From NCBI GenBank assembly GCA_016178595.1, contig JACOSY010000015.1:1-64000 (forward strand): a DNA stretch of 64,000 nucleotides, given 5' to 3'. Of the stretch, positions 1 through 64,000 are shown piece by piece (position 1 is the first letter of the stretch; the number at the start of each line of letters is the position of its first letter). A program made the translations under genes and the position numbers. The DNA is from Ignavibacteria bacterium (GTDB lineage: Bacteria > Bacteroidota > Ignavibacteria > UBA10030 > SZUA-254). The notes below the pieces were generated by a model. The model did not search any database. It saw only the letters and a list, made by a program, of their open reading frames with translations, and was not told the origin of the DNA.

Positions 1-131
1 CAAACTTCGACGCTGTCTCCAATGCTGATGTGAAACGTTTAGAACGACGCATGAACAACAGACCAAGAAAAATATTACATTATCAAACACCACGCGAAGT
101 CTTTAACCGACGTGTTGCACTTGCTCATTGA
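1..131 (+). mobile_element. IS30-family transposase, C-terminal fragment (runs off left edge)
   Basis: The frame is open from base 3 and ends at TGA 129-131, giving 42 residues. It contains LERRMNNRPRKILHYQTP followed by REVFNRRVALAH, the typical end of the DDE integrase domain of IS30-family transposases (the NNRPRK..Y.TP.EVF phrase). IS30 elements usually end a few bases after the stop, so the right terminal repeat probably lies around 110-140. The left end and any target-site duplication are outside the window. The element sits against a truncated exported-protein gene, so it most likely inserted into that gene. Confidence 0.8.
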
Positions 132-343
132 ATCCAGCATTTTCGATTTTGGATGTTGGAATGGTAAGGCTGACGGTGATCGATCTCTTGGGAAAAGAAG
201 TAGCCACGATTGTGAATGAAGAGTTATCGCCGGGTGACTATTTGCGGACGTGGAATGCATCAAACGTGCCGAGCGGTGTTTACTACTACCGGATGACTGC
301 CGGCAGTTTTGTCCAAACGCGCAAGATGTTGCTGACAAAGTAG
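132..343 (+). pseudogene. T9SS C-terminal sorting domain left behind by IS30 insertion
   Basis: About 70 codons end at TAG 341-343 and encode only the last domain of a T9SS-exported protein: VRLTVIDLLGKEVATIV, then a WNASNVPSGVYYYRM segment and the final TRKMLLTK. This matches, domain for domain, the end of the intact protein encoded at 431-3760. The usual upstream YPNPFNPST box is missing and the sequence instead meets the transposase stop codon. No ribosome site or signal peptide is present. The rest of the gene should lie on the far side of the insertion sequence, outside the window. The exact junction cannot be placed without the other end of the element. Confidence 0.75.
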
Positions 344-430
344 AAAAAATAGTATATTGCTCGAATTCGAGGAGTGGCGGTCGCCACTCCGAATCGTTTA
401 CCGTCTGCCACAATCGATCAAGGGGTTACT

Positions 431-3400
431 GTGAGACAATTCGCTGCTGCGTGCGTTGCCCTCAGCACTTTTATCATTGTTTTTGTTCTTTGCATCCAGT
501 TGTTCCGTGTCGAGTCACAACGCCCAAGCGGTGAGAGAGAAGGTAAACTATCCGGTGCAAGGGAAGCCTTGGATTTCTGGACGAGAGCGCGTGCCTATCC
601 GAACAACGACATCCCGCCGGATAAATACTACAAGGCTTTCGCCTACTCGAAGATGCGAATGAAGAAACTCCCGCACGAGTTTCAATCAGCAACGGGATGG
701 GAATCGATTGGACCGAACAATTTATCCGGTCGCTGTCTCAGCGTGGCAGTAAACCCATTTAATGGCAATACGATCTATGTCGGATCGGCGAGCGGCGGGT
801 TGTGGCGCTCATACACAGCGGGACTCGGCGCCGACTGGCAGCGAATTGAAACGGGTTACCCTGTTCTCGGTGTGGCGTCGGTAGCAATTTCCCCCGTCGA
901 TTCCAATGTCATCTATATCGGTACCGGCGAAGTGTATCGCTACCAGGGCGCGTATGGCGGATTGATCGTCCGTACAACGCGCGGGAGCTATGGCGTCGGC
1001 ATACTCAAAACCACAGATGGAGGAACCACTTGGACCAAGACACTGGATTGGTCATCGAACCAACAGACGGGAGTTCAAGCAGTGAAGATCAATCCTCTTA
1101 ATCCCAACACTGTCTGGGCAGCAACAACAGAGGGCTTCGTCCGCACAACTGACGCCGGCGCGCACTGGGACATTCCCATCCCTCTTCTCCAAGGAATTGA
1201 TATGCTCATGAACCCGAGCGACACGAATCGTTTTATGATTTCGTATGGAAATTTCGGTAATAACCCAGGCGTTTCCGTCACGACCGATAACGGGGGAAGC
1301 TGGACTCAATGCGCACTCCCACCATTTTCAGGAAAGACGACGCTCGGGATGTTTCAATCAAATCCCAATATCGTGTGGGCAAGTGTTGCAGATAGCACAA
1401 CATACGTAGGCACTCTCTGGAAATCAACAGATTTCGGTTTCAACTGGACACTCATGCAATCGTACGCTCCCCCTCCTCCCCCTCCCCCCGGGGGAAATCC
1501 GATGCTTGGGGTACAAGGGTGGTATTCACATTATGTCGCAGTTCACCCGACGGATCAAAATCAAATTGTTCATGCTGCAGTCGACGCACAGAAATCTACT
1601 GACGGTGGCACGACATTCTTTGGCGTAGGAGGATTGTACTCTGATAATCATGGTTACGCCATCGATCCGAATAATCCAAACATTCTGTACAGCGCGAACG
1701 ACGACGGCATTTACCGCTCAACCAATTTTGGCTCTTCCTTCAACTGGATTGGATATGGACTCGTGACCGGCCAACTGTACAATGGCTTTTCGTGTTCATC
1801 GAGCGATCCGCATCTTGCTATCGGTCAATCACAAGACCATATCCCCGGCTACATTTATACCGGTAATCCGAATTGGGGCCGCAGCGCTGCCGACGAGGCC
1901 GGATGGACCGCAACCAATCCACAGGATGACCACTTCATGTATGCTGTTACACGCTTCGGTGAATCGATTCGTCGATCAACAAACAGAGGAGCATCATTCG
2001 GTCCTGGTCTTTCATTTTTGGGAGATGCTGCCTGGAGCTCGCCCATTATCGTCAGCCCTTCTGATCCAGACGTTCTCTACTTCGGCAAGTTTTCCGTCTA
2101 CAAAAGCACTGACGCAGGAGCCTCCTGGTTTACAACAAGTACGGCAGTGATCAATGACGGCAACACGTCACTTTCTATCGCGATGTCGTTCACAAATCGT
2201 GATACTGTGTACATTGGAAAAGGTCCCTTTGCATCGCGCACCCATTTCTATCGAACAACGAACGGGGGTACTACATGGACCGACATCACCGGTCCAACAC
2301 CCGATCGCTATCCGCTTGATATTGCAGTCGATCCTAACAACTCCAGAATTGTCTACGCATGTTTTGGCGGCTACGGCACAGGACATATCTTCAAGTCGAC
2401 CGACGCAGGGATAAGTTGGGCAGATGTTTCGAGCGTGCTTCCAGACTGTCCGGTAACCGCGGCAGTTGTTGATCCACTGAATTCCAACTACGTGTACATT
2501 GGCACTGACATAGGCGCGTATGTATCGACGAATGCGGGCACAAGCTGGAATTCTTTTTCAGAAGGGTTCACTGATGCTGTCCTCATCTCCGACCTTGTCA
2601 TCTCTCCGTCCAACAGAAAATTGCGTGCAGTGACACATGGTAACGGCGTCTTCGAACGCGATCTGCCGAGCACACTACCGTTTGTTCAACTCACGACGCC
2701 AAATGGCGGAGAACACTGGGATGCAACCTCAACACATACTATTTCATGGTCGGAAGGATTGGCAGGAACACTGCTTCTTGAGTACTCGACCAATAACGGC
2801 GCGAGCTGGGATACAATCGCCACCGGCGTCAACAGTATGATTGGCTCCTATTCATGGACCATTCCGTTTCCAACTTCCAATCATGCACGGGTACGGATCA
2901 GTTCCGAAACCCAGCCCGGCCTCTCGGACGAAAGCGACAACACCTTTTACATTACGTTCAACGGCGCAATCGTGATAACGGAAAACGGCTGGAAAATGAT
3001 TTCCCTGCCGGTCAACGCGCCGAGCCCGACACGAACTAATCTCTTCCCATACTCACTGACGCCGGCTTACGAATATACGGGAAGTTACGTGGCAAAGGAG
3101 ACACTCGCCGTCGGGGTCGGTTATTGGATGAACTTTGGCGAAAACCACATTATTCCAATTCTCGGCGACTCGGTGATGAATGATTCTATCCCCGTCGTCG
3201 AAGGATGGAATATGATCGGATCAATCACGTCGCCGATTGCCGTCTCGGCGATCGCGTCGGATCCGCCCGGACTCGTTACCTCAAACTTCTTCACATTCAT
3301 CAATGGATACGTGGTGAAGGACTCGATTCTCCCCGGCGTCGGGTATTGGGTAAAAGTTTCGCAGAATGGAAAACTGATCCTTTCTGCTGCAAGCGCCGGT

Positions 3401-3760
3401 TCCGCAGCAAACGCCATCCGCATTGTACCGACGAGTGAACTGCCACCTCCCGCACCAAACGATGCCACAATCCGACGCCTGATATCCGATATCCCGGACG
3501 AGTTTTCACTCGGGCAGAACTATCCAAATCCATTCAACCCGTCGACGAATTTCGAATTACGAATCTCGAAGCTCGAATTCGTAACACTCAAGGTGTTCGA
3601 TGTGTTGGGACGAGAAGTTGCGACATTGATCAATGAACGAAGAGCACCGGGTATTTACAATGCAAGTTGGAATGCGGCGAACATGCCGAGCGGAATATAT
3701 CTTTATAAACTCAAGACAGAATCGTTTACACAAACCCGGAAAATGATTCTCGCAAGGTAA
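431..3760 (+). CDS. T9SS-exported Asp-box (BNR/sortilin-like) repeat protein
   Basis: A 1109-residue secreted protein. The GTG at 431 is preferred because AAGGGG lies five bases before it and the product then starts directly with a hydrophobic signal segment (residues 1-24). Residues ~90-740 hold at least eight Asp-box motifs (STDAGASW, TTNGGTTWTD, STDAGISW, STNAGTSW), the pattern of sialidase/sortilin-type beta-propellers. A PNGGEHW Ig-like domain follows, then two GWxMI...GVGYW repeats. The last ~85 residues are a sorting domain beginning FSLGQNYPNPFNPST and ending TRKMILAR. The family is exported by the type IX system and anchored or released at the surface. A run of seven prolines lies near base 1475. 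Ligand or enzymatic activity cannot be read from the sequence. Confidence 0.85.
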   Translation: MRQFAAACVALSTFIIVFVLCIQLFRVESQRPSGEREGKLSGAREALDFWTRARAYPNNDIPPDKYYKAFAYSKMRMKKLPHEFQSATGWESIGPNNLSGRCLSVAVNPFNGNTIYVGSASGGLWRSYTAGLGADWQRIETGYPVLGVASVAISPVDSNVIYIGTGEVYRYQGAYGGLIVRTTRGSYGVGILKTTDGGTTWTKTLDWSSNQQTGVQAVKINPLNPNTVWAATTEGFVRTTDAGAHWDIPIPLLQGIDMLMNPSDTNRFMISYGNFGNNPGVSVTTDNGGSWTQCALPPFSGKTTLGMFQSNPNIVWASVADSTTYVGTLWKSTDFGFNWTLMQSYAPPPPPPPGGNPMLGVQGWYSHYVAVHPTDQNQIVHAAVDAQKSTDGGTTFFGVGGLYSDNHGYAIDPNNPNILYSANDDGIYRSTNFGSSFNWIGYGLVTGQLYNGFSCSSSDPHLAIGQSQDHIPGYIYTGNPNWGRSAADEAGWTATNPQDDHFMYAVTRFGESIRRSTNRGASFGPGLSFLGDAAWSSPIIVSPSDPDVLYFGKFSVYKSTDAGASWFTTSTAVINDGNTSLSIAMSFTNRDTVYIGKGPFASRTHFYRTTNGGTTWTDITGPTPDRYPLDIAVDPNNSRIVYACFGGYGTGHIFKSTDAGISWADVSSVLPDCPVTAAVVDPLNSNYVYIGTDIGAYVSTNAGTSWNSFSEGFTDAVLISDLVISPSNRKLRAVTHGNGVFERDLPSTLPFVQLTTPNGGEHWDATSTHTISWSEGLAGTLLLEYSTNNGASWDTIATGVNSMIGSYSWTIPFPTSNHARVRISSETQPGLSDESDNTFYITFNGAIVITENGWKMISLPVNAPSPTRTNLFPYSLTPAYEYTGSYVAKETLAVGVGYWMNFGENHIIPILGDSVMNDSIPVVEGWNMIGSITSPIAVSAIASDPPGLVTSNFFTFINGYVVKDSILPGVGYWVKVSQNGKLILSAASAGSAANAIRIVPTSELPPPAPNDATIRRLISDIPDEFSLGQNYPNPFNPSTNFELRISKLEFVTLKVFDVLGREVATLINERRAPGIYNASWNAANMPSGIYLYKLKTESFTQTRKMILAR

Positions 3761-3769
3761 GCGTTGTCG

Positions 3770-4561
3770 ATGGATCTCGGACTGAACGGAAAGGTCGCTC
3801 TCGTCACCGCCTCCAGCCATGGCCTGGGAAAAGCAACCGCTCTGGCACTGGCCAAGGAAGGTGCGACAGTCGTCATCTGCTCTCGACAAAAGAACGAGAT
3901 CGAGCGTACTGCCAAAGAGATTCACAAGAAAACCGGCAGCACCGTTCTCGCCCTTGCAGCCGACGTCTCGAAGCTTCCCGATATCCGAAAGATCGTCGCT
4001 GTGGCAAAACGAAAGTTCGGTACGATTCATATCCTTGTCAACAATGCAGGCGGCCCGCCGACGGGCAGTATCCTGTCGCTACCGGAAGATGAATGGAAAA
4101 AGGGAATCGATCTCACGCTCATGAGTGTCGTGCGATTGTGCCGCGAGGTGCTGCCGCTCATGATCGGGCAGCACTGGGGACGCGTCATCACGATCACTTC
4201 CATCACGGCGAAGCAGCCGATCAACGACCTTTTGATCTCCTCCACTTTGCGTCCCGGAATCCTCGGCTTATCGAAAGTGCTCTCCAACCTCTATGCACAA
4301 TATAACATTACGGTGAATACAATTTGCCCGGGCAACACGCTTACGAAGCGGCAAGAGGAGTTGATGAAGTCGCGCTCTGCTCAGAAGAAGATGACGATGA
4401 AAGAATATATGACGGAAACTGTCAAAGATATTCCTGCTGGACGTATGGGAAGGCCGGAAGAAATCGGCGATGTGATCGCCTTTCTGGCGTCCGAGAAAGC
4501 AAGCTACATCAACGGTGTCAATCTCCTGGTTGATGGCGGGCTTGCCAGAGGCATCCACTAA
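3770..4561 (+). CDS. SDR-family oxidoreductase lacking the YxxxK catalytic pair
   Basis: A 263-residue Rossmann protein of the short-chain dehydrogenase family. It starts at ATG 3770; a TTG six bases earlier is the alternative. Residues 13-20 form the dinucleotide loop TASSHGLG, residues 91-94 are NNAG, Ser144 is in the usual catalytic place, and DGG near the C-terminus is typical of FabG-like proteins. At the catalytic positions Ser+13 and Ser+17 the protein has Ser157 and Arg161 instead of Tyr and Lys, within LLISSTLRPG. A FabG-like subgroup with this change is, to my recollection, widespread and functionally undefined. It stands just upstream of the acyl-CoA genes, so an acyl-CoA substrate is a guess. 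Confidence 0.8.
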   Translation: MDLGLNGKVALVTASSHGLGKATALALAKEGATVVICSRQKNEIERTAKEIHKKTGSTVLALAADVSKLPDIRKIVAVAKRKFGTIHILVNNAGGPPTGSILSLPEDEWKKGIDLTLMSVVRLCREVLPLMIGQHWGRVITITSITAKQPINDLLISSTLRPGILGLSKVLSNLYAQYNITVNTICPGNTLTKRQEELMKSRSAQKKMTMKEYMTETVKDIPAGRMGRPEEIGDVIAFLASEKASYINGVNLLVDGGLARGIH

Positions 4562-4585
4562 CATATCAATCAACGGAGGATTCAA

Positions 4586-5893
4586 ATGATGAAATACGTA
4601 ACGCTCATCGCGTTTGCCATCACGAACATCTTCAGCACATCGTTCGTATTCGCACAGGGCGAGACTGCGCTTCCGTTCCTGCTCATCACCTCGTCGCCGG
4701 AAGGAAATGGCATGGCGGGTATTTCGGCATCCGTTCTCACCGACAACGCCACGGCGCCGATTGCCAATCCCGGACAATTGGGATTGCAGAGCTTGACCAA
4801 CTATTTCTCTGCGTCAACTTATGCGCCGAAGACGCAGTGGCTGCCGCAGTTTCAACAGAGCGATCTCACCTATCTTTCATCATCCGTCAACGCGGGAATC
4901 AATCTTCGCCGGGTAATTCCTCTTCCAATCCCAGTCAGCATAGGCTTCGGGTACTCGCACATCTTTTTGAACTTAGGAAAATATACATATCAGCCTCCCG
5001 GTCCAGACCCCGAATTGATATTCGAGGCCTATGAGAAATCGGACAACTTCACCTTTGGCGTTGGCGTTGATTACTTCATTCAGGCCGGAATTGGTTTTAC
5101 ATCGAAGAGTGTCAAATCTGTACTTTTCCCATTCACAACTCAGAGCATTGGTGTCGTGGGGATTGAAGAGGTGAGCACCAACGACTTTGGAATCATTGCA
5201 CACATCCCGGTTTTCGGAATAGTTTCGAAGCTTCGAAGTGAGCCGTTGACAATCTTTCCGAACACCGAACCACTCTTCGATATCATACTCGGATACGCGC
5301 GCACAAATCTAGGAGACAAGGGCGTCACGTATTTTCCTAATGAACCGCCCGATCCTCTCCCCCGTGCTGCAACAATCGGACTGAGTTGGAAGGCAGGACT
5401 GATTTCCCACACTGTGCCTCAAGGCTGGGAAGTAGTTTCGTTCACGATCGCCCGTGAAGCGCAAGATATCCTTGTTAATCGATTCCCCGAAGTTATCGAC
5501 AGCAATACTGGCTTCACTGTGCAACCGGCTGGCTGGGACTACCAAAACGGATTTGGTGATTTACAATTCTTCAAGAACCTCATTCTTGGCGAGGGTTACC
5601 CCGAGGTATGGCTGAGAAAGGGATGGCAAGCGAGTGTCGGTGAATTCATGATCGTGCGCGGAGGATCGCTCCACGCGCCGGGACTCGATTACACCAGCGA
5701 AGGATTTGCCTTTCGTTTAAGCGGAGTGTTGAAGTTTGTAAGTTTTCTGACCCGAGGAAATGTGTCCGCATCGTTGTATCGGTTTGCACTCGATCACCTC
5801 GACCTTCAGTACGATCATGCCTCGGAAAGCCAGTCTGACGGCGGTCCACGATCAGGCACGACCTATAATGGATTGAATCTCATCATCAAATAA
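4586..5893 (+). CDS. PorV/PorQ-type outer-membrane beta-barrel protein
   Basis: 435 residues with a clear signal peptide (cleavage near FVFAQ, residue ~24) and a strong GGAGG site seven bases before ATG 4586. The mature start, ETALPFLLITSSPEGNGMAG followed by ATAPIANPGQLG, is the hallmark of the PorV/PorQ (FadL-related) family, in which the chain becomes an outer-membrane barrel. PorV acts as a shuttle or attachment factor for T9SS cargo; related paralogues are common in Ignavibacteria-like genomes without proven roles. The rest alternates short polar and aromatic stretches as expected for beta strands. Its position inside an acyl-CoA gene run leaves open a transport role for hydrophobic substrates. 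Confidence 0.7.
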   Translation: MMKYVTLIAFAITNIFSTSFVFAQGETALPFLLITSSPEGNGMAGISASVLTDNATAPIANPGQLGLQSLTNYFSASTYAPKTQWLPQFQQSDLTYLSSSVNAGINLRRVIPLPIPVSIGFGYSHIFLNLGKYTYQPPGPDPELIFEAYEKSDNFTFGVGVDYFIQAGIGFTSKSVKSVLFPFTTQSIGVVGIEEVSTNDFGIIAHIPVFGIVSKLRSEPLTIFPNTEPLFDIILGYARTNLGDKGVTYFPNEPPDPLPRAATIGLSWKAGLISHTVPQGWEVVSFTIAREAQDILVNRFPEVIDSNTGFTVQPAGWDYQNGFGDLQFFKNLILGEGYPEVWLRKGWQASVGEFMIVRGGSLHAPGLDYTSEGFAFRLSGVLKFVSFLTRGNVSASLYRFALDHLDLQYDHASESQSDGGPRSGTTYNGLNLIIK

Positions 5894-5905
5894 CTCGAAG
5901 AAACT

Positions 5906-6691
5906 ATGCCGACGTACCAAACGCTTCTCTACGAACTTGCCGATGGTGTTCTCACCGTAACGCTCAACCGTCCGGACGTCTACAACGCCTTTAATGAGCA
6001 GATGAAAAAAGAAATGAACGATGCGTTGAAAGAAGCCGAGAAAGATCCAAACGTCCGATGTGTCGTCATTCGCGGGGCAGGAGACAAAGCGTTTTGCTCC
6101 GGACAGGATTTGAAGGAACATGCCGGCGGAAAACGCTTGCTCAAAGAATCATTGGAGAAAAGCTATAACCCGATGATACGCAAGATGCGGACGATGGGAA
6201 AGCCGATCATCGGGATGATCAATGGAGTTGCTGCGGGTGCGGGATGCAGTCTGGCGCTTGCATGCGACATGCGCATCATGTCGAGTACCGCCAAACTGAT
6301 TGAGGTGTTCATTCGCATCGGACTTGTTCCCGATTCGGGATCGCATTGGTTCTTATCGAGGCTGGTCGGAATGGCAAAGGCGTTCGAGTATGCAGCGACG
6401 GGCAGGGATATTTCCGCCGAAGAAGCCGAACGGGTTGGTCTCGTCAATAAAGTCGTTCCATCCGACAAGCTTGAGGAAGAAACAATGTCGCTCGCAAAGA
6501 AGTTCGCCCAAGCACCGACAAAATCCATCGGTCTCATCAAGCGAACACTGAATAAGGCTCTTTCTTCCGACCTCAATACCATTCTCGATTACGAGGCGTG
6601 CATTCAACAGATCGCATCGGAGACCGAAGATCATCGGGAGGGAGTAAAGGCGTTTCTGGAGAAACGGCCTGCGAACTTCCAGGGCAGGTAG
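5906..6691 (+). CDS. paaG: enoyl-CoA hydratase/isomerase, PaaG-like
   Basis: 261 residues, crotonase fold. The first oxyanion-hole segment is AFCSGQDLKEH (~62-72) and the second is GVAAGAGCSLALACD (~108-122). The segment IGLVPDSGSHWFLSRLVG places an aspartate where PaaG isomerases have their catalytic Asp, and the overall pattern is closer to PaaG than to ordinary hydratases. In the phenylacetate pathway PaaG converts the ring-1,2-epoxide of phenylacetyl-CoA to oxepin-CoA; PaaG-like enzymes also isomerise other unsaturated acyl-CoAs. It is followed by a PaaA-like oxygenase and a PaaH-like dehydrogenase on the same strand, which supports this reading. The symbol is given by similarity only. 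Confidence 0.75.
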   Translation: MPTYQTLLYELADGVLTVTLNRPDVYNAFNEQMKKEMNDALKEAEKDPNVRCVVIRGAGDKAFCSGQDLKEHAGGKRLLKESLEKSYNPMIRKMRTMGKPIIGMINGVAAGAGCSLALACDMRIMSSTAKLIEVFIRIGLVPDSGSHWFLSRLVGMAKAFEYAATGRDISAEEAERVGLVNKVVPSDKLEEETMSLAKKFAQAPTKSIGLIKRTLNKALSSDLNTILDYEACIQQIASETEDHREGVKAFLEKRPANFQGR

Positions 6692-6724
6692 GGTTTGATT
6701 CGCGTTGTTCTAATTTGGCTCAAA

Positions 6725-6806
6725 GCACCCCTCGACTTCGCTCGGGTCGATAGACCCGTAGGGACTCGTCGAGGTGACGTCATGCTGAGCGGAGTCGAAG
6801 CATGAG
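6725..6806. repeat. dispersed imperfect-palindrome repeat between paaG- and paaA-like genes
   Basis: Nested inverted repeats: CCTCGAC (6730-6736) pairs with GTCGAGG (6768-6774), GGGTC (6744-6748) pairs with GACCC (6753-6757), and CGACTTCGCTC (6733-6743) pairs, with one mismatch, with GAGCGGAGTCG downstream. The second half reads GTCATGCTGAGCGGAGTCGA, a phrase I recognise as a very common intergenic repeat in many bacterial assemblies. It carries no open frame of note. Mobility and function are unknown. Confidence 0.6.
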
Positions 6807-6966
6807 TCGTCGTAACAAATTAAAATTCGGACAGTACTGTTTGATTTTCTTTCTGTTTTTAAGTAAGTTACTTCCGATGTGCTGTACCAATGACTCCCTT
6901 GTAACTGCATCATTTCATGAAAATCAACGACATCTGGAACGTTCTTAAGAATACGGAGAGATAGAT

Positions 6967-7809
6967 ATGCCGTCAATTGCTTCGAAACTTTCCAACTCAA
7001 TGCGCGAAGAACGCATGAACACGCTCCTTGCCAAACACGAATCGATCGAGAGTCTGGACGACATGAGCGATGAGTACTACGATCACCTCACCAACCTCAT
7101 GCTGCAGCAAGCCGACTCCGAGCTTGCGGGCGGCTTCGGGTACGTCCCCTGGATCATGAAAGCCCCCACGACGGAAGAGATGCTCGTCGTCTCCAACATC
7201 GTCCGCGATGAAGTCCGCCATGCCCGTGCAATGTACCGGCTGCTTGAAGATGCGCGGTTCGGCGTCGACGATTGGGTGGATACGATGGACTTCACTTTTC
7301 GCGTGGACGATACTCTCGATCTCGGTGATAAGCGTGCCGCAAGCGACAAGCGTGTGAACATCTTTTACTATCCCATCGACTCGTGGGCGGATTTCGTCAT
7401 GTTCAATTTCTTAATGGACCGTGGAGCCGGTCACCAACTGGAAGATGTGAAGACGAGCAGTTACGGCCCGTGGCGGAGAGAGATCGACCGTATCTTTAAG
7501 GAAGAAAAAACTCACATAGCTCATGGCGATTATTGGGTGAAACGCCTATCGTTAGATCCGACTACGAAGGGTGAGATTCAGGAAGCATTGAATCACTGGT
7601 GGCCGCGCGTCATGGCGATCTTCGGCAGACCGGGTTCGAAAAAGAACAAGCGGTATCGCGATCTCGGCTTGAAGAGCCGGGACAATAACGATGTTCGGAA
7701 GACATTCGAGCAGGAAGTGCGCGACAACGCCGAAGCCTGGGGACTGGTTGTCCCGCAATGGATCCCCGACTGGCAGAAGGTTCCTGAAGATTCGGTTATC
7801 CCCGGCTGA
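6967..7809 (+). CDS. PaaA-like di-iron ring-oxygenase subunit
   Basis: 280 residues of the PaaA/PaaC ferritin-like family. The site GGAGAGATAG precedes ATG 6967. The helical ligand set is complete for the catalytic PaaA type: Glu52, Glu82 with His85 (DEVRHA), Asp151, and Glu180 with His183 (EEKTH). The Asp-to-Glu-to-His spacing equals that of E. coli PaaA as I recall it, and SYGPW and WWP landmarks are shared. PaaA epoxidises phenylacetyl-CoA, but the known enzyme also needs PaaC (structural), PaaB and the reductase PaaE, none of which is nearby. The next gene overlaps by one base (TGATG), so they are co-translated. The substrate is inferred; a different acyl-CoA is possible. Confidence 0.75.
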   Translation: MPSIASKLSNSMREERMNTLLAKHESIESLDDMSDEYYDHLTNLMLQQADSELAGGFGYVPWIMKAPTTEEMLVVSNIVRDEVRHARAMYRLLEDARFGVDDWVDTMDFTFRVDDTLDLGDKRAASDKRVNIFYYPIDSWADFVMFNFLMDRGAGHQLEDVKTSSYGPWRREIDRIFKEEKTHIAHGDYWVKRLSLDPTTKGEIQEALNHWWPRVMAIFGRPGSKKNKRYRDLGLKSRDNNDVRKTFEQEVRDNAEAWGLVVPQWIPDWQKVPEDSVIPG

Positions 7810-8660
7810 TGGCAACAATCGGCATTGTCGGCGCTGGAACGATGGGCGGAGGCATTGCGCATGTCGCCGCTCTTTCCGGTTTCAACGTCCTCCTCCACGA
7901 CATCTCCACCGATGTGCTCAACCGGGCATTACAGCGTATCTCAACAGACCTTCAAAAAGGAATCGAGAAAGGGAAAATCTCTGCCGAGAATGTTGAGCAG
8001 ACAAAACAGCGCATTCGCTCTACTTCCACTTTTGATGATTTCTCTCCCTGTAATCTTGTGGTTGAAGCAGCTGTTGAAAAGCTCGACGTCAAAAAAAATA
8101 TTTTCTCCGAACTTGAGCAGCGTTGTTTGCCCGATGCAATCCTCGCGACAAATACTTCTTCTCTTTCTGTGACCGCGATTGCATCCTCAGTGAAAAATGC
8201 AGAACGGGTCGTTGGAATGCACTTCTTTAATCCACCACATCTCATGAAGCTGGTGGAAATCGTTCGCGGACAAAAATCCTCCGACGAAACCATCCGGAAA
8301 ACGATTGACCTCGCAAAACAATTGGGCAAGACGCCGGTGCTGGTGAACGATACGCCCGGTTTTATCGTCAATCGTTGTGCACGACCATTCTACGGTGAAG
8401 CGCTCCGTATTCTTGGCGAAGGAATCGCTTCGGTTGAAGACATCGACCGAATTGTCAGGCTTGAGGGCGGTTTCAAGATGGGTCCATTCGAGCTGATGGA
8501 TTTGATCGGCATCGATGTCAACTTTGCAGTTACCAAATCAATATATGAGCAGACATTCGGTGAGCCTCGTTACAGGCCGCATGTTATTCAACAAGCAATG
8601 GTCAACGCAGGCTATCTCGGACGAAAGGCTAAGCAAGGATTTTATAAATACGAGTTATGA
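7809..8660 (+). CDS. paaH: 3-hydroxyacyl-CoA dehydrogenase (PaaH/Hbd type)
   Basis: 283 residues, the normal length of single-domain 3-hydroxybutyryl-CoA dehydrogenases. The NAD loop GIVGAGTMGGGIA is at residues 4-16; the catalytic His-containing segment is GMHFFNPPHLMKLVEIV; then NDTPGFIVNR and the C-terminal GPFELMDLIGIDVN domain. It oxidises a 3-hydroxyacyl-CoA to the 3-oxoacyl-CoA with NAD+, the step before thiolysis. It overlaps the PaaA-like gene by one base and the following peptidase gene by four. In the phenylacetate route this would act on 3-hydroxyadipyl-CoA; a general beta-oxidation role fits the sequence equally well. Confidence 0.85.
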   Translation: MATIGIVGAGTMGGGIAHVAALSGFNVLLHDISTDVLNRALQRISTDLQKGIEKGKISAENVEQTKQRIRSTSTFDDFSPCNLVVEAAVEKLDVKKNIFSELEQRCLPDAILATNTSSLSVTAIASSVKNAERVVGMHFFNPPHLMKLVEIVRGQKSSDETIRKTIDLAKQLGKTPVLVNDTPGFIVNRCARPFYGEALRILGEGIASVEDIDRIVRLEGGFKMGPFELMDLIGIDVNFAVTKSIYEQTFGEPRYRPHVIQQAMVNAGYLGRKAKQGFYKYEL

Positions 8661-10312
8661 CATTCGGCGCGCGCACGATGTTCTTTCTCGTCTCCTTCAC
8701 CATCATTCCTCTCGCGATCATGGAAGCCGGTGATACGCGCATGGCCTCCTATGACGTGACTCAATATGATCTGAGCATTGCATTCGATTTGCCCGCGAAG
8801 TCGTTTACGGGACGCGTCATCATGAGTGCCACAACGCTCGCACCAATCAGCGAGGTCGTTTTCAATGCTTCCGTATCCACATTGACGATTGATTCGGTTC
8901 TTTACAAGAGCCAGCGTGTTCGTTTGTTACACGATGGGGACATTGCTACGACAACATTACCCTCCCGACTCGACCTTAAGACGCCGTTTGAACTCACGAT
9001 TTATTACCATGGCGTGTCGAAATTCACCGGCCAGTATGATGGTGGCGGCGTGTATATTCCCGACACGGCTCACTTCACCCATGTAGTGACAAGCAGTGAA
9101 CCGAACTTCGCTCGCACGTGGTGGCCCTGCAAGGATTCACCTGAAGATAAAGCACCCGTCCGCGCCCACATCACCGTTCCTGTAAATCTGATTGCTGCAT
9201 CAAACGGCCTTCTCAAGAGCATGGAAAGAAAGATCGGTACGGCAACGTATCACTGGGAAACTCGGTATCCGATCGCGACATATCTTGTGTCGGTAGCTAT
9301 CGCCCCTTACGTCGAGCTTCATGACACATACATCGGACTCGATAGTACACGGATGCCGATCACGTATTACGTGTATCCGAACGACACGATCAAAGCCAAG
9401 GCGGATTTTCAAAACACGACACAAATGCTTGGATTCTTCGCACGCCATTTTTGTGAGTATCCGTTCTTCGAAGAAAAATTCGGTTACGCAGAGGTCGACG
9501 GAAGTACGACGATGGAGAATCAGACGCTGTGCAGCATTGAGACGCAACTCATTACGGGAACCAGAGAACATGAGCTGACGTTACTCCATGAAATGGCTCA
9601 TCACTGGTGGGGTGATCTCATCACACCGGCAACATGGAACCATACGTGGCTCAGCGAAGGATTCGCAACGTACGCTGAAGCGCTCTATCTCGAAGAGACA
9701 AAAGGCGCCAAACAGTATCATACATACATTGATCGGTTCATGTCTGCCCGGATTGGCACCTATGCCGGTTGCGTGATCGGGAAGAGTGACACCGCTTTCT
9801 GGGATTCATTCGCGCCGAGAGTCTATTTCAAAGGAGCGTTGGTCCTTCACATGCTTCGTGGAATTCTTGGCGACAGCATCTTCTTTGCCGCCATGCGAAA
9901 CTATGTCAACGAGCCGGCGCTCCGATATGCCACTGCTCGTACGGAAGATTTCATCCGGGCGTGTGAGAATACTTCCGGAACGACCTTGCAATGGTTCTTC
10001 GATGAATGGGTGTACGCTTCGGCCGATTCGATCGATCGTCCGGTGTACGAATACTTCTGGACCATCCAGCCGGGAAAAACAGATACAACAAGAGTTTCTC
10101 TAACTATCAAACAGCCATACGCCGGGAAGTTGCTCTACAGAATGCCGATGAGCGTAAGCGTTTGGACGCAGGAAAAAGAGTTTATTTTTTCTATGACCGA
10201 CAGTCTCGCAAATCAGGACTTTACACTATCACTCCACGGCAAAGTAGATTCACTCCAGATAGACCGCCAAGGGTGGGTTTTCAAGTCGCTGAGAAAGAAG
10301 GAAGGATTTTGA
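8657..10312 (+). CDS. M1-family zinc aminopeptidase, exported
   Basis: 551 residues. The zinc site HEMAHHWWGD is followed by the third ligand in WLSEGFATYAE, as in gluzincin M1 peptidases. The GAMEN exopeptidase loop appears as TTMENQT, so the Met-Glu-Asn core is kept. An N-terminal beta-sandwich (residues ~30-240) contains the FARTWWPCKD phrase typical of the family. A hydrophobic segment in the first 20 residues looks like a signal peptide; an ATG at 8678 is another possible start. The gene overlaps its predecessor (ATGA) and its successor (TTGA), so it is embedded in the acyl-CoA operon although peptide trimming has no obvious link to it. Confidence 0.85.
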   Translation: MTFGARTMFFLVSFTIIPLAIMEAGDTRMASYDVTQYDLSIAFDLPAKSFTGRVIMSATTLAPISEVVFNASVSTLTIDSVLYKSQRVRLLHDGDIATTTLPSRLDLKTPFELTIYYHGVSKFTGQYDGGGVYIPDTAHFTHVVTSSEPNFARTWWPCKDSPEDKAPVRAHITVPVNLIAASNGLLKSMERKIGTATYHWETRYPIATYLVSVAIAPYVELHDTYIGLDSTRMPITYYVYPNDTIKAKADFQNTTQMLGFFARHFCEYPFFEEKFGYAEVDGSTTMENQTLCSIETQLITGTREHELTLLHEMAHHWWGDLITPATWNHTWLSEGFATYAEALYLEETKGAKQYHTYIDRFMSARIGTYAGCVIGKSDTAFWDSFAPRVYFKGALVLHMLRGILGDSIFFAAMRNYVNEPALRYATARTEDFIRACENTSGTTLQWFFDEWVYASADSIDRPVYEYFWTIQPGKTDTTRVSLTIKQPYAGKLLYRMPMSVSVWTQEKEFIFSMTDSLANQDFTLSLHGKVDSLQIDRQGWVFKSLRKKEGF

Positions 10313-11070
10313 GAAAGACAGAGAAGGCAATTCCCGAGATGGTTTTTCTCATAGGTGAATCCCCGATGGTCGAGGAATTAGGAGAGCAGTGCGCTCGTGT
10401 TGGCTACACAATCACCGTGAAATTCAATCGACCTCTGCAAAAGGAAAAACTTCCTCCCTTACTGCGTTCGAGTTCTACTATTCCACGGGGTACTGCTCTC
10501 GCTATCGAGCTTACAAATACGGACAAAGAGAAAAAAAAGAAAAATATACTTTTGCTGGAGAAATCCCTTCCCGGGCACACTGTCATCCTCAGCTCGTCCG
10601 TCACCGTTACTGCCACAGAGCAAGCAAGCTGGCTCAAGTCCCCGGAACGATTAATGGGACTATCCGCGCTTCCAACGCTTCTTTCTCAACAACTCCTGGA
10701 AGTTGCACCGACTGTCAATACATCGACAAAGACAGTCTCGACGATCAAGAATTTCTTGGAACGGCTCGGAAAAGAAACTGCCGTCGTGCAAGACCGCATC
10801 GGAATGGTGCTGCCGAGAATTCTTTGTATGTTGGTGAATGAGGCTTCCTTTGCAGTGATGGAAAATGCGGCGCCACCTCGCGATATTGATACTGCGATGA
10901 AGCTTGGCACAAATTATCCGCTCGGCCCAATCGAGTGGGCAGACAAAATAGGAATCCAACAGGTTTTCAGCGTTCTGGAGTCCCTGCATCAGGATCTGGG
11001 TGAAGAACGATACCGAATTGCGCCGCTCGTGCGACAAATGGCTGCCGGGAAACGTTGGTGGTCTACTTGA
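10309..11070 (+). CDS. degenerate 3-hydroxyacyl-CoA dehydrogenase-like protein
   Basis: About 253 residues from TTG 10309 (overlapping the peptidase stop by four bases, with AAGGAAGG just before); ATG 10339 is an alternative. The C-terminal ~100 residues match the 3HCDH C-terminal domain: VVQDRIGMVLPRILCMLVNEA, then DIDTAMKLGTNYPLGPIEWAD and YRIAPLVRQM. The N-terminal half is short, opens with MVFLIGESPMVEELG and lacks the GxGxxG loop, so NAD binding is doubtful. It may be a structural partner of the intact dehydrogenase at 7809-8660 or a decaying paralogue. The uninterrupted frame and tight coupling argue for function. Confidence 0.7.
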   Translation: MRKTEKAIPEMVFLIGESPMVEELGEQCARVGYTITVKFNRPLQKEKLPPLLRSSSTIPRGTALAIELTNTDKEKKKKNILLLEKSLPGHTVILSSSVTVTATEQASWLKSPERLMGLSALPTLLSQQLLEVAPTVNTSTKTVSTIKNFLERLGKETAVVQDRIGMVLPRILCMLVNEASFAVMENAAPPRDIDTAMKLGTNYPLGPIEWADKIGIQQVFSVLESLHQDLGEERYRIAPLVRQMAAGKRWWST

Positions 11071-11095
11071 ATTTTATGTCTTACTTTCATATCTT
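11067..11095 (+). promoter_or_regulatory. possible sigma70-type promoter before the DUF1573 pair
   Basis: TTGAAT (11067-11072) and TATCTT (11090-11095) are separated by 17 bases in the AT-rich gap before the first DUF1573 gene. The -35 box overlaps the stop codon of the preceding gene. A start site near 11102 would leave a short leader before ATG 11138. Support is only the match and the location. Confidence 0.3.
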
Positions 11096-11137
11096 AGTCC
11101 TACCATCATTATCATTAATTTCACTGGAGCAATTTGT

Positions 11138-11833
11138 ATGAAAACCGTATTATCCCTCACCGTTCTTTCATTCTTTCTGGTCGTCACTGGCGTCCTGGCT
11201 CAACCGAAAATTGACGTTGTCGGTGGAACCCAACTTGATATGGGGGACGTTTTTCAGGGACACAAGGCTGAGAGAGTTTTAACAATTAAGAATACCGGCA
11301 AGGACACATTGAAGATTTCGGATGTTCATGCGCAGTGCGGCTGTACAGCAGCAATGATGACTGATGCCGACAAGCGTCTGGCTCCCGGTCAAACTGGCAA
11401 ACTCTCCATTTCTTTCAATACATCAAGTTATAGTGGCAAGGTCTCGAAACAAGTATACGTGACTTCGAACGATACCTCCAATACCAGGTTGACGGTCACA
11501 TTTACAACAAACGTACTGAACGTGCTCATCTTCGAGCCGAAAATGCTCTCATTCGACAATATGAAGCTTGACTCGACTTATACAAAGACGGTCACCATTA
11601 CCAACCCTTCATCAAAAGTAGCGGTCAAGATCGCCTCGGCCGATTCGAAGTCGCCCATGCTCACTATCACTCTAATGAAGAATGAACTCATGCCTGGTGA
11701 ATCGACACAGATGCAGGCCGTATACAAAGCGACAAAGACTGGCACCTATCAGGGGCAAGTCGAATTCACCACTGATAATCAAGTTCAGCAGAAAGTCAAT
11801 CTTAGTTACTACGCATGGATCAACAGAAAGTAA
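11138..11833 (+). CDS. DUF1573 secreted protein (first of a tandem pair)
   Basis: 231 residues, starting at ATG 11138 so that the product begins with a classical signal peptide ending near VLAQ (residue ~22). The mature part opens with PKIDVVGGTQLDMGDVFQG and contains the QCGCT motif of DUF1573, an Ig-like beta-sandwich domain common in Bacteroidota exported proteins. A second similar half (LSFDNMKLDSTYTKTVTITN) suggests two tandem domains, like ASPM/SPD-2-Hydin folds. The cellular role is unknown. The next gene overlaps by 19 bases and encodes a close paralogue, so the pair arose by duplication and is translated together. Confidence 0.75.
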   Translation: MKTVLSLTVLSFFLVVTGVLAQPKIDVVGGTQLDMGDVFQGHKAERVLTIKNTGKDTLKISDVHAQCGCTAAMMTDADKRLAPGQTGKLSISFNTSSYSGKVSKQVYVTSNDTSNTRLTVTFTTNVLNVLIFEPKMLSFDNMKLDSTYTKTVTITNPSSKVAVKIASADSKSPMLTITLMKNELMPGESTQMQAVYKATKTGTYQGQVEFTTDNQVQQKVNLSYYAWINRK

Positions 11834-12567
11834 GTTTTTCACAAACGTTTGTTTCCAGAGCCACGAGTACGCTCGTGCTCGGCGTTATTTTCTTATCGTG
11901 CCTCCTGACTGCCCAGCCGAAGATGAGCGTTGTTGGAGGAACGAAGCTCGACTTCGGTCAGCTCTATACGGGGAAACTGTACCGTCACCAAGTCGTTATC
12001 AAGAATGTCGGAACGGATACGCTTGCGATCACGAACGTGAGCGCGACATGCGGCTGTACAGGAACACTGATGACAACCCCTCACATCGCACCGAATGACA
12101 GTGGCGTTCTCTCCATCTCGTTCGATCCCACTCGTTTTGTCGGGCAGGTAGAAAAGGCGGTTACGTTCGATGCGAGCGATACGTCACAGCCACACGTACG
12201 CATTACCTTCAAAGCAACCATCATTAAAGCCCTCGAGCTGCATCCGGAGTATGTCATGTTCCGGACAACTCCGGAATCGACAGCAACGGAATCCATCACA
12301 CTCAAAAATGTCGGAGAGACGCCGGTTCATATTCTTTCGGCCATACCATCATCGAAGGACGTCCGCGTAGCATTTTCCCAGAACGCAGTGCAACCCGGTA
12401 AGGAAGCCACGATCGATCTTATATTTTCGCCTGCAGCGCTCGGGGCGGCAAAAGGCACACTCGTCATCCAGACCGATGCCGCCCACATGCCCACACTTGA
12501 AGTCCGCTACTTCGCGCTTGTCAGCGGGAAGTCCTCGCGTACCGCGTCATCAACTCAACAAAAGTAA
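11815..12567 (+). CDS. DUF1573 secreted protein (second of a tandem pair)
   Basis: 250 residues, ATG 11815 lying inside the end of the previous gene (19-base overlap, different frame). A hydrophobic stretch VLGVIFLSCLLTAQ at residues ~20-33 serves as signal peptide. The mature protein follows the upstream paralogue closely: PKMSVVGGTKLDFGQLYTG, then TCGCT, then a second Ig-like half. The N-terminal 18 residues before the hydrophobic stretch are polar and look like a by-product of the overlap. The function is unknown; it is presumably periplasmic or surface-exposed. A thiolase gene follows 23 bases downstream. Confidence 0.7.
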   Translation: MDQQKVSFSQTFVSRATSTLVLGVIFLSCLLTAQPKMSVVGGTKLDFGQLYTGKLYRHQVVIKNVGTDTLAITNVSATCGCTGTLMTTPHIAPNDSGVLSISFDPTRFVGQVEKAVTFDASDTSQPHVRITFKATIIKALELHPEYVMFRTTPESTATESITLKNVGETPVHILSAIPSSKDVRVAFSQNAVQPGKEATIDLIFSPAALGAAKGTLVIQTDAAHMPTLEVRYFALVSGKSSRTASSTQQK

Positions 12568-12590
12568 CGTTCACCAACTCAGGAGCGCAT

Positions 12591-13799
12591 ATGGTGCGGA
12601 CCGAAGCTGTTATCCTTGATGCAGCTCGGACTCCTATCGGGAGGTACGGCGGTGCATTCCGCGATGTGCGTCCCGATGACCTCAGTGCCCTCATCATCAA
12701 AACTCTGAGTGAGCGTACAGCACTCGACCCATCGGTCATCCAGGATGTCATGTGGGGTTGTGCAAATCAAGCCGGTGAAGACAACCGGAATATCGGTCGT
12801 ATGAGCGCATTACTGGCGGGACTTCCCTACTCCGTGCCCGCCACAACCATCAACCGACTCTGCGGGTCAAGCCTCGACGCAATCAATCATGCGGCGAGAG
12901 CGATCTGGTCCGGAGATCTTGAGATCGTGATTGCCGGGGGCGTCGAAAGTATGAGCCGTGCGCCATACTCCCTCCCAAAAAATCAAACCGGTGCGTACGG
13001 GAACATCTCTGCCTATGACACGGCACTTGGCTGGCGTTATCCGAACCCGAAGATGGAAAAACTTTTTCCCCTTGAGACAATGGGTGAGACGGCCGAAAAC
13101 ATCGCAGAGAAATATACTATCTCTCGCGAGGAACAAGATCAATTCGCTTGCAACAGTCACGTGAAAGCCGTCCGTGCACAGACAAGCGGCGCATTCAATG
13201 ATGAAATCGTGCCCGTCGAGGTTCCCCAGCGGAAAGGCAATCCGGTCATCATCAAGCAAGATGAAGGCCCGCGCTCCGATACATCAATGGAGAAGCTCGC
13301 TGCGCTCCAGCCGGCGTTCAGGAAAGATGGAACGGTAACAGCAGGCAATTCTTCTTCGCTCAATGACGGCGCAGCTGCCGTTCTCATCATGAGTGAACAA
13401 CGAGCGCGAGACTTTGGCAAACGTCCGATGGCACGCATTGTTGCAACAGGTCTTGCGGGTGTCGATCCGCGCTACATGGGAATCGGGCCTGTGCCTGCCG
13501 TCCGGCAAGCGCTGCAGAAAGCAAAACTTACCATGAATCAGATCGATGTGGTTGAGTTGAACGAAGCTTTCGCAGCGCAATCACTTGCCGTCGTCCGCGA
13601 TCTCGACCTCGATCCCACAAAACTCAATGTGAATGGAGGCGCAATTGCCCTCGGCCATCCTCTCGGATGCAGCGGTGCACGCATCATGACGACACTGCTT
13701 CACGAGATGAAGCGACGGAAAGCCCGTTATGGACTCGCGACCATGTGCATCGGCGTTGGGCAGGGAATCGCCACGATAGTGGAGAGTACATATCTGTAG
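12591..13799 (+). CDS. paaJ: acetyl-CoA C-acyltransferase (thiolase, PaaJ/PcaF/FadA type)
   Basis: 402 residues, the usual length of thiolase II-family degradative enzymes. The acyl-carrying cysteine is Cys91 in [10 protein letters not shown], His356 is in [14 protein letters not shown], and the second cysteine is Cys386 in CIGVGQG. It cleaves 3-oxoacyl-CoA with CoA to acetyl-CoA and a shortened acyl-CoA; PaaJ and PcaF members make succinyl-CoA from 3-oxoadipyl-CoA. Together with the PaaG-like and PaaH-like genes upstream it completes a beta-oxidation set. The assignment to phenylacetate rather than fatty-acid breakdown comes from context, so the symbol is tentative. Confidence 0.85.
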
Positions 13800-13872
13800 C
13801 CGGGAATCAGGTATGCTCAGGGAACAAAATCCTGCTGCATGAAGTGAGAGAGGCTGGAAGAAAGGAGCTCCC

Positions 13873-14472
13873 ATGATAAACACACTATCCTTCACCGCGT
13901 TCGTTTTCCTCTCCGCCGTTCTTTCGTCATGCAGGGACAGCAGCACGGTAACGCAGCCGTCTCCGAACCCGTATTTCATATTGAAATGGACGTACGCGAT
14001 ATACGATTCGGTCGCCAATACGCCCGACACGCTGGAAATCCACGCCATCGATTCTACGCGACTGCCGAACGGCCTCCTCGCCGCAGTGCTGGAATATCGA
14101 TACAGAACTTTTGCCGATACAGTTCTTGCCTCATACGATCGCGACACTATTTCCATCTATGGGATCAGAAGCTATCCGTTTCCTCTGCTTGTATTCGTTC
14201 TTCCATTTGAAGTCGGACGCGGATGGCGCACACCGTACTCGGATTCGTTCCACGTCGCGGCAAAAGAGACCGTCACGGTTCCGGCGGGGACATTCACCGG
14301 AGCGTATCGGATTAGCCGCATTCATTTCGAGGGAAATTTTTACGGAGGAACGACATATTGGGTGGATCCGAGCGTCGGCATCCTCCGGATGCACGAGCAG
14401 TGGTTCGTCACGATTACGAACGCGAGACGCAATACGGTGTGGAATCTGCTTCGCTACTCGTTGGCGAAGTAG
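13873..14472 (+). CDS. predicted lipoprotein of unknown function
   Basis: 199 residues with AAAGGAG placed eight bases before ATG 13873. The first 20 residues form a lipoprotein signal with lipobox LSSC (Cys20). The rest is rich in beta-prone segments and contains KETVTVPAGTFTGAYRIS, a phrase seen in many Bacteroidota/Chlorobi lipoproteins in which a value is set by a property of a previous strand (similar to the EVEAGTF phrase of the DUF3108 protein at 24775-25653). It is the last gene of the + strand block and converges on cstA. The role is unknown. Confidence 0.6.
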   Translation: MINTLSFTAFVFLSAVLSSCRDSSTVTQPSPNPYFILKWTYAIYDSVANTPDTLEIHAIDSTRLPNGLLAAVLEYRYRTFADTVLASYDRDTISIYGIRSYPFPLLVFVLPFEVGRGWRTPYSDSFHVAAKETVTVPAGTFTGAYRISRIHFEGNFYGGTTYWVDPSVGILRMHEQWFVTITNARRNTVWNLLRYSLAK

Positions 14473-14499
14473 CAACAAGCAGCATTGTTCCTCTATTCT

Positions 14500-16353
14500 C
14501 TAGCAACACCCGTATTCCGGCGGCGTGAAGTTTCCCTTCTTCGCGTACACCACTTCACCGCCGATGTAGAAAGCCCCCTTCACCAACACGCGATACCACC
14601 TGCGGAACGCTTCCACAAGAACGATCACTGTGCACACCATCATAATGGCTGTGAGTAGGGAATTGATATAACCTTGCACGTGTGTGGCAGGATTTGCAAT
14701 AAGCGGCATGAAGTTATCGGCGATATTCTCCCAGCCGGCAACAAGCGTCGTCGTGGAGACAAAGAGCATTGGTACGAGCGTCACCCACACATAACGAACG
14801 CGTCCCGCGTTGATGATTGCGGTCGTGGCTACGGCAAGGGCGACGGCTGCAAGGAGCTGATTCGCCGTCCCGAACATCGGCCAGATGGTGCTGATATTCC
14901 CTGTCCAGATAAAATATCCCCATGCAAAGACAACCAGTCCGGTGGAAAGTAACGTACCGGGAAGCCAATCGGGTTTCTCAAGCGGCTTCCATACACGACC
15001 ACCGAATTCCTGAACGAGGAATCTCGCCACACGCGTTCCGGTATCGATCGTCGTCAGAATAAACAGCGCCTCGAACATGATGGCGAAATGATACCAGTAC
15101 GACATGAGTCCTTTCATTCCCGGAATACCGGAAAATATCTGGGCAAAGCCGACCGCAAGCGATACCGCCCCTCCGGGTCGCCCCGCAACCGTCTCTCCTA
15201 CCTCAAGTGATAGCTCGTGCAGGTTCTGCGGAGACATCCCCAGCGCCGCGAATTTTTCCGGAGTGAGATTGATCGCAAAATAATCGCCGGGGAACAATGA
15301 ACTTGCAGCGATAAGAGAGATGATTCCCACGAGTCCCTCCATCAGCATCGCTCCGTAACCGATCATTCGCGCCTCCGATTCCTTGTTCAACATCTTCGGC
15401 GTAGTGCCGGAGGAGACAAGGGCGTGGAATCCGGAGATCGCACCGCACGCGATCGTGATAAAGACGAACGGAAAGAGCTTACCGGGAATGATCGGCCCGC
15501 CGCCATGGATGAATTCTGTGAACGCCGGCATCTTCAATTCAGGCTGGACGATAACGACCCCGACGACGAGTGCGGCAATCGTTCCGATTTTCATATAGGA
15601 ACTCAGGTAATCACGTGGACACAGGAGCAGCCACACCGGAAGCACGGACGCGATGAACCCGTACGCCGCAAGTGCGATAATGATGCCTTCGCGAGAGAAC
15701 GTAAAGTAGGATGCGAGCGAAGAAGTCGGAATGAAACTCCCGGTAATCACCGCCGCGAAAACCCCGATCACACCGACTATGCTTGCCTCGCCGATACGGC
15801 CCGGACGAATGCGATACATCCAGAGCCCGACGAGGAGAGCGATGGGAATCGTCATCGCAATGGTGAACGTACCCCACGAACTTTCCTTCAGCGCATTCAC
15901 GACGGCAAGTCCGAGACCTGCAAGTGCGATGACAACGATAATGAGTATCGCAATCGAGCCGATGAGACCCGCAAGCGGACTGATCTCATTGCGGGCGATT
16001 TCGGCGAGCGATTTCCCTTTCCGTCTGATCGATGCGGCAAGGATAACGAAGTCGTGCACCGCGCCGCCAAGACACACGCCGATCAGTAACCACAAAAAGC
16101 CCGGAAGAAAGCCAAACTGTGCAGCAAGTACGGGCCCTATCAATGGTCCTGCGCCGGAAATGGCGGCGAAGTGGTGGCCGAAGAGCACCCATTTGTTTGT
16201 GGGATGATAATTCTGGCCGTCGTTGTAGAGATGGGCCGGAGTGGTTCGCTTGTCATCGAGCGCGACGACCTTGGCGGCAATGAATGCGCTGTAGTATCGG
16301 TATGCGATTGCCATGACACAAAGAGCGCCGAGGATCAAGGGCAGGGCGTTCAT
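14500..16353 (-). CDS. cstA: CstA family carbon-starvation / peptide transporter
   Basis: 617 residues with about 16 hydrophobic helices. Family marks are seen throughout: [20 protein letters not shown] near residue 60, GGAVHDF (~98), [11 protein letters not shown] (~250), and SSGTTPKML and [10 protein letters not shown] further on. CstA proteins import peptides and, in some bacteria, pyruvate under nutrient limitation. The start ATG at 16353 has AGGAAGG immediately upstream. The protein ends GCC. It is convergent with the lipoprotein gene across 27 bases. The leader holds a 14-bp tandem duplication; no sure promoter could be placed. Confidence 0.9.
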
Positions 16354-16420
16354 ACCTTCCTCACGTGCCGGTGTTCTTGGGGGTGAAAATCTGCCAAAGA
16401 AAGGATAAGGATTCCGAATT

Positions 16421-16448
16421 CATTTTTACTTTTGCATTTTTACTTTTG
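16421..16448. repeat. 14-bp tandem duplication between cstA and yraN
   Basis: CATTTTTACTTTTG occurs twice in immediate succession (16421-16434 and 16435-16448) in the 104-base gap upstream of cstA and downstream of yraN. It is AT-rich, as promoter regions are. A third partial copy (CATTG) follows. It may be replication slippage or a pair of regulator sites. Confidence 0.8.
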
Positions 16449-16457
16449 CATTGTACT

Positions 16458-16814
16458 TCAAAACGCATTATCAATGTGGCGGATCACAGGAATATTCCGC
16501 TCATATTCGATCGCGATAACATCGAAGCGGCAGTCCACATCGTCAATGCGATGCAGGAAGAGATATCCTTCCGCAACCTTTCGCAACTGCGCGCGTTTAC
16601 GAACCGAGACCGCTTCTTCCGGCTCGCCAAACCGTTTCGTATGTCGCGCTTTGACTTCAATGAACACGAGCATACCGTGGTCGTCTGCAACAATATCGAT
16701 CTCACCGCGATCGAAGCGGAAGTTCCGTTCGAGAATACGATAACCCTTTTTGATTACAAAATCAACTGCAAGATCCTCGCCGCTTCTACCGCTCTCCCTA
16801 TTGTGTGTGCTCAT
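16458..16814 (-). CDS. yraN: YraN/UPF0102 family nuclease-fold protein
   Basis: 118 residues from ATG 16814, overlapping the end of rnhB by 17 bases. The restriction-endonuclease-like core is RGEIDIVADDHGMLVFIEVK, with Asp and the E-x-K pair of the PD-(D/E)xK fold, and the family phrase GEDLAVDFVIKKGYRILERN lies before it. The length agrees with the family (~115-125). YraN is widely conserved next to rnhB, as here; its biochemical role is poorly defined, with links to Holliday-junction or DNA processing suggested. An upstream in-frame ATG at 16829 is an alternative start. Confidence 0.85.
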   Translation of the reverse strand: MSTHNRESGRSGEDLAVDFVIKKGYRILERNFRFDRGEIDIVADDHGMLVFIEVKARHTKRFGEPEEAVSVRKRAQLRKVAEGYLFLHRIDDVDCRFDVIAIEYERNIPVIRHIDNAF

Positions 16815-17424
16815 AACCTCCGGTGTCATTTTTTGTTGGCATGCTGAAACTGCGCCGGTGAATACTGCACGGCCCATGTGTGCGGATCGCGTCGAGGTGC
16901 TCACGCGTCCCGTACCCCTTGTGCTTTGCAAACCCGTAGTCCGGAAACAGCCGGTCATACTCAACCATCAAACGATCTCGTGTTACCTTCGCTATGATGG
17001 AAGCTGCCGCAATCGAAAAACACTTCGCGTCGCCATCGACGATTGCTGTGAATGGAATGGAAGAATCGTGGTAGCGCGGTCCATCGATCAACAGGCGGCC
17101 CGGAACGGGCGTGAGCTGCGCGACCGCATCAGCCATCGCCTTCATCGTCGCACGGTAAATATTGATTTCGTCGATAATGGTATGGTGAACGATACCGACA
17201 CCGACTGCGAGGGCGCATTCTGAAATAACATCGAACAATTCCTCTCGTCGCACTGCAGAGAGCTTCTTCGAATCGTCTACACCATGAATCCATACTTCTC
17301 GCGGCATGACAACGGCGGCGGCCACGACCGGACCGGCCAGCGGACCTCTTCCCGCCTCATCGATGCCGGCGACATGTTCGATTCCCTGCATCCAATATGT
17401 CCGCTCGAATGCGCAATCCAGCAT
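16798..17424 (-). CDS. rnhB: ribonuclease HII
   Basis: 208 residues. The metal-binding start AGIDEAGRGPLAGPVVAAAV gives the Asp-Glu pair at residues 22-23; LIDGP and GDAKCFSIAAASIIAKVTRD carry the remaining carboxylates and the RNase HII signature; GYGTREHLDAI follows near the end. It removes ribonucleotides and RNA primers from DNA-RNA hybrids. An internal ATG at 17391 (giving MQGIEHVAGIDEAG) is a plausible alternative start. It lies six bases after the Omp85 gene and overlaps yraN, forming one transcription run. Confidence 0.92.
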   Translation of the reverse strand: MLDCAFERTYWMQGIEHVAGIDEAGRGPLAGPVVAAAVVMPREVWIHGVDDSKKLSAVRREELFDVISECALAVGVGIVHHTIIDEINIYRATMKAMADAVAQLTPVPGRLLIDGPRYHDSSIPFTAIVDGDAKCFSIAAASIIAKVTRDRLMVEYDRLFPDYGFAKHKGYGTREHLDAIRTHGPCSIHRRSFSMPTKNDTGGYEHTQ

Positions 17425-17430
17425 GAATAT

Positions 17431-19188
17431 TCAGAATTGGTTCACAAGTCCGATATGAATTTTCCCCTGCGTGAATGAGTCTCCCTGACCAAGCGCGAAA
17501 CTCATGCCGATATTTCCCAACGATGTCTCAAGTCGAATGCCGATACCATACCCGATGTTGAACTGTGTCTTCGCTTCGGTATGCCTTACGTCGTCGGCCG
17601 GCAGATCCGCATAACCCATGTCTACGAAGCCGAAGAAGAAGGACCGTCGCGCAAGTAGAAAGCGGTACTCGATGTTCATCCATGCGACGCGCGAACCGAT
17701 GAATGTATTCTCGCGGTAACCTCGCAGCGTGTTTGTTCCGCCGAAGCGATACAAATCGCCAAGCTCGAGCCGGCCGCTCGTCGTCTGGCGGCCATGAAGT
17801 CCGATTGCGACAACCTGACGATCGAATGTCTGGCCGTATCCATCGACATCGAGACTTACCTTTTGCACGCTTGCTGCGTCTCCGTTTCCTCCGATAGCCA
17901 ATCCTGAGAATCTCTTGCTGCCAATTTGGTATCTCGTTCGGTAATTGACTCCATGTGTCGGACTGAGCGCATCATCACGCGTGTCATAATGGATGTCGAT
18001 ACCGGTCGTCAGTGTATGGCTGTTGGAGACAGCTTGCACGAAGATCGTGCTGGATGGAATGATTTCCTCCTGTGAGAGAATACCGCCGACAGAAAACGAT
18101 TCCGTCAGGAGGAGATCGGCCTTCGCTTCAAATTCACGGCGAACATACAGCGAATCCTGTTTTCGCTGGTGAAAAACGCCCCCGATGTTCAACGGAAGGC
18201 TCACTACCCACGGCTCGAGGTACTGAAGCGTCATCTCCTGCGACTGGGCATCATCTCTTTGCCAGCGGACATTCAGTTTTCGCGCGGTGCCGAACAGGTT
18301 CCCCAATGTCACGTTGACCATCCCCGATAGACTTCCTCCACCATCGGTGCCGGAGGAGGGTACATATCCAAGAACACCATCGAAGGTGTTCGCGTTTCCT
18401 TCTTCTACGGCAATGAGAAGACCGCCGCCATTTTTCCCAAGAAACACTTGCGGCTCTTTCACCGACGTGAAGATGTTCATCCGATTCAATCGATCCGGAA
18501 TCTTCACCACCGTTTCTTCGTTGAATGGCTCGTGTAATCCAATCCGCATTTCCCGTACGATCACTTCACTTTTTGTCTCTTTGTTTCCCGTAATACGAAT
18601 TTCATCGATCATCACTCGCGGACCTTCATCAACCGATAGAGAAATCGTTAGCGCATGAAACGAAACATCAGATGAGATAACAATATCTCGAACATCTGCA
18701 CTGGCAAACGGATAACCAACCCTCTCATACGCGGCAAGAACTCTACCGATATCCTGTCCGAGAACGGTGGTATCCAAAAATCCGCCAACGCGAGTTTCGA
18801 ATGTTTGAAGGATTTGCTCCGTCGACAGATGTGAATTTCCGGCGAGGAGGATCGCACTAATGGTATAGGAGTCTCCTTCGTAAATGTCGACAACGAGATC
18901 AACTGATGAGCTGTCGGACGAGAACATCTCGGACATCAGACGTACATTGGAAAAGTAATAGCCGCGTTCGTGATACAAGCCGAGGATCGATTCTCGATCG
19001 GCAGAGAGCTGTTGCATCGATAGTCGCGAGCCGATCGCGGTGATCGTGCGGCCGGCGATCTCCCGATCGCTGAACACGCGATTCCCCGTGAAGCGTATGG
19101 AGTGGATGGTCGGCTGGCCGGCATGAAGGAATACAGGAGTAAACAAAAAAATGAGATAGGACAAACAAAGACGGCGCATCCAGATCAT
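17431..19188 (-). CDS. small Omp85/BamA-TamA family outer-membrane protein
   Basis: About 585 residues from ATG 19188, chosen because the signal peptide (RRLCLSYLIFLFTPVFLHAG) follows at once; longer in-frame versions would run into the upstream gene. Residues ~25-260 hold about three POTRA-type repeats (IHSIRFTGNRVFSDREI; ISAILLAGNSHLSTEQI; IDEIRITGNKETKSEVI). The C-terminal half is a barrel with the conserved Omp85 loop RFGGTNTLRGYREN. BamA is usually ~800 residues with five POTRAs, so this is nearer TamA in size. It probably inserts or moves proteins at the outer membrane. It follows the GWxTD gene by 11 bases. Confidence 0.82.
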   Translation of the reverse strand: MIWMRRLCLSYLIFLFTPVFLHAGQPTIHSIRFTGNRVFSDREIAGRTITAIGSRLSMQQLSADRESILGLYHERGYYFSNVRLMSEMFSSDSSSVDLVVDIYEGDSYTISAILLAGNSHLSTEQILQTFETRVGGFLDTTVLGQDIGRVLAAYERVGYPFASADVRDIVISSDVSFHALTISLSVDEGPRVMIDEIRITGNKETKSEVIVREMRIGLHEPFNEETVVKIPDRLNRMNIFTSVKEPQVFLGKNGGGLLIAVEEGNANTFDGVLGYVPSSGTDGGGSLSGMVNVTLGNLFGTARKLNVRWQRDDAQSQEMTLQYLEPWVVSLPLNIGGVFHQRKQDSLYVRREFEAKADLLLTESFSVGGILSQEEIIPSSTIFVQAVSNSHTLTTGIDIHYDTRDDALSPTHGVNYRTRYQIGSKRFSGLAIGGNGDAASVQKVSLDVDGYGQTFDRQVVAIGLHGRQTTSGRLELGDLYRFGGTNTLRGYRENTFIGSRVAWMNIEYRFLLARRSFFFGFVDMGYADLPADDVRHTEAKTQFNIGYGIGIRLETSLGNIGMSFALGQGDSFTQGKIHIGLVNQF

Positions 19189-19199
19189 GTCGCCGATAC

Positions 19200-20537
19200 T
19201 CAATGTGGCCGTGTTCGCCACAGATCCCAGATTGGATTTTGAAGACGGTAATCCCCGAAGCCCGTAGCATCGACGAAGACGAACTCGCGGTTCTGCTCGT
19301 AGTATGTCCAAACCTCGTACGGTTTTGCATCGATATCGAACGGATGGCGCTCGACATTGCTCGGTGTGCCGAAAATGATGTACACCATGCCCATGTCGGT
19401 TTTCCATCCATCGAGATAATGACTGAAATGTTTATTGGCATACACGACTCGTGCGTAGTATTCTTCCATCAGCTCATTGCGTTCAGTGTTGGGTGTTGGA
19501 TCGCGCTTCTTCCAGAATTCCCGGAACATATCGCGTTTCTTCTCCGGCGGGGCGTTTTTCATCTCATCGATTTTCTCTTTATCAGTCATGTACTGAAGTT
19601 GATCGATTGCGAGATCAAGATCGACAATGGAAACGGGCAACCCCCGCCAGTGAATGATAAAAGAGCGAGAAGTGGACGCTTTTATACCCGCAACTGACGT
19701 TCCTGACATGGTGTGCAGTGGCTCGACACTGGCGTCGAGCATATAATCGCCTGCGACGAGTTTGTCGTCCTTTACACGTATGAATGTGGATTTTCTCTCC
19801 GCTCCCACTTGCCCAACAGATGTGTCACTCTGAACGACGTCTCCTTTCACGTTGCGCACGTCGATCATCACGCGAGCAGAGTCGGCGCCGATGCGATTAT
19901 ACAGTTCGAAAAAGACAAAGAAGCCGGCATTGAGATCGGCAACGTTGCCTGAAATGTTTGGCGAGATTACCTTTTTGCCTGCGAGAGTATCGAGACGGTT
20001 CACGAGCATCATGTCGCTCATGGCAAACGGAGACTGTGCAAAATTGTGAACGGTGATCGTGCGCTTGTCGTGGATCGTATTCCTGGTGTCGCGATCGGTC
20101 ACTTGCACCGTGATGACGTATTTCCCCGGGTGTAATGTAAACGATTTCTGGCTGACCCGTCCGGCCTGCGGCGAAATAGACTCGTCATAGTTTTGCGTTT
20201 CAATCTTCTCGGTCCAAAACTTTTCGATGACAAGTTTATCTGTCGAGTCATGCACATCGATTGTGATATCGTATGCAGTGCGAAAAATATCGTTGTCTTT
20301 CGTAAAATGGATCGCTTCGTACGGAACCTCGATATAAACATCAAGTCGCCCTTGTCCGGGCTCTTCGGATGAGAAGTTCAACGCATCGAAGTAGAGCTTG
20401 GGAACGTCCGGTATCGGTATCGTGGGATCCGGGGAATCAGTCTGAGCAAGAACGAGGGACGAAAGAATCGGAAGGACGATCAGACAGTGCAGTGTTCTGT
20501 CGAATAACATCATGACATATCGAATAAAAAGACTCAT
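19200..20537 (-). CDS. GWxTD domain-containing exported protein
   Basis: 445 residues with a signal peptide (cleavage near SSLVLAQ, residue ~31). The C-terminal third contains YLDGWKTDMGMVYIIFG, which is the GWxTD signature, followed by a PYEVWTYYEQNREFVFVD segment. The middle is beta-rich. GWxTD proteins are known from Bacteroidota, Acidobacteriota and related groups, and have no established function. The start overlaps the rimO stop (ATGA), and an Omp85 barrel gene follows, which suggests a shared envelope role. A second in-frame start is possible a few codons later. Confidence 0.8.
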   Translation of the reverse strand: MSLFIRYVMMLFDRTLHCLIVLPILSSLVLAQTDSPDPTIPIPDVPKLYFDALNFSSEEPGQGRLDVYIEVPYEAIHFTKDNDIFRTAYDITIDVHDSTDKLVIEKFWTEKIETQNYDESISPQAGRVSQKSFTLHPGKYVITVQVTDRDTRNTIHDKRTITVHNFAQSPFAMSDMMLVNRLDTLAGKKVISPNISGNVADLNAGFFVFFELYNRIGADSARVMIDVRNVKGDVVQSDTSVGQVGAERKSTFIRVKDDKLVAGDYMLDASVEPLHTMSGTSVAGIKASTSRSFIIHWRGLPVSIVDLDLAIDQLQYMTDKEKIDEMKNAPPEKKRDMFREFWKKRDPTPNTERNELMEEYYARVVYANKHFSHYLDGWKTDMGMVYIIFGTPSNVERHPFDIDAKPYEVWTYYEQNREFVFVDATGFGDYRLQNPIWDLWRTRPH

Positions 20538-21856
20538 GATACTTCCATCTCAGCCTCAACCCGATGCGTCGGAATCGCGAAGAGATCGTACTCTTCAGCA
20601 TCGATGACTCTCACAGGGTAAAAGTGTCCGACAGAACAATTGCCCGCCGAGTGAATCGTAATTTCATTATCGACTTCCGGCGCATCGATTTCTGTTCGCC
20701 CAATCGCCACGTCCCCGTCTCGCTGGTCGATGAGGACACTCATGGTTCGCCCGATGAGTTGCTCGTTCTTCGTACGCGAGATCGTTCGCTGGACTTCCAT
20801 GATCCGGTTGCGGCGCTCTTCCTTCACTTCATCGGGCACCGGATCGCCGAGCGAATACGCCGTTGTCCCATCCTCTTGTGAATACGTGAATACCCCAAGC
20901 CGGTCAAATTGGGTTTCCGCGATGAACCTCATCAACTCCTCGAACTCCTTCTCCCCTTCATTCGGATATCCCACAATGAGTGTCGTACGCAGCGCAATGC
21001 CCGGTACCGTTGTCCGTATCCGATGAATCAATGCACGCAGCTTCTCGGATGTAATGCCACGCCGCATCGAGGCGAGCACAGCATCGGAGACATGCTGCAC
21101 CGGCATATCGATGTAGCGACAGAGTTTCGCATTAGTGTTGAATTGTTCGAGAATGTCTTCCGGAAATCCGGTCGGAAAGGCGTACATCAACCTGATCCAC
21201 TCGATGCCATTAACCTCACCGAGCTTTTCGAGTACGGTTGCCAGGGTTCGTTTTCCATACAGATCGAGTCCATAGTACGTACTGTCCTGTGCTATGATGA
21301 CCAGTTCCTTCACGCCAAGAACTGCAAGCCGCCGGGCCTCAAGGATGATACGTTCCATCGGCTTGCTCACATGCACGCCACGCATGAGCGGTATCGAGCA
21401 GAAAGAACAAGGCCGATCACATCCTTCCGAGATCTTGAGGTATGCGAAGTGCTGCGGCGTTGTGAGCATGCGCTCACCCAGGAGCTCGCTCTTGTAGTCG
21501 CCGCCGAGGGCCTCAACGACCTTCTCCATCTTGTTGGCGCCAACATAGGCATCAACATCGGGGATCTCTTTTTTGAGATCGCTTGCATAGCGCTCGGAAA
21601 GGCATCCCATGACGATAACCTTCTTCAGCCGACCTTCTTTCTTCAGCTCAACGGCTTGAAGAATAGTGTCGATGGATTCCTGTTTCGCAGCTTCGATAAA
21701 TCCACAGGTATTGATGATGGCGATATCGGAACCATCCGACGTTTCTGTCAACTCCCACTTGTTCGCGTGGAGTTGCTGCATGAGAACTTCCGAATCGACG
21801 GTGTTCTTCGAACAACCAAGCGTAATAATGTTGATCTTTTCTTTTCGGACGGACAT
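20534..21856 (-). CDS. rimO: ribosomal protein uS12 (S12) methylthiotransferase RimO
   Basis: 440 residues in three expected parts. The N-terminal UPF0004 domain carries the three cluster cysteines in LGCSKNTVDSE, INTCGF and GCLSERY. The radical SAM domain has the CxxxCxxC site in EGCDRPCSFCSIP. The C-terminal ~65 residues form the TRAM domain. RimO adds a methylthio group to an aspartate of ribosomal protein S12; the CDRPCSFC phrase favours RimO over the tRNA enzyme MiaB. It starts one base after the cdsA stop and overlaps the GWxTD gene by four bases. Confidence 0.93.
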   Translation of the reverse strand: MSVRKEKINIITLGCSKNTVDSEVLMQQLHANKWELTETSDGSDIAIINTCGFIEAAKQESIDTILQAVELKKEGRLKKVIVMGCLSERYASDLKKEIPDVDAYVGANKMEKVVEALGGDYKSELLGERMLTTPQHFAYLKISEGCDRPCSFCSIPLMRGVHVSKPMERIILEARRLAVLGVKELVIIAQDSTYYGLDLYGKRTLATVLEKLGEVNGIEWIRLMYAFPTGFPEDILEQFNTNAKLCRYIDMPVQHVSDAVLASMRRGITSEKLRALIHRIRTTVPGIALRTTLIVGYPNEGEKEFEELMRFIAETQFDRLGVFTYSQEDGTTAYSLGDPVPDEVKEERRNRIMEVQRTISRTKNEQLIGRTMSVLIDQRDGDVAIGRTEIDAPEVDNEITIHSAGNCSVGHFYPVRVIDAEEYDLFAIPTHRVEAEMEVS

Positions 21857-21857
21857 T

Positions 21858-22805
21858 CTAACTGAAGAGGATATAGTCTATGTAAAGATACACACAAGGT
21901 GCTACCAAAAGCAAGCTATCGAACCGGTCGAATGCGCCACCATGACCGGGAATAAGTGTCGAACTATCTTTGACGCCCGCGTCGCGTTTCATCAGCGATT
22001 CACTCAAATCTCCAAGCTGGCCTATTGTTCCAACGATGCCGCCAATGAGAACGGCGCTTCCCACCGAAAGATATTCGAGAACGAGATACTTCGCCGCAAG
22101 AGCAGAGAGAATGGCAAAGATAAATCCAGCCGCAGCGCCCTCCCAACTCTTATTGGGACTGACACGCGGGAAAAGTTTGTGCTTCCCGATTGCCGAGCCT
22201 GCATGAAACGCAGCCGAATCACATATCCAGATCATCGCAAATACTGATATGACTGTGTATCCCCCCCACTTGTAGATCCGGGCGAGAACATATTGGTCGG
22301 CCAGGTTTGTGATGGAAGGAAAATAACGCAGCACAGGAAAATCGGCGGGCACAAAGAGTTCGCGCAAACCGATGAAGGTGCCAAAAAAAAGTGAGACATA
22401 CAGAATGCCGAAGAGTGTCGTAGAGAGATTGAGAACTGCCGAGCCTTTATCCCGGAATAACTCCCTTATGCTGAAGACGATTACGATGATCAGCAGCGTG
22501 ATCACAAGGAGTTGGGCCTGCGAGGGAAACGGGATCGTGATGCCCCGCGCTTCAAATATTCCCGTTAAGAATGTCCGCAGCCTAACGTGATAGAATGAGA
22601 GGTTGACGAAAAAGCCTCCGATGAGGCCGAACACAACAAGCGGCTTTGCACCTTTCGCTTCGGCAAGCGCATAGAACTCTCGCAGGGCAACTGCGGAGAC
22701 GATCGCAATGAAGCCGAAAAAATAGAGTCCGCCTGCCATGCAGATGAAGACAATGATCGGAATGGCAACGGCCGCGACGAGGATGCGTTGTGTGAGATTA
22801 TTCAC
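21858..22805 (-). CDS. cdsA: phosphatidate cytidylyltransferase
   Basis: 315 residues, multi-pass membrane protein starting at GTG 22805. The CDP-alcohol synthase signature is complete near the C-terminus: SLMKRDAGVKDSSTLIPGHG followed by GAFDRFDS. PNKSWEGAAAG lies before it. The enzyme makes CDP-diacylglycerol from phosphatidate and CTP, the branch point of phospholipid synthesis. A run of seven cytosines (22261-22267) lies inside the gene. The gene is 50 bases downstream of the CPBP protease gene and one base upstream of rimO. Confidence 0.92.
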   Translation of the reverse strand: MNNLTQRILVAAVAIPIIVFICMAGGLYFFGFIAIVSAVALREFYALAEAKGAKPLVVFGLIGGFFVNLSFYHVRLRTFLTGIFEARGITIPFPSQAQLLVITLLIIVIVFSIRELFRDKGSAVLNLSTTLFGILYVSLFFGTFIGLRELFVPADFPVLRYFPSITNLADQYVLARIYKWGGYTVISVFAMIWICDSAAFHAGSAIGKHKLFPRVSPNKSWEGAAAGFIFAILSALAAKYLVLEYLSVGSAVLIGGIVGTIGQLGDLSESLMKRDAGVKDSSTLIPGHGGAFDRFDSLLLVAPCVYLYIDYILFS

Positions 22806-22855
22806 GGATGATGATCACCGTTCAGTGGATAGATGGCCATGAGAGTGGTGCGCCT

Positions 22856-23815
22856 TCATTCCAACGACTCGTTCACAGCCGGAGACTCTTCAACAGGCAT
22901 TGTGATGCGCATGAAATAGAGTGTCGAGACAAGAAAGATGACGCCAAAGAACCAGAACGTGAGCAGCAGAGTACCGACGGATAAATGCTCGGGGTTTCCC
23001 GCACCGACGATGTCATCGTCCATGTGAAAATAGAGGGCGACACACGCGTATGCGTTGTTATAAAAGTGCGCCGCGACAGAAACCCAAAGACTCTGCGCCC
23101 GCATTGCCAGGAAGCCAAGATAGATCCCAAGTACGGCGAGCGGCACGAACGTAAAGGGATTCAAATGGTAGGCGCCAAAAATAATTCCCGTGAGTATCGC
23201 TGCTTGTAGAGGATGAAGATGCCGTTCGAAACTACGCTGGGTGAGACCGCGAAAGAGAAACTCTTCGCATACCGCCGGTATGAGTGCAATGACAACAATA
23301 ACCCAGAACAGCTCCGGTACCGAGGACGATCCCGCCAGCATCTTTGTGAACTTCTCAATAAGCTCGTTCATCTGTTCGACGAATTGTTGAATTTCCGGCG
23401 GCAACGGAATCCGCGATTGGAATACCATGTAGACCTGCAGCATCTGTTGTAATGAAAAGATGCCGGCGATCGGAAGAACAAACAGACGTATATCGGGAAC
23501 ATGCAGGCGCAGAAATTCTTTCGGCTTCCTCGTGATGAATCGAATGAAGAACAGTGTTGGCGCGAGAATGAGCAAGAGCTGACTCAGGGCGGTTACGATG
23601 CGAAGTCCCTGTACGCTCTCCGGACCGGGGTCAAGTCCGTAAAGAAAGTAGACGACGACCGATCCGATGAGCTGGTATCCGACGAAGACAATGAAAAGAA
23701 TGAGAATGGCAAACAATGCCGGTGGAATGTTGTAGCGCTCTATGAAAGAAAGTTGCAGCGGTTCCGGTACACTCGCCGGTGCGAGTTGCTCCGCTTGTAC
23801 GTTATGGTCGTCCAT
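22856..23815 (-). CDS. CPBP-family intramembrane metalloprotease
   Basis: 319 residues from ATG 23815, which shares a base with the stop of the preceding gene (TGATG); GTG 23818 is an alternative. About seven or eight hydrophobic helices. The three CPBP/Abi motifs are present: EEFLFRG, FGAYHLNP and HFYNNAY, supplying Glu-Glu, His and His/Asn of the membrane-embedded active site. Homologues process prenylated proteins (Rce1), bacteriocin precursors or immunity proteins. Here the neighbours are housekeeping genes, so the substrate is not apparent. Confidence 0.85.
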   Translation of the reverse strand: MDDHNVQAEQLAPASVPEPLQLSFIERYNIPPALFAILILFIVFVGYQLIGSVVVYFLYGLDPGPESVQGLRIVTALSQLLLILAPTLFFIRFITRKPKEFLRLHVPDIRLFVLPIAGIFSLQQMLQVYMVFQSRIPLPPEIQQFVEQMNELIEKFTKMLAGSSSVPELFWVIVVIALIPAVCEEFLFRGLTQRSFERHLHPLQAAILTGIIFGAYHLNPFTFVPLAVLGIYLGFLAMRAQSLWVSVAAHFYNNAYACVALYFHMDDDIVGAGNPEHLSVGTLLLTFWFFGVIFLVSTLYFMRITMPVEESPAVNESLE

Positions 23816-24768
23816 CACCGTCCCGATAACCGATCTTTGATCATAGCGCAGATGAGCGGAATCATAATCTCATGATGTCCGGTGAACATGTATCCTCGCC
23901 CGCCGTTGCGTGTCGGCCGCTGGACGACGTTCACGCGCGGCCGGTAGTGTTGAATCATATCGAAGTTCGCGCTTGAAAAGCCTCGCGCTTTGTAGCCGAG
24001 ATTGCGGGCAACAGTCAGCGCTTTCAAAAATACTTCCGGCAACACAACTGCAGAGCCGATATTCATCACAACACCGCCGCCGCGAAGGTCTTTTACGACA
24101 TTACACAGTACCTTGAAGTCACGAAACGACATCTCGCCGGTCGCAGCACCGTCCATCGTCGGTTGCTGGTGAACGATGTCTGTTCCAATCGCGGCATGGA
24201 CAGTCACCGGCACGCCAAATTTGTAACATGATGCAAGCAGGCTCAGCTTTTTCTTCGAGGCGGTCTGGAGCGCTCTTCCGAGCGCTTCACCATAACCATA
24301 CGAGCGTTCCCTCATGGCAGCACGCAATATGCCGTTGATGAATTCGCCCGTCTCTTTCGCCATTCCAAACTGTCCATCTGCAAGGTTGGCTTCAACGTCT
24401 TCGGACGTCATTCCCCACAGCGCCGTCTCGACGTCGTGGATGGCGGCAGCGCTATTCATCGCGATACAGGTAATGACATTCCGTTTCATCAAGTCGATCA
24501 ACAGCGGCGAAAGACCAACCTTGATGACGTGTGCGCCAATGAGTGCGATAACCGGTTTCCGACGTCGGGCGGACGTGACGACATCATCCACAAAATTCCT
24601 CAAGTCGTCGGCAACGAGAATGTGCGGCAGCGACTTGATGAAAGATGAGAATGATTGCCGCTTCGGGTCGAAAATACCGGCAAAGTCTTGCTGATGGACT
24701 TTACTTTTGCGCGACTTAATGGAAATAGTCTTGACTTTCGAAATATCTATCTGTCGGTACGAGGGCAT
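23815..24768 (-). CDS. deoxyhypusine synthase-like protein
   Basis: 317 residues. The segments IALIGAHVIKVGLSPLLIDL, AMNSAAAIHDVE, GTDIVHQQPTMDGAATGE, GGGVVMNIGSAVVLPEVF and ARGFSSANFDMIQHYRPRVN resemble a bacterial branch of the deoxyhypusine synthase superfamily. Classical enzymes transfer a butylamine group from spermidine to eIF5A, which bacteria lack; bacterial relatives include homospermidine synthase-like enzymes and many of unknown role. The catalytic lysine of true DHS could not be placed with certainty. The assignment is from memory of family phrases, so it is moderate. It is flanked by the CPBP protease (one-base overlap) and a DUF3108 gene. Confidence 0.5.
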   Translation of the reverse strand: MPSYRQIDISKVKTISIKSRKSKVHQQDFAGIFDPKRQSFSSFIKSLPHILVADDLRNFVDDVVTSARRRKPVIALIGAHVIKVGLSPLLIDLMKRNVITCIAMNSAAAIHDVETALWGMTSEDVEANLADGQFGMAKETGEFINGILRAAMRERSYGYGEALGRALQTASKKKLSLLASCYKFGVPVTVHAAIGTDIVHQQPTMDGAATGEMSFRDFKVLCNVVKDLRGGGVVMNIGSAVVLPEVFLKALTVARNLGYKARGFSSANFDMIQHYRPRVNVVQRPTRNGGRGYMFTGHHEIMIPLICAMIKDRLSGR

Positions 24769-24774
24769 TGGCTG

Positions 24775-25653
24775 TTATTGGTTGTTGACTTTTGCATCGA
24801 CGGGACCGTTGATGCCGTGGTATTCGGTCAGCTCGGAATCAATCGATCCAATCGGTATTTTGGATGAAACGCGGATCGGAATTTTGCGGTCATCGTCCGT
24901 GATCCAGACAAACACCTTTCCTTCACTCTTGAACAGCCCTCCCTCTTTTGCCAGCGGCTCGATCACGACACAGTTGAACGTGCCTGCTTCGACTTCAATC
25001 GTTTGCCGGCCGCGAAACTTCACGTCGAGTTCATAGGTGGAGTCTTTATAAAAATTCTGCAGGTGAATCTTCTGCCCCGGCTTGAAGTTGCTGTAGTCGA
25101 TTGTCCGCGCGAAATAAAATGCCGACATCATATCTTGTACATACGGTGGGATCGTATATTTTCCTTCTGTCGTCTGCGCAACGTGCTTGAGCTGATCGAA
25201 GTTGGCGACGAAGTCGCGCTGAAATCCTCCTTCGCGTATGTGCTGTTCGAAGTGCCAGGGGAACAGGCCTTCAGAGTCGATCACCGTATGATAGCGGTCT
25301 TCGACTTTATAAAACACGTTGAAAAACGGTTTGGAGTTGAGACGAAAATCCACTCTCAAACATTTCCGGCCGTACATTACCGTATCGGATACTTTCATCA
25401 CCGCTTCGGCGGCTGTCACGAAACCATAAATGATGTCGAACTTCAGGTACTCACCGGGGGCAAAGGCCTTATTCGGAAGCTTCCGCAGTTCTCCAACGTT
25501 AAGTTGTCGTGTTTCTGCATTTGCCGATTTTCCTTCCGTCGACGCAGCATTCGTATCCGCAAACACCGATGCCGGAGCGCCGAACGGACGCAGGTCTTGC
25601 ACGAAAGACGTTTGCGATACTACAAGAAGAAGAACATACACAACAGGATTCAT
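24775..25653 (-). CDS. DUF3108 exported protein
   Basis: 292 residues with an N-terminal signal segment (MNPVVYVLLLVVSQTSFVQ). The DUF3108 domain begins at FAPGEYLKFDIIYGFVTAAE and continues through VEDRYHTVIDSEGLFPWHFE, TIDYSNFKPGQKI and IEVEAGTFNCVVIEP to the end. The fold is all-beta and periplasmic, the domain is widespread in Gram-negative bacteria, and its function is unknown. It lies six bases upstream of the deoxyhypusine-synthase-like gene and 12 bases downstream of the GT9 gene, in one operon. Confidence 0.75.
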   Translation of the reverse strand: MNPVVYVLLLVVSQTSFVQDLRPFGAPASVFADTNAASTEGKSANAETRQLNVGELRKLPNKAFAPGEYLKFDIIYGFVTAAEAVMKVSDTVMYGRKCLRVDFRLNSKPFFNVFYKVEDRYHTVIDSEGLFPWHFEQHIREGGFQRDFVANFDQLKHVAQTTEGKYTIPPYVQDMMSAFYFARTIDYSNFKPGQKIHLQNFYKDSTYELDVKFRGRQTIEVEAGTFNCVVIEPLAKEGGLFKSEGKVFVWITDDDRKIPIRVSSKIPIGSIDSELTEYHGINGPVDAKVNNQ

Positions 25654-25665
25654 GCCGTGAGTTTC

Positions 25666-26724
25666 TCAGTTCGTCAAATATTGAATCGCCGCCTTGTACA
25701 CATCGTCAACGGAAATCGAATTCATGCACTCGCACGAAGTATTGTTTTTCATACAGTCGCTGCAATCGTGCGGTCGATTAATCGGAGTAAAGATTGTTTT
25801 CTTTGAAGTATACGGTCCCCAACGTTCTGCGCTTAACGGTTTGATGTTTGGAAAAAATCCGATCACGGGAGTTCCAACAGCTGCTGCAATATGAAGGGGA
25901 CCGGTAGAATTGGCAACAAAGAGCGATGATAACTTTGCCAGCGCAGCAAGCTCTTTCAGATTAAGCTGATTCACCATCGTGAGCGCTTTCTCGCCTGCAA
26001 TCGATTGCACTTCATGCACAAGGTTTTGTTCCGATGCACCGCCGGTTACGATGATCCTCACGTGAGGAAGTTGCGCGAGGCATTGACCAAGCTTGCCGAA
26101 ATTCTGCGGGCTCCAGTCCCGGGCCGAGCCGCCGCTGCCGGGATGGAGAATCACGATGCGCTCGTTTTTCTGGATACCTCTCTCAACTAAAAGCGATTTT
26201 ACTCGATCCACAACATGTGGCTTCACTTCAAGCGACGGTGTCACTCCTTCATAGTCGACCGGACATCCGATTGCCGTGAGCAGATTGAGATTGTATTCAA
26301 GCTCGTGGCGCTTTGCATCCTTCCGGTGTTCGTACACCTTCCGATTGAACAGAAACGAGTACCAGCGGTATCCGGTTCCGACACGAACGGGCACGCGCGC
26401 AAACCACGTGATGAGTGCAAGACGAAAGCGCGGATGCGTATGGAAGACAGCATCGAACCGTCCCGTTCGCAATGTGGCGACAAGATGGAACAACGGGAGC
26501 GGATATTTTCCATCGTCGTAGAAGAGAACTTCATCCACTGCACGATTCGCTTCGACGATCTCTTCCGTGTAGCGCTGGATCAACATGCCGATCTGAACGG
26601 AAGGAAAATGCTTCTTGAGCATTTCAGCCATTGGTAAGGTGAGGATAACATCCCCGATGCGGTCTGTGCGAACAATTAAAATACGCCGGAAATCGTGACT
26701 CACGTTCTGTTCATCTCGAAACAA
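25666..26724 (-). CDS. glycosyltransferase family 9 (heptosyltransferase-like)
   Basis: 352 residues from TTG 26724; GTG 26703 is a credible alternative as the conserved part starts just after it. ILIVRTDRIGDVILTLP is the GT9 acceptor-side start, and ILHPGSGGSARDWSP with ANSTGPLHIAAAVGTPVIG forms the nucleotide-sugar site. GT9 enzymes add heptose or similar sugars to lipopolysaccharide core on the cytoplasmic side. A cysteine-rich stretch (DCSDCMKNNTSCEC) near the C-terminus is a known variation in this family. It is the first gene of the operon, and its upstream side is the hairpin array. Confidence 0.85.
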   Translation of the reverse strand: MFRDEQNVSHDFRRILIVRTDRIGDVILTLPMAEMLKKHFPSVQIGMLIQRYTEEIVEANRAVDEVLFYDDGKYPLPLFHLVATLRTGRFDAVFHTHPRFRLALITWFARVPVRVGTGYRWYSFLFNRKVYEHRKDAKRHELEYNLNLLTAIGCPVDYEGVTPSLEVKPHVVDRVKSLLVERGIQKNERIVILHPGSGGSARDWSPQNFGKLGQCLAQLPHVRIIVTGGASEQNLVHEVQSIAGEKALTMVNQLNLKELAALAKLSSLFVANSTGPLHIAAAVGTPVIGFFPNIKPLSAERWGPYTSKKTIFTPINRPHDCSDCMKNNTSCECMNSISVDDVYKAAIQYLTN

Positions 26725-26774
26725 TTTCTATCAATATACGGGGAATGGGGGTGATTTGCAATGAAGGATGGGTG

Positions 26775-27044
26775 GCGTCAGGTGTTCCCACCTGACGCAA
26801 GCAGAGAAGGCGACGTCGCGCGACGTCGCCTGCAGAGGATGGCTTGGCGGAAAATTGCCACGAGCTTTAGCTCGTGGAGGGCAGAACAAAATCATGGCGG
26901 GTTTCAACCCACGATACACATTGTTCGTTTGGGGCTAAAGCCCGGCGATACCTTGGGATTCTTGTCGACGACCTGAAGGTCGTGGCAACTTCGGGGAAGC
27001 TCGCATGGTGGAGTGTTAGCTCGTTCCCAACCTCTGGTTGGGAA
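26775..27044. repeat. array of seven short hairpin units
   Basis: The 428-base gap between the GT9 and mrr genes holds no convincing gene but seven inverted repeats in a row: 26775-26798 (10-bp arms, GCGTCAGGTG), 26809-26830 (perfect 22-bp palindrome, GGCGACGTCGC arms), 26858-26877 (CCACGAGCT arms), 26899-26910 (GGGTT), 26932-26943 (GGGCT), 26968-26983 (ACGACCT) and 27024-27044 (TTCCCAACC). Loops are 0-4 bases. Arm sequences all differ, so this is not one repeat copied seven times. None has a T-tract. They resemble REP-like hairpins scattered in many environmental genomes. Confidence 0.8.
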
Positions 27045-27152
27045 TGCGGGAGAAATACTTGACAGTGGTAAGGAAGTTGCGTCTCACAACGGCTCTATGT
27101 ATCTTTGTCAATCCTATCATATCAAAAAATCCAACATTCGATATTGACAATT

Positions 27153-28067
27153 ATGGCTATTCCAGATTATCAATCGTTGATGTTACCCTTACTCAAATTA
27201 ACATCGGACAAACAAGAGCATGCAATGAGAGATGTTGTTGAACGTCTCGCAAGCCAATTTAATCTCACAAGCGAGGAAAGGAAGGAACTCTTGCCAAGCG
27301 GTCAACAACCAATATTTGACAATCGAGTTGCATGGGCAAAGACCTATCTTAAGAAGGCTGGTCTACTTGATGCACCAAGGAGAGCCTTGATTGTGATTAC
27401 CGAAAGAGGACTCGACGTACTCGGAAATAATCCCTCCGAAATAAATGTCCGCTTCCTCAAGCAATTCCCTGAGTTCATAGAATTTCAAACCGCAAAACGG
27501 GAAGATGAAACAGAGGGGGCCAACCAAGAAGATGTTGCTATCCAAACACCAGAAGAGTCACTTGAATTGGCTTATCAACGGATTCGTAAAGCTCTCGCAC
27601 AAGAAGTACTCAACAAGGTCATTCAGTTGCCCGCTGCTTTTTTTGAACGACTGGTCGTAGAATTACTTGTAAGGATGGGCTACGGTGGATCGATCAAGGA
27701 CGCTGGAAAAGCGATTGGTGGGAGTGGTGATGAGGGAATTGATGGTACTATCAAGGAAGACAAACTCGGCCTTGATATCATTTACATTCAGGCAAAACGT
27801 TGGCAGCCGGGCAATCTTGTGGGTAGACCAGAAATCCAGAAATTTGTTGGTGCTCTTGCAGGTCAAGGTGCAAAGAAAGGGATATTCATAACCACTTCTT
27901 CATTCACAAGAGATGCTCTGGACTATGTTCCCCGGAATGAGACGAAGATTGTGTTAATCGATGGTGAACAACTTGCACAACTTATGATCGATCACAATCT
28001 TGGAGTGGCCCCTCAAATCGCCTATGAGATAAAACGGCTTGACAATGATTACTTTGGTGAAGAATAA
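27153..28067 (+). CDS. mrr: Mrr-like type IV restriction endonuclease
   Basis: 304 residues from ATG 27153; this start gives MAIPDYQSLMLPLL, which matches the start of E. coli Mrr. Residues ~5-90 form the Mrr N-terminal winged-helix domain. The nuclease domain has GGSGDEGIDGTI (Asp197) and YIQAKRW (Gln213, Lys215), the D...QxK form of PD-(D/E)xK. FVGALAGQGAKKGIFITTS follows. Mrr cuts DNA with modified bases and needs no partner methylase. It is alone between a hairpin array and an oppositely oriented operon, and its codon use is more AT-rich than its neighbours, which fits horizontal gain. Confidence 0.92.
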   Translation: MAIPDYQSLMLPLLKLTSDKQEHAMRDVVERLASQFNLTSEERKELLPSGQQPIFDNRVAWAKTYLKKAGLLDAPRRALIVITERGLDVLGNNPSEINVRFLKQFPEFIEFQTAKREDETEGANQEDVAIQTPEESLELAYQRIRKALAQEVLNKVIQLPAAFFERLVVELLVRMGYGGSIKDAGKAIGGSGDEGIDGTIKEDKLGLDIIYIQAKRWQPGNLVGRPEIQKFVGALAGQGAKKGIFITTSSFTRDALDYVPRNETKIVLIDGEQLAQLMIDHNLGVAPQIAYEIKRLDNDYFGEE

Positions 28068-28070
28068 AGA

Positions 28071-29249
28071 TCACCGCTGGTAGCTAATCCTATCAATCAT
28101 CCCCGCCTCGTCATCGGAGACTAAGAGCGCGCCGTCGGGCATGACGAGCACGTCGACCGGTCGGCCCCAATACGTTCCGTTCTGCATCCAGCCTTCGGCA
28201 AAGACTTGGTAGTCGCTTGCCTGCCCATTCTGCACCGTCACCATCGTGACGCGGTCGCCGATCGGCGTGCTGCGGTTCCACGAGCCATGCTCGGCAATGA
28301 AGATTCTGCTCTTGTACTCGCGCGGGAACATCGCACCGTTGTAGAAGCGCATCCCGAGCGACGCGACGTGAGGCCCGAGCTCCATCGCCGGCGGAACGAA
28401 ATCCGAGCAAGGATGCTGCAAGCCGAACTCGGGATCGGAAATGTTCGTGCCGTGACAGAACGGATACCCGAAGTTCAATCCGATTGTCGGTGCATGGTTC
28501 AGCTCGTCGGGCGGAACATTATCTCCCAAATTATCCCGGCCGTTATCGGTGAACCATAATTCTTTTGTCGCAGGATCCCAATCGAATCCAACAGTATTAC
28601 GAATTCCCTTTGCGAAGATCTCCAGTCCCGATCCATCCATATTCATCCGCATGATCGATCCGTACCGCGCATCGCTGCTCAGGCAGTTGTTGCACGGCGC
28701 GCCGACAGGAACGTACAGCTTGTTGTCGGGTCCGATGCGAATGAATTTCCATCCATGCGCATGGTCTGAGGGAAAGCTGTCGTTCACTATAACCGGCGCG
28801 GGCGGATTCAAGAGCCGGTTCTCGATATTGTCGTACCGAAGCACGCGATTGACTTCCGCCACATAGAGCGCGTTGTTGTAGAACGCGACGCCATTCGGCA
28901 TATCCAATCCATGCGCAATCGTGATGACGCGATCGGCGAAATTGTCCTTGTTCGTATCGAGCACGGCATAGACATTGCCCGCATCGCGCGTCCCAACGAA
29001 GAGCGTGCCGCCCGGGCTTAAAACCATCGAACGCGCTCGCGGCACATTTGGCGCGTAGACATCGATGTGAAATCCGGTGGGAAGCTTGATGGTTTTTAGC
29101 CGTGCATCGGTGATGATGGGCGGACCGTTCCCTACAGACGTATTATCCGGCGCGTCGTCGTGGCATCCGCATGCAAGCGATGTAAAGAGAACGAGGATGA
29201 CGAATGTGCGTGAAAGAAGAACGGTCGTGTATGTCCGAAGTCGGGCCAT
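28071..29249 (-). CDS. PQQ-dependent sugar (sorbosone-type) dehydrogenase lipoprotein
   Basis: 392 residues from ATG 29249, which follows the previous stop by four bases and has AAGGA upstream. The signal ends in a lipobox-like SLAC (residue ~27). The six-bladed propeller shows the family landmarks KLPTGFHIDVYAPNVPRARS, SDHAHGWKFIRIGPDNKLYV, GIRNTVGFDWDPATKELWFT and IFIAEHGSWNRS. Relatives are soluble glucose or L-sorbosone dehydrogenases using PQQ in the periplasm, although many homologues have no proven substrate. No PQQ biosynthesis gene is in the window. It converges on mrr with three bases between them. Confidence 0.82.
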   Translation of the reverse strand: MARLRTYTTVLLSRTFVILVLFTSLACGCHDDAPDNTSVGNGPPIITDARLKTIKLPTGFHIDVYAPNVPRARSMVLSPGGTLFVGTRDAGNVYAVLDTNKDNFADRVITIAHGLDMPNGVAFYNNALYVAEVNRVLRYDNIENRLLNPPAPVIVNDSFPSDHAHGWKFIRIGPDNKLYVPVGAPCNNCLSSDARYGSIMRMNMDGSGLEIFAKGIRNTVGFDWDPATKELWFTDNGRDNLGDNVPPDELNHAPTIGLNFGYPFCHGTNISDPEFGLQHPCSDFVPPAMELGPHVASLGMRFYNGAMFPREYKSRIFIAEHGSWNRSTPIGDRVTMVTVQNGQASDYQVFAEGWMQNGTYWGRPVDVLVMPDGALLVSDDEAGMIDRISYQR

Positions 29250-29253
29250 GGCT

Positions 29254-29910
29254 TCAATCCTTGAGTGATGATTGACGGATGTGAGGAACTTCAACGATGT
29301 GGATCGAGTCCGGAGGATTTTCTACCGCATAAACAAGAGCAGCGATCATTTGATCCACATTGACGAGTGCGAGCCGCTGTGCCGATGCCCGTGTCGAAGG
29401 CAGTTTCTCCAGCAGCCAATACACCGGAACAAAGATGAGCGGCCAACGGCGTCCGGGACCGATCACATACCATGGCCGAAGGATGGTTGCTCGCAATCCG
29501 CTTGCGCGAATCAGCGCTTCGGCATCGGCACGCACTTGTTGGTATGCTTTCATGATGGGCGCCGGTTGTGCAACACTGACATAGACGAAATGCCTGATGC
29601 TCGTTTCTCGTGCAGCAGCAACCGATGCCGTCGCCGATGCGAAGTCGATTGACCGGAACTCATCCCGCCTTGCAGGATTCGGATGCGTTACTCCCACGAG
29701 CTGTATGAACGTATCTGCCGGAGAAATACGATCGACGAATGTTTCCTTCTTCAACGCATCGCCGCAAACCAGAGTACATCCTGACGCCAACGCTGTCTTC
29801 GATCCCTCCCTCACCAGTGCCTTCACCGTGTGTCCACGCTCGAGAAGTGTCGGAATGAGATGACGTCCTATATAACCGCTTGCGCCCGTGATAAAAACCG
29901 TGCGCGTCAT
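29254..29910 (-). CDS. NAD(P)-binding epimerase/NmrA-like protein
   Basis: 218 residues from ATG 29910, which overlaps the stop of the upstream gene (ATGA). The Rossmann loop is TVFITGASGYIGRHLIPTLL at residues 4-23. FVYVSVAQPAPIMKAYQQVRADAE contains a Tyr-x-x-x-Arg in place of the Tyr-x-x-x-Lys of true epimerases, and RATILRPWYVIGPG is typical of atypical extended SDRs (NmrA/complex I 39 kDa-like). The substrate is unknown. It is the middle gene of a three-gene run with the NTF2-like and PQQ-dehydrogenase genes. Confidence 0.78.
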   Translation of the reverse strand: MTRTVFITGASGYIGRHLIPTLLERGHTVKALVREGSKTALASGCTLVCGDALKKETFVDRISPADTFIQLVGVTHPNPARRDEFRSIDFASATASVAAARETSIRHFVYVSVAQPAPIMKAYQQVRADAEALIRASGLRATILRPWYVIGPGRRWPLIFVPVYWLLEKLPSTRASAQRLALVNVDQMIAALVYAVENPPDSIHIVEVPHIRQSSLKD

Positions 29911-30392
29911 GGTGCGTAGTCTTTCGGAATTGGGTTGCCGGGGCGTTCGACGTCCCAGAGGATTGAGAGCACGCACCAGCGTTTCCCGTCCCTCCCAAGC
30001 TGGATGCTGTTGATCCCGCGCTGTATCGGCGTCGGATCGCCAGGCTGGTAACGGGATTCGTACGTGCTGAAGACGTGCACAATGCTGCCGAACGATTCTG
30101 TACGACGGGCAATCTCATTTTCGTGAAATCCCTTCCGCTCCATTCCCGTCGTAATAACGTACTGGCGCGAACGATTGATAAATGTCTCGACATCCGTCAC
30201 GGCGAATTCTGCGGAGTGGTCGGTGCGCGGCGGTATGACAATGCCGTTCAGATGGAAGAGAGTGCGAAGACGAGTGTAGTCCGGTTGTCTGCCCGGAGGA
30301 AATGAGACGCTCTCGTACAGCGCCTTGATGATCGCATTGACGGATACGACATCTGCCGGATTAGCGGTAACTGGCTGCGTTTTCTCATTCAT
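29907..30392 (-). CDS. NTF2/SnoaL-like small protein
   Basis: 161 residues with AGGAAGGAA ahead of ATG 30392. The pattern VNAIIKALYESVSFPPGRQPD then FVTDVETF-like and ISSIQLGRDGKRW-like segments (here FAVTDVETFINRS and INSIQLGRDGKRWCVLSILW) fits the cone-shaped NTF2-like fold used by SnoaL and DUF4440 proteins. Members can be small-molecule isomerases or binding proteins; no catalytic set is evident. It heads the operon with the NAD-binding protein and the PQQ-type dehydrogenase. Confidence 0.6.
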   Translation of the reverse strand: MNEKTQPVTANPADVVSVNAIIKALYESVSFPPGRQPDYTRLRTLFHLNGIVIPPRTDHSAEFAVTDVETFINRSRQYVITTGMERKGFHENEIARRTESFGSIVHVFSTYESRYQPGDPTPIQRGINSIQLGRDGKRWCVLSILWDVERPGNPIPKDYAP

Positions 30393-30519
30393 ACGGATTC
30401 CTTCCTGCGACGTCAGAAGCTCACAATTCTCGGAATGTCCCGACTCATAATCACAGGAATATAGGAGGAAAGTCCTTCACTTGCAATGGAATCGCCTGCC
30501 GGTGTGGGTAGAAAAAGCC

Positions 30520-30551
30520 GCGGCTTCCAGTTCCCTAAAACTGGAAGCCGC
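30520..30551. repeat. perfect 13-bp hairpin in the NTF2-dnaG gap
   Basis: GCGGCTTCCAGTT (30520-30532) is followed by a six-base loop and its exact complement (30539-30551). No T-tract follows on either strand, so it is unlikely to be a terminator. It resembles the other REP-like hairpins of the window but has its own sequence. The rest of 30393-30680 holds no gene that I can support. Confidence 0.75.
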
Positions 30552-30681
30552 TCTGACTCCACCAAATAACCATCCACGGACATCTAACTACCATAGTGCG
30601 TGAAAAGTTTCATTTGCCCGAAACTTTCGTCAGACAACCGGCGAAAAGAACAAGCGGCAGGTGACTTGGCACACATGCCCG

Positions 30682-30710
30682 TTGAGGCTCAATTGCCGGT
30701 TCGCTATACT
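30682..30710 (+). promoter_or_regulatory. sigma70-type promoter for a predicted small RNA
   Basis: TTGAGG (30682-30687) and TATACT (30705-30710) are 17 bases apart on the + strand. A start near 30717 follows. No + strand gene lies downstream before dnaG, which is on the other strand, but an intrinsic terminator does (30760-30795). The pair of signals is the argument. Confidence 0.45.
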
Positions 30711-30716
30711 GATAAT

Positions 30717-30795
30717 GGGGATATACTTCCTACAGCACTGGGAAACTTCCTCGATCCCTAGGGCAACGTCCTCCCGCGTTGCCCTTTCTTTTTTT
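30717..30795 (+). ncRNA. predicted ~79-nt small RNA, convergent with dnaG
   Basis: Bounded by the promoter at 30682-30710 and the terminator at 30760-30795. The RNA would start GGGGATATAC. GGGAT near its 5' end (30718-30722) can pair with ATCCC (30754-30758), enclosing a GGAA-AC-TTCC hairpin, and the terminator stem follows. No open frame with a ribosome site is seen. Its 3' end overlaps the last codons of dnaG in antisense. It does not match the conserved cores of 4.5S, 6S, tmRNA or RNase P RNA that I know. Confidence 0.45.
30760..30795 (+). terminator. intrinsic terminator on the + strand
   Basis: AGGGCAACG (30760-30768), an eight-base loop and CGTTGCCCT (30777-30785) are followed at once by TTCTTTTTTT. 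The T-tract is on the + strand only; read from the dnaG side the stem is preceded by A residues and followed by CTAGGG, so it cannot terminate dnaG in the usual way. Confidence 0.8.
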
Positions 30796-32665
30796 AGGTC
30801 AACACTCTCGCCTGCGACTCCAGTTCCTTGAGCGCAGTGACAAGCTGGCTGTTGCGCTCCAAATAAGAACTAATATCCTCTCCATTCTGCGTAGCCTCTT
30901 TGAGCAAAGATTGATTTCTTTCGAGCTCTCTTTTTAAGATCGCAGACTGGAACACTCTCAGGTAATGGATTACGAGTTTAGATGGATCAACAGACTCGAT
31001 CCGGCCTTTGATCCCTTCGTACACTTTCGGGTATGGATTGAATGTCAGTTGAAGAATAAGCTTTCGCACCTCTTGATCATCAGTACCATCGACAAGGTCG
31101 GAAGGTTGAAGAGAAAAACCATCTTCAGTCCTTTCGATAAACAACATGGCAAGCGATTTGGCAATAGGATGTGTGAAGTCGCTCACGGTGATCCTCTCGA
31201 ACACGAGCCTGATAACTTCTTCCCCTCCATCGAGCATTGCATGGATGAGATCGCGTTCTGATGCCGGAATATCGAGAGAAACGCTATGAATCTCTTCGTT
31301 TGATGTTTGTCGATTCTGTGAAGTCGTATCGGAAACGTTTTCCCCTCTTCTCTCCCGGCGATTCGTATCGATATGCTTCTCAAGTTCCCGGTAGAGCGTC
31401 GATTCGTAGAGACCGTACTTGTCGGCGACCTGCTTGATGTAGAAATTCCGTTTCAATTCATCGCGCATCTTCGCGATAGTCTGAACAATGGTTCTCACAA
31501 CCTGAGCCTGTCCTTCCGGCGTTTGAAATTTCCCTTCACGTTCGTATGCCTGTGCGATGAAGTCGACGAAAGACACCGCTTCATCAAGCAATTTCCGGAA
31601 GGCGTTCGCACCGAACTTTTTCACAAAGGAATCCGGGTCTTCACCATCCGGCAACCGTGCGACACGGACATCCAGGTCATTCTCCAGTATGAGATCGACG
31701 CCCCGAAGCGCCGCTTTCGATCCGGCAGAATCGGCATCATACACGATCGTGATGTTCTTGGTATAACGAGCGATGAGCTGGATCTGTTCCTGCGTGAGCG
31801 CCGTGCCGCTTGATGCGACGATGTTTCGAATTCCCGATTGGAAGACGCTGATCAAGTCGGCGTAGCCTTCAACAAGGATGGCAACATCTTTTTCCCGGAT
31901 GTCTTCCTTCGATTGGTAGATACCATAAAGGAGCTTGCTCTTATTATAGATGAGCGTCTCAGGCGAGTTGATGTATTTCCCCTGGACAGGATCGTCCTCC
32001 CGAAGCTTGCGCGCGCCGAACCCAACCACACGACCGGTCGGCGAGAAGACAGGAAACATTGCGCGCCCGCGGAAGTAGTCGTAGTACGAGCTATCTTCAC
32101 GCCGGCGAACGAGTCCGGCTTTCTCGACCTGTTCCGTTTTGAACTTTTTCTCTTCCGCGAATTTCAGGAAGGCGTCCCATGAGTTTGGCGAGTAGCCGAG
32201 TCCGAACGTGCGGATGGTTTCGTCCGTAAAGCCGCGCACAGTGCGGAAGTATTCGAGAGCGAGTTTGCCTTCCTGCGTTTCTGTCAGCGATTTGTAGAAG
32301 AAAAGTCCCGCCTCACGGCAAATTTGGTAAAGTTCCTCCTGCTCGCTCGCAGCCGATTCCTGATCGGACGAATAGACCGGCAATGCAATGCCTGCCTTCT
32401 CTGCCAGCGAGCGCACCGCCTCGATGAAGGAAACTTTCTCGTACTCCATCACGAACGTAAAGACATTTCCGCCGACTCCGCAGCCGAAGCAGTGATACAT
32501 CTGCCGCTCGGATGAGACGTTGAATGACGGCGTCTTCTCCGTATGGAAGGGGCATAGGCCGAGATAATTTTTGCCGCGTTTCTTTAGCTTCACGAAGCCG
32601 CCGATCAGGTCGACGATATCGGTGGCGTTGCGGATGTCGTCTATTTTTTCTGGAGAAATTCTCAT
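30794..32665 (-). CDS. dnaG: DNA primase
   Basis: 623 residues. The N-terminal CHC2 zinc ribbon is GLCPFHTEKTPSFNVS with MYHCFGCGVGGN. The TOPRIM core holds the acidic residues in VEGYADLISVFQSG and ITIVYDADSAGSKAAL. The C-terminal part is the helicase-binding region. Primase makes RNA primers for lagging-strand synthesis. The start ATG 32665 has no clear Shine-Dalgarno, and a hairpin repeat lies 12-80 bases upstream. It is not next to rpoD or rpsU here, unlike in many bacteria. Confidence 0.94.
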   Translation of the reverse strand: MRISPEKIDDIRNATDIVDLIGGFVKLKKRGKNYLGLCPFHTEKTPSFNVSSERQMYHCFGCGVGGNVFTFVMEYEKVSFIEAVRSLAEKAGIALPVYSSDQESAASEQEELYQICREAGLFFYKSLTETQEGKLALEYFRTVRGFTDETIRTFGLGYSPNSWDAFLKFAEEKKFKTEQVEKAGLVRRREDSSYYDYFRGRAMFPVFSPTGRVVGFGARKLREDDPVQGKYINSPETLIYNKSKLLYGIYQSKEDIREKDVAILVEGYADLISVFQSGIRNIVASSGTALTQEQIQLIARYTKNITIVYDADSAGSKAALRGVDLILENDLDVRVARLPDGEDPDSFVKKFGANAFRKLLDEAVSFVDFIAQAYEREGKFQTPEGQAQVVRTIVQTIAKMRDELKRNFYIKQVADKYGLYESTLYRELEKHIDTNRRERRGENVSDTTSQNRQTSNEEIHSVSLDIPASERDLIHAMLDGGEEVIRLVFERITVSDFTHPIAKSLAMLFIERTEDGFSLQPSDLVDGTDDQEVRKLILQLTFNPYPKVYEGIKGRIESVDPSKLVIHYLRVFQSAILKRELERNQSLLKEATQNGEDISSYLERNSQLVTALKELESQARVLT

Positions 32666-32676
32666 GTTGGTAGCTC

Positions 32677-32743
32677 GGTAGGACAGGAATCCTTTCCTGT
32701 CCTGGCAAACAACAAACGGACAGGACGGGAGTCTTGTCCTACC
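32677..32743. repeat. nested inverted repeat just upstream of dnaG
   Basis: GGTAGGACA (32677-32685) pairs with TGTCCTACC (32735-32743). Inside, GGACAGGAA (32681-32689) pairs with TTCCTGTCC (32694-32702), and a further GGACAGGAC follows. Several copies of the same word in alternating orientation are typical of REP-type clusters. Because it lies in the dnaG leader it could affect dnaG expression. Confidence 0.7.
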
Positions 32744-32919
32744 ACGATTATTTCGGTAACAGTTGCGTACAGAGAACGAAGCCAGCTAAAATTTAGCAGG
32801 ATTCTTGACAGTTGCAAACGAGTAATTTCCTTCCTTGGAAGTTTCTCCCGATATAAGTACATTTGACAGAGAGCGGAAGGCGTTGTGGGTTACGGAATAT
32901 TATTGAGACCGAAGATAAA

Positions 32920-33357
32920 ATGTTTGACGAATTAATTAAGTATAAGCAAAAGGACCATTTCTTTTTCCAACTGCAAGACAGTTTAAAAGAAGTTTGTAAT
33001 GCACCGACAGACAAAAGCGGCGTTTACATTGTTTACGCTTTAAAGAATGGAAAAACGGAACTCATTTACATCGGACGCTTAGGAAAAATTGAGAAAGACG
33101 GTTCTATGTTTATACGCAAAGCTGGACTTGGTGGCATTAAGGACAGAATTGTAAACGGACATCAATTTGGCAAGATACCGAGAAGAATATCTTGGCCCAT
33201 TCAAATGACAAAAGAAAAAATTGAAGCATTAGATATTTATTGGTTTGCGACGCATAACGAGAAATATAATGACTGCCCAAGAGTATTAGAAAATAAATTG
33301 TTACAAAACCATCTTGACATGTACGGACGATTACCTAGATGGAATAACGAATTATAA
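32920..33357 (+). CDS. GIY-YIG-like small protein (possible nuclease)
   Basis: 145 residues from ATG 32920 (MFDELIKYKQ); a longer version exists but lacks support. Residues 34-53 contain GVYIVYALKNG and LIYIGRLG, the spacing of the two beta strands of a GIY-YIG domain; Arg76 in GGIKDRIVNG and the Glu in RVLENKLLQNH may be the catalytic Arg and Glu. The gene is clearly more AT-rich than dnaG or kamA and uses many AAA/AAT/TTA codons, suggesting recent transfer. It could be a solitary nuclease of a mobile or defence locus. The next gene encodes a membrane protein. Confidence 0.5.
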   Translation: MFDELIKYKQKDHFFFQLQDSLKEVCNAPTDKSGVYIVYALKNGKTELIYIGRLGKIEKDGSMFIRKAGLGGIKDRIVNGHQFGKIPRRISWPIQMTKEKIEALDIYWFATHNEKYNDCPRVLENKLLQNHLDMYGRLPRWNNEL

Positions 33358-33446
33358 TTTCATTTAACTACGGGTTAGCGAACAACTCGCCTAACTGAAT
33401 ACTTCGAAATCATAGCAATCATGTTTATTTCTGGAGACTTAATACA

Positions 33447-33782
33447 ATGAATATTCTTAACAACCTCAAACTCGATAAGTGGTACGGAATAGTACTCTAC
33501 CTAGGAACCTTGTCCGTCGCAGCTTCACTTTTTACTAAGGTCAGTTTTGTTGAATCAAAACACCTGTTTGGAATTGGCATAGGCGGAATCTTGGTAGGCC
33601 TTTCTTTTTGGATCGCGGAAAAAGATAATTCCGCAATCAAGCCCCTCAACACCTATACTGGACCCGCTGCACTTTTGACATGGAAGGAAATCAGACACAG
33701 TTCACTAACCATAATAATATTGGTTATCGGCATTTGCCTTCTTTTTCTATTTGGCTATTTGATCATTAAGGAATTGACATGA
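33447..33782 (+). CDS. small membrane protein, unknown function
   Basis: 111 residues from ATG 33447, with GGAG about 12 bases upstream. Three hydrophobic helices are predicted: residues ~13-30, ~40-57 and ~86-107; the last is very hydrophobic (LTIIILVIGICLLFLFGYLI). The loop between helices two and three is polar. No family is recognised. It is AT-rich like the preceding gene, lies 89 bases after it on the same strand, and may belong to the same acquired unit. Confidence 0.5.
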   Translation: MNILNNLKLDKWYGIVLYLGTLSVAASLFTKVSFVESKHLFGIGIGGILVGLSFWIAEKDNSAIKPLNTYTGPAALLTWKEIRHSSLTIIILVIGICLLFLFGYLIIKELT

Positions 33783-33857
33783 TAGGTTCGAACGGCAAGC
33801 TGCGCCTAGCAGAACCTATGAAGATACAGGCACGGCAGAAACTCGTTCAAAACACTA

Positions 33858-33918
33858 AACTGCCACGCACCGTGCGTGGCAGTTCGAAGGTGTGGCAGAT
33901 CGAAGGTGCGTGGCAGAT
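33858..33918. repeat. REP-like palindrome and half-sites, left of the RAYT gene
   Basis: AACTGCCACGCAC (33858-33870), one centre base, and its exact complement (33872-33884) make a 27-bp hairpin. Two partial copies follow: GGTGTGGCAGAT (33889-33900) and GGTGCGTGGCAGAT (33905-33918). The same words recur at 34531-34559 on the other side of the transposase gene in the opposite order. This is the layout of REP sequences served by a RAYT protein. Confidence 0.85.
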
Positions 33919-33928
33919 GGCAATCTCC

Positions 33929-34507
33929 TCAATCAAACAGGTACCTGCTCAACTGCGCCGTCTGCTTCTTTGGACGTGAGTACTCGAGAACGAACTGTCC
34001 GTACTCATCGGGACCGGCAAAATGTAATCGCACGAAATCTTGATCCACAAGTGTTCCCCTTCTCTTTCCAACCCATTCCAGGTAATTCGAATATTCCCAA
34101 TCTTCAAGCGAGCGTACAATGCCCGCATCAAGCGGATTCCGATGAATATACCTGCAGAGATGGATGAGGTCCGCATGGTTCTTAATTAGCTTTGCGCGGA
34201 AACGCTCTTCGAATAATGTTCCCGAGCGATGGTATTTCTTATTAAACGCCTTCGTGTAACTATTGAAAACCCTTTGCATAAACTTGTTGAGAGATCGGTC
34301 GCCTTCCTGTCGTAAGAGAAAGTGGTAATGGTTAGGCATGAGGCAATACGCGATGACGCTCACGCCAAACGATTTTACGTGGGTCTTGATAAGGCGGAGA
34401 AGGAATCGGTAGTTAGTATCCTCCTTAAAAATCAGCTCCCGGTTACAACCCCGATTATAAAGATGGTAATACTGGCCTGCAGTAAATTGGATATTTCGCC
34501 GAGACAT
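33929..34507 (-). CDS. REP-associated tyrosine transposase (RAYT, Y1 HUH family)
   Basis: 192 residues. The HUH metal site is MPNHYHFLLR (His60, His62), and the probable nucleophile is Tyr84 in FNSYTKAFNKKY. YHLYNRGCNRELIF at the start and CRYIHRNPLDAGIV near the middle are standard for the IS200-like RAYT group. RAYTs are single-copy, domesticated relatives of IS200/IS605 transposases that nick and move REP hairpins; the one studied in E. coli cuts REP DNA in vitro. It lies between inverted REP copies (33858-33918 and 34531-34559), so the unit is complete. Downstream of kamA, same strand. Confidence 0.9.
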   Translation of the reverse strand: MSRRNIQFTAGQYYHLYNRGCNRELIFKEDTNYRFLLRLIKTHVKSFGVSVIAYCLMPNHYHFLLRQEGDRSLNKFMQRVFNSYTKAFNKKYHRSGTLFEERFRAKLIKNHADLIHLCRYIHRNPLDAGIVRSLEDWEYSNYLEWVGKRRGTLVDQDFVRLHFAGPDEYGQFVLEYSRPKKQTAQLSRYLFD

Positions 34508-34530
34508 AGCCTCCCTTTGCTAAAAACGAT

Positions 34531-34559
34531 CTGCCACGCACCTCCAAGGTGCGTGGCAG
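34531..34559. repeat. REP-like palindrome, right of the RAYT gene
   Basis: CTGCCACGCACCT (34531-34543), three-base loop, and AGGTGCGTGGCAG (34547-34559). Preceded by GAT, so ATCTGCCACGCACC is the exact complement of GGTGCGTGGCAGAT at 33905-33918. It lies between the RAYT start and the kamA stop codon (34567) and may also act on the end of the kamA transcript. Confidence 0.85.
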
Positions 34560-34566
34560 TGAAAAC

Positions 34567-35697
34567 TTACACTTCCACCTTCTCCTTCTTCCCGTTCTTC
34601 TTCCCATTCTTGCGAAGGTAAGCTTTTTCCACCGGCGGAGCGTGACCAACGGGTTCTTCTTCCAAATCGGGATAGGTGAAGATTTCGTACTTATAGTTTC
34701 GGAGAATAATGTTCTTGCCTGCCCGTCCGATGACGTACTGCGGCAGGAGCGGAATCTTTCCGCCGCCGCCCGGCGCATCGATGACGAAGTGCGGAATGGC
34801 GAGGCCCGATGTGTGGCCGCGAAGCTTGTCCATGATATCCAGCCCCTTCGAAACCGGCGTGCGGAAGTAGTTCGTGCCTTTCGTCGGATCGGCTTGATAG
34901 AGATAATACGGACGCACGCGCATCGTCAAGAGTTTTCTCACCAACTCCAACATGACATCGGGATCGTCGTTGACGCCTTTCATCAACACGGCTTGATTGC
35001 CAACCGGCACACCGGCGTCTGCTAACATCTCACAGGCGCGCTTGGCTTCAAGTGTACATTCCCACGGATGGTTGAAGTGTGTGTTGACATAAATGGGATG
35101 ATACTTCTTAATCATCTTGCAGAGCTTCGGCGTCACGCGCTGCGGCAAGACGCATGGCATCTTCGTGCCGAGGCGGATAATCTCGACATGCGGAATGTCC
35201 CGCAAGCCTTTCAGGATACGCTCAAGCAGGAAATCCGTGAGCATTAACGGATCGCCGCCGGAGAGAATAACGTCGCGAACTTCCGGATGCTTCGCGATGT
35301 AGTCGATGCCATCCTGAATGTACTTCATATTTATTTTTGTGGAATCGCCGACCTTTCGCTTGCGCGTGCAGAAGCGGCAGTACATCGAGCATTGGCTTGT
35401 TGTCAGGAAGAGAACGCGATCGGGATACCGGTGAACGATACTCGGTACGGGGCTGTGCGAATCTTCTGCGAGCGGATCTTCCGGTAATCCATCGTCTTCC
35501 AGCTCGCGTGCATCGGGAATGCACTGGAGCCAGATGGGATCTCCCGGGTAGCGGATCAGGCTGAGATAATATGGATTAATGCGAATGTGGAATAATGAGT
35601 TGAGTTGAGTTGCCTGCCCGGGATCGAATTCGAAGCGCTCCACCAAATCTTTTGCGCTGTCAACGCTTTGTCGAAGCATTTCCTGCCAGAGTTCCAT
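34567..35697 (-). CDS. kamA: lysine 2,3-aminomutase-type radical SAM enzyme
   Basis: 376 residues. The radical SAM cluster is Cys103, Cys107, Cys110 in QCSMYCRFCTRKRK; the PLP lysine is Lys314 in DAPGGGGKIPLLP. Asp270 (YQAD) and Asp307 (VIDAP) stand 37 residues apart and seven before the lysine, the same spacing as the two aspartates that bind the lysine side-chain amine in the Clostridium enzyme; glutamate mutases have other residues there. The expected reaction is L-lysine to L-beta-lysine. The N-terminus is shorter than in the clostridial enzyme and the C-terminus is a basic tail. The gene is last in an operon with a GNAT and two ATP-grasp ligases, 20 bases after the GNAT stop. Confidence 0.88.
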   Translation of the reverse strand: MELWQEMLRQSVDSAKDLVERFEFDPGQATQLNSLFHIRINPYYLSLIRYPGDPIWLQCIPDARELEDDGLPEDPLAEDSHSPVPSIVHRYPDRVLFLTTSQCSMYCRFCTRKRKVGDSTKINMKYIQDGIDYIAKHPEVRDVILSGGDPLMLTDFLLERILKGLRDIPHVEIIRLGTKMPCVLPQRVTPKLCKMIKKYHPIYVNTHFNHPWECTLEAKRACEMLADAGVPVGNQAVLMKGVNDDPDVMLELVRKLLTMRVRPYYLYQADPTKGTNYFRTPVSKGLDIMDKLRGHTSGLAIPHFVIDAPGGGGKIPLLPQYVIGRAGKNIILRNYKYEIFTYPDLEEEPVGHAPPVEKAYLRKNGKKNGKKEKVEV

Positions 35698-35717
35698 AAC
35701 GTCAGTTCTACTCCTGC

Positions 35718-36221
35718 TTATTGTGAGAAATATTTACCGTAGATAACAAGGTCATCGCCGGTTTTGTAATAATCCTTGATGCGTGCAACTTCCTGATATG
35801 CATTCCGCAGATAAAACTTTCGTGTAGCATCATACTTGGGCTGCGATGATGTTTCCGCAACAACCAAACGTCCGCCCTGTGAACGAACACTCTCTTCCGC
35901 ATGATGAAGCAATTGTTTTCCAATTCCGGACTTATGAACAGACGGTTTCACAGCAATCCAATAGAGATCGTATGTCGATTCAGTGAGAGGCGTCGAGCCG
36001 ATGCAGTAGAAGCCCGCCACCTCATGGTGATCGTCGACAGCCGTGTAGATCGTGTAATCCCGCTGCCCGCTGACATGGAGGACAATATCGATGAGCTCGA
36101 TCGCAACAGCAATTTCATCGCCGGTAAAGACGCCTGTTTCTTCAAGCAACATGCGGATGGGTTCACGATCGTCGGCGCGGAGTGCTCGGATGTCAATCAG
36201 GGGAGCCGTTCCAGAGCACAT
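35718..36221 (-). CDS. GNAT-family N-acetyltransferase
   Basis: 167 residues. The acetyl-CoA motif is VKPSVHKSGIGKQLLHHAEE (residues ~95-114), with YDLYWIAV before it and YDATRKFYLRNAYQEVARIK after it, the standard GNAT order. The start ATG 36221 overlaps the ATP-grasp gene by 25 bases, so the two are translationally coupled. It is much shorter than the beta-lysine acetyltransferase AblB and not obviously related to it, but its position between a lysine aminomutase and two amino-acid ligases suggests it acetylates their product. The substrate is inferred. Confidence 0.82.
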   Translation of the reverse strand: MCSGTAPLIDIRALRADDREPIRMLLEETGVFTGDEIAVAIELIDIVLHVSGQRDYTIYTAVDDHHEVAGFYCIGSTPLTESTYDLYWIAVKPSVHKSGIGKQLLHHAEESVRSQGGRLVVAETSSQPKYDATRKFYLRNAYQEVARIKDYYKTGDDLVIYGKYFSQ

Positions 36222-37279
36222 TCGATAATCTTGCCGATGAGCTCTTCAAATTTGTAGCCGTAGGTTTGTGCAGAACGGGCAAAACCCGCATCGTCGGAAA
36301 TATCGGGATTCGGATTGACTTCAAGAATGTATGGCTCGTGATCCTTACTGAGCCGGAAATCGACGCGGGCATAATCGCGACAGCCGAGAATCTGGTAGGC
36401 ACGCAGCGCCAGGTCTTTGATCTTCGTTTCCATTTCCTGTGGTAGCGGCGCCGGACAAACACCGCGGGTGTGCTCGAATTCAGCAGTACCTTTCATCCAC
36501 TTCGCGTTATAGCTGATGATACGGTGATACTCTTTCGGCAGCGTGGACATGTCGATTTCCGAGATCGGGAACACCGTCGGCCTGCGGTTGCCTAAGATTC
36601 CAACGTTCAATTCGCGGCCATCGATATATTCTTCCACAAGGGCGGGCTGATCGAACTGGCGAAAAATGTAGCGGACACGTTTCTTCAGCTCATCGATGTT
36701 ATAGACAACAGACTTCGAATCGATGCCGAGGCTCGCATCCTCGCGAGACGGCTTCACAATTAACGGAAAGTGCAAACTCTCATCGAGATTGATCCGCATC
36801 GGGCTTTTTATCACCTGGAAGCGGGGAGTCGGCATGCCATGGTACAGGAGAATCTCCTTCACTCGCGACTTGTTCAGTGCAAGTCCAAGGGTTAAGGGGT
36901 CCGATCCCGTATAGGGAATGCCCATCAACTCGTAGATACCGACAGCGTGCATCTCATGAATCGATGCATTGCCGACACTCTCACACAGATTGAAGATCAC
37001 ATCGGGTTCCTCGTCTTTCAGAAAACCGACGAACCGCTGTATGTCGCCATCGACATTGAAGAGCATCGATTTATAGCCGAGGGCTTGAAGCGCACGCACG
37101 ATATCTTCACGCTCTTCGAGTACACCGACTTCGGAAAGATCGGTGAGAACGTCGATGTCGGGAAGGATGAGCTTGCTTCCATCCTGCAACACACCGGCCT
37201 CGGAAATGAACTTGCGGCCGGATTTCGTTTCGCACGTCGGCTCATTGTAAATCACTGCAACCGTTAGCTTTTTCCTCAT
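36197..37279 (-). CDS. Ddl-like ATP-grasp ligase (second of pair)
   Basis: 360 residues with a strong AAGGAG before ATG 37279. It has the D-Ala-D-Ala-ligase layout: VIFNLCESVGN, then GIPYTGSDPLTLGLALNKSR, FPLIVKPSREDASLGID (ATP loop), LVEEYIDGRELNVGIL, SYNAKW, and metal ligands in YARVDFR and ILEVNPNPDIS. Such enzymes join two amino-acid-like molecules through an acyl phosphate. It is a close paralogue of the gene at 37289-38452, nine bases upstream. Neither has the exact substrate residues of Ddl that I could verify, and a cell needs only one Ddl, so a different product is likely. Confidence 0.82.
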   Translation of the reverse strand: MRKKLTVAVIYNEPTCETKSGRKFISEAGVLQDGSKLILPDIDVLTDLSEVGVLEEREDIVRALQALGYKSMLFNVDGDIQRFVGFLKDEEPDVIFNLCESVGNASIHEMHAVGIYELMGIPYTGSDPLTLGLALNKSRVKEILLYHGMPTPRFQVIKSPMRINLDESLHFPLIVKPSREDASLGIDSKSVVYNIDELKKRVRYIFRQFDQPALVEEYIDGRELNVGILGNRRPTVFPISEIDMSTLPKEYHRIISYNAKWMKGTAEFEHTRGVCPAPLPQEMETKIKDLALRAYQILGCRDYARVDFRLSKDHEPYILEVNPNPDISDDAGFARSAQTYGYKFEELIGKIIECALERLP

Positions 37280-37288
37280 AGACTCTCC

Positions 37289-38452
37289 TTACAAGATTGG
37301 ATGAAGAGATGATTCGGAAGGAACAAGGTCATATCGCTTCGCTGCGAGCGCGAGCACAGATTGAAGCAATTGATTGTACGTAAGCCCGGCAGCGCGTGCA
37401 GCTTTTGGGAAACAGGAATTGTCTTCCGGATTGGGAAGGATGCCCGGAAGCGGGTTCAGCTCCAGTATCTGTGGTTTGCCGTTTGCGTCGAGACGGACGT
37501 CGACACGACACCAGTCTCGGCAGCGAAGAACGGCGTAGGCTTTCCGGCAAATAGATTCAATCTCATGTTGGAGTGCAGGAGAGATGCGGGCCGGACATTG
37601 AAAGATGTCGAGCGGTGCATCGGATCGATCCCATATCCACTTCGCTTCGTAAGAATAAATTGGATTTACGCCTCCGGGCAGAGAATCGAACTTGATTTCC
37701 ACAATCGGGAGAACTCTCACAGAGTCGCCATTACCCAGCATCGCGACGGTAAACTCACGCCCCGGCAGATAATCTTCCACCAGCGCCGGTTCATTGTACT
37801 TCCCGAGTATTGTCACCACCTCACGCATGAATTCTATTCTATTCTGAACAAGCGATGAGTTGATAATACCTTTGCTGGAGCCTTCGTGCAAGGGCTTTAC
37901 TATTGCAGGGAAACCGATTGAGGCGGACTCGATTTCTGTCGGAGTAGTGATAACGGAAAACTTTGGAGTCGGAATATGATGGTAGGAAAGAATTTCTTTT
38001 GCACGCGACTTATCGAGACACACCGCAAGTGCCAGAGGGTCGGAACCCGTGTAAGGAATATGCAGCATCTCAAGAATTGCGGGCATGTGTGCCTCGCGTG
38101 AGACACCGTAGAGTCCTTCAGCGATGTTGAACACAATGTCGGGCCGTTCGGTGCGAAGTGAATCGAACGCATACTCGTTCGCTTCGATAAGAGAAACGTC
38201 ATGCACCTCGGCGAGTGCAGCGTGTACTGCGTCGATGGTTTCGCGAGTATCCCACTCGGCGTACAGATCGGTAACGTGTTGGACGAAAAGGTGAGGATTT
38301 GTTTGAGGATCTACGGTTAGGGAATCAACGCCACGAAAACTCGGAGGCTCATTTGCATCATCCGGTACAGACTGTTTTGCAGCATCTTCCTTTTTCTGAT
38401 TGTAGACCAGCGCAACACGCAGCGGGCTGATGTGCAGGGGAAGATCTAACAA
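37289..38452 (-). CDS. Ddl-like ATP-grasp ligase (first of pair)
   Basis: 387 residues from TTG 38452; no ATG or GTG lies between the upstream in-frame stop and the first conserved segment, so TTG is the likely start. Landmarks parallel its neighbour: LRVALVYNQKK, DIVFNIAEGLYGVSREAHMP, IPYTGSDPLALAVCLDKSR, FPAIVKPLHEGSSKGI, LVEDYLPGREFTVAML, YSYEAKW, CRVDVRL and ILELNPLPGI. An insertion of ~45 residues near the N-terminus (37-80) is absent from the paralogue. It heads the operon, 86 bases below a near-consensus promoter. Retained function of both copies suggests two successive ligations or a heterodimer. Confidence 0.82.
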   Translation of the reverse strand: MLDLPLHISPLRVALVYNQKKEDAAKQSVPDDANEPPSFRGVDSLTVDPQTNPHLFVQHVTDLYAEWDTRETIDAVHAALAEVHDVSLIEANEYAFDSLRTERPDIVFNIAEGLYGVSREAHMPAILEMLHIPYTGSDPLALAVCLDKSRAKEILSYHHIPTPKFSVITTPTEIESASIGFPAIVKPLHEGSSKGIINSSLVQNRIEFMREVVTILGKYNEPALVEDYLPGREFTVAMLGNGDSVRVLPIVEIKFDSLPGGVNPIYSYEAKWIWDRSDAPLDIFQCPARISPALQHEIESICRKAYAVLRCRDWCRVDVRLDANGKPQILELNPLPGILPNPEDNSCFPKAARAAGLTYNQLLQSVLALAAKRYDLVPSESSLHPIL

Positions 38453-38537
38453 GTGACTCGTGCGGCCCTCTCAAAATGTTCGACAAAAGTTTTTTAATGC
38501 GCTCACGTCCAGACATCGAACAGTACAAGCACAGTGT

Positions 38538-38565
38538 AATATAAGCATTTTAAATTGTTTGTCAA
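38538..38565 (-). promoter_or_regulatory. near-consensus promoter of the kamA/ATP-grasp operon
   Basis: On the minus strand, TTGACA (38565-38560) and TATATT (38543-38538) are separated by 16 bases, with TG three bases before the -10 box. It is the best promoter match seen in the window. A start near 38531 gives a leader of about 79 bases before TTG 38452. It also shows that the operon is not simply read through from recG-side genes. Confidence 0.6.
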
Positions 38566-38569
38566 GAAA

Positions 38570-38581
38570 AAAATGCATTTT
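38570..38581. promoter_or_regulatory. 12-bp palindrome upstream of the operon promoter
   Basis: AAAATGCATTTT is a perfect palindrome four bases upstream of the -35 box at 38560-38565. Its position would suit an activator or repressor site, but an AT-rich palindrome of this length could also be chance. Confidence 0.3.
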
Positions 38582-38663
38582 AGAGTCGATGAACGAGCAC
38601 CGACGACGATCGATGGAACGATCGAACTGGTTGCGAGAGAAAAAATATTTCTGCGTGCGATGA

Positions 38664-40889
38664 TCATCCGACCTGAACGAGCGCGAGAGCTTCTCTCCAC
38701 TTCTCCGAGAAGTACCGGCGAAGGGGTTGATGCTCTGGCAGTCGGAGATGTGGATCGTGTTCGATGATGAGGAACGCTTCTCGTCGTGCAAGCGTCAAGA
38801 TGTCTCCGTCGGTCACAAGATTGGCGATCTGAAGTTCCGGAAGTCCGCTTTGTTTCGTACCGAAAAATTCACCCGGACCCCTTAATTGTAAGTCAATTTC
38901 AGCAATTTTGAAGCCATCGACAGTTTCCACCATCGTCTTGAGCCGCCGGACAGCCTTGAGCTTTTCGTCTTCCTCACCCTCAACACTCTGCATCGTTATC
39001 TTCCTCTTGAGACGACTAACAATCCAATCGGGAGCAACAAGCATGCAGTGCGACTGCTCTGCACCGCGACCGACACGACCCCGAAGCTGATGCAGTTGCG
39101 ACAAACCGAACCGCTCCGAATGCTCTATCATCATCACCGTCGCACTCGGAACGTCTATCCCCACTTCAATGACCGTCGTTGCCACCAGAATATCAATCTC
39201 TCCGGTCTTAAACGATCCCATGACCTTGTCTTTCTCATCCACAGACATCCGACCGTGGATAAGTCCAACCCGAAGATCGGAAAAGACTTCCGACTTTAGC
39301 ATCTCATAACTCTCCGTCGCGGCCTTCAGATCTAATTTTTCCGATTCCTCAACAAGCGGATAGACAATGTAGACTTGTCGACCTTCACGAACCTGATCGT
39401 GAATGAACTTGTAGATGCGTTCGTGGTCGGATTCTCTTCCGACGGTGGTCTTAATGCTTTTGCGGTGCAAGGGAAGTTCATCGATGATGGAGACATCCAG
39501 GTCGCCGTACACAGTGAGCGAGAGCGTTCGGGGGATTGGAGTTGCCGTCATGACAAGGACGTCAGGATACGGAACCTCAGTACCGGCGCCACCCGCCTTT
39601 TCCTTTAACGCTACTCGTTGTACCACACCGAAGCGGTGCTGTTCGTCGATAACGACGAGTCCAAGCTTTGCATATTCAACCTGTTCCTGGATAAGTGCGT
39701 GTGTTCCTACGATGATGTTGGCTGAACCCCGGCGGATGTCTTCAAGTATATCCTGCCGTAGTTTCGAGCGCTGCCCACCGATGAGGAGCCGGATGTTGAT
39801 CGGAATATCCTTCAGGAAATTGGACAATGTCCGGAAATGCTGTTCAGCCAATATCTCGGTCGGCGCCATGAAAGCCGTTTGGTAACCGTTATCAATCGCA
39901 ATGAGCATAGCAATGAGCGCAACGATCGTCTTTCCGCTCCCGACATCGCCCTGGAGAAGGCGGTTCATCGGCTTGGGGCTTCTCAAATCCTCCGTAATTT
40001 CATTGATGACCTTGATTTGCGCGCGCGTGAGCTTGAATGGCAATGAGTCCACGAGCGTGCGGGCAAGAGCACTTTGAACATTAAAGGATATCCCCGGCAG
40101 CTCTTCTTTTATGCTCGTTCGCCGAAGCGCCATGAGGAGCTGCATGGCGAACAGCTCATCGAACTTCAATCGACGGCGAGCCTGGCTGAGTTCCTCGTCG
40201 GTGTCGGGAAAGTGAATCCATGTGAGCGCTTTCGTCAGATGGATTAGTTGCTCGCGATTGCCGAGTTTTGCCGGCAGCGGATCTTCGACGGCGTCAACGT
40301 ACTCATCCACCACCACCTTCATGATTTTTCGGAGGCCTTTGACATGAAGGTTGACATCCTTCATTTGCCCCGATGATCCATACTTGGGCATGATCCCTTT
40401 GGTGTGGATAAATTCATCCTTGCCGCCGTCGTCGTCGCTGTCCTGACTGCCGCTCAATCGATCGATCGATGGATGGACGATTTGAGGACGGTTGCTGAAG
40501 CTGGTGACTTTTCCGGAAACCGCGAGTGTCTCTCCCACCGAGAAGTATTTCTTGAAGAAGTGAATACTGCGAAAGAAGACGAGTGGAATCGTTCCGGTCT
40601 CGTCTCCCAAAATTACAACAACCCGTTGTTTGGGTGGCCGACCGACCAGGTCGAAGGTACGTACTTTGCCAATGGCGGTAACCCATTTCCCGGAATCAAT
40701 CTCGCGGCGCAAGTTGATAATCTTTTCGACGCGTGTGAGATCGATGTAGTCGAATGGGAAGTAGTAGAGGAGATCGCGAACCGTGCTGATGCCGTGCTCG
40801 GCGAGGGCTTCCGCACGCCTGGGGCCGATTCCCTTCACGTACTGGATCGAGAGGTTGAGATCCTTGGCTGTGCTTGCGGTGAGCGTCAT
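38664..40889 (-). CDS. recG: ATP-dependent DNA helicase RecG
   Basis: About 741 residues from ATG 40889 (MTLTASTAKDLNLSIQYVKG); an ATG further up lacks support. The N-terminal wedge/OB domain covers ~1-250. The helicase motifs follow: LLQGDVGSGKT (I), VGTHALIQ (Ia region), VVIDEQHRFG (II, DEQH box), MTATPIPRTL (III), VATTVIEVGIDVP (V) and QLRGRVGRG (VI). RecG regresses stalled forks and branch-migrates Holliday junctions. It follows gpsA by 86 bases on the same strand, so it may share the plsY-gpsA transcript. Confidence 0.94.
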   Translation of the reverse strand: MTLTASTAKDLNLSIQYVKGIGPRRAEALAEHGISTVRDLLYYFPFDYIDLTRVEKIINLRREIDSGKWVTAIGKVRTFDLVGRPPKQRVVVILGDETGTIPLVFFRSIHFFKKYFSVGETLAVSGKVTSFSNRPQIVHPSIDRLSGSQDSDDDGGKDEFIHTKGIMPKYGSSGQMKDVNLHVKGLRKIMKVVVDEYVDAVEDPLPAKLGNREQLIHLTKALTWIHFPDTDEELSQARRRLKFDELFAMQLLMALRRTSIKEELPGISFNVQSALARTLVDSLPFKLTRAQIKVINEITEDLRSPKPMNRLLQGDVGSGKTIVALIAMLIAIDNGYQTAFMAPTEILAEQHFRTLSNFLKDIPINIRLLIGGQRSKLRQDILEDIRRGSANIIVGTHALIQEQVEYAKLGLVVIDEQHRFGVVQRVALKEKAGGAGTEVPYPDVLVMTATPIPRTLSLTVYGDLDVSIIDELPLHRKSIKTTVGRESDHERIYKFIHDQVREGRQVYIVYPLVEESEKLDLKAATESYEMLKSEVFSDLRVGLIHGRMSVDEKDKVMGSFKTGEIDILVATTVIEVGIDVPSATVMMIEHSERFGLSQLHQLRGRVGRGAEQSHCMLVAPDWIVSRLKRKITMQSVEGEEDEKLKAVRRLKTMVETVDGFKIAEIDLQLRGPGEFFGTKQSGLPELQIANLVTDGDILTLARREAFLIIEHDPHLRLPEHQPLRRYFSEKWREALALVQVG

Positions 40890-40975
40890 AAGAAACAAAA
40901 TACGACATGAGGGAGGAAATTGCAATCGAAGAACAGTTATTATCAACGGAGACGAATCCGAGTTGGAGAGAAAAA

Positions 40976-41974
40976 CTATCCTTCCCCCTTCGCATCCCTC
41001 GTCATCAGATCAGATGTGGCGATGATGGGGTCTTTGTCCTCGAAAAGAATCTCATAAACGGCTTGGGAAATCGGAAGATCGACATTATGTTTGCGGCTCA
41101 GGTCGTGGATGGAACGCGTCGTCGCAACGCCTTCCGCCACCATCTCCATTTCAGCCAAAACATCCGAGAGCTTTCTCCCTTTTCCAATTTCTTCACCCAC
41201 ATGGCGGTTACGACTGTGCTTGCTCATGCATGTCACAATCAAGTCGCCGATGCCGGACAATCCGGCAAATGTCTGCGGCTGCGCACCAAGGCATTGGCCA
41301 AGTCGGGCAATCTCCACCGTCGCCCGCGTCATGATCGCCGCCTTGGTATTATCGCCGAAACCTGCACCATCGGCAATACCCGCGCCGATCGCGATAACGT
41401 TCTTGACCGATCCTGCAAGCTCCACGCCGCGAATATCGTTGCTCGAATAGACACGAAAGTACGGCGTTATAAAAATCCGTTGCGTGAGCTTCGCCGTTTG
41501 AAGATCGCTCGACGAGGCGACAACAGCGGTAGGAACTTGCCTGGCAACTTCCTCCGCAAAGCTCGGACCCGAGAGCGTCACAACATTATCACGCTTCACG
41601 GTCGGAAGAACGTCCACCAACACTTCCGACATCGTCATGAGCGAGTCGTTCTCGATTCCTTTTGCAACATTCACGATGACAATGTTGCTGAAGTCGCGCT
41701 GCGTGAGGTTGGAAGCGACTGACCGTACAAACTGTGCCGGGACTGCCGATACGATCAATTCTGTCTGGTGAACTGCCGCCTCAATGTCGCTGGTAATTGT
41801 AACATCTTCGGGAATGGGAATGCCGGGGAGAAGTCTTCTGTTCTCACGATGTTCAAGGAGAGACCGGGCGTGCTCGTCGCGGTGCGCCCAGAGCACGACC
41901 TCATGTGCGTTATAGCTGAGGAGAATCGCGAGCGTCGTCCCCCAGCTTCCCGCGCCTAAGACGGTGATGCGCAT
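40976..41974 (-). CDS. gpsA: glycerol-3-phosphate dehydrogenase [NAD(P)+]
   Basis: 332 residues with AGGATAACCG before ATG 41974. The cofactor loop is ITVLGAGSWGTTLA at residues 3-16; LSGPSFAEEVARQVPTAVV, VELAGSVKNVIAIGAGIADG (with the catalytic Lys) and GLSGIGDLIVTCMSKHSRNR are the family landmarks. It reduces dihydroxyacetone phosphate to sn-glycerol-3-phosphate for phospholipid synthesis. It follows plsY, whose product uses glycerol-3-phosphate, so the pair makes lysophosphatidate together. Confidence 0.94.
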   Translation of the reverse strand: MRITVLGAGSWGTTLAILLSYNAHEVVLWAHRDEHARSLLEHRENRRLLPGIPIPEDVTITSDIEAAVHQTELIVSAVPAQFVRSVASNLTQRDFSNIVIVNVAKGIENDSLMTMSEVLVDVLPTVKRDNVVTLSGPSFAEEVARQVPTAVVASSSDLQTAKLTQRIFITPYFRVYSSNDIRGVELAGSVKNVIAIGAGIADGAGFGDNTKAAIMTRATVEIARLGQCLGAQPQTFAGLSGIGDLIVTCMSKHSRNRHVGEEIGKGRKLSDVLAEMEMVAEGVATTRSIHDLSRKHNVDLPISQAVYEILFEDKDPIIATSDLMTRDAKGEG

Positions 41975-42012
41975 CGGTTATCCTGAGAGGGTTCGTCGCT
42001 GAACGGAGGCGG

Positions 42013-42693
42013 TCACTTCCGCGTGTCGTGCTTACCGATGTGAATGCGCGACAGGCGGTGTTCTGTTCCGGCAAGCAGCCGTTTAATGTTCGATCGGTGC
42101 GTGTACAACAAGAGAATGGAAATGCCAATGCTAACGAAGATGAGTGTGTGGTACCCTTGAAGCTCGGCGTGGAAAATATTATGTCGTACCAACATCGTTA
42201 CGGGAAGTGCAATAGCGGCACTGATCGAGCTGAGCGATACGTAGCGCGAAATTATGAAAGCAATAAGGAAAACACCGAGCGCAACAAGCACCTCGATGGT
42301 CGCAAGGCCAAGCAAAACGCCGCCTGCGGTTGCCATACCTTTGCCGCCGCGGAACCCGCCAAAGGCCGTCCACACGTGACCGAGGATCGCGGCACATCCG
42401 GCGATAATCCTGATCACCGTGATATCTTCGAATGGCGTAGCGTTCGGAAATGGCAACGGGCCATACATGAGCATCGTCAAGACCATGGCGGCAATGTAGC
42501 CTTTAAAGATATCGAAAAGAATAACGAAGACTCCTGCCTTCCACCCAAGGACACGGATGACGTTGGTACCGCCTGCATTCCCGCTGCCGTAACTGCGGAC
42601 GTCAATTCCTTTTGCCAGCTTTCCAACAATGATACTGGTGGGAAACGAGCCTACGAGATAGCTAAGAACGACGATAAGCGCAAGTGGCAGCAT
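42013..42693 (-). CDS. plsY: glycerol-3-phosphate acyltransferase PlsY
   Basis: 226 residues, five to six membrane helices. The three PlsY motifs are seen: YLVGSFPTSIIVGKL, GSGNAGGTNVIRVLGWKAG and GHVWTAFGGFRGGKGMATAGG. It transfers acyl from acyl-phosphate to glycerol-3-phosphate. A promoter lies 35-62 bases upstream (42728-42755), and gpsA follows. Confidence 0.93.
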   Translation of the reverse strand: MLPLALIVVLSYLVGSFPTSIIVGKLAKGIDVRSYGSGNAGGTNVIRVLGWKAGVFVILFDIFKGYIAAMVLTMLMYGPLPFPNATPFEDITVIRIIAGCAAILGHVWTAFGGFRGGKGMATAGGVLLGLATIEVLVALGVFLIAFIISRYVSLSSISAAIALPVTMLVRHNIFHAELQGYHTLIFVSIGISILLLYTHRSNIKRLLAGTEHRLSRIHIGKHDTRK

Positions 42694-42727
42694 AACATGT
42701 CCTGTTTGTTCTCAATAATCATTAATA

Positions 42728-42755
42728 AAGATAGAAGAATATACCAAAAAGTCAA
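42728..42755 (-). promoter_or_regulatory. sigma70-type promoter of plsY-gpsA
   Basis: On the minus strand, TTGACT (42755-42750) and TATCTT (42733-42728) are 16 bases apart in an AT-rich gap between ispD and plsY. A start near 42721 gives a short leader of ~28 bases. The match and place support it. Confidence 0.45.
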
Positions 42756-42760
42756 AATAG

Positions 42761-43477
42761 TCATGTGATATACGGCTTGCGCCGACGAAGGATATTTTCA
42801 GCCAGCTCCAAATCCTCCGGTGTCGTTATCTTGATATTGTCGTAACTGCCTTCCACAAGGCGCACCTTCTCGCCGAGACGTTCAACAAGACTGGCATCAT
42901 CAGTGCCGGCGAAGCCATTCGCGCGAGCGCGTTCGTATGCCGTATAGAGCAATTGAAAGTCGAAACCCTGCGGAGTTTGTGCAAGCCAGAGTCGTTCACG
43001 TGAGAGTGTCTCCTGGATGGAACCATCGGCCGCCGAGAGTTTCACCGTCTCCTTCGCCCTGACTGCCGGTACTGCCGCACGATAATGGACGGCAACATCG
43101 ACGATACGCTCGATGAGTCCGCCGTCAATGAATGGCCGAACACCATCATGAATGAGAACATAGTGAAGGCTTCGGCTTCTCAGCGCTTCGAGACCGCTCC
43201 AGACAGAGTCCTGGCGCTCTTCTCCACCACAAACGACATGACTGACCTTCGATAATCCGGATTTCTTCACGAGATTCTGCACCTCTTCCATTGCATCCGG
43301 TGAGACGGCAATCGCAATGACATCGATGAGAGGGGAAGATTGAAAATGCTCAAGCGTTCTGAGAATGATCGGCTTTCCGTCCAATTCCAGAAACTGCTTC
43401 TTCCGGTTACTTCCCATCCGTCGACCTCGTCCCGCCGCGGGTATGACGACACCAATCTTGCTTTCCCGTACTGTCAT
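42761..43477 (-). CDS. ispD: 2-C-methyl-D-erythritol 4-phosphate cytidylyltransferase
   Basis: 238 residues. The CTP-binding start is VVIPAAGRGRRMGSNRKKQF; YVLIHDGVRPFID and the later AVPAVRAKETVKL and NIKITTPEDLELAE segments are typical of IspD. It makes CDP-methylerythritol in the MEP route to isoprenoids, in the cytoplasm. The gene starts six bases after queA ends, so they are co-transcribed; no ispF fusion or neighbour is seen. Confidence 0.93.
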   Translation of the reverse strand: MTVRESKIGVVIPAAGRGRRMGSNRKKQFLELDGKPIILRTLEHFQSSPLIDVIAIAVSPDAMEEVQNLVKKSGLSKVSHVVCGGEERQDSVWSGLEALRSRSLHYVLIHDGVRPFIDGGLIERIVDVAVHYRAAVPAVRAKETVKLSAADGSIQETLSRERLWLAQTPQGFDFQLLYTAYERARANGFAGTDDASLVERLGEKVRLVEGSYDNIKITTPEDLELAENILRRRKPYIT

Positions 43478-43483
43478 CGGCTC

Positions 43484-44521
43484 TTACTGGATGAACATTG
43501 CGTCACCGTAACTGTAGAACCGCCACTTCTCCTTGATCGCTTTCTTGTATGCCTTCATGACAAAGTCCCGACCGGCGAAGGCGCTCACGAGCATCAGGAG
43601 CGTCGATTCCGGCATGTGAAAGTTGGTAATAAGCGCATCGACAACCTTAAAATCATACGGCGGAAAAATGAACTTATCCGTCCATCCCCGGTTTGCTTTC
43701 AGGTGGCCGGTCGTCGTGACGCTGGATTCGATGGCGCGAACGGTGCTTGTTCCTGCGACGAACACACTCCCCTTACCGTCAATCGTTTTATTGACCATAT
43801 CGACTGTCGATTGGGGAATCTCATAGTACTCAGAGTCCATCTTGTGCTTGGAAAGATCTTCTACTTCCACTGGACGGAAGGATCCAAGTCCGAGATGCAG
43901 GATCAGCGGCGCAATCTTCACGCCTTTCTTCTCCAGTTGCGTCAAGAGACGCTTGGTAAAATGAAGGCCGGCCGTCGGAGCAGCAACCGACCCGACTATC
44001 TTCGCGTAGACGGTTTGATAGGTCTCCTTATCTTCTTCTGTCGCGTCGCGATTGATGTAGTACGGCAGTGGAGTAACGCCGATCCGCTCAATGATCTTGA
44101 AGAGATCATTCTTGTAGTTAAAGCGCACCGTCCGACCGCGCGAGGTAGTGTTATCGATGACTTCACACCAAATTTTACCGTCATCAAAGTAAATCTTATT
44201 GCCGATGCGAACTTTTCGCGCCGGGTCGACGATGACATCCCAAATTGCCTCATCGTGGTTCAGCTCACGCAGAAGGAACACTTCGATTTTCGCGTTGGTC
44301 TTCTCCTTCCGACCGAACAACCGCGCAGGGAACACCTTCGTCTGGTTGATGACCAGGCAATCTCCCTTGCTGAAGTAGCTGACGAGATCAGCGAATCGTT
44401 TCTCCTCAAGGGACTCGTCCGAACGATTGAGCACCATAAGTTTTGAAGCATCGCGCGGCTTGGCTGGGTACTTCGCGATGAGGTTGCGTGGGAGTGGATA
44501 CTTGAAATCGGATAGCTTCAT
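43484..44521 (-). CDS. queA: tRNA preQ1(34) S-adenosylmethionine ribosyltransferase-isomerase
   Basis: 345 residues. QueA landmarks: YPLPRNLIAKYPAKPRDASK at the start, DCLVINQTKVFPARLFG, SVAAPTAGLHFTKRLL, LGLGSFRPVEVEDLSKHKM and TNFHMPESTLLMLVSAFAG. It transfers and isomerises ribose from SAM onto preQ1 in tRNA to make epoxyqueuosine. ispD follows immediately. The 151-base gap upstream toward ppdK holds no gene that I can support. Confidence 0.94.
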   Translation of the reverse strand: MKLSDFKYPLPRNLIAKYPAKPRDASKLMVLNRSDESLEEKRFADLVSYFSKGDCLVINQTKVFPARLFGRKEKTNAKIEVFLLRELNHDEAIWDVIVDPARKVRIGNKIYFDDGKIWCEVIDNTTSRGRTVRFNYKNDLFKIIERIGVTPLPYYINRDATEEDKETYQTVYAKIVGSVAAPTAGLHFTKRLLTQLEKKGVKIAPLILHLGLGSFRPVEVEDLSKHKMDSEYYEIPQSTVDMVNKTIDGKGSVFVAGTSTVRAIESSVTTTGHLKANRGWTDKFIFPPYDFKVVDALITNFHMPESTLLMLVSAFAGRDFVMKAYKKAIKEKWRFYSYGDAMFIQ

Positions 44522-44672
44522 TGATAATTCACCCGTTTATGAATGGATAAATAGTAAAATAATACACTCACGTTCACACCTGCAGACGACAATGTGCAAA
44601 AGCACTGGCTCACTACTTCCCTCTGACTGTGGTTGTCAGGTGGAGTAGTATCAACGACCTTCTTCGCATGCT

Positions 44673-47420
44673 CTACTTCCTTTTCTGATTTTTTCGTCCT
44701 GAATTTTTCCCGGACTGCCGGAGCGCAGCCTGCGCTGCGGCCAGCCGTGCGATTGGAACACGGAACGGCGAGCAACTGACATAATCAAGACCCAGCTGCG
44801 CGCAGAACTCAATCGATTGCGGGTCGCCGCCGTGTTCACCGCAGATACCGATCTTCAGGTTCTTCCGGACGTTCCTTCCTTTTTCAACGGCAATACGCAT
44901 CAGCATCCCGACGCCGCGTGTATCGAGCGTCTGGAACGGATCCTGTTCGAAGATTCCATGATCAAGGTACTGCGGCAAAAATGTACCGGAATCGTCGCGC
45001 GACAATCCCATCGTCGTCTGCGTGAGATCGTTCGTGCCAAACGAGAAGAACTCTGCAACGGTCGCAATTTCATCCGCTGTAATGGCAGCCCGCGGAAGCT
45101 CGATCATCGTTCCAACGAGATAGTTGACCTTAATGCCGTGTTGTGAAAAAATTTCATCTGCTACTCGCCGTACGATACCTTCTTCCTCTTTCAGTTCCCC
45201 TGCAAACCCCACCAGCGGAATCATGATCTCCGGATGAATATCGATTCCTTCCTTCTTCACTTGACAGGCAGCTTCGAAGATTGCCCGCGATTGCATTTCC
45301 GTAATTTCCGGAAACACGATACCGAGCCTGCAGCCTCGATTACCAAGCATCGGATTGAATTCTTTCAGCTGGTATATCCGCTGGGCAATTTTTTCTTTTG
45401 CAATGCCGATTTTCTGTGCGAGTTGCGCAATTTCCTTTTCATTGTGTGGGAGGAATTCGTGCAGCGGCGGATCAAGCGTGCGAATGGTGACCGGTCGTTC
45501 CCGCATCGCACGGAAAATGCCGATGAAATCGTTCCGCTGCATCGGAAGAAGCTTCGCCAGCGCACGGCGACGCCCGGCTTCGTCTTCCGCCAGAATCATT
45601 TCACGTACAGCATCGATCCGGTCTCCGCCGAAGAACATGTGCTCGGTCCGGCAGAGACCGATTCCTTCGGCACCGAACGCAATGGCGACCGCACTCTGAT
45701 CCGGTTGATCGGCATTCGTTCGAATCTTGAGCTTGCGAAACTTGTCCGACCACTGCATCAGCTTCGTGAACGTTGTGAAGATCGCAGAATCCTCCGGCAC
45801 CATTTCCTTTTCAACCAGAATCCGGACAACATCGGAGGGCTTTGTTCGAAGCTGGCCTTCAATAACCTCTCCGGTCGATCCGTCGATTGAGAGGTAGTCT
45901 CCCTCGTGGATCGTTTTCCCATTGACACACATGGCACGCTGCGTGTAATCGATCTCGAGCGCGCCGCAGCCGGCAATGCACACTTTTCCCATCTGACGGG
46001 CAACGAGCGCCGCATGCGAAGTCATTCCGCCACGCGCTGTCAAGATTCCTTCAGCCGCATTCATTCCTTTAATGTCTTCCGGCGACGTCTCGACGCGAAC
46101 AAGAATGACTTGCTCGCCGCGTTGCTGCCATTCTTCGGCATCAGGTGCGTTGAAAACAACTTTTCCTGTCGCTGCGCCAGGTCCTGCGTTGAGTCCTTTC
46201 GCCAGCAGCCGTCCATTCCCGATGGCAGCAGACTTCTCGTTGTAGTCGAAGACCGGGCGGAGGAGTTGGTTCAACTGTTCCGGCTCAACACGCATAACGG
46301 CTTCTTTCGGAGTAATCAATCCTTCCTTGACCATATCGACTGCAATGCGAAGCGCAGCAAACCCCGTTCTCTTGCCATCGCGTGTTTGCAACATGTAGAG
46401 CTTGCCCTGCTCGATCGTGAACTCGAAGTCCTGCATATCGCGCAGATGTTTCTCGAGCTGCTTCCTGACTCTCAGCAGTTGTCGATGAATCGACGGGTTC
46501 ATTTCCGCGAGCTTGCTGATCGGCATCGGCGTCCGAACTCCTGCCACGACGTCTTCACCCTGGGCATTCATGAGAAATTCACCGTAGAATTCGTTTTCGC
46601 CCGTTGCCGGATTGCGAGTGAACGCGACGCCCGTTCCGGATTTCTCGCCCATGTTGCCGAAGACCATCATCTGCACATTCACAGCCGTTCCCCAGCTCGC
46701 CGGGATGTTGTTCAATTTGCGGTACGTGATCGCACGATCGTTCATCCAGGACTTAAAGACGGCAGTGATTGCTCCCCAGAGTTGTTCGAGCGGATCTTGT
46801 GGGAAGCCGACACCGAGCTTCTGTTTGATTTCATTGTGGAACTGTCTCACCAAGTCCCGCAAATCATCGGCAGTCAGTTCCGTATCGTGCTCGATAGCCC
46901 GCTCGCGTTTTTTGCGTTCGATGATGATCTCGAACGGATCGCGCTCATCGTCGCTCGCCGGTTTCAGTCCCAGCACCACATCGGCATACATTTGCACAAG
47001 ACGGCGATAGGAATCGTACGCAAACCGTTCATTGCCGGTGAGTGCGATTAATCCGCGAATAGTCGTATCGTTCAAGCCAAGATTCAAAATTGTATCCATC
47101 ATCCCCGGCATTGAAGCGCGCGCGCCGGAACGCACAGAAACGAGCAGGGGATTCTTTACATCGCTAAATTTCTTTCCGGCGAAACTCTCCACTCTCCCGA
47201 GGGCACTGAGAATATTTTTTTTGAAATCGGCGGGATACTTGCCGCCGTGTTCCATGTAGTACGTGCACATCTCCGTGGAAATAGTAAACCCCGGAGGAAC
47301 AGGAAGTCCGATGTTCGTCATCTCCGCCAGGTTCGCACCCTTGCCGCCCAGAATCGGCTTCATATCCGCGCGGCCTTCTGCTTTCCCGCCGCCGAACACG
47401 TAAATGTACTTACCTTTCAT
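44673..47420 (-). CDS. ppdK: pyruvate, phosphate dikinase
   Basis: 915 residues, standard bacterial length. The N-terminal ATP-grasp part starts [20 protein letters not shown]; the phospho-histidine is in [18 protein letters not shown] (~455); the C-terminal PEP/pyruvate barrel ends with the catalytic cysteine in [10 protein letters not shown] and [17 protein letters not shown]. It interconverts pyruvate + ATP + Pi and PEP + AMP + PPi. A short basic tail ([11 protein letters not shown]) follows the last helix. The start overlaps the previous stop by four bases (ATGA). Confidence 0.95.
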
Positions 47421-48142
47421 GTTGTTGTATCCTTCGCCAGCTGTATTGTACCCCTTGCTGCTATTTCGGATTGCAGGAATCGCTCCAAAACTTGAGACGA
47501 GAAAGGATTCTCACGATCGGGCATCCGCTCCGGATGCCATTGGACCAGGAGAAAGAATGGATAATCACCCCGGCTGTTCAACTCGAGCGCTTCGATGATT
47601 CCATCCGATGACTGCGCGACTACTTTCAGATCAAGAGCTACCTTGTCGGCAGCTTGATGATGACTCGAGTTGGTCATGCCTTCTTTGACATGCACGATTG
47701 AATTCAGAAAAGATTGTTTCTCGACTGTGACTGCATGTCGACACTCTCCACTCCCGCTCTTGTGAGAAGGAAAGCCCGCTTCCTGGAGATCGGGAATAAG
47801 CGTGCCGCCAAAATGGACATTCACAAGTTGGAGACCGCGGCAAATTCCAAGAATGGGTATGCGTCGACCGAGCGCTCGATCGAGGGCCTTCCGTTCGAAG
47901 TCATCCCGTTTCCGGTCGACATCCGTGATGGCTGGATGATTCAACGGGCCGCCATACAGGACGGGATCGACATCGTGGCCACCTGTGAGCACGAGAGCCT
48001 CGCACGAGTCAACCTCGGTGAGATTATCCAACCGATAAGAAATTGCCGCGCACTCCACCGGCACGCCGCCCTGCTGAAGCCAGGAGATGTACTTCTGGAA
48101 CTTGTGTTCGGTACCGAGCGTGTCCGTAACGACTATCCGCAT
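47417..48142 (-). CDS. gamma-glutamyl-GABA hydrolase-like class I amidotransferase (peptidase C26)
   Basis: 241 residues. The nucleophile elbow is [18 protein letters not shown] (Cys ~97), the His-x-Glu is in LVQWHPERM, and the oxyanion region is [16 protein letters not shown]. These are the marks of the PuuD/peptidase C26 family, which hydrolyses gamma-glutamyl amides; the LYGG phrase is typical. The substrate here is unknown. It overlaps lpxK (TGATG) and ppdK (ATGA), an odd placement between lipid A and central carbon genes. Confidence 0.85.
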
Positions 48143-49191
48143 CAGGCGGCTTTCAGTACTGTTCGATCAATGATGGCGTGAAGGATCTCTTCACCCCGGA
48201 TAATTGTTGTTTCGATCTCAAGAAAGTAACACGATTGCGTTTGAAAGAAATCCGGCAGTGGCGACGAAGAGAGCCGACACATGTCTTTCTCCGTTGTGAC
48301 AATCATATCTGCCTTTCTCTGTTCAAACCGGGAACTCAATTCCCGGAAGTCCTCAATCGTGTATTGATGATGATCAGCATACGGGAAGAAATCGACGACT
48401 TCCAGTCCGAGCTCCTCAAGCATTTTTCGGAATGACGCCGGATTTCCGATCCCGCAGAATGCAACACATCGCTTACCTTTGACTTCCTCTATGCCCAATC
48501 GCTGTATCGAGTCAACGTGACAAAAATGTTTCAGCTGAAACCGAAGTGCGAGCATGGGTGCAGAAGTATACTGCTTCAAGCTGCTTGCCCAATCCGGAAC
48601 GGTGGATTCAACTCGCGTTATCGCAACAAGAGTCGCGCGCCGAAGTGATGAAAGTGGTTCCCGGCGCAATCCTGCAGGAAGCAGTCGGACTTCTTGCACG
48701 TCGCACGTACTGTCGATGAGTACGATATCGACCTCTCTGTGAATTTTCCGATGCTGAAATCCATCATCAAGCAGAATGACATCCACCCGGAAGCGATTGA
48801 TCACATATCGTGCACCGCGCGCCCGGTCGCCATCGACAATCACAACGGCTCCTGTAAGTTTCTTCGCCATCTGGAATGGCTCATCACCGAATATGGCGGC
48901 CGTGTCCCGGATTGTTTTCCCATCGGAGACAATTTGTGTTCCTCTGGACGAGCGTTTGTAGCCGCGACTGATGATCGCAACTTGCACACCCTTGAGGGAC
49001 AAATAATGTGCCAAGTACTCTACAAACGGAGTTTTGCCCGTTCCACCGGTTGTTATGTTTCCGACTGAAATGACCGGCACTTCCATTTGTTCGATTTTGA
49101 AAATTCCTTTATCATAAAACCAGTTGCGAAGCAATACCACAATGCCATACAGCCATGAAAACGGAAGAAGAATGACTCGCCGGACGTTCAC
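48142..49191 (-). CDS. lpxK: tetraacyldisaccharide 4'-kinase
   Basis: 349 residues from GTG 49191, overlapping the lpxB stop. The N-terminal membrane-associated helix is VILLPFSWLYGIVVLLRNW; the Walker A is SVGNITTGGTGKTPFVEYL; LLDDGFQHRKIHREVDIVLI is the LpxK signature. It phosphorylates the 4' position of the lipid A disaccharide at the inner membrane. The presence of LpxK with LpxB indicates ordinary lipid A synthesis. Confidence 0.93.
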   Translation of the reverse strand: MNVRRVILLPFSWLYGIVVLLRNWFYDKGIFKIEQMEVPVISVGNITTGGTGKTPFVEYLAHYLSLKGVQVAIISRGYKRSSRGTQIVSDGKTIRDTAAIFGDEPFQMAKKLTGAVVIVDGDRARGARYVINRFRVDVILLDDGFQHRKIHREVDIVLIDSTCDVQEVRLLPAGLRREPLSSLRRATLVAITRVESTVPDWASSLKQYTSAPMLALRFQLKHFCHVDSIQRLGIEEVKGKRCVAFCGIGNPASFRKMLEELGLEVVDFFPYADHHQYTIEDFRELSSRFEQRKADMIVTTEKDMCRLSSSPLPDFFQTQSCYFLEIETTIIRGEEILHAIIDRTVLKAA

Positions 49192-50324
49192 CGTGCATGT
49201 ACCTGCAGGGCCAATGAACGAATCGTTTCTGCGACACGAACCGAGGCGCCGGCAGTGCCGAGCTTGTCTCGGATGACGGCAAGCTTCCTGGAAATCTCTT
49301 TCCGTCGACTTTGATCTTTCAGCATTGCGATGGCTCCTATGGCGAGACGTTGAGGCGTCAGCTTCGATTGAATCAGTTCCGGAACAACCTCTTCGCCTGC
49401 GACAACATTCACCAGGCCGATATTTTTGATTCGCACAACTATTCTGCCAATCAAATACGTCAGCCAGGACGTTTTATAAACAACAATCATCGGTGTTTGG
49501 TAATAGCCCGTTTCCAGCGTCGCTGTTCCGGATGTCACGAGTGCAACATCGGAGTTCTTCATGAGATCGTACGTTGCATGCTGGATGAACGTCACCGCGA
49601 AGTCGTCTCGCACGAACGACTTGACGAATTCGAGATCGAGCACGGAGGAAACACCGACAGCAACATTTGCGCCGAGTTCATGGTTGACAATTCGAGCGGC
49701 ACCAAGCATCGTGGGAAAGATTTGTTCGATTTCTTGTCTTCGGCTTCCCGGAAGCAGACCGAGGATCGGCTTGTTTTCGTCGAAACCGTACCGCTTGCAA
49801 AATTCCTTCCTTCCTTGCGGCTCTGTCAGTGCTTCGAGCAATGGATGACCGACAAACTGAACGTCTATTCCTTCTTTCCGATAGATGTCTACTTCAAATG
49901 GAAAGACGACGAGCATCTTGTCGACGAATGATTTCATCTTCCGTACGCGTCCCGGATTCCACGCCCACACTTGCGGACTGATGTAGTAGACGATCTTCAT
50001 GCCATGCCGTTTCGCAGCTTCAGCGAAGCGCATGTTGAATCCCGGGTAATCGATCAACACAACCACATCGGGCTTTCGCGCGATGAGCAGCACGCCAAGC
50101 GTTTTCTCCACCGAGCGCAAGAGCGGAAGATGCTGGACGACTTCCCAGAAGCCCATCACGGCAAGCTCCCGGACATGATAAATCAAATCCATCCCTGCCG
50201 CCTGCATCTTGTCGCCGCCGATGCCAAAGACATCGCACAATGGATCGCGCCGCTTCAGCTCGCGCACGACACCCGAACCATGCAAGTCACCGGAGGCTTC
50301 TCCGGCAATCATCATCACACGCAT
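49188..50324 (-). CDS. lpxB: lipid-A-disaccharide synthase
   Basis: 378 residues, GT19 family. It starts VMMIAGEASGDLHGSGVVRE; VVLIDYPGFNMRFAEAAKRH, VYYISPQVWAWNPGRVRKMK and LLPGSRRQEIEQIFPTML are family landmarks, and SGTATLETGYYQTPMIVVYK closes the donor site. It joins UDP-diacylglucosamine and lipid X. The neighbours are lpxK (four-base overlap) and an ICMT-like methyltransferase. Confidence 0.95.
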   Translation of the reverse strand: MRVMMIAGEASGDLHGSGVVRELKRRDPLCDVFGIGGDKMQAAGMDLIYHVRELAVMGFWEVVQHLPLLRSVEKTLGVLLIARKPDVVVLIDYPGFNMRFAEAAKRHGMKIVYYISPQVWAWNPGRVRKMKSFVDKMLVVFPFEVDIYRKEGIDVQFVGHPLLEALTEPQGRKEFCKRYGFDENKPILGLLPGSRRQEIEQIFPTMLGAARIVNHELGANVAVGVSSVLDLEFVKSFVRDDFAVTFIQHATYDLMKNSDVALVTSGTATLETGYYQTPMIVVYKTSWLTYLIGRIVVRIKNIGLVNVVAGEEVVPELIQSKLTPQRLAIGAIAMLKDQSRRKEISRKLAVIRDKLGTAGASVRVAETIRSLALQVHAR

Positions 50325-50332
50325 GCTCGCCG

Positions 50333-50908
50333 CTACCCTCTCACGTACCAGATCACCAGCAGCACTATTGTCAAGAGCACAATTGCCTGGAGTGTCCGCT
50401 TTTCCGATACAAGACCCCGCTTCCAGTCACGCTCCGGTTGCGGATGTGTTCCTCCTTCATACTTTGAGAATGTCGGGATGAACCGCGGCACTGCATGTGA
50501 GTAATTCACATACTCATCTGTGAACGTCTTCAACAGATATTCTTCCTCCAAATTCACGATGATGGAATACTGGAAGAAGAAGAAGACAAGCGCGATTGCA
50601 GCCAGCACCGGCACGTTCGACATGATGCCGACACCGAAATACATCAGTATGTTTCCGAGGTAGAGTGGATTCCGAACATAGGAGAACGGTCCTCGTGTGA
50701 TGAGGAACGTTCCGCCAACGGGACCGGTCGTTCGTGTCTCGCTGCCGGCAATTGCTACTCCCCACAACCGGATAAATTCTCCTACGAGAACAATACACAA
50801 ACCGATCAGCAGACCGGAAAAAGTTGGATGCGCAAGAACAATCATGACGAGCAGAAACGGAATTGGTGTATAGCTTCGGTACTGGAACAACTGCTGGCGA
50901 AAATCCAT
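50333..50908 (-). CDS. isoprenylcysteine carboxylmethyltransferase-like membrane protein
   Basis: 191 residues, about five helices. The SAM-binding end is typical of the ICMT/PEMT family: GPFSYVRNPLYLGNILMYFG and NLEEEYLLKTFTDEYVNYSH followed by VPRFIP. Bacterial members methylate lipids or unknown small molecules; none has prenyl-cysteine as a proven substrate. It lies between the MtnX-like phosphatase (15-base gap) and lpxB (eight-base gap), so it might modify an envelope lipid. Substrate unproven. Confidence 0.78.
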   Translation of the reverse strand: MDFRQQLFQYRSYTPIPFLLVMIVLAHPTFSGLLIGLCIVLVGEFIRLWGVAIAGSETRTTGPVGGTFLITRGPFSYVRNPLYLGNILMYFGVGIMSNVPVLAAIALVFFFFQYSIIVNLEEEYLLKTFTDEYVNYSHAVPRFIPTFSKYEGGTHPQPERDWKRGLVSEKRTLQAIVLLTIVLLVIWYVRG

Positions 50909-50923
50909 GACACGATCTTTTCA

Positions 50924-51658
50924 CTACTCGGCGATGAACGCTTCACGGCGTGCAAGCGCGGCGCGGCGCCGCTTGCGTAGTGCGGGGCGTTTCCCGGGGT
51001 TGTCGAGCAAGGCACGCAGCCGTTCTTCCACATCGGCAAACGTACGATATTCGAAGTAAGAAATGTTTTCTTCCATGCAATACTTGAGAAGTTCATCCTT
51101 TGCAAACACGGCGTCCGCATAGCGTGCCGGACACCGATCGGAGTATCCTTCACCGACATACACAACGATATCTTCATCGGCAGAGTGTGTAAGAATATGG
51201 TTACGTTTGCAGCAGGCACAACGATCGCAGACTTCATCAGTGTACGGAAACGACGGCTCGAACCGAATTTGCGCTGAACCGTTCACCGGTACAAGCGCCA
51301 GATGATTGGAATAAAACTTCACATCCCCCAAGCCGTGTCGATCAAGTATGCGCTTGATATAGTAGTCCATGCCGTCGCTGACGATCGTAAGTTCAAGGCT
51401 GCGATCGCAACAGAATGCAACGAACGCGATAAAAGTCTCATCGATTTCCTGGGAGTCGAGGAACGAATCAAGCACCGACTTGTCCATGGTACCACATGCG
51501 GCAGACTCTCGGCGATAGCATTCAACCGCAGAGATCGACCCTTTCCGATAGTCTTCGACTGCATCGCTGCACTGCTTTCCGCCGAAGCGTTCAAACATCG
51601 CGTCTCCGACATCCGGTCTCGTAATCGTTCCATCAAAATCCACAAACACTCTGACCAT
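50924..51658 (-). CDS. HAD-IB family phosphatase (MtnX-like)
   Basis: 244 residues. HAD motif I is VFVDFDGTITRPDVGD, motif II is LTIVSDGMD, and motif III/IV is VVYVGEGYSDRCPARYAD. The CDRCACCKRNHIL loop with four cysteines resembles the cysteine-bearing insert of MtnX, the phosphatase of the methionine salvage pathway. No other salvage gene is nearby, so the substrate is uncertain. The C-terminus is an Arg/Ala-rich tail. It is the first gene of the run down to ppdK. Confidence 0.78.
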   Translation of the reverse strand: MVRVFVDFDGTITRPDVGDAMFERFGGKQCSDAVEDYRKGSISAVECYRRESAACGTMDKSVLDSFLDSQEIDETFIAFVAFCCDRSLELTIVSDGMDYYIKRILDRHGLGDVKFYSNHLALVPVNGSAQIRFEPSFPYTDEVCDRCACCKRNHILTHSADEDIVVYVGEGYSDRCPARYADAVFAKDELLKYCMEENISYFEYRTFADVEERLRALLDNPGKRPALRKRRRAALARREAFIAE

Positions 51659-51711
51659 ACCGGAGAAAAATTATTAGACCGTATGAGTAATTCATGTTAC
51701 ACAGAAGTCGA

Positions 51712-51926
51712 GTCGTCGAAAATCTCAAATCCTAATCTCTAAACTCGAAATAAATCCAAAGCACTAATTTCTAAGTAAATGGAAAGAACGTCATTCTAGT
51801 GATTTCGAACAATGAACTACGCCCGCCGCAAGCAGCGGGGAACTAACCCCTGAGAGATTAGAATTTAGCGTTTATTTAGTATTTGGGGCTTAGGGTTTCG
51901 AATTTGTGATTTATAAATCCGTCGAT
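51712..51926. repeat. intergenic repeat-rich stretch between the MtnX-like gene and smc
   Basis: The 321-base gap contains no supported gene. It holds short TAAT/CTAAA/AAATC words in both directions (AATCCTAATCTCTAAACTCG near 51729; the complement-like AGATTAGAATTTAGCG near 51856), an imperfect hairpin CCCGCCGC..GCAGCGGG (51822-51839) and a GGGG-AACTAA-CCCC hairpin (51837-51850). Similar low-complexity text is frequent between genes in related assemblies, to my recollection. Confidence 0.5.
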
Positions 51927-51979
51927 GCGTAACATCAGTGAGTAATTGAAGAACAGCTCGCCCTGGTGTCGGACGATGA

Positions 51980-54900
51980 TCAGTTTGTAACCGTGGCTGA
52001 GCGAATGCGCGCCTCTTCGTTGAAGCGCACCGTCACAATCTTTGACACGCCTTCTTCTTCCATTGTGACTCCGTAGAGCGCGCTCGCTGCTTCCATCGTA
52101 CGCTTGTTGTGCGTAACGACGATAAACTGTGTGTTATCGGAAAACTTCTTCAAGATCCGCGTATACCGATCGATGTTGGAATCGTCCAGCGGCGCATCGA
52201 CCTCGTCCAGAATGCAGAACGGGCTCGGCTTCACGAGATAGATGGCAAAGAGCAGCGCGATGGCCGTCAGCGTTTTCTCCCCGCCGGAAAGGAGGTCGAT
52301 GGATGTCGGCCGCTTGCCGCGCGGCTTCGCGATGATTTCGATGCTCGCTTCGAGCGGATCGACATTTTCTTCGATCCGGAGATCGCACTCATCGCCCTCC
52401 ATGAATAATTCCTTGAAGATCGTGATGAAGTTCTCGCGGATCTTCAAGAACGTCTCCATGAACATCCGTTGCGCCGTCGTATTGATTTCTTCGATCGTGC
52501 TGAGAAGAGTTTTTTCGGCATCGATGAGATCGTCTCGCTGCTGTGTGAGAAAAGCAAGACGTTCGCCTTCGGTTGTGAATTCATCGAACGCAGCAAAATT
52601 GATCGCACCGAGCACCCGGATGCGCTCCTTCAAGTTCTTCACTTCTTCGCGAAGCTGTGCAAAATCGACCCACTCGTCGTCGGGATATGTCTTGAGCCGG
52701 AGTGCAAGCTCAAACTCCGCTTCGGCGCGCTGCCGCAGGTGCTCGATGTTCGACGTAAGCTCGGCGATCTTCATCTCAAGCTCATGCGCCGTGGAAACAG
52801 AATCGTCATGAAGCCGGCGCTCGTCTTTCACCTTCAGTTCCAGTTGGTGGATCTCATTTCTGCGCGCATGATACTGTCGGTCGATTTCTTTCTTCGTCTC
52901 TGTGAACACATCGTATTCAGCCCGCACGGCTGTAAGATCGTGTTGGTGAGTTTCGACTTCCGCCGAAAGCCGGACAATTTCCTCCTGTGCACGATTGATC
53001 TCCGTATTCCGCCGCTCCAGTGTAACGGCAATATCGTTCATCCGTGCCTCGGTCCGTTCACGGTCCCGCTCCGTATTCCGGACATCGCCCTGAAGCGTAA
53101 CGACCTTGATCTCCAATTCGTTCAAGGCTTTTGTTCTCTCTTCGAGTTGTGCCTCGAGGATTTCAAGTTCTCGGGCTGCATGCTGCGCATGCACCTCTTG
53201 CTCTGCCTTCCTTTCTTCGAGCGCTGCATGTTCACCGCTCAGCGTCTCATGATGCTTCTGGAGATTGATAATCTCATGTTCGAGAGAATGAATTTCAGTT
53301 TGGTTTCGTTCGATGGCGTCGTTCGCTCTTTTCTTTTCGAACTCGAGCTGTGCGATGCGCATTTCAGCCGCGGTCATCTCTTTCTCAATTGCTTTCACGT
53401 CATCGACGTACGATTTCACTTCCAACGAATCATGCCGGTTCGCGGTTTCCGCAATCTGTTCGGTCACAGCACGATGCTGCTGTTCGAGTTGAGCAATCTC
53501 CTGTTCAAGTTCGGCAATCTGGGATTTCTTTCCAATGAGTCCTCCCTCGTCGCGATCCTGGCTCCCGCCCCGGAGAATGCCTGTGCTTGTTGCAACCTGT
53601 CCCCCCAGCGAGATACAACGAACCCCTGCGAGCTCCGAGAAAACCTCGCGCGCAACGCCGAGGTTATCGACGATGATGACATCGTCCAACAAGAAATTGA
53701 TGAGTGTCCGGTACCGTTCTTCGCACTGCACAACGTCTGCTGCCCAGACATACGGAATGTTCGCTCTCTTCTTTCCCTTCCGTCGAACGTTCGGCACCCA
53801 CTGCAGGCATATGAAGGATGCCTTACCTTTATGCTGCTGCTTCAATTCCTCGACTGCCGCATAGCCATCCTCCACCTTCTCGACAACGATAATGTTGGCC
53901 GCGTCAGCGAGTGCCGCTTCAATCGCAGTGCGGTATTTCTCCTGCGCCTCGATGACATCGGCCACCGTTGCGATGTGCTTCCTCTTCCAGCCTTCATGAT
54001 TCAGGAGGTATTTTGCTCCTTCGGAGAATCCCTCGTTGCTTTCGATCATCCGCCGGATGAAATCGATTTTCGATTTTCGACGCTCAATCTCGTGCGTAAC
54101 CTCGAGCGACTTTTTCTGGAGATGCTCGAGTTCTTGCTTGAGTGTTTTCTTCGAGTTCTCGCGCTCGATCAATTGCATTTCGGCTTCCGCAAATTTCCTG
54201 AGAAGCACCCGATCGTGTTCCGTCAGCTGTCGGATACGATCTTCATTTCGCTTGACATCGTCCTCATACAGCGTCGTATCTTCGATCGAACGATCGATAC
54301 GACCCTTGAGGTTATCGATCCGCGCCTTCACACGCTCCTGCTCGCCGCGCTTTTGCACGGTATCATGGGCAACCTGAAGGATAACATCCTTCAAGGACTG
54401 CACCTCGCTCCTCTTGGCGTCGACGGCGGCACCCGTCCGTGTGTATGCTTCGCGCGCAAACGTGTACTCGGTTTCTGCTGCAGCAAGTTCCCGACGAAGT
54501 TGTTCCCGCTTTTCTTCGAGCGTGATGTTCTCGTGTAAAAGATGATCTGCCTGTGCAGTGAGGTCAAGCTTCTCTTTCTCGTACCGCTCGATGTTGAACG
54601 TCAGTGAACTCTTCCGTTCGTTCGCAACAAGAGCTTTCTCTTCGATCCGGTGAATCGCTTCGTAGGAAGTGGAAACACCGTTCTGTACATCCGCCAGTTC
54701 AGCCTCGATCTCATTCAGGCCCGTACGGAATTCTTCGATTTGGTCTTCGCGCAGACGGAGTTCGTCGTCGATCTTGGTCTTGTCGGATGTGGCGAGAAGG
54801 AACTTCTCTTCGAGCGGCTTGAGTCTGCTGTGAAGATACGCATACTCACGTTCGAGTAAGTCGATCTCAAGTGTCTTGAGCCTGGTTGAAACGTCGTTGT

Positions 54901-55543
54901 ACTGCTCGGCTTTCTTTGCCTGGCGCTCAAGTGAGTTCACCGTTTTTTGTATTTCCTTGACAATGTCGTTGACGCGCGTCAGGTCGGCCTGAACGTCCTC
55001 GAGCTTGCGCATGGCGGCTTTGCGGCGATGTTTGTACTTGGTGACTCCGGCCGCCTCTTCGAAAAGCTTTCGCCGCTCGTCTGTCTTGTCGCTCAGGATG
55101 GATTCCACCATTTTTAACTCGATCACCGAGTAGGCATCGGAGCCCATACCGGTATCCATGAAAAGATCCAGGATATCTTTAAGACGGCAAGGAACTTTAT
55201 TGAGGAGGTACTCACTCTCACCGGAGCGAAATACGCGCCGGGTAATGGTTACTTCGGAGTATTCAGTGGGGAGAATACCTTTGGTGTTTTCGATTGTGAG
55301 GGAAACTTCAGCCAGTCCGAGCGGCTTGCGGTTTTTGGTGCCATTGAAGATAACGTCCTCCATCTTGTCGCTGCGGAGGGTGCTGTACCGCTGCTCACCG
55401 AGCGCCCAGCGTATGGCATCGACAATATTGGTCTTGCCACAGCCGTTCGGCCCAACGATCGCCGTAACGCCGGAATCAAAATTAACGTTGATTCGCTGCG
55501 CGAACGACTTGAAGCCAATGATCTCTATCTTAGATAGATACAT
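51980..55543 (-). CDS. smc: chromosome segregation protein SMC
   Basis: 1187 residues in the standard order. The Walker A is IVGPNGCGKTNIVDAIRWAL (~30-50); a long coiled coil follows to ~500, a hinge region (~515-640, with ATVADVIEAQEKYRTAIEAA), a return coil to ~1010, and the C-terminal ABC part with LLSGGEKTLTAIALLFAI and FCILDEVDAPLDDSNIDRY. SMC with ScpA/ScpB compacts and segregates the chromosome; scpA and scpB are not in the window. It begins six bases after the GH2-like gene. Confidence 0.95.
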   Translation of the reverse strand: MYLSKIEIIGFKSFAQRINVNFDSGVTAIVGPNGCGKTNIVDAIRWALGEQRYSTLRSDKMEDVIFNGTKNRKPLGLAEVSLTIENTKGILPTEYSEVTITRRVFRSGESEYLLNKVPCRLKDILDLFMDTGMGSDAYSVIELKMVESILSDKTDERRKLFEEAAGVTKYKHRRKAAMRKLEDVQADLTRVNDIVKEIQKTVNSLERQAKKAEQYNDVSTRLKTLEIDLLEREYAYLHSRLKPLEEKFLLATSDKTKIDDELRLREDQIEEFRTGLNEIEAELADVQNGVSTSYEAIHRIEEKALVANERKSSLTFNIERYEKEKLDLTAQADHLLHENITLEEKREQLRRELAAAETEYTFAREAYTRTGAAVDAKRSEVQSLKDVILQVAHDTVQKRGEQERVKARIDNLKGRIDRSIEDTTLYEDDVKRNEDRIRQLTEHDRVLLRKFAEAEMQLIERENSKKTLKQELEHLQKKSLEVTHEIERRKSKIDFIRRMIESNEGFSEGAKYLLNHEGWKRKHIATVADVIEAQEKYRTAIEAALADAANIIVVEKVEDGYAAVEELKQQHKGKASFICLQWVPNVRRKGKKRANIPYVWAADVVQCEERYRTLINFLLDDVIIVDNLGVAREVFSELAGVRCISLGGQVATSTGILRGGSQDRDEGGLIGKKSQIAELEQEIAQLEQQHRAVTEQIAETANRHDSLEVKSYVDDVKAIEKEMTAAEMRIAQLEFEKKRANDAIERNQTEIHSLEHEIINLQKHHETLSGEHAALEERKAEQEVHAQHAARELEILEAQLEERTKALNELEIKVVTLQGDVRNTERDRERTEARMNDIAVTLERRNTEINRAQEEIVRLSAEVETHQHDLTAVRAEYDVFTETKKEIDRQYHARRNEIHQLELKVKDERRLHDDSVSTAHELEMKIAELTSNIEHLRQRAEAEFELALRLKTYPDDEWVDFAQLREEVKNLKERIRVLGAINFAAFDEFTTEGERLAFLTQQRDDLIDAEKTLLSTIEEINTTAQRMFMETFLKIRENFITIFKELFMEGDECDLRIEENVDPLEASIEIIAKPRGKRPTSIDLLSGGEKTLTAIALLFAIYLVKPSPFCILDEVDAPLDDSNIDRYTRILKKFSDNTQFIVVTHNKRTMEAASALYGVTMEEEGVSKIVTVRFNEEARIRSATVTN

Positions 55544-55549
55544 GCCCCC

Positions 55550-58066
55550 TCACGAAGGATGTCTCATGGATTCCAGAATGTACTTCACGTATACCGACGT
55601 TGACTGTGTATAATCAAGATAACTATACAAGACCGCAGTCGCAACTATAATGATCACGAAACTCACGACGTATACTTTTAGAGGGAAAACATCATAAATG
55701 ATGGAAATGCCTTTCAGCAACCTGATGAGCACCCAGACGCTTATCAATCCAACAAAAACTGCCATCGGCACCATGTAGAACTCGGTTTCCATTGAAAGCC
55801 GGTACAAGATCATCGAGACCGGGATCAAGAGGATGTACGGCAGCATCGACCACATCGTGATGGAGAAGGCATGATAAAAATAGACGTGCGTCCGAACCAT
55901 CATCGAACAGAGCCGCACGATAATGCTCAACACGATAAGTTTCAAGAAGATAATGCCGGAAACGACGAGGATGAACTCCACCGGATTCCAGATAAGCCGT
56001 ACGAGCGATTCTTTCATGTTATCGGTGAAGATTTGGCTGAGCAAGTTATCGAGTACGAGATTGTTCCTATAGTGAGAAAGAATGCTCGACAGGAGAATCG
56101 CCCATGTCACTGACACGACGAGAGCAACAAAGAGTGAATGTGCATAGGTCAAGATTCGTTGGTCACGCACATCGGCAAAGAAATTATACGTCCGAAAAAG
56201 TGACCGATTGGCACAATCGCGAAAGCGGCGATTTCCATTATACATGAAGAAAAAGGAAATCAGAGCAGTAATTCCGGCGAGCACGTAGACCATCGGTGCA
56301 TTCGACGAGTAATTGCCGACAGGAAGCGCCTGCACTTTCTCGCCATTGTACAACGAACGAACCACATCAAATGCCACCCGTTTCTCACGATCGGTGGTTA
56401 CAAGCCCCATCGCCTGCAGGTACGGATCATGCGAATGCGTCGTGAGTGCCGGCCGGTCGGTGCGCCAATCGTTGAAAGACCAGAACACGCCGCCTGCAAT
56501 CCTCGCATCTTTTATCGCATCATACAACGTCATTACAGTCCGCGCCTGTGATTCCATCGAGAGCGGATCGCTATAACCGCTGTGATTGCCGGGCTCAACT
56601 TCCTTCCCATACCGCGCCACGATGATAGGCTTTTCCTGGAACTGAGCCTTCCAGTGTTTGAGTGACTCGCGGAAGTCCTTTGCATCGCCTTCGGCATAAT
56701 TGATAGCAACAAGATCAACGTATTCGAAGCAGGGATTACTTGGCGAGTACGATGCAAAGTACACGGGCCGGCGATCAAGCGCCTTGGCGACGTTGCGCAT
56801 ATCGGTTACATACTCGCACGTCGCATTCGATTGTGCCTCGATACCGCCGCCGATTCCCCATGTGAGAACGGAGGAGTGCTGCTTATCGCGGCTGACCATT
56901 TCTCTGATGTACGTGTTTGCAAGGTCCTGGTAGTAATCTATTGCAAGGATTTCGTCGGGAATCGACGTCAGTGGAATTTCCTCCATCACCAGAATGCCAT
57001 ACCGATCGCATAGATTGAGGAGGTACGGATGCGGAGGATATGGAAAGCGAATGAGATTCGCACCGAGTGTTTTGATGAGGGCGATGTCTTTCTCCATCGC
57101 CTCGTAGGTGAGTGCCGATCCGAACAGTGCATGGTCTTCGTGCCAGAGAATGCCTTTCAATGGAACACGGCTGCCATTCACGAGCAACTGCCCGTTGTTC
57201 CACTGGAAGTCACGAAAACCAATATCAACGGCATGCTCATCTATAACGCTCAACTCTTTATTGACGGAATGGACAATCTGGCATTTGAATGTATAGAGGT
57301 CCGCAGTATCCGGTGACCATAATTTTGGCGATGCAACGATGAGTTCGGTACTGACGATCACCGATTTGTTTGACTGCCGTGGAAATGGAGCGACGCCGCT
57401 TTTCCCTGCCAGATCACCGGTCAGCTTGTTGTAGGCTTCTACCTGAAAGCCGAGGAACTCACCTTGACCGGTTTTAATATCTGTACCCCGATCCATAATC
57501 TCGCCACGAACGGAAGCCCTGAGATTTTTCTTCTCCCTCAGTACGTCGTAGGTAACATCGACATTCTCGATGTACAGTTTGGGAGTTGCCAGAATGTAGA
57601 TGTCACGGAAAATGCCGCCGTAGCTCTTCCATCCACCAACGGGTTGACGAGGCGGCAATGTTGTCTTCGGGGTGAGTTCGTTGTCGACAGCAACTTTGAT
57701 CGAATTCTCGCTTCCAACCTGCAACGTGTTGGATGGAATCGGTACAATAAACGATGTGTATCCGCCCATGTGCCTGCTGACGAAATTACCGTTGATCGCA
57801 ATCTCACTCTGATAGTTGATCCCAAAAACAACGAGTGAAAACACATACTTGTCGAGCATCTCCGATTTGATCTCGAACGAGCGCATGAACGTGACTTTCC
57901 CCTTGAAGTCGTAGGAAGATGGAACGGTGACCGTATTCCACTCTTTGCCATTCATCGTATAGCGCCACGTGCCTGCAAGGTCGAGCTTGGTTCTCGTGGG
58001 GCTATCCGGAAAGAGAGCGGCATCGGCGCCCGTGTGCGTCGGCTGGCCGTTCTCGTAGAACTTCAT
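55550..58066 (-). CDS. GH2-like (beta-galactosidase fold) protein fused to a membrane domain, catalytic Glu pair lost
   Basis: 838 residues from ATG 58066, but an in-frame signal peptide lies just upstream (see 58067-58201). Residues ~25-165 form the GH2 sugar-binding domain, ~170-285 the Ig-like domain, ~290-575 the TIM barrel (FQWNNGQLLVNGSRVPLKGI; LGANLIRFPYPPHP). The acid/base motif, normally W...NE, reads WGIGGGIE (403-410), placing Gly408 where Glu belongs; the nucleophile motif, normally EYG, reads ARYG with Arg485. From ~592 on there are about six membrane helices. This is probably a non-hydrolytic sugar-binding or sensing protein in the envelope. It is co-directional with smc across six bases. 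Confidence 0.75.
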   Translation of the reverse strand: MKFYENGQPTHTGADAALFPDSPTRTKLDLAGTWRYTMNGKEWNTVTVPSSYDFKGKVTFMRSFEIKSEMLDKYVFSLVVFGINYQSEIAINGNFVSRHMGGYTSFIVPIPSNTLQVGSENSIKVAVDNELTPKTTLPPRQPVGGWKSYGGIFRDIYILATPKLYIENVDVTYDVLREKKNLRASVRGEIMDRGTDIKTGQGEFLGFQVEAYNKLTGDLAGKSGVAPFPRQSNKSVIVSTELIVASPKLWSPDTADLYTFKCQIVHSVNKELSVIDEHAVDIGFRDFQWNNGQLLVNGSRVPLKGILWHEDHALFGSALTYEAMEKDIALIKTLGANLIRFPYPPHPYLLNLCDRYGILVMEEIPLTSIPDEILAIDYYQDLANTYIREMVSRDKQHSSVLTWGIGGGIEAQSNATCEYVTDMRNVAKALDRRPVYFASYSPSNPCFEYVDLVAINYAEGDAKDFRESLKHWKAQFQEKPIIVARYGKEVEPGNHSGYSDPLSMESQARTVMTLYDAIKDARIAGGVFWSFNDWRTDRPALTTHSHDPYLQAMGLVTTDREKRVAFDVVRSLYNGEKVQALPVGNYSSNAPMVYVLAGITALISFFFMYNGNRRFRDCANRSLFRTYNFFADVRDQRILTYAHSLFVALVVSVTWAILLSSILSHYRNNLVLDNLLSQIFTDNMKESLVRLIWNPVEFILVVSGIIFLKLIVLSIIVRLCSMMVRTHVYFYHAFSITMWSMLPYILLIPVSMILYRLSMETEFYMVPMAVFVGLISVWVLIRLLKGISIIYDVFPLKVYVVSFVIIIVATAVLYSYLDYTQSTSVYVKYILESMRHPS

Positions 58067-58201
58067 TTCTGTTGTTGGTAGTAGCTGGCATTTCCCAATC
58101 GTCGGGAGGCAAAAGGCGAGAAGCGCACAGAAGAGTAAGAGAATGAGTGCGCGCGTGTAGTGGTTCGTTTTGATGTTAGCGGATCTACTACTTGTGAGTG
58201 A
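58067..58201 (-). other. in-frame signal-peptide-coding extension without a standard start codon
   Basis: Upstream of ATG 58066 the frame stays open to a TGA at 58202-58204 and encodes a clear export signal, TRALILLLFCALLAFC, followed by LPTIGKCQLLP. No ATG, GTG or TTG occurs in this stretch. ATC (58174-58172) or ATT (58144-58142) could serve as rare starts, or a sequencing or real base change removed the start. The rest of the gap to tpiA (58205-58415) holds a promoter and nothing else I can support. Confidence 0.6.
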
Positions 58202-58262
58202 TCACTTCCCTCACTGGCAACCAAAATGCCGAAAACATACTGCCGTGAGAATCATCGGCTCT

Positions 58263-58291
58263 AATATAACAATAAAGGGAGGCGAAAGCAA
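58263..58291 (-). promoter_or_regulatory. sigma70-type promoter of the GH2-like gene and smc
   Basis: On the minus strand, TTGCTT (58291-58286) and TATATT (58268-58263) are 17 bases apart. A start near 58256 would give a leader of ~80 bases before the predicted signal peptide, so the transcript would include the whole extension described at 58067-58201. Confidence 0.45.
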
Positions 58292-58415
58292 CGAAAATCA
58301 TGCAATCTTGCAGGATTTCCTGAAGAAGAGAATGAGAGGGTCACAATCTGGCCTGCTATTGTAAGACCGCGTATTGAACGGTACCAGAGGAAGGCACTGA
58401 CTAAAAATTTGTATC

Positions 58416-59195
58416 TTACGCTCGAATAGCCATAGCCTCAACTCCCGCCTGTATGATCGCCATGAAAGCATCCGACTTAAGGCTTGCACCGCCGATCAGC
58501 CCGCCATCGATGTCAGACTCTGAGAGGAGCGATGCTGCATTCTGTGCGTTCATACTGCCTCCGTACTGAATGGGGAGACTCTCTGCCACCGACCACGAAT
58601 ACAATTGCCCAACAAGTTTCCGGATAAGCTTATGCACCAGATTCGCCTGATCGGGCGTCGCATTCTTTCCGGTTCCGATCGCCCACACAGGCTCGTAGGC
58701 GATCACAACCTTCTGAATATCCTCCAATGACAACTCGTGAAGAACGCCTTTCACTTGCGTCGTTATGATGCGATCCGTCAAACCCGATTCTCTCTCCTCC
58801 AGCGTCTCGCCGATACAGACGATCGGTGTAAGACCGGATTTCAGAGCCTTCTTCACTTTCACGTTGACGAGTTCATCGGTTTCTTTGAAGTACTGACGCC
58901 GCTCGGAGTGACCGAGGATGACGTAGTCGCAACCGACGGCAGTGAGCATGCGAGCCGAAATCTCCCCGGTGTACGCCCCATCATCGTGCTGCGACATGTT
59001 CTGTGCACCAAGCTTGATCGGTGAATCCTTCACAAGCTGCTTCGCAATCACGAGCGATGTGAATGGAGGGCAGATCGCAACATCCACTTCCTTTCGAAAA
59101 TCTTTCATCCGCTCCTTTAGCTCGTTAATGAGCGCAGCGGTCTCGTGGATATCCTTGTTCATTTTCCAATTTCCTGCAATCAGTTTGCGGCGCAT
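58416..59195 (-). CDS. tpiA: triosephosphate isomerase
   Basis: 259 residues. The active site is complete: Asn and Lys in AGNWKMN (residues 7-13), His in VILGHSERR, Glu in VIAYEPVWAIGTG, and the phosphate loop GGSMNAQNAA followed by DIDGGLIGGASL. It interconverts dihydroxyacetone phosphate and glyceraldehyde-3-phosphate. It lies 56 bases downstream of gatB on the same strand. Confidence 0.96.
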   Translation of the reverse strand: MRRKLIAGNWKMNKDIHETAALINELKERMKDFRKEVDVAICPPFTSLVIAKQLVKDSPIKLGAQNMSQHDDGAYTGEISARMLTAVGCDYVILGHSERRQYFKETDELVNVKVKKALKSGLTPIVCIGETLEERESGLTDRIITTQVKGVLHELSLEDIQKVVIAYEPVWAIGTGKNATPDQANLVHKLIRKLVGQLYSWSVAESLPIQYGGSMNAQNAASLLSESDIDGGLIGGASLKSDAFMAIIQAGVEAMAIRA

Positions 59196-59251
59196 ACAAA
59201 GCCTGAGTTGGATGTTAGATGTGGGATAGGTGGCATTGGTAATTGACCTGA

Positions 59252-60757
59252 TTATCGAACTTCAGACAACTTCTTTTTCAACATAGCATTGACAACGCCC
59301 GGATTCGCCTTGCCACCGGTTGCTTTCATGACCTGACCGACAAAGAAGCCCAGCACCTTTTCTTCGCCCGCACGGTACTTTTCAACCTGTGATTGGTTGC
59401 GGGAAAGCACGTCAACAACAATCTTTTCGATCGTGCCTTCGTCGGAGATTTGCGTCAGCCCTTTCCGTTCGACGATGCTCTTCGGGTCTTCGTTCGATTC
59501 CATCATTTCATCCCATAACTGCTTGGAAATTCTCGAGCTGATTGTTCCGTCAACGAGCAATTCAATCATGCTTGCTAACCTCCCCGATGGTAACGAGAAG
59601 CTATCGATTGTTATTTTTCTTTTTCCCAATTCATTTAATACGGAAGCCATCACCCAGTTGGCAACCAACTTGATTTTTCCCTTTTGCTTTGCTTGATCGC
59701 CACCTTTGCTGATTTGATTAACTTCTCTCTCAAAAAAGTCAGCAATACCTTTCTCCTCAGTCAATACGTTAGCATCATACCAAGGAAGACCAAAGTCAGA
59801 GATAAAACGATCCCTACGTGTCGTTGGATGTTCGGTGAGATTTTTTCGAACATCTTCGATCCATGATTGATCGACAAACACGGGCACGAGATCCGGCTCG
59901 GGGAAGTACCGGTAATCGTGCGCTGTTTCTTTACTTCTCATCGGATATGTGATACCTCGATCGGCATCCCACAGAAGAGTCTCTTGGTCGATCGCACCCC
60001 GTTCTTCTAATACTCCAATTTGCCTATTGATTTCATACTCGAGAGCCTTCTCCACAAAGCGGAACGAGTTCAGGTTTTTCACTTCGGTCTTCGTTCCGAA
60101 GCTCGTTTCACCTTTCATGCGGACAGAGACGTTTGCATCGCAGCGCAAACTTCCTTCCTCCATGTTCCCATCGCATATTCCAAGATAGACCGCGATTTGG
60201 CGAATCTTTCGAAGATAGAGATATGCTTCGTGTGGAGATCGCAAGTCAGGCTCGCTGACAATTTCGATCAATGGAATCCCACAACGATTAATATCTACAA
60301 GTGTCTCTTGATCGATGTCATGAATTGATTTTCCTGCATCCTCTTCCATGTGAATCCGGGTAATCCCGACCCTCTTGGTAACCTTCTTGAAAAACTCACC
60401 GGGCGCCGGATCATCGAGATCGATTTTTACATATCCGGCGGTACAGATAGGCTCTTCGTACTGTGAGATCTGGTAACCTTTGGGGAGATCGGGATAGAAG
60501 TAATTCTTTCGGGCGAAAACTGAGCGGGGTGCAATCCGGCAGTACGTTGCAAGTCCCATACGGATGGCAAACTCCACCACATTCTTATTCAAAACCGGAA
60601 GCACGCCCGGCAACCCGAGGCAGATCGGGCAGACGTTCGTATTAGGATCGCTGCCGAACTTCGTCGTGCATCCGCAGAATGCTTTCGAGTCGGTGAGCAG
60701 TTGGGCATGGACTTCGAGACCGATGACAGCTTCGTATTGGGAATGACTCTCTTTCAT
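59252..60757 (-). CDS. gatB: aspartyl/glutamyl-tRNA amidotransferase subunit B
   Basis: 501 residues. It starts YEAVIGLEVHAQLLTDSKAF; the zinc site is CGC with VCPICLG; YFYPDLPKGYQISQYEEPI, HMEEDAGKSIHD and SLRCDANVSVR are GatB landmarks; the last ~150 residues form the YqeY-like tRNA-binding domain (VNAMLKKKL at the end). It activates Glu-tRNA(Gln) or Asp-tRNA(Asn) for amidation. gatA and gatC are not in the window. Confidence 0.96.
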   Translation of the reverse strand: MKESHSQYEAVIGLEVHAQLLTDSKAFCGCTTKFGSDPNTNVCPICLGLPGVLPVLNKNVVEFAIRMGLATYCRIAPRSVFARKNYFYPDLPKGYQISQYEEPICTAGYVKIDLDDPAPGEFFKKVTKRVGITRIHMEEDAGKSIHDIDQETLVDINRCGIPLIEIVSEPDLRSPHEAYLYLRKIRQIAVYLGICDGNMEEGSLRCDANVSVRMKGETSFGTKTEVKNLNSFRFVEKALEYEINRQIGVLEERGAIDQETLLWDADRGITYPMRSKETAHDYRYFPEPDLVPVFVDQSWIEDVRKNLTEHPTTRRDRFISDFGLPWYDANVLTEEKGIADFFEREVNQISKGGDQAKQKGKIKLVANWVMASVLNELGKRKITIDSFSLPSGRLASMIELLVDGTISSRISKQLWDEMMESNEDPKSIVERKGLTQISDEGTIEKIVVDVLSRNQSQVEKYRAGEEKVLGFFVGQVMKATGGKANPGVVNAMLKKKLSEVR

Positions 60758-60767
60758 GAACCGATCT

Positions 60768-61304
60768 TCATGCCATTCGTAACAACTGCGCGCGAATCTC
60801 CCTGATCTGCATCAAATGATTGATATCGTGTCCGGCAAGCAAATGCACCATACGCTCCACACTTTCCTTCCCGCGCTCCTCGTGGATGCCGTACCGCTGC
60901 CACTCTCTCGGCTTCAATGTTTTAAGAAGTACGAGGTGAGACGTGCGGAGTGCGGCAAAAAGCTCGAGTTTCTGCTTACAACCAGCCTTATCGTAATGGA
61001 GATTTTCCGCCCACAAATCCTGATCGTAGGCCTGGAAGGGCCGGCCGGGTTGTGCGATCGCCATTCGAATGCGAAATCCTGTCGCCCATTCGGCATCGCA
61101 CAAGTGTGAGACCAGATATGAAATCGACCACCGACCTTTCGCCGGACGCGTGCGGAGATGCCTTTCACTCAGACCGACAAGCATTTTCCGTAACTTGCGC
61201 GGCGTTGTCGAGTATATTTTGAGCGAATCCTGACCGATGACATTCGAAAGAATTCGCTTGCTATAAGGATTTTTGATGTGGGAAACGCGAGTAAGTTTTT
61301 TCAT
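60768..61304 (-). CDS. DinB-superfamily protein
   Basis: 178 residues, four-helix fold. The three metal histidines appear to be in YLVSHLCDAEW and HLLAGHDINHLMQIREIR. GRWSISYLVSHLCDAEW is the usual start of DinB_2 proteins (normally W-S..E...HL.D.E). Members are metal-dependent thiol transferases or uncharacterised stress proteins. The substrate is unknown. It overlaps no neighbour; gatB follows after ten bases. Confidence 0.78.
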   Translation of the reverse strand: MKKLTRVSHIKNPYSKRILSNVIGQDSLKIYSTTPRKLRKMLVGLSERHLRTRPAKGRWSISYLVSHLCDAEWATGFRIRMAIAQPGRPFQAYDQDLWAENLHYDKAGCKQKLELFAALRTSHLVLLKTLKPREWQRYGIHEERGKESVERMVHLLAGHDINHLMQIREIRAQLLRMA

Positions 61305-61393
61305 AGGAGATAGGAAAATGATTGTGTGTGTTTTATTATTCGATCATTATCTATTGGTCTCCTTTTCCAAGGGAAAGGGAGAAGAAAAAATTC

Positions 61394-62560
61394 TCACGCC
61401 GCTGTGATTGCCCGGGTCACTTTCTGCGCGGCGTCTTGCAATGTCGTGGCAACGGAGAAGTTCAATCCTGAATTCGCCAGGATGGAACGCGCCTCCTTCG
61501 CGTTTGTTCCTTCCAACCGAACGACCACCGGCACATTCACGTGAACGGTCTTCGCCGCCTCGACAACGCCATTCGCTACGCGGTCGCACCGAACGATACC
61601 GCCGAAGATGTTGATGAGGATTGCCTTCACATTCGGATCGGAGAGAATAATCTTGAAGCCGTTGGAAACCGTCGTCACATTCGCGCCGCCGCCGACGTCG
61701 AGGAAGTTGGCAGGCTCGCCGCCGGCAAGCTTGATGATGTCCATTGTTCCCATCGCAAGACCGGCTCCGTTCACCATGCAGCCGACGTTGCCATCGAGCT
61801 TGATATAATTGAGATTATGCTTCGAAGCTTCGATTTCGAGCGGCTCTTCTTCGTCAAGATCGCGCATCGCAAGAATGTCCGCATGACGGAAGAGCGCATT
61901 ATCATCAAAATTCATCTTGGCATCCAGTGCAAGGACCTGGCCATCTGTCGTGATGACAAGTGGATTGATCTCCGCCAGCGATGCATCGGTTTCTTCGTAT
62001 GCTCGATAAAGTGCGAGAAGGAATTTGACGGCATTTTTGAACGCATCGCCGCTCAAACCCAATCCGAATGCGAGCTTGCGCGCCTGGAAATCCCTAAACC
62101 CAATCGTCGGGCTGATGTATTCCTTCAAAATTTTCCCGGGAGTTTCAGCGGCAACCTTCTCGATCTCGACTCCACCCTCTGTCGATGCCATGACGACATT
62201 TTGTGATCGTGCACGATCGAGCGTGATGCCGACATACAGTTCTTTCGCGATTGAAATTCCTTGCTCGATGAGAAGTCGTTTAACGATTTTTCCTTCCGGC
62301 CCCGTTTGATGCGTTACGAGCCTCATGCCGAGAATCTGCGATGCAAACTGCCGGACTTCCTCCAAACTTTTTGCAACTTTCACGCCGCCGCCTTTGCCGC
62401 GCCCGCCCGCGTGGATCTGCGCTTTCACAACCCACACGCTTCCACCAAGACTTTTCGCGACATTCACTGCTTCATCGACAGAGAACGCAACGCCGCCTTG
62501 CGGCACGGGAACTCCGAACTTTTTGAGGATTTCTTTCCCCTGGTATTCATGGATTTTCAT
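61394..62560 (-). CDS. sucC: succinyl-CoA synthetase beta subunit (ADP/GDP-forming)
   Basis: 388 residues from ATG 62560, chosen because GGAG lies six bases upstream and the product then starts [20 protein letters not shown], as in SucC. The ATP-grasp part has [20 protein letters not shown]; the CoA-ligase part has [19 protein letters not shown] and [19 protein letters not shown]. With SucD (not in the window) it makes succinate and NTP from succinyl-CoA. A thiolase in the left block could provide succinyl-CoA, but the loci are far apart. Confidence 0.95.
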
Positions 62561-62590
62561 TCTTGCTCCGTATGGTCTGGGGTAGTTCCA

Positions 62591-62652
62591 GTTTGAGGTT
62601 CCATGTTGGAGGAAAAATTCTTTACTCAATCCCCGAACCCCCAACCTCAAAC
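62591..62652. repeat. 10-bp inverted repeat in the pruA-sucC gap
   Basis: GTTTGAGGTT (62591-62600) and its complement AACCTCAAAC (62643-62652) bracket ~40 bases between the P5C dehydrogenase stop and the sucC start. No T-tract follows on the minus strand, so it is not a standard terminator. It may be a dispersed repeat end. Confidence 0.5.
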
Positions 62653-62657
62653 CCGTT

Positions 62658-64000
62658 TTATCTTACCTTCGTCGCCACAGTTTTCGCTTGCAGGAAGAGC
62701 AAAAGGTAATCCTGTCCGCCTGCTTTCGAGTCGGTGCCGCTCATGTTGAAGCCGCCGAACGGATGCGCGCCAACCATCGCGCCCGTACACTTACGGTTGA
62801 GATACAAATTGCCGCAGAAAAATTCCGCCCTCGCCTTCGCCAGCTTCTTTTTATTCCTGGTAAAAACCGCGCCGGTCAAACCGAACTCAGTGTTGTTCGC
62901 AATCTCCAGCGCATGATCGAAGTTCTTTGCCTTGATGACGGCGAGCACGGGGCCGAAGATCTCTTCCTGTGCAATCGTTGCCTTGGGCTTAACATCGGCA
63001 ATGACTGTTGGATGTAAGAAGTATCCTTTTCCATCCCCAGCCACAAGCGCACCGCCTGTTACCAAGTGTCCGCCTTCGTTCAAACCTCTCTGGATGTATT
63101 GTTGTATCTTTTCGAATGACCGCTTATTGATAACCGGTCCCATGAAGTTGCTCAGCTGATGTGCATGCCCGACCGACATCGTCTCGACGCGTTTCTTGAG
63201 CAACCCGACAAACGTGTCGTAAATCTTTTCGTCGACGATGGCACGCGAACACGCCGAACATTTTTGTCCGCCGAATCCAAACGCCGAAACCGCAACGCCT
63301 GCTGCGGCTTCATCGATGTTCGTCTCGCGATCGACGATGATGGAATCCTTCCCGCCCATCTCGGCAATGACACGCTTGAGCCACCGCTGGCCCGGATGAA
63401 CCTTGGCGGCTTCTTCGTAAATATGAATGCCCACTTCTTTCGAGCCGGTGAACGCAATCCACCGGGTGCGTGGATGTGTGACAAGTGTTTCGCCGACCGT
63501 ACCACCCGGACCTGTAAGAAAATTTATGACGCCGGGAGGAAGTCCAGCCTCCTTCATGATCTCCATGAACTTGTACCCGTTCAACGGCGAGTCGCTGGAG
63601 GGCTTAAGGACGACGGTATTCCCCGCGACAACCGCGGCTGCCGTCATGCCGGTAAGAATAGCAAGAGGAAAATTCCACGGCGGCACGACAACGCCGGCAC
63701 CAAGCGGTATGTACATCATCTCGTCTTTCTCGCCCGGTAACTGCACTGGCAGTTTCACGCTCGCATAGCGCAGCATCTCTCTGCCGTAGAATTCACAGAA
63801 GTCGATAGCCTCGGCGACATCTGCATCGGCTTCGGGCCACGTCTTCCCGACCTCAAACATCTGGACGGCATTGAGATGGAAACGCCGCTTTCGCATGATC
63901 GCTGCCGCTTTGAAGAGCACAGCCGCTCGTTTTTCTGCAGGAACTTTACTCCACGTTTTAAATGCATCCCACGCAACACCGAGAGCACGTACGGCATCGT
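62658..64000 (-). CDS. pruA: L-glutamate gamma-semialdehyde (P5C) dehydrogenase, 5' end beyond the window
   Basis: 447 residues are in the window; the frame continues past base 64000 ([20 protein letters not shown] precedes the first internal start), so the N-terminus is missing. Aldehyde dehydrogenase marks: [57 protein letters not shown] (catalytic Glu) and [16 protein letters not shown] (catalytic Cys). The [19 protein letters not shown] end is characteristic of P5C dehydrogenase. It oxidises glutamate semialdehyde to glutamate in proline breakdown. A proline dehydrogenase gene is not visible. Confidence 0.92.

Follow-up and report, generated by a model that had tools for sequence, protein, structure and literature searches.

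The DNA analysed here, a stretch of 64,000 nucleotides from an Ignavibacteria bacterium that we call the window, lies on contig C12 of a 3.10-Mb draft genome (61 contigs, 96.9% complete). The gene under study encodes a PaaA-like di-iron protein, referred to below as the solo protein, and it stands among paa-type genes of the same strand:

5906..6691, + strand: PaaG-type crotonase (best NCBIfam model TIGR02280 PaaG, 264 bits, cut-off 345)
6783-6805: motif with near-palindromic ends, TGCTGAGCGGAGTCGAAGCATGA
6967..7809, + strand: solo PaaA-like di-iron protein (PF05138), intact open reading frame from ATG to TGA, 280 aa
7809..8660, + strand: 3-hydroxyacyl-CoA dehydrogenase, PaaH-like N-terminal part (profile match)
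10006..11070, + strand: second, partial 3-hydroxyacyl-CoA dehydrogenase-like open reading frame, syntenic in Ignavibacteria solo loci
12591..13799, + strand: thiolase of the 3-oxoadipyl-CoA type, PaaJ/PcaF-like (TIGR02430, 564 bits, cut-off 597)

An earlier sequence-only reading of this DNA had described the neighbours as PaaG-, PaaH- and thiolase-like, and profiles or best matches agree, the thiolase being PaaJ-like. The TGA of the solo gene shares one base with the ATG of the 3-hydroxyacyl-CoA dehydrogenase gene (TGATG), so that the two are probably co-translated. The homology in the second dehydrogenase-like frame starts near residue 161 and therefore its true start probably lies near 10.5 kb. 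The crotonase directly upstream is the presumed epoxide isomerase, and an orthologue 72% identical to it adjoins canonical PaaC in one relative (G027). The near-palindromic motif is located inside the 275-base gap 5' of the solo gene and occurs as a single copy within the window. A motif scan of the window returned no credible candidate for an electron-donor gene.

The solo protein matches Pfam PF05138 PaaA_PaaC with 138.2 bits (cut-off 28.5), which places it in this superfamily, and falls below the cut-offs of the equivalog models for PaaA (TIGR02156, 106.6 bits, cut-off 280), PaaC (TIGR02158, 61.3 bits, cut-off 133.35) and BoxB (TIGR03225, 35.5 bits, cut-off 499.1). The earlier claim that it reproduces the PaaA ligand set proved correct: Glu52, Glu82, His85, Asp151, Glu180 and His183 align with Glu42, Glu72, His75, Asp126, Glu155 and His158 of E. 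coli PaaA, the ligands listed in PMC4498308. The two positions of the PaaA lysine bridge are occupied by Y59 and I78. The AlphaFold2 monomer model has a mean pLDDT of 92.2 and a pTM of 0.89, and its closest PDB chain is PaaA (Z 28.6, rmsd 1.9 over 247 residues), followed by SSO1313 (Z 25.9), PaaC (23.4) and BoxB (22.5). Comparison with five relatives gave pN of 0.10-0.14 against pS of 0.72-0.88, and the gene is thus under strong purifying selection.

The genome of the window, as far as the 96.9% complete draft covers it, contains one PF05138 protein, which is the solo protein itself. A profile search found no PaaB, and TIGR02160 (PaaE) gave no match at E<=1e-3; the partners reported missing from the surroundings of the gene are hence missing from the draft genome as well. 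The other paa-type genes are mostly retained and are scattered over three contigs (C12, C39 and C40). Contig C39 carries an EthD-like gene, a ring-cleaving-type crotonase and a PaaF-type crotonase, the last being 70% identical to a Kryptoniota cluster gene. Contig C40 carries an aldehyde dehydrogenase of the cluster type (60% identical), next to genes for a membrane protein and a DinB-like protein (both named by eye), and the order of the three is that of the Kryptoniota clusters. Of the genes for which a genome search had been suggested earlier, paaBCE were not found, and a PaaZ-like aldehyde dehydrogenase is present. PaaK was not found in this genome (best match 31 bits, cut-off 646), nor was the canonical alpha subunit of indolepyruvate:ferredoxin oxidoreductase (42 bits, cut-off 651), and a supply of phenylacetyl-CoA through the latter enzyme in this host is accordingly unsupported.

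Related genes were collected by scanning one genome per species with an eight-sequence alignment as the query, which gave 57 loci, or 58 with the window; the scan required one of two exact peptide patterns and the distribution is therefore a lower bound, biased toward conserved members. By record titles, the hosts are Ignavibacteria, Kryptoniota, Bacteroidota-labelled MAGs, Elusimicrobia, Rokubacteria, NC10/Methylomirabilota, Calditrichota, Bacillota including Tumebacillus avium and T. lacus, an Actinomycete-labelled MAG and a Chlorobiales-labelled MAG. The alignment comprised 54 of the 58 solos (L055, L103 and L104, which end at contig edges, and L084, with a stop inside the matched range, were left out), and its members are 51-85% identical to the window protein. 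E52, E82, D151, E180 and H183 are present in all 54 and H85 in 53. The solo gene at L063:10001-10849 carries His85Arg together with Asp81Asn and may represent a decaying gene, a sequencing error or an altered site.

A midpoint-rooted tree of 91 rows, in which 33 of the 58 solos were picked for spread, SSO1313 was not included and some long branches occur elsewhere, places all 33 solo rows together at one side of a branch supported at 99/99. This side holds no PaaA row and stands apart from the PaaA, PaaC and BoxB-like rows. The Glu49/Lys68 pair that forms the lysine bridge is found in 19 of 20 PaaA rows and is replaced by Tyr/Ile in 33 of 33 solos, which are also longer than PaaA by about 15 residues in the stretch from His85 to Asp151, an insertion located around residues 103-127. 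The counterpart of PaaA Phe108, which orients the phenylacetyl group according to PMC4498308, is F133 and is retained in 33 of 33. By sequence, the solos are a little-noticed, very conserved and separate family that spans several bacterial phyla.

The gene context was compared over the 58 loci; the neighbour clusters owe their names to a rough codon-bias gene caller and to profiles run on one representative each. Five marker gene types (PaaF/G-, PaaH-, PaaJ- and PaaZ-ALDH-like genes, and PaaK) were sought on the same strand within 6.5 kb of the solo gene: 44 loci have one or more of them, and the other 14 have none. With the E. coli paa proteins as the only references, 29 of the crotonases near the solo gene match PaaG best and 29 match PaaF best (20 loci have both types), and the nearest upstream crotonase is PaaG-type in 28 of the 34 loci where it could be typed; the best matches of other cluster members within 6 kb are PaaH (35), PaaZ (21), PaaJ (15) and PaaK (6). 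By profile, PaaK lies upstream of the solo gene in 7 of the 58 loci, reaching 600 bits in L065, and in five Rokubacterial loci its open frame ends at most 84 bases from the solo gene. PaaX scores 267.7 bits in T. lacus and 254.0 bits in an NC10 genome (cut-off 264.6).

A 2-oxoacid dehydrogenase E2 gene lies within about 10 kb of the solo gene in 13 of 58 loci, and in Tumebacillus an ELFV-type amino-acid dehydrogenase, whose best model is tryptophan dehydrogenase below its cut-off, adjoins the cluster. Together these genes suggest a route from phenylalanine through phenylpyruvate to phenylacetyl-CoA. The canonical paa cluster of Exiguobacterium contains EthD, two crotonases, an aldehyde dehydrogenase, PaaH- and PaaJ-like genes and PaaX (PMC9416434). 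Compared with this gene content, the Tumebacillus cluster looks like the same operon in which PaaABCD was swapped for the solo gene and a gene for a small protein with a CxGC motif. The aldehyde dehydrogenases of solo clusters are about 500 aa long, whereas E. coli PaaZ (681 aa) is a dehydrogenase fused to an oxepin-CoA hydrolase. A third crotonase in NC10 and Ignavibacteria has the ring-cleaving 6-oxocyclohexenecarbonyl-CoA hydratase/BadI models as its best matches, below their cut-offs, and is a candidate oxepin-CoA hydrolase; its orthologue in the genome of the window (70%) is the ring-cleaving-type gene at G000:C39:10476-11555, beside the EthD and PaaF-type crotonase genes.

The distribution of partner genes was examined in the genome of the window and 59 relatives, and in the genomes reached through 50 of the 57 loci, the other 7 being already in the set of 60. 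Among the 60, the solo gene is present in 9 genomes and canonical A/C genes in 24 (three of them fragmentary), and the two sets never overlap, whereas 3.6 genomes with both would be expected (naive p 0.006, a statistic that ignores shared ancestry). PaaB was found in 21 of the canonical genomes but not in any solo genome. Some canonical loci of the relatives also carry, beside PaaA/PaaC, orthologues of the window crotonase (72%), PaaH (48-60%) and thiolase (52%). Among the 50 locus genomes, the solo protein is the sole PF05138 protein in 33, including the complete chromosome of Tumebacillus avium; 7, all Bacillota or Actinomycete MAGs, have it together with a canonical A/C pair, and these are exactly the 7 in which PaaB scores above its cut-off. 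The remaining 10 contain additional PF05138 matches, mostly divergent and some below the cut-off. In a control genome, that of S. acidocaldarius, a PF05138 match is present and a PaaB match absent. Four Rokubacteria-titled genomes (G085, G086, G095, G107) have up to six PF05138 matches each, mostly divergent from PaaA, PaaC and the solo protein. Five relatives (G024, G031, G032, G046, G052) combine a strong PaaK match (592-616 bits) with zero PF05138 proteins.

The absence of PaaE, which the sequence-only reading had counted among the missing partners, stands for the genome of the window but does not set it apart: among the 24 canonical genomes, 10 likewise gave no TIGR02160 match, and the cut-off was passed by none of the 60 genomes and by none of the 50 locus genomes. 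PaaE as the missing link is therefore uninformative. Motif scans of the 58 loci revealed no electron-donor gene conserved beside the solo gene. Plausible Rieske genes occur in four loci, in L079, L081 and L091 on the opposite strand at a distance of 2.4-3.5 kb and in L088 on the same strand, and the remaining matches of the motif scans are spurious or distant.

The small CxGC protein is encoded downstream of the solo gene on the same strand in 28 of the 58 loci, in Elusimicrobia, Bacillota, NC10, Tumebacillus and Calditrichota, and is absent from all the Ignavibacteria, Kryptoniota/Bacteroidota and Rokubacteria solo loci examined. The motif is kept in 14 of 15 aligned sequences. The exception comes from the single Calditrichota locus: here the cysteines of the small protein are gone, and a Rieske gene comes next. 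One family member has sub-threshold ScdA_N and DUF1858 matches. The predicted fold of the small protein (model pLDDT 81.8) is similar to those of two small structures solved by NMR (TM 0.58-0.64 over the query), with weak E-values of 0.09 and 0.15. We may speculate that this protein serves in electron transfer or iron loading.

Textbook epoxidation of phenylacetyl-CoA needs PaaC, PaaB and PaaE in addition to the catalytic subunit. Judging by the data above, the solo protein is probably a stand-alone di-iron protein of the PaaA/PaaC/BoxB family, which would epoxidize the ring of phenylacetyl-CoA without PaaB and PaaC, a single gene thereby replacing PaaABC. The replacement is indicated by the lack of overlap between solo and canonical genes in the 60 genomes and by the orthologous crotonase, PaaH and thiolase genes that flank canonical genes, although the 7 MAGs with both systems would be odd for a pure replacement. 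The most likely substrate is phenylacetyl-CoA, to judge from the PaaG-, PaaF-, PaaH-, PaaJ- and PaaZ-ALDH-like neighbours and, at some loci, from PaaK and PaaX; the earlier suggestion of another acyl-CoA is on these grounds not favoured. The other suggestion, that the enzyme is self-sufficient or differently partnered, is supported by its distinct clade, by the paa-type operons found across phyla and by genomes that mostly lack a PaaB or PaaC homologue.

In the mechanism we propose, some hosts would make phenylacetyl-CoA from phenylpyruvate with a 2-oxoacid dehydrogenase and others would use PaaK, and this substrate would bind in a PaaA-like pocket over a carboxylate-bridged di-iron site. There O2 would be activated with two electrons from a perhaps generic donor, encoded away from the solo gene. 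The PaaG-type isomerase encoded next to the solo gene would take over the resulting 1,2-epoxide, a ring-cleaving hydrolase and the aldehyde dehydrogenase would follow, and the PaaF, PaaH and PaaJ steps would come last. The enzyme itself would need no PaaC and would probably form a homo-oligomer, or else act as a monomer in the manner of BoxB. Several facts speak against this reading. PaaA is insoluble without PaaC (PMC4498308), and the Glu49/Lys68 pair, thought to be important in PaaA, is missing from the solos. Additionally, no donor gene is conserved beside the solo gene, 14 of 58 loci lack the marker genes within 6.5 kb, and the genome of the window has neither PaaK nor the canonical alpha subunit of indolepyruvate:ferredoxin oxidoreductase.

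One could argue that the solo protein oxygenates the ring in the same type of pathway but with other, unrecognised partners, for example the small, DUF1858-type CxGC protein, an EthD-like protein or a Rieske ferredoxin. This is possible, though on balance we do not expect it. The small protein in 28 of 58 loci, with its weak fold matches and sub-threshold domain matches, the EthD gene in 5 of 58 loci and on contig C39, and the Rieske gene of the Calditrichota locus all suggest such partners. However, no candidate is universal: the genome of the window has no DUF1858 match and lacks the small protein, as do the other groups named above, and EthD also accompanies the canonical paa genes of Exiguobacterium (PMC9416434) and is thus not specific. 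It is unlikely that the substrate is a different aryl-CoA, such as indole-3-acetyl-CoA, 4-hydroxyphenylacetyl-CoA or benzoyl-CoA. The insertion near the pocket and the lost lysine bridge could shift the specificity, the Tumebacillus dehydrogenase fits the tryptophan dehydrogenase model best, and PaaK is absent from the genome of the window; but the PaaG-type crotonase next door, the PaaF-, PaaH- and PaaJ-like genes, PaaK in L065, PaaX at and near its cut-off, the low BoxB score and the retained Phe108 all argue against it.

A function outside ring oxidation, that of a ferritin-like oxidase or of a protective epoxide deoxygenase with retained ligands, would be in line with the likeness of the family to other ferritin-like di-iron proteins, and a second function is conceivable where canonical PaaABC coexists (7 of 50 genomes). 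We regard it as improbable, since in 33 of the 50 genomes the solo protein is the sole PF05138 protein and the other paa genes would want a first step. Finally, the sequence-only reading had itself named what would speak against it, namely a full paaABCDE cluster at another place in the genome, with the solo gene as its decayed duplicate. A draft in 61 contigs leaves some room for such a cluster. Yet no second PF05138 protein, PaaB or PaaE is found there, the ligands are almost invariant, purifying selection is strong and the tree sets the clade apart from PaaA; within the limits of a genome that is 96.9% complete, we reject this explanation as extremely improbable.

The preferred reading, a stand-alone phenylacetyl-CoA epoxidase, sets the solo protein beside several known systems. 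With PaaA, the catalytic subunit of the E. coli 1,2-phenylacetyl-CoA epoxidase, it has in common the fold, the six ligands, Phe108 and the pathway neighbours PaaG, PaaF, PaaH, PaaJ and a PaaZ-like aldehyde dehydrogenase; it differs in being about 30% identical over the structural alignment, in its shorter C-terminus, the insertion, the Tyr/Ile pair, the separate clade and the absence of PaaB and PaaC. PaaC, the structural subunit, has the same fold and Ile at the Lys68 position in 18 of 23 rows, but belongs to a different clade, and many PaaC rows lack iron ligands that the solos retain (Glu155 is present in 12 of 23). BoxB, the benzoyl-CoA 2,3-epoxidase, is already a one-polypeptide aryl-CoA epoxidase with no structural subunit and a transient reductase (PMC4498308). 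Three BoxB-like rows lack the lysine bridge as the solos do, while BoxB is larger (about 470 aa) and 20% identical to the solo model at its Z of 22.5. SSO1313 from Sulfolobus solfataricus (PDB 4mud), an uncharacterised PaaA/PaaC-like protein, has a PF05138-type fold and comparable ligand motifs, but is shorter and 25% identical.

We found no description of a PaaC-less PaaA-like enzyme in the open-licence PMC literature. Configurations with only PaaA and PaaC were already reported for Bacilli and Halobacteria (PMC13186573), and the consulted part of that survey yielded no mention of PaaC loss. Each of the 825 ligase-bearing proteomes kept in the survey has both PaaA and PaaC, and the strings "Elusimicrob-" and "Ignavibacter-" do not occur in its main text. 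If our reading is true, the predicted pathway extends to lineages that are invisible to the PaaA-plus-PaaC marker rule of PMC13186573. A natural single-subunit enzyme would then reveal the real role of PaaB and PaaC, and would offer a simpler biocatalyst for dearomatising CoA esters. More tentatively, and with considerable doubt, we suggest that the solos could be a widespread class of one-polypeptide aryl-CoA ring epoxidases with no structural or bridging subunit and with Tyr/Ile for the lysine bridge. This class would have recruited the CxGC protein as a donor or iron-loading partner in 28 of 58 loci, and a ring-cleaving crotonase would do the job of the PaaZ oxepin hydrolase at least in Ignavibacteria and NC10. 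Such a class, if true, would be a second, simpler architecture of the phenylacetate hybrid pathway.

The plasmid collection gave 221 matching records, none of which is at least 60% identical, so that the solo family was not seen in it. Two other arrangements were observed on plasmids. Plasmid pHB5018c of Thermus thermophilus (L135) has a PF05138 pair without an annotated PaaB; both proteins form long branches in the tree, and the PaaA-like member is without the Glu49/Lys68 pair. Plasmids of Ruegeria (L131:6028-6789) and Paracoccus (L132:5971-6723) carry a third PF05138 protein after canonical paaABCDE, which has Lys at the Glu72 position and is without Asp126, and thus its iron site looks degenerate.

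Follow-up and report, generated by a model that had tools for sequence, protein, structure and literature searches.

A conserved small RNA family of Ignavibacteria-type genomes with a Crp/Fnr-like upstream element and a candidate anti-Shine-Dalgarno terminator loop

The loop of CyaR, an enterobacterial small RNA (sRNA) that depends upon Hfq in Escherichia coli, pairs with Shine-Dalgarno regions. CyaR is itself activated by Crp (PMC9002310). Likewise, in Listeria monocytogenes, CU-rich motifs in the loops of LhrC, that of its terminator included, bind the ribosome site of lapB, and RsaE has been named among the sRNAs that carry C-rich motifs (PMC4132741). Control by sRNAs is also found in Bacteroides, although no obvious Hfq is present there, as exemplified by GibS of Bacteroides thetaiotaomicron (PMC7366714). 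For Ignavibacteria, the papers searched that name both these bacteria and small RNAs include, by title and abstract, none on sRNA regulation; their sRNAs are hardly described.

The window analyzed here (the whole stretch of 64,000 nucleotides from contig JACOSY010000015.1) belongs to a 3.1 Mb assembly, G000, whose closest relatives by dnaG are Ignavibacteria-type metagenome assemblies. Between two minus-strand genes, one of which is dnaG, a plus-strand promoter (TTGAGG-17-TATACT, 30682-30710) can be read directly in the window, followed by a textbook intrinsic terminator with the stem AGGGCAACGT/GCGTTGCCCT and then TTCTTTTTTT; both are present just as a sequence-only reading of this DNA had described them (Table 1). 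In the surroundings of dnaG, the window also encodes an Mrr-type restriction endonuclease with Mrr_N and Mrr_cat domains (27105-28067, plus strand), and an IS200-like (Y1_Tnp) transposase-family protein is found at 33929-34507 on the minus strand.

Table 1. Positions of the sRNA, its signals and neighboring or related elements (window coordinates unless a locus or contig is given)
Feature	Position	Strand	Remarks
dnaG (DNA primase)	30794-32665	-	Pfam PF01807, PF08275, PF10410
Minus-strand terminator, strong	30520-30551	-	Downstream of dnaG; putative end of a dnaG read-through transcript
Operator-like element TGACTTGGCACACA (TGA-N7-CACA)	30662-30675	+	Crp/Fnr-type core; in 8/8 homologues
-35 hexamer TTGAGG	30682-30687	+	TTG kept in 8/8 homologues
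-10 hexamer TATACT	30705-30710	+	By eye, homologues have a -10-like hexamer at a similar position
Small RNA, ~77-79 nt	30717-30795	+	5' end placed from the -10 position; covariance models R1/R2
P1 closing helix, 5' arm GGGAU	30718-30722	+	GGG/CCC in 8/8
P2 inner hairpin, 5' arm UUCC	30727-30730	+	CUUC/GGAG-type hairpin in consensus fold
P2 inner hairpin, 3' arm GGAA	30741-30744	+	Consensus fold
P1 closing helix, 3' arm AUCCC	30754-30758	+	Consensus fold
Intrinsic terminator stem-loop	30760-30785	+	Strong; stem covariation across 8 sequences
CUCC of terminator loop, predicted unpaired	30771-30774	+	Proposed anti-Shine-Dalgarno seed
Second element	L148:585-713, L149:648-776, L151:818-946	-	
Second element	L152:244-372, L153:232-360	+	
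Second element	G000:C34:53299-53434 (L225)	-	

In a 2.5 kb scan, terminators were weakly above chance (five found versus 2.6 expected) and promoter matches were at chance level (two found versus 2.1 expected from shuffled sequence). Because promoter matches are no more numerous than in shuffled sequence, one genome by itself proves little, and the same count is what would speak for a chance pairing of promoter-like and terminator-like sequences with no gene between them. It is conservation across seven other genomes that places promoter and terminator well above chance. The DNA just past dnaG holds similar short elements in G006, G007, G010, G011 and G014. A covariance model (R1) built from four sequences (the window, G006, G010 and G011) matched held-out homologues in G007 (E 3.0e-7), G004 (4.3e-7) and G014 (1.3e-6), and a second model (R2), built from seven sequences, matched the held-out homologue of G008 (E 9.6e-5). 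Homologues of 68-79 nt, which are mutually related and not independent, are thus present in eight of the 15 genomes of the family, the window’s own included; seven, some of them nearly complete, are without a detectable copy. Since the window RNA shares just 41-57% identity with the others, searches by DNA similarity across the family and the order missed the homologues and returned terminator scraps only.

A class-wide search of 294 genomes yielded no convincing copy beyond the family. R1 matches in G021 and G030, and R2 matches in G235, G260 and G267, were excluded as lying mostly in a terminator. The elements in G235 (C14:151063-151134, L213) and G260 (C351:11725-11797, L214), both of family f10, show CUUCCUC and, after it, a terminator that has CUCC in its loop; with scores that are weak for a search of 294 genomes, they are a weak lead towards possible distant relatives of the sRNA. 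In G021 (C28:11411-11582, L172), one gene is followed by tandem, near-identical terminators (AAAGGCAACTT.CTCCGAGTTGCC).

A consensus fold was derived from a hand alignment of the eight homologues and RNAalifold (the rows for G011 and G008 are each short one base in the unpaired middle, which leaves the quoted pairs unaffected). It consists of GGG/CCC closing pairs (P1), found in 8/8, an inner hairpin of CUUC/GGAG type (P2) and the terminator, and it bears out the ‘closed stem plus small hairpin’ that had been proposed from one sequence. The longer GGGAT/ATCCC stem of that proposal stands in its GGG/CCC part throughout; its A-U extension is found in some homologues only, P1 is uncertain beyond GGG/CCC, and the alignment of P2 is uncertain for the window and G014 sequences. 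Compensatory changes, for which the same reading had called for a covariance search of relatives, are seen in the terminator stem: four pairs are changed on both sides across the eight sequences, in a model-fitted alignment that is biased towards its own structure. The corresponding covariation score was reached by 0 of 500 shuffles, for a stem that would be under selection in any transcript. The loop of this terminator carries CUCC in 8/8 homologues, versus 0/16 other terminators from the same loci, and in predicted folds this CUCC is largely or entirely free of pairing (mean 0.75-1.0) in every homologue; additional CU-rich stretches occur in some homologues. On these predicted folds, the RNA has the unpaired CU-rich loop motif of the C-rich anti-Shine-Dalgarno sRNAs.

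No reading frame is conserved across the homologues, which agrees with the earlier statement that none is coded. A same-strand gene does lie ~130 bases downstream in G004, as it might if the element were a small peptide gene or the leader or attenuator of a following gene; that reading is disfavored by the missing frame and by the six copies at dnaG and the copy in G008, each of which is followed by a gene of the other strand, and it is highly improbable.

Upstream of the RNA, the pattern TGA-N7-CAC(A/G) starts 54-56 bases ahead of the 5' GGG in 8/8 homologues. Its background frequency in the window is 1.8e-4 per position, a figure that is descriptive because the pattern was noticed by eye before it was counted. 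The consensus Crp/Fnr site is TGTGA-N6-TCACA; the conserved pattern agrees with it in the core only, and is centered near -49, which is not the classical position for an activator. Proteins with a Crp-type helix-turn-helix DNA-binding domain are encoded in all 15 genomes of the family, and we infer that the putative operator would be the switch for a regulator of the Crp/Fnr type. Conservation outside this strain, on which the sequence-only reading had made its proposal depend, is thus seen in the operator, the TTG of the -35 hexamer (8/8) and the stem, all kept in seven other genomes, and the comparison gives strong support to an independent sRNA that has a promoter and a terminator to itself. 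Given the held-out covariance matches, the operator pattern in all homologues and the compensatory changes, a chance arrangement is extremely unlikely, and the predicted sRNA is very probably a real gene.

The location of the copies bears upon what such a gene might do. Six of them lie antisense immediately past dnaG, with the terminator stem 2-11 bases from its stop codon. The overlap with dnaG pits the U-tract against the stop codon alone (~2 bases of coding sequence), so that the sRNA is antisense to the 3' untranslated region (UTR) of dnaG rather than to its coding end. A dnaG transcript that read through to the minus-strand terminator (30551-30520) would be complementary to the entire sRNA, as would suit a cis-antisense RNA that pairs with the dnaG mRNA at its 3' end or 3' UTR and so controls the gene. 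The copies in G004 and G008, however, are found away from dnaG, at another conserved locus, between an ABC transporter (ATPase and permease) and a solute-symporter-like gene (names read from sequence, without a database search), so the members do not all lie opposite dnaG, as those of a cis-antisense RNA would. Because operator, loop and fold are unchanged at this second locus, it points to action in trans and renders an antisense role at dnaG unlikely. Moreover, conservation is concentrated in the operator, loops and terminator, and not in an overlap with the coding sequence. Control of dnaG in cis is therefore quite improbable: the earlier description of the RNA as antisense to the 3' end of dnaG is correct as a location in six of the eight genomes and probably wrong as a function. 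The two copies that are located elsewhere suggest, instead, binding to the ribosome sites of other genes, and the position against the end of dnaG would be incidental.

In four of the genomes with a copy at dnaG, the strand opposite to the first sRNA carries, beside it, a second conserved element of ~125 nt, which begins near AAUCGGGUAA and ends with CUAAUCCACC and a terminator. In G009 it is found past dnaG without the first sRNA; in the window genome it is absent from the place at dnaG and is found on contig C34 (held-out match, E 0.0028). This element may represent a second sRNA family.

At the gathering threshold, Rfam 15 gave 0 matches in the window; permissive thresholds brought up no credible family either, the top sub-threshold score on the element being 15.2 bits, for sbrA, versus 45, and the relatives at the sRNA element gave no match, in line with the earlier impression that no housekeeping RNA core is matched. 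6S RNA (RF00013) was rejected because its covariance model matches neither G000 nor any other member of the family; it is present elsewhere in the order, at ~225-260 nt. With no Rfam family at threshold and no 6S RNA in the family, we describe the sRNA as a new RNA family, of a functional kind that is already known. Hfq was detected in 0/15 genomes of the family, so that the RNA does not classify as an Hfq-dependent sRNA, and CsrA was likewise detected in 0/15. A CsrA sponge, considered on account of GGA motifs, was accordingly dropped. More broadly, a regulated sRNA might have a protein or another RNA as its partner, acting as a ‘sponge’ or ‘decoy’ rather than at ribosome-binding sites, and a pseudoknot may even join its CUCC loop to the GGAG of P2: GGAG-like and CUCC-like segments, read by eye, are complementary within each homologue. 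Purine-rich and pyrimidine-rich segments are easily complementary by chance, however, and CsrA, the best known GGA-binding partner, was not detected in the 15 genomes, which leaves this reading unlikely.

The explanation that we favor, and hold to be reasonably probable, is a conserved, independent sRNA gene that acts in trans, has a Crp/Fnr-type regulator as its switch, and pairs its CUCC with Shine-Dalgarno sequences without Hfq or CsrA. Under this proposal, the regulator would bind TGA-N7-CACA, close ahead of a promoter of sigma-70 type, and switch that promoter upon a metabolic or redox signal. The predicted transcript of ~77 nt, for which sequence and comparison speak, would stop at its own terminator, its 5' portion would fold into the GGG/CCC helix enclosing the small hairpin, and the terminator loop would always display its unpaired CUCC. 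By analogy to LhrC and RsaE, this seed would pair with the Shine-Dalgarno sequences of target mRNAs and block the entry of ribosomes, and the pairing would proceed without Hfq or CsrA. In the window, Shine-Dalgarno motifs precede 14 of 36 first ATGs versus 33 of 295 internal ATGs (p = 8e-5), an enrichment which implies that an exposed CUCC has partners to bind. More tentatively, and with somewhat greater doubt than confidence, the RNA may represent an undescribed sRNA family, confined to one Ignavibacteria-type family, that regulates translation globally and independently of Hfq, with a Crp/Fnr-type switch and a terminator-loop seed; the lineage, related to Bacteroidota, would be one in which Shine-Dalgarno sites have been retained.

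Among described systems, LhrC shares with this RNA the CU-rich motifs displayed in loops, including that of the terminator, as well as a short length and a terminator of its own (PMC4132741); it differs in the lack of Rfam homology, in its five copies in Listeria versus one per genome here, and in its regulator, which is LisRK in Listeria and would be of another type here. RsaE/RoxS and other UCCC-motif sRNAs of Firmicutes have a comparable accessible, C-rich anti-Shine-Dalgarno motif, but they belong to another phylum, give no Rfam match to the present RNA, and do not share its placement of the motif in the terminator loop. CyaR resembles it as an sRNA with a link to Crp, which for the present sRNA is a Crp/Fnr-type core pattern only; Rfam homology is again lacking, no Hfq was found here, and the operator is centered near -49. 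GibS, compared by description, is likewise an intergenic sRNA of the wider Bacteroidota group that operates without Hfq and acts at translation starts (PMC7366714), but it is ~145 nt long, has an unstructured 5' seed, and acts on mRNAs without Shine-Dalgarno sequences. With its invariant operator and exposed seed, in genomes where neither Hfq nor CsrA is detectable, this conserved RNA offers a concrete and testable way to approach post-transcriptional control in uncultured bacteria related to Bacteroidota that, unlike Bacteroides, are able to use Shine-Dalgarno sites.
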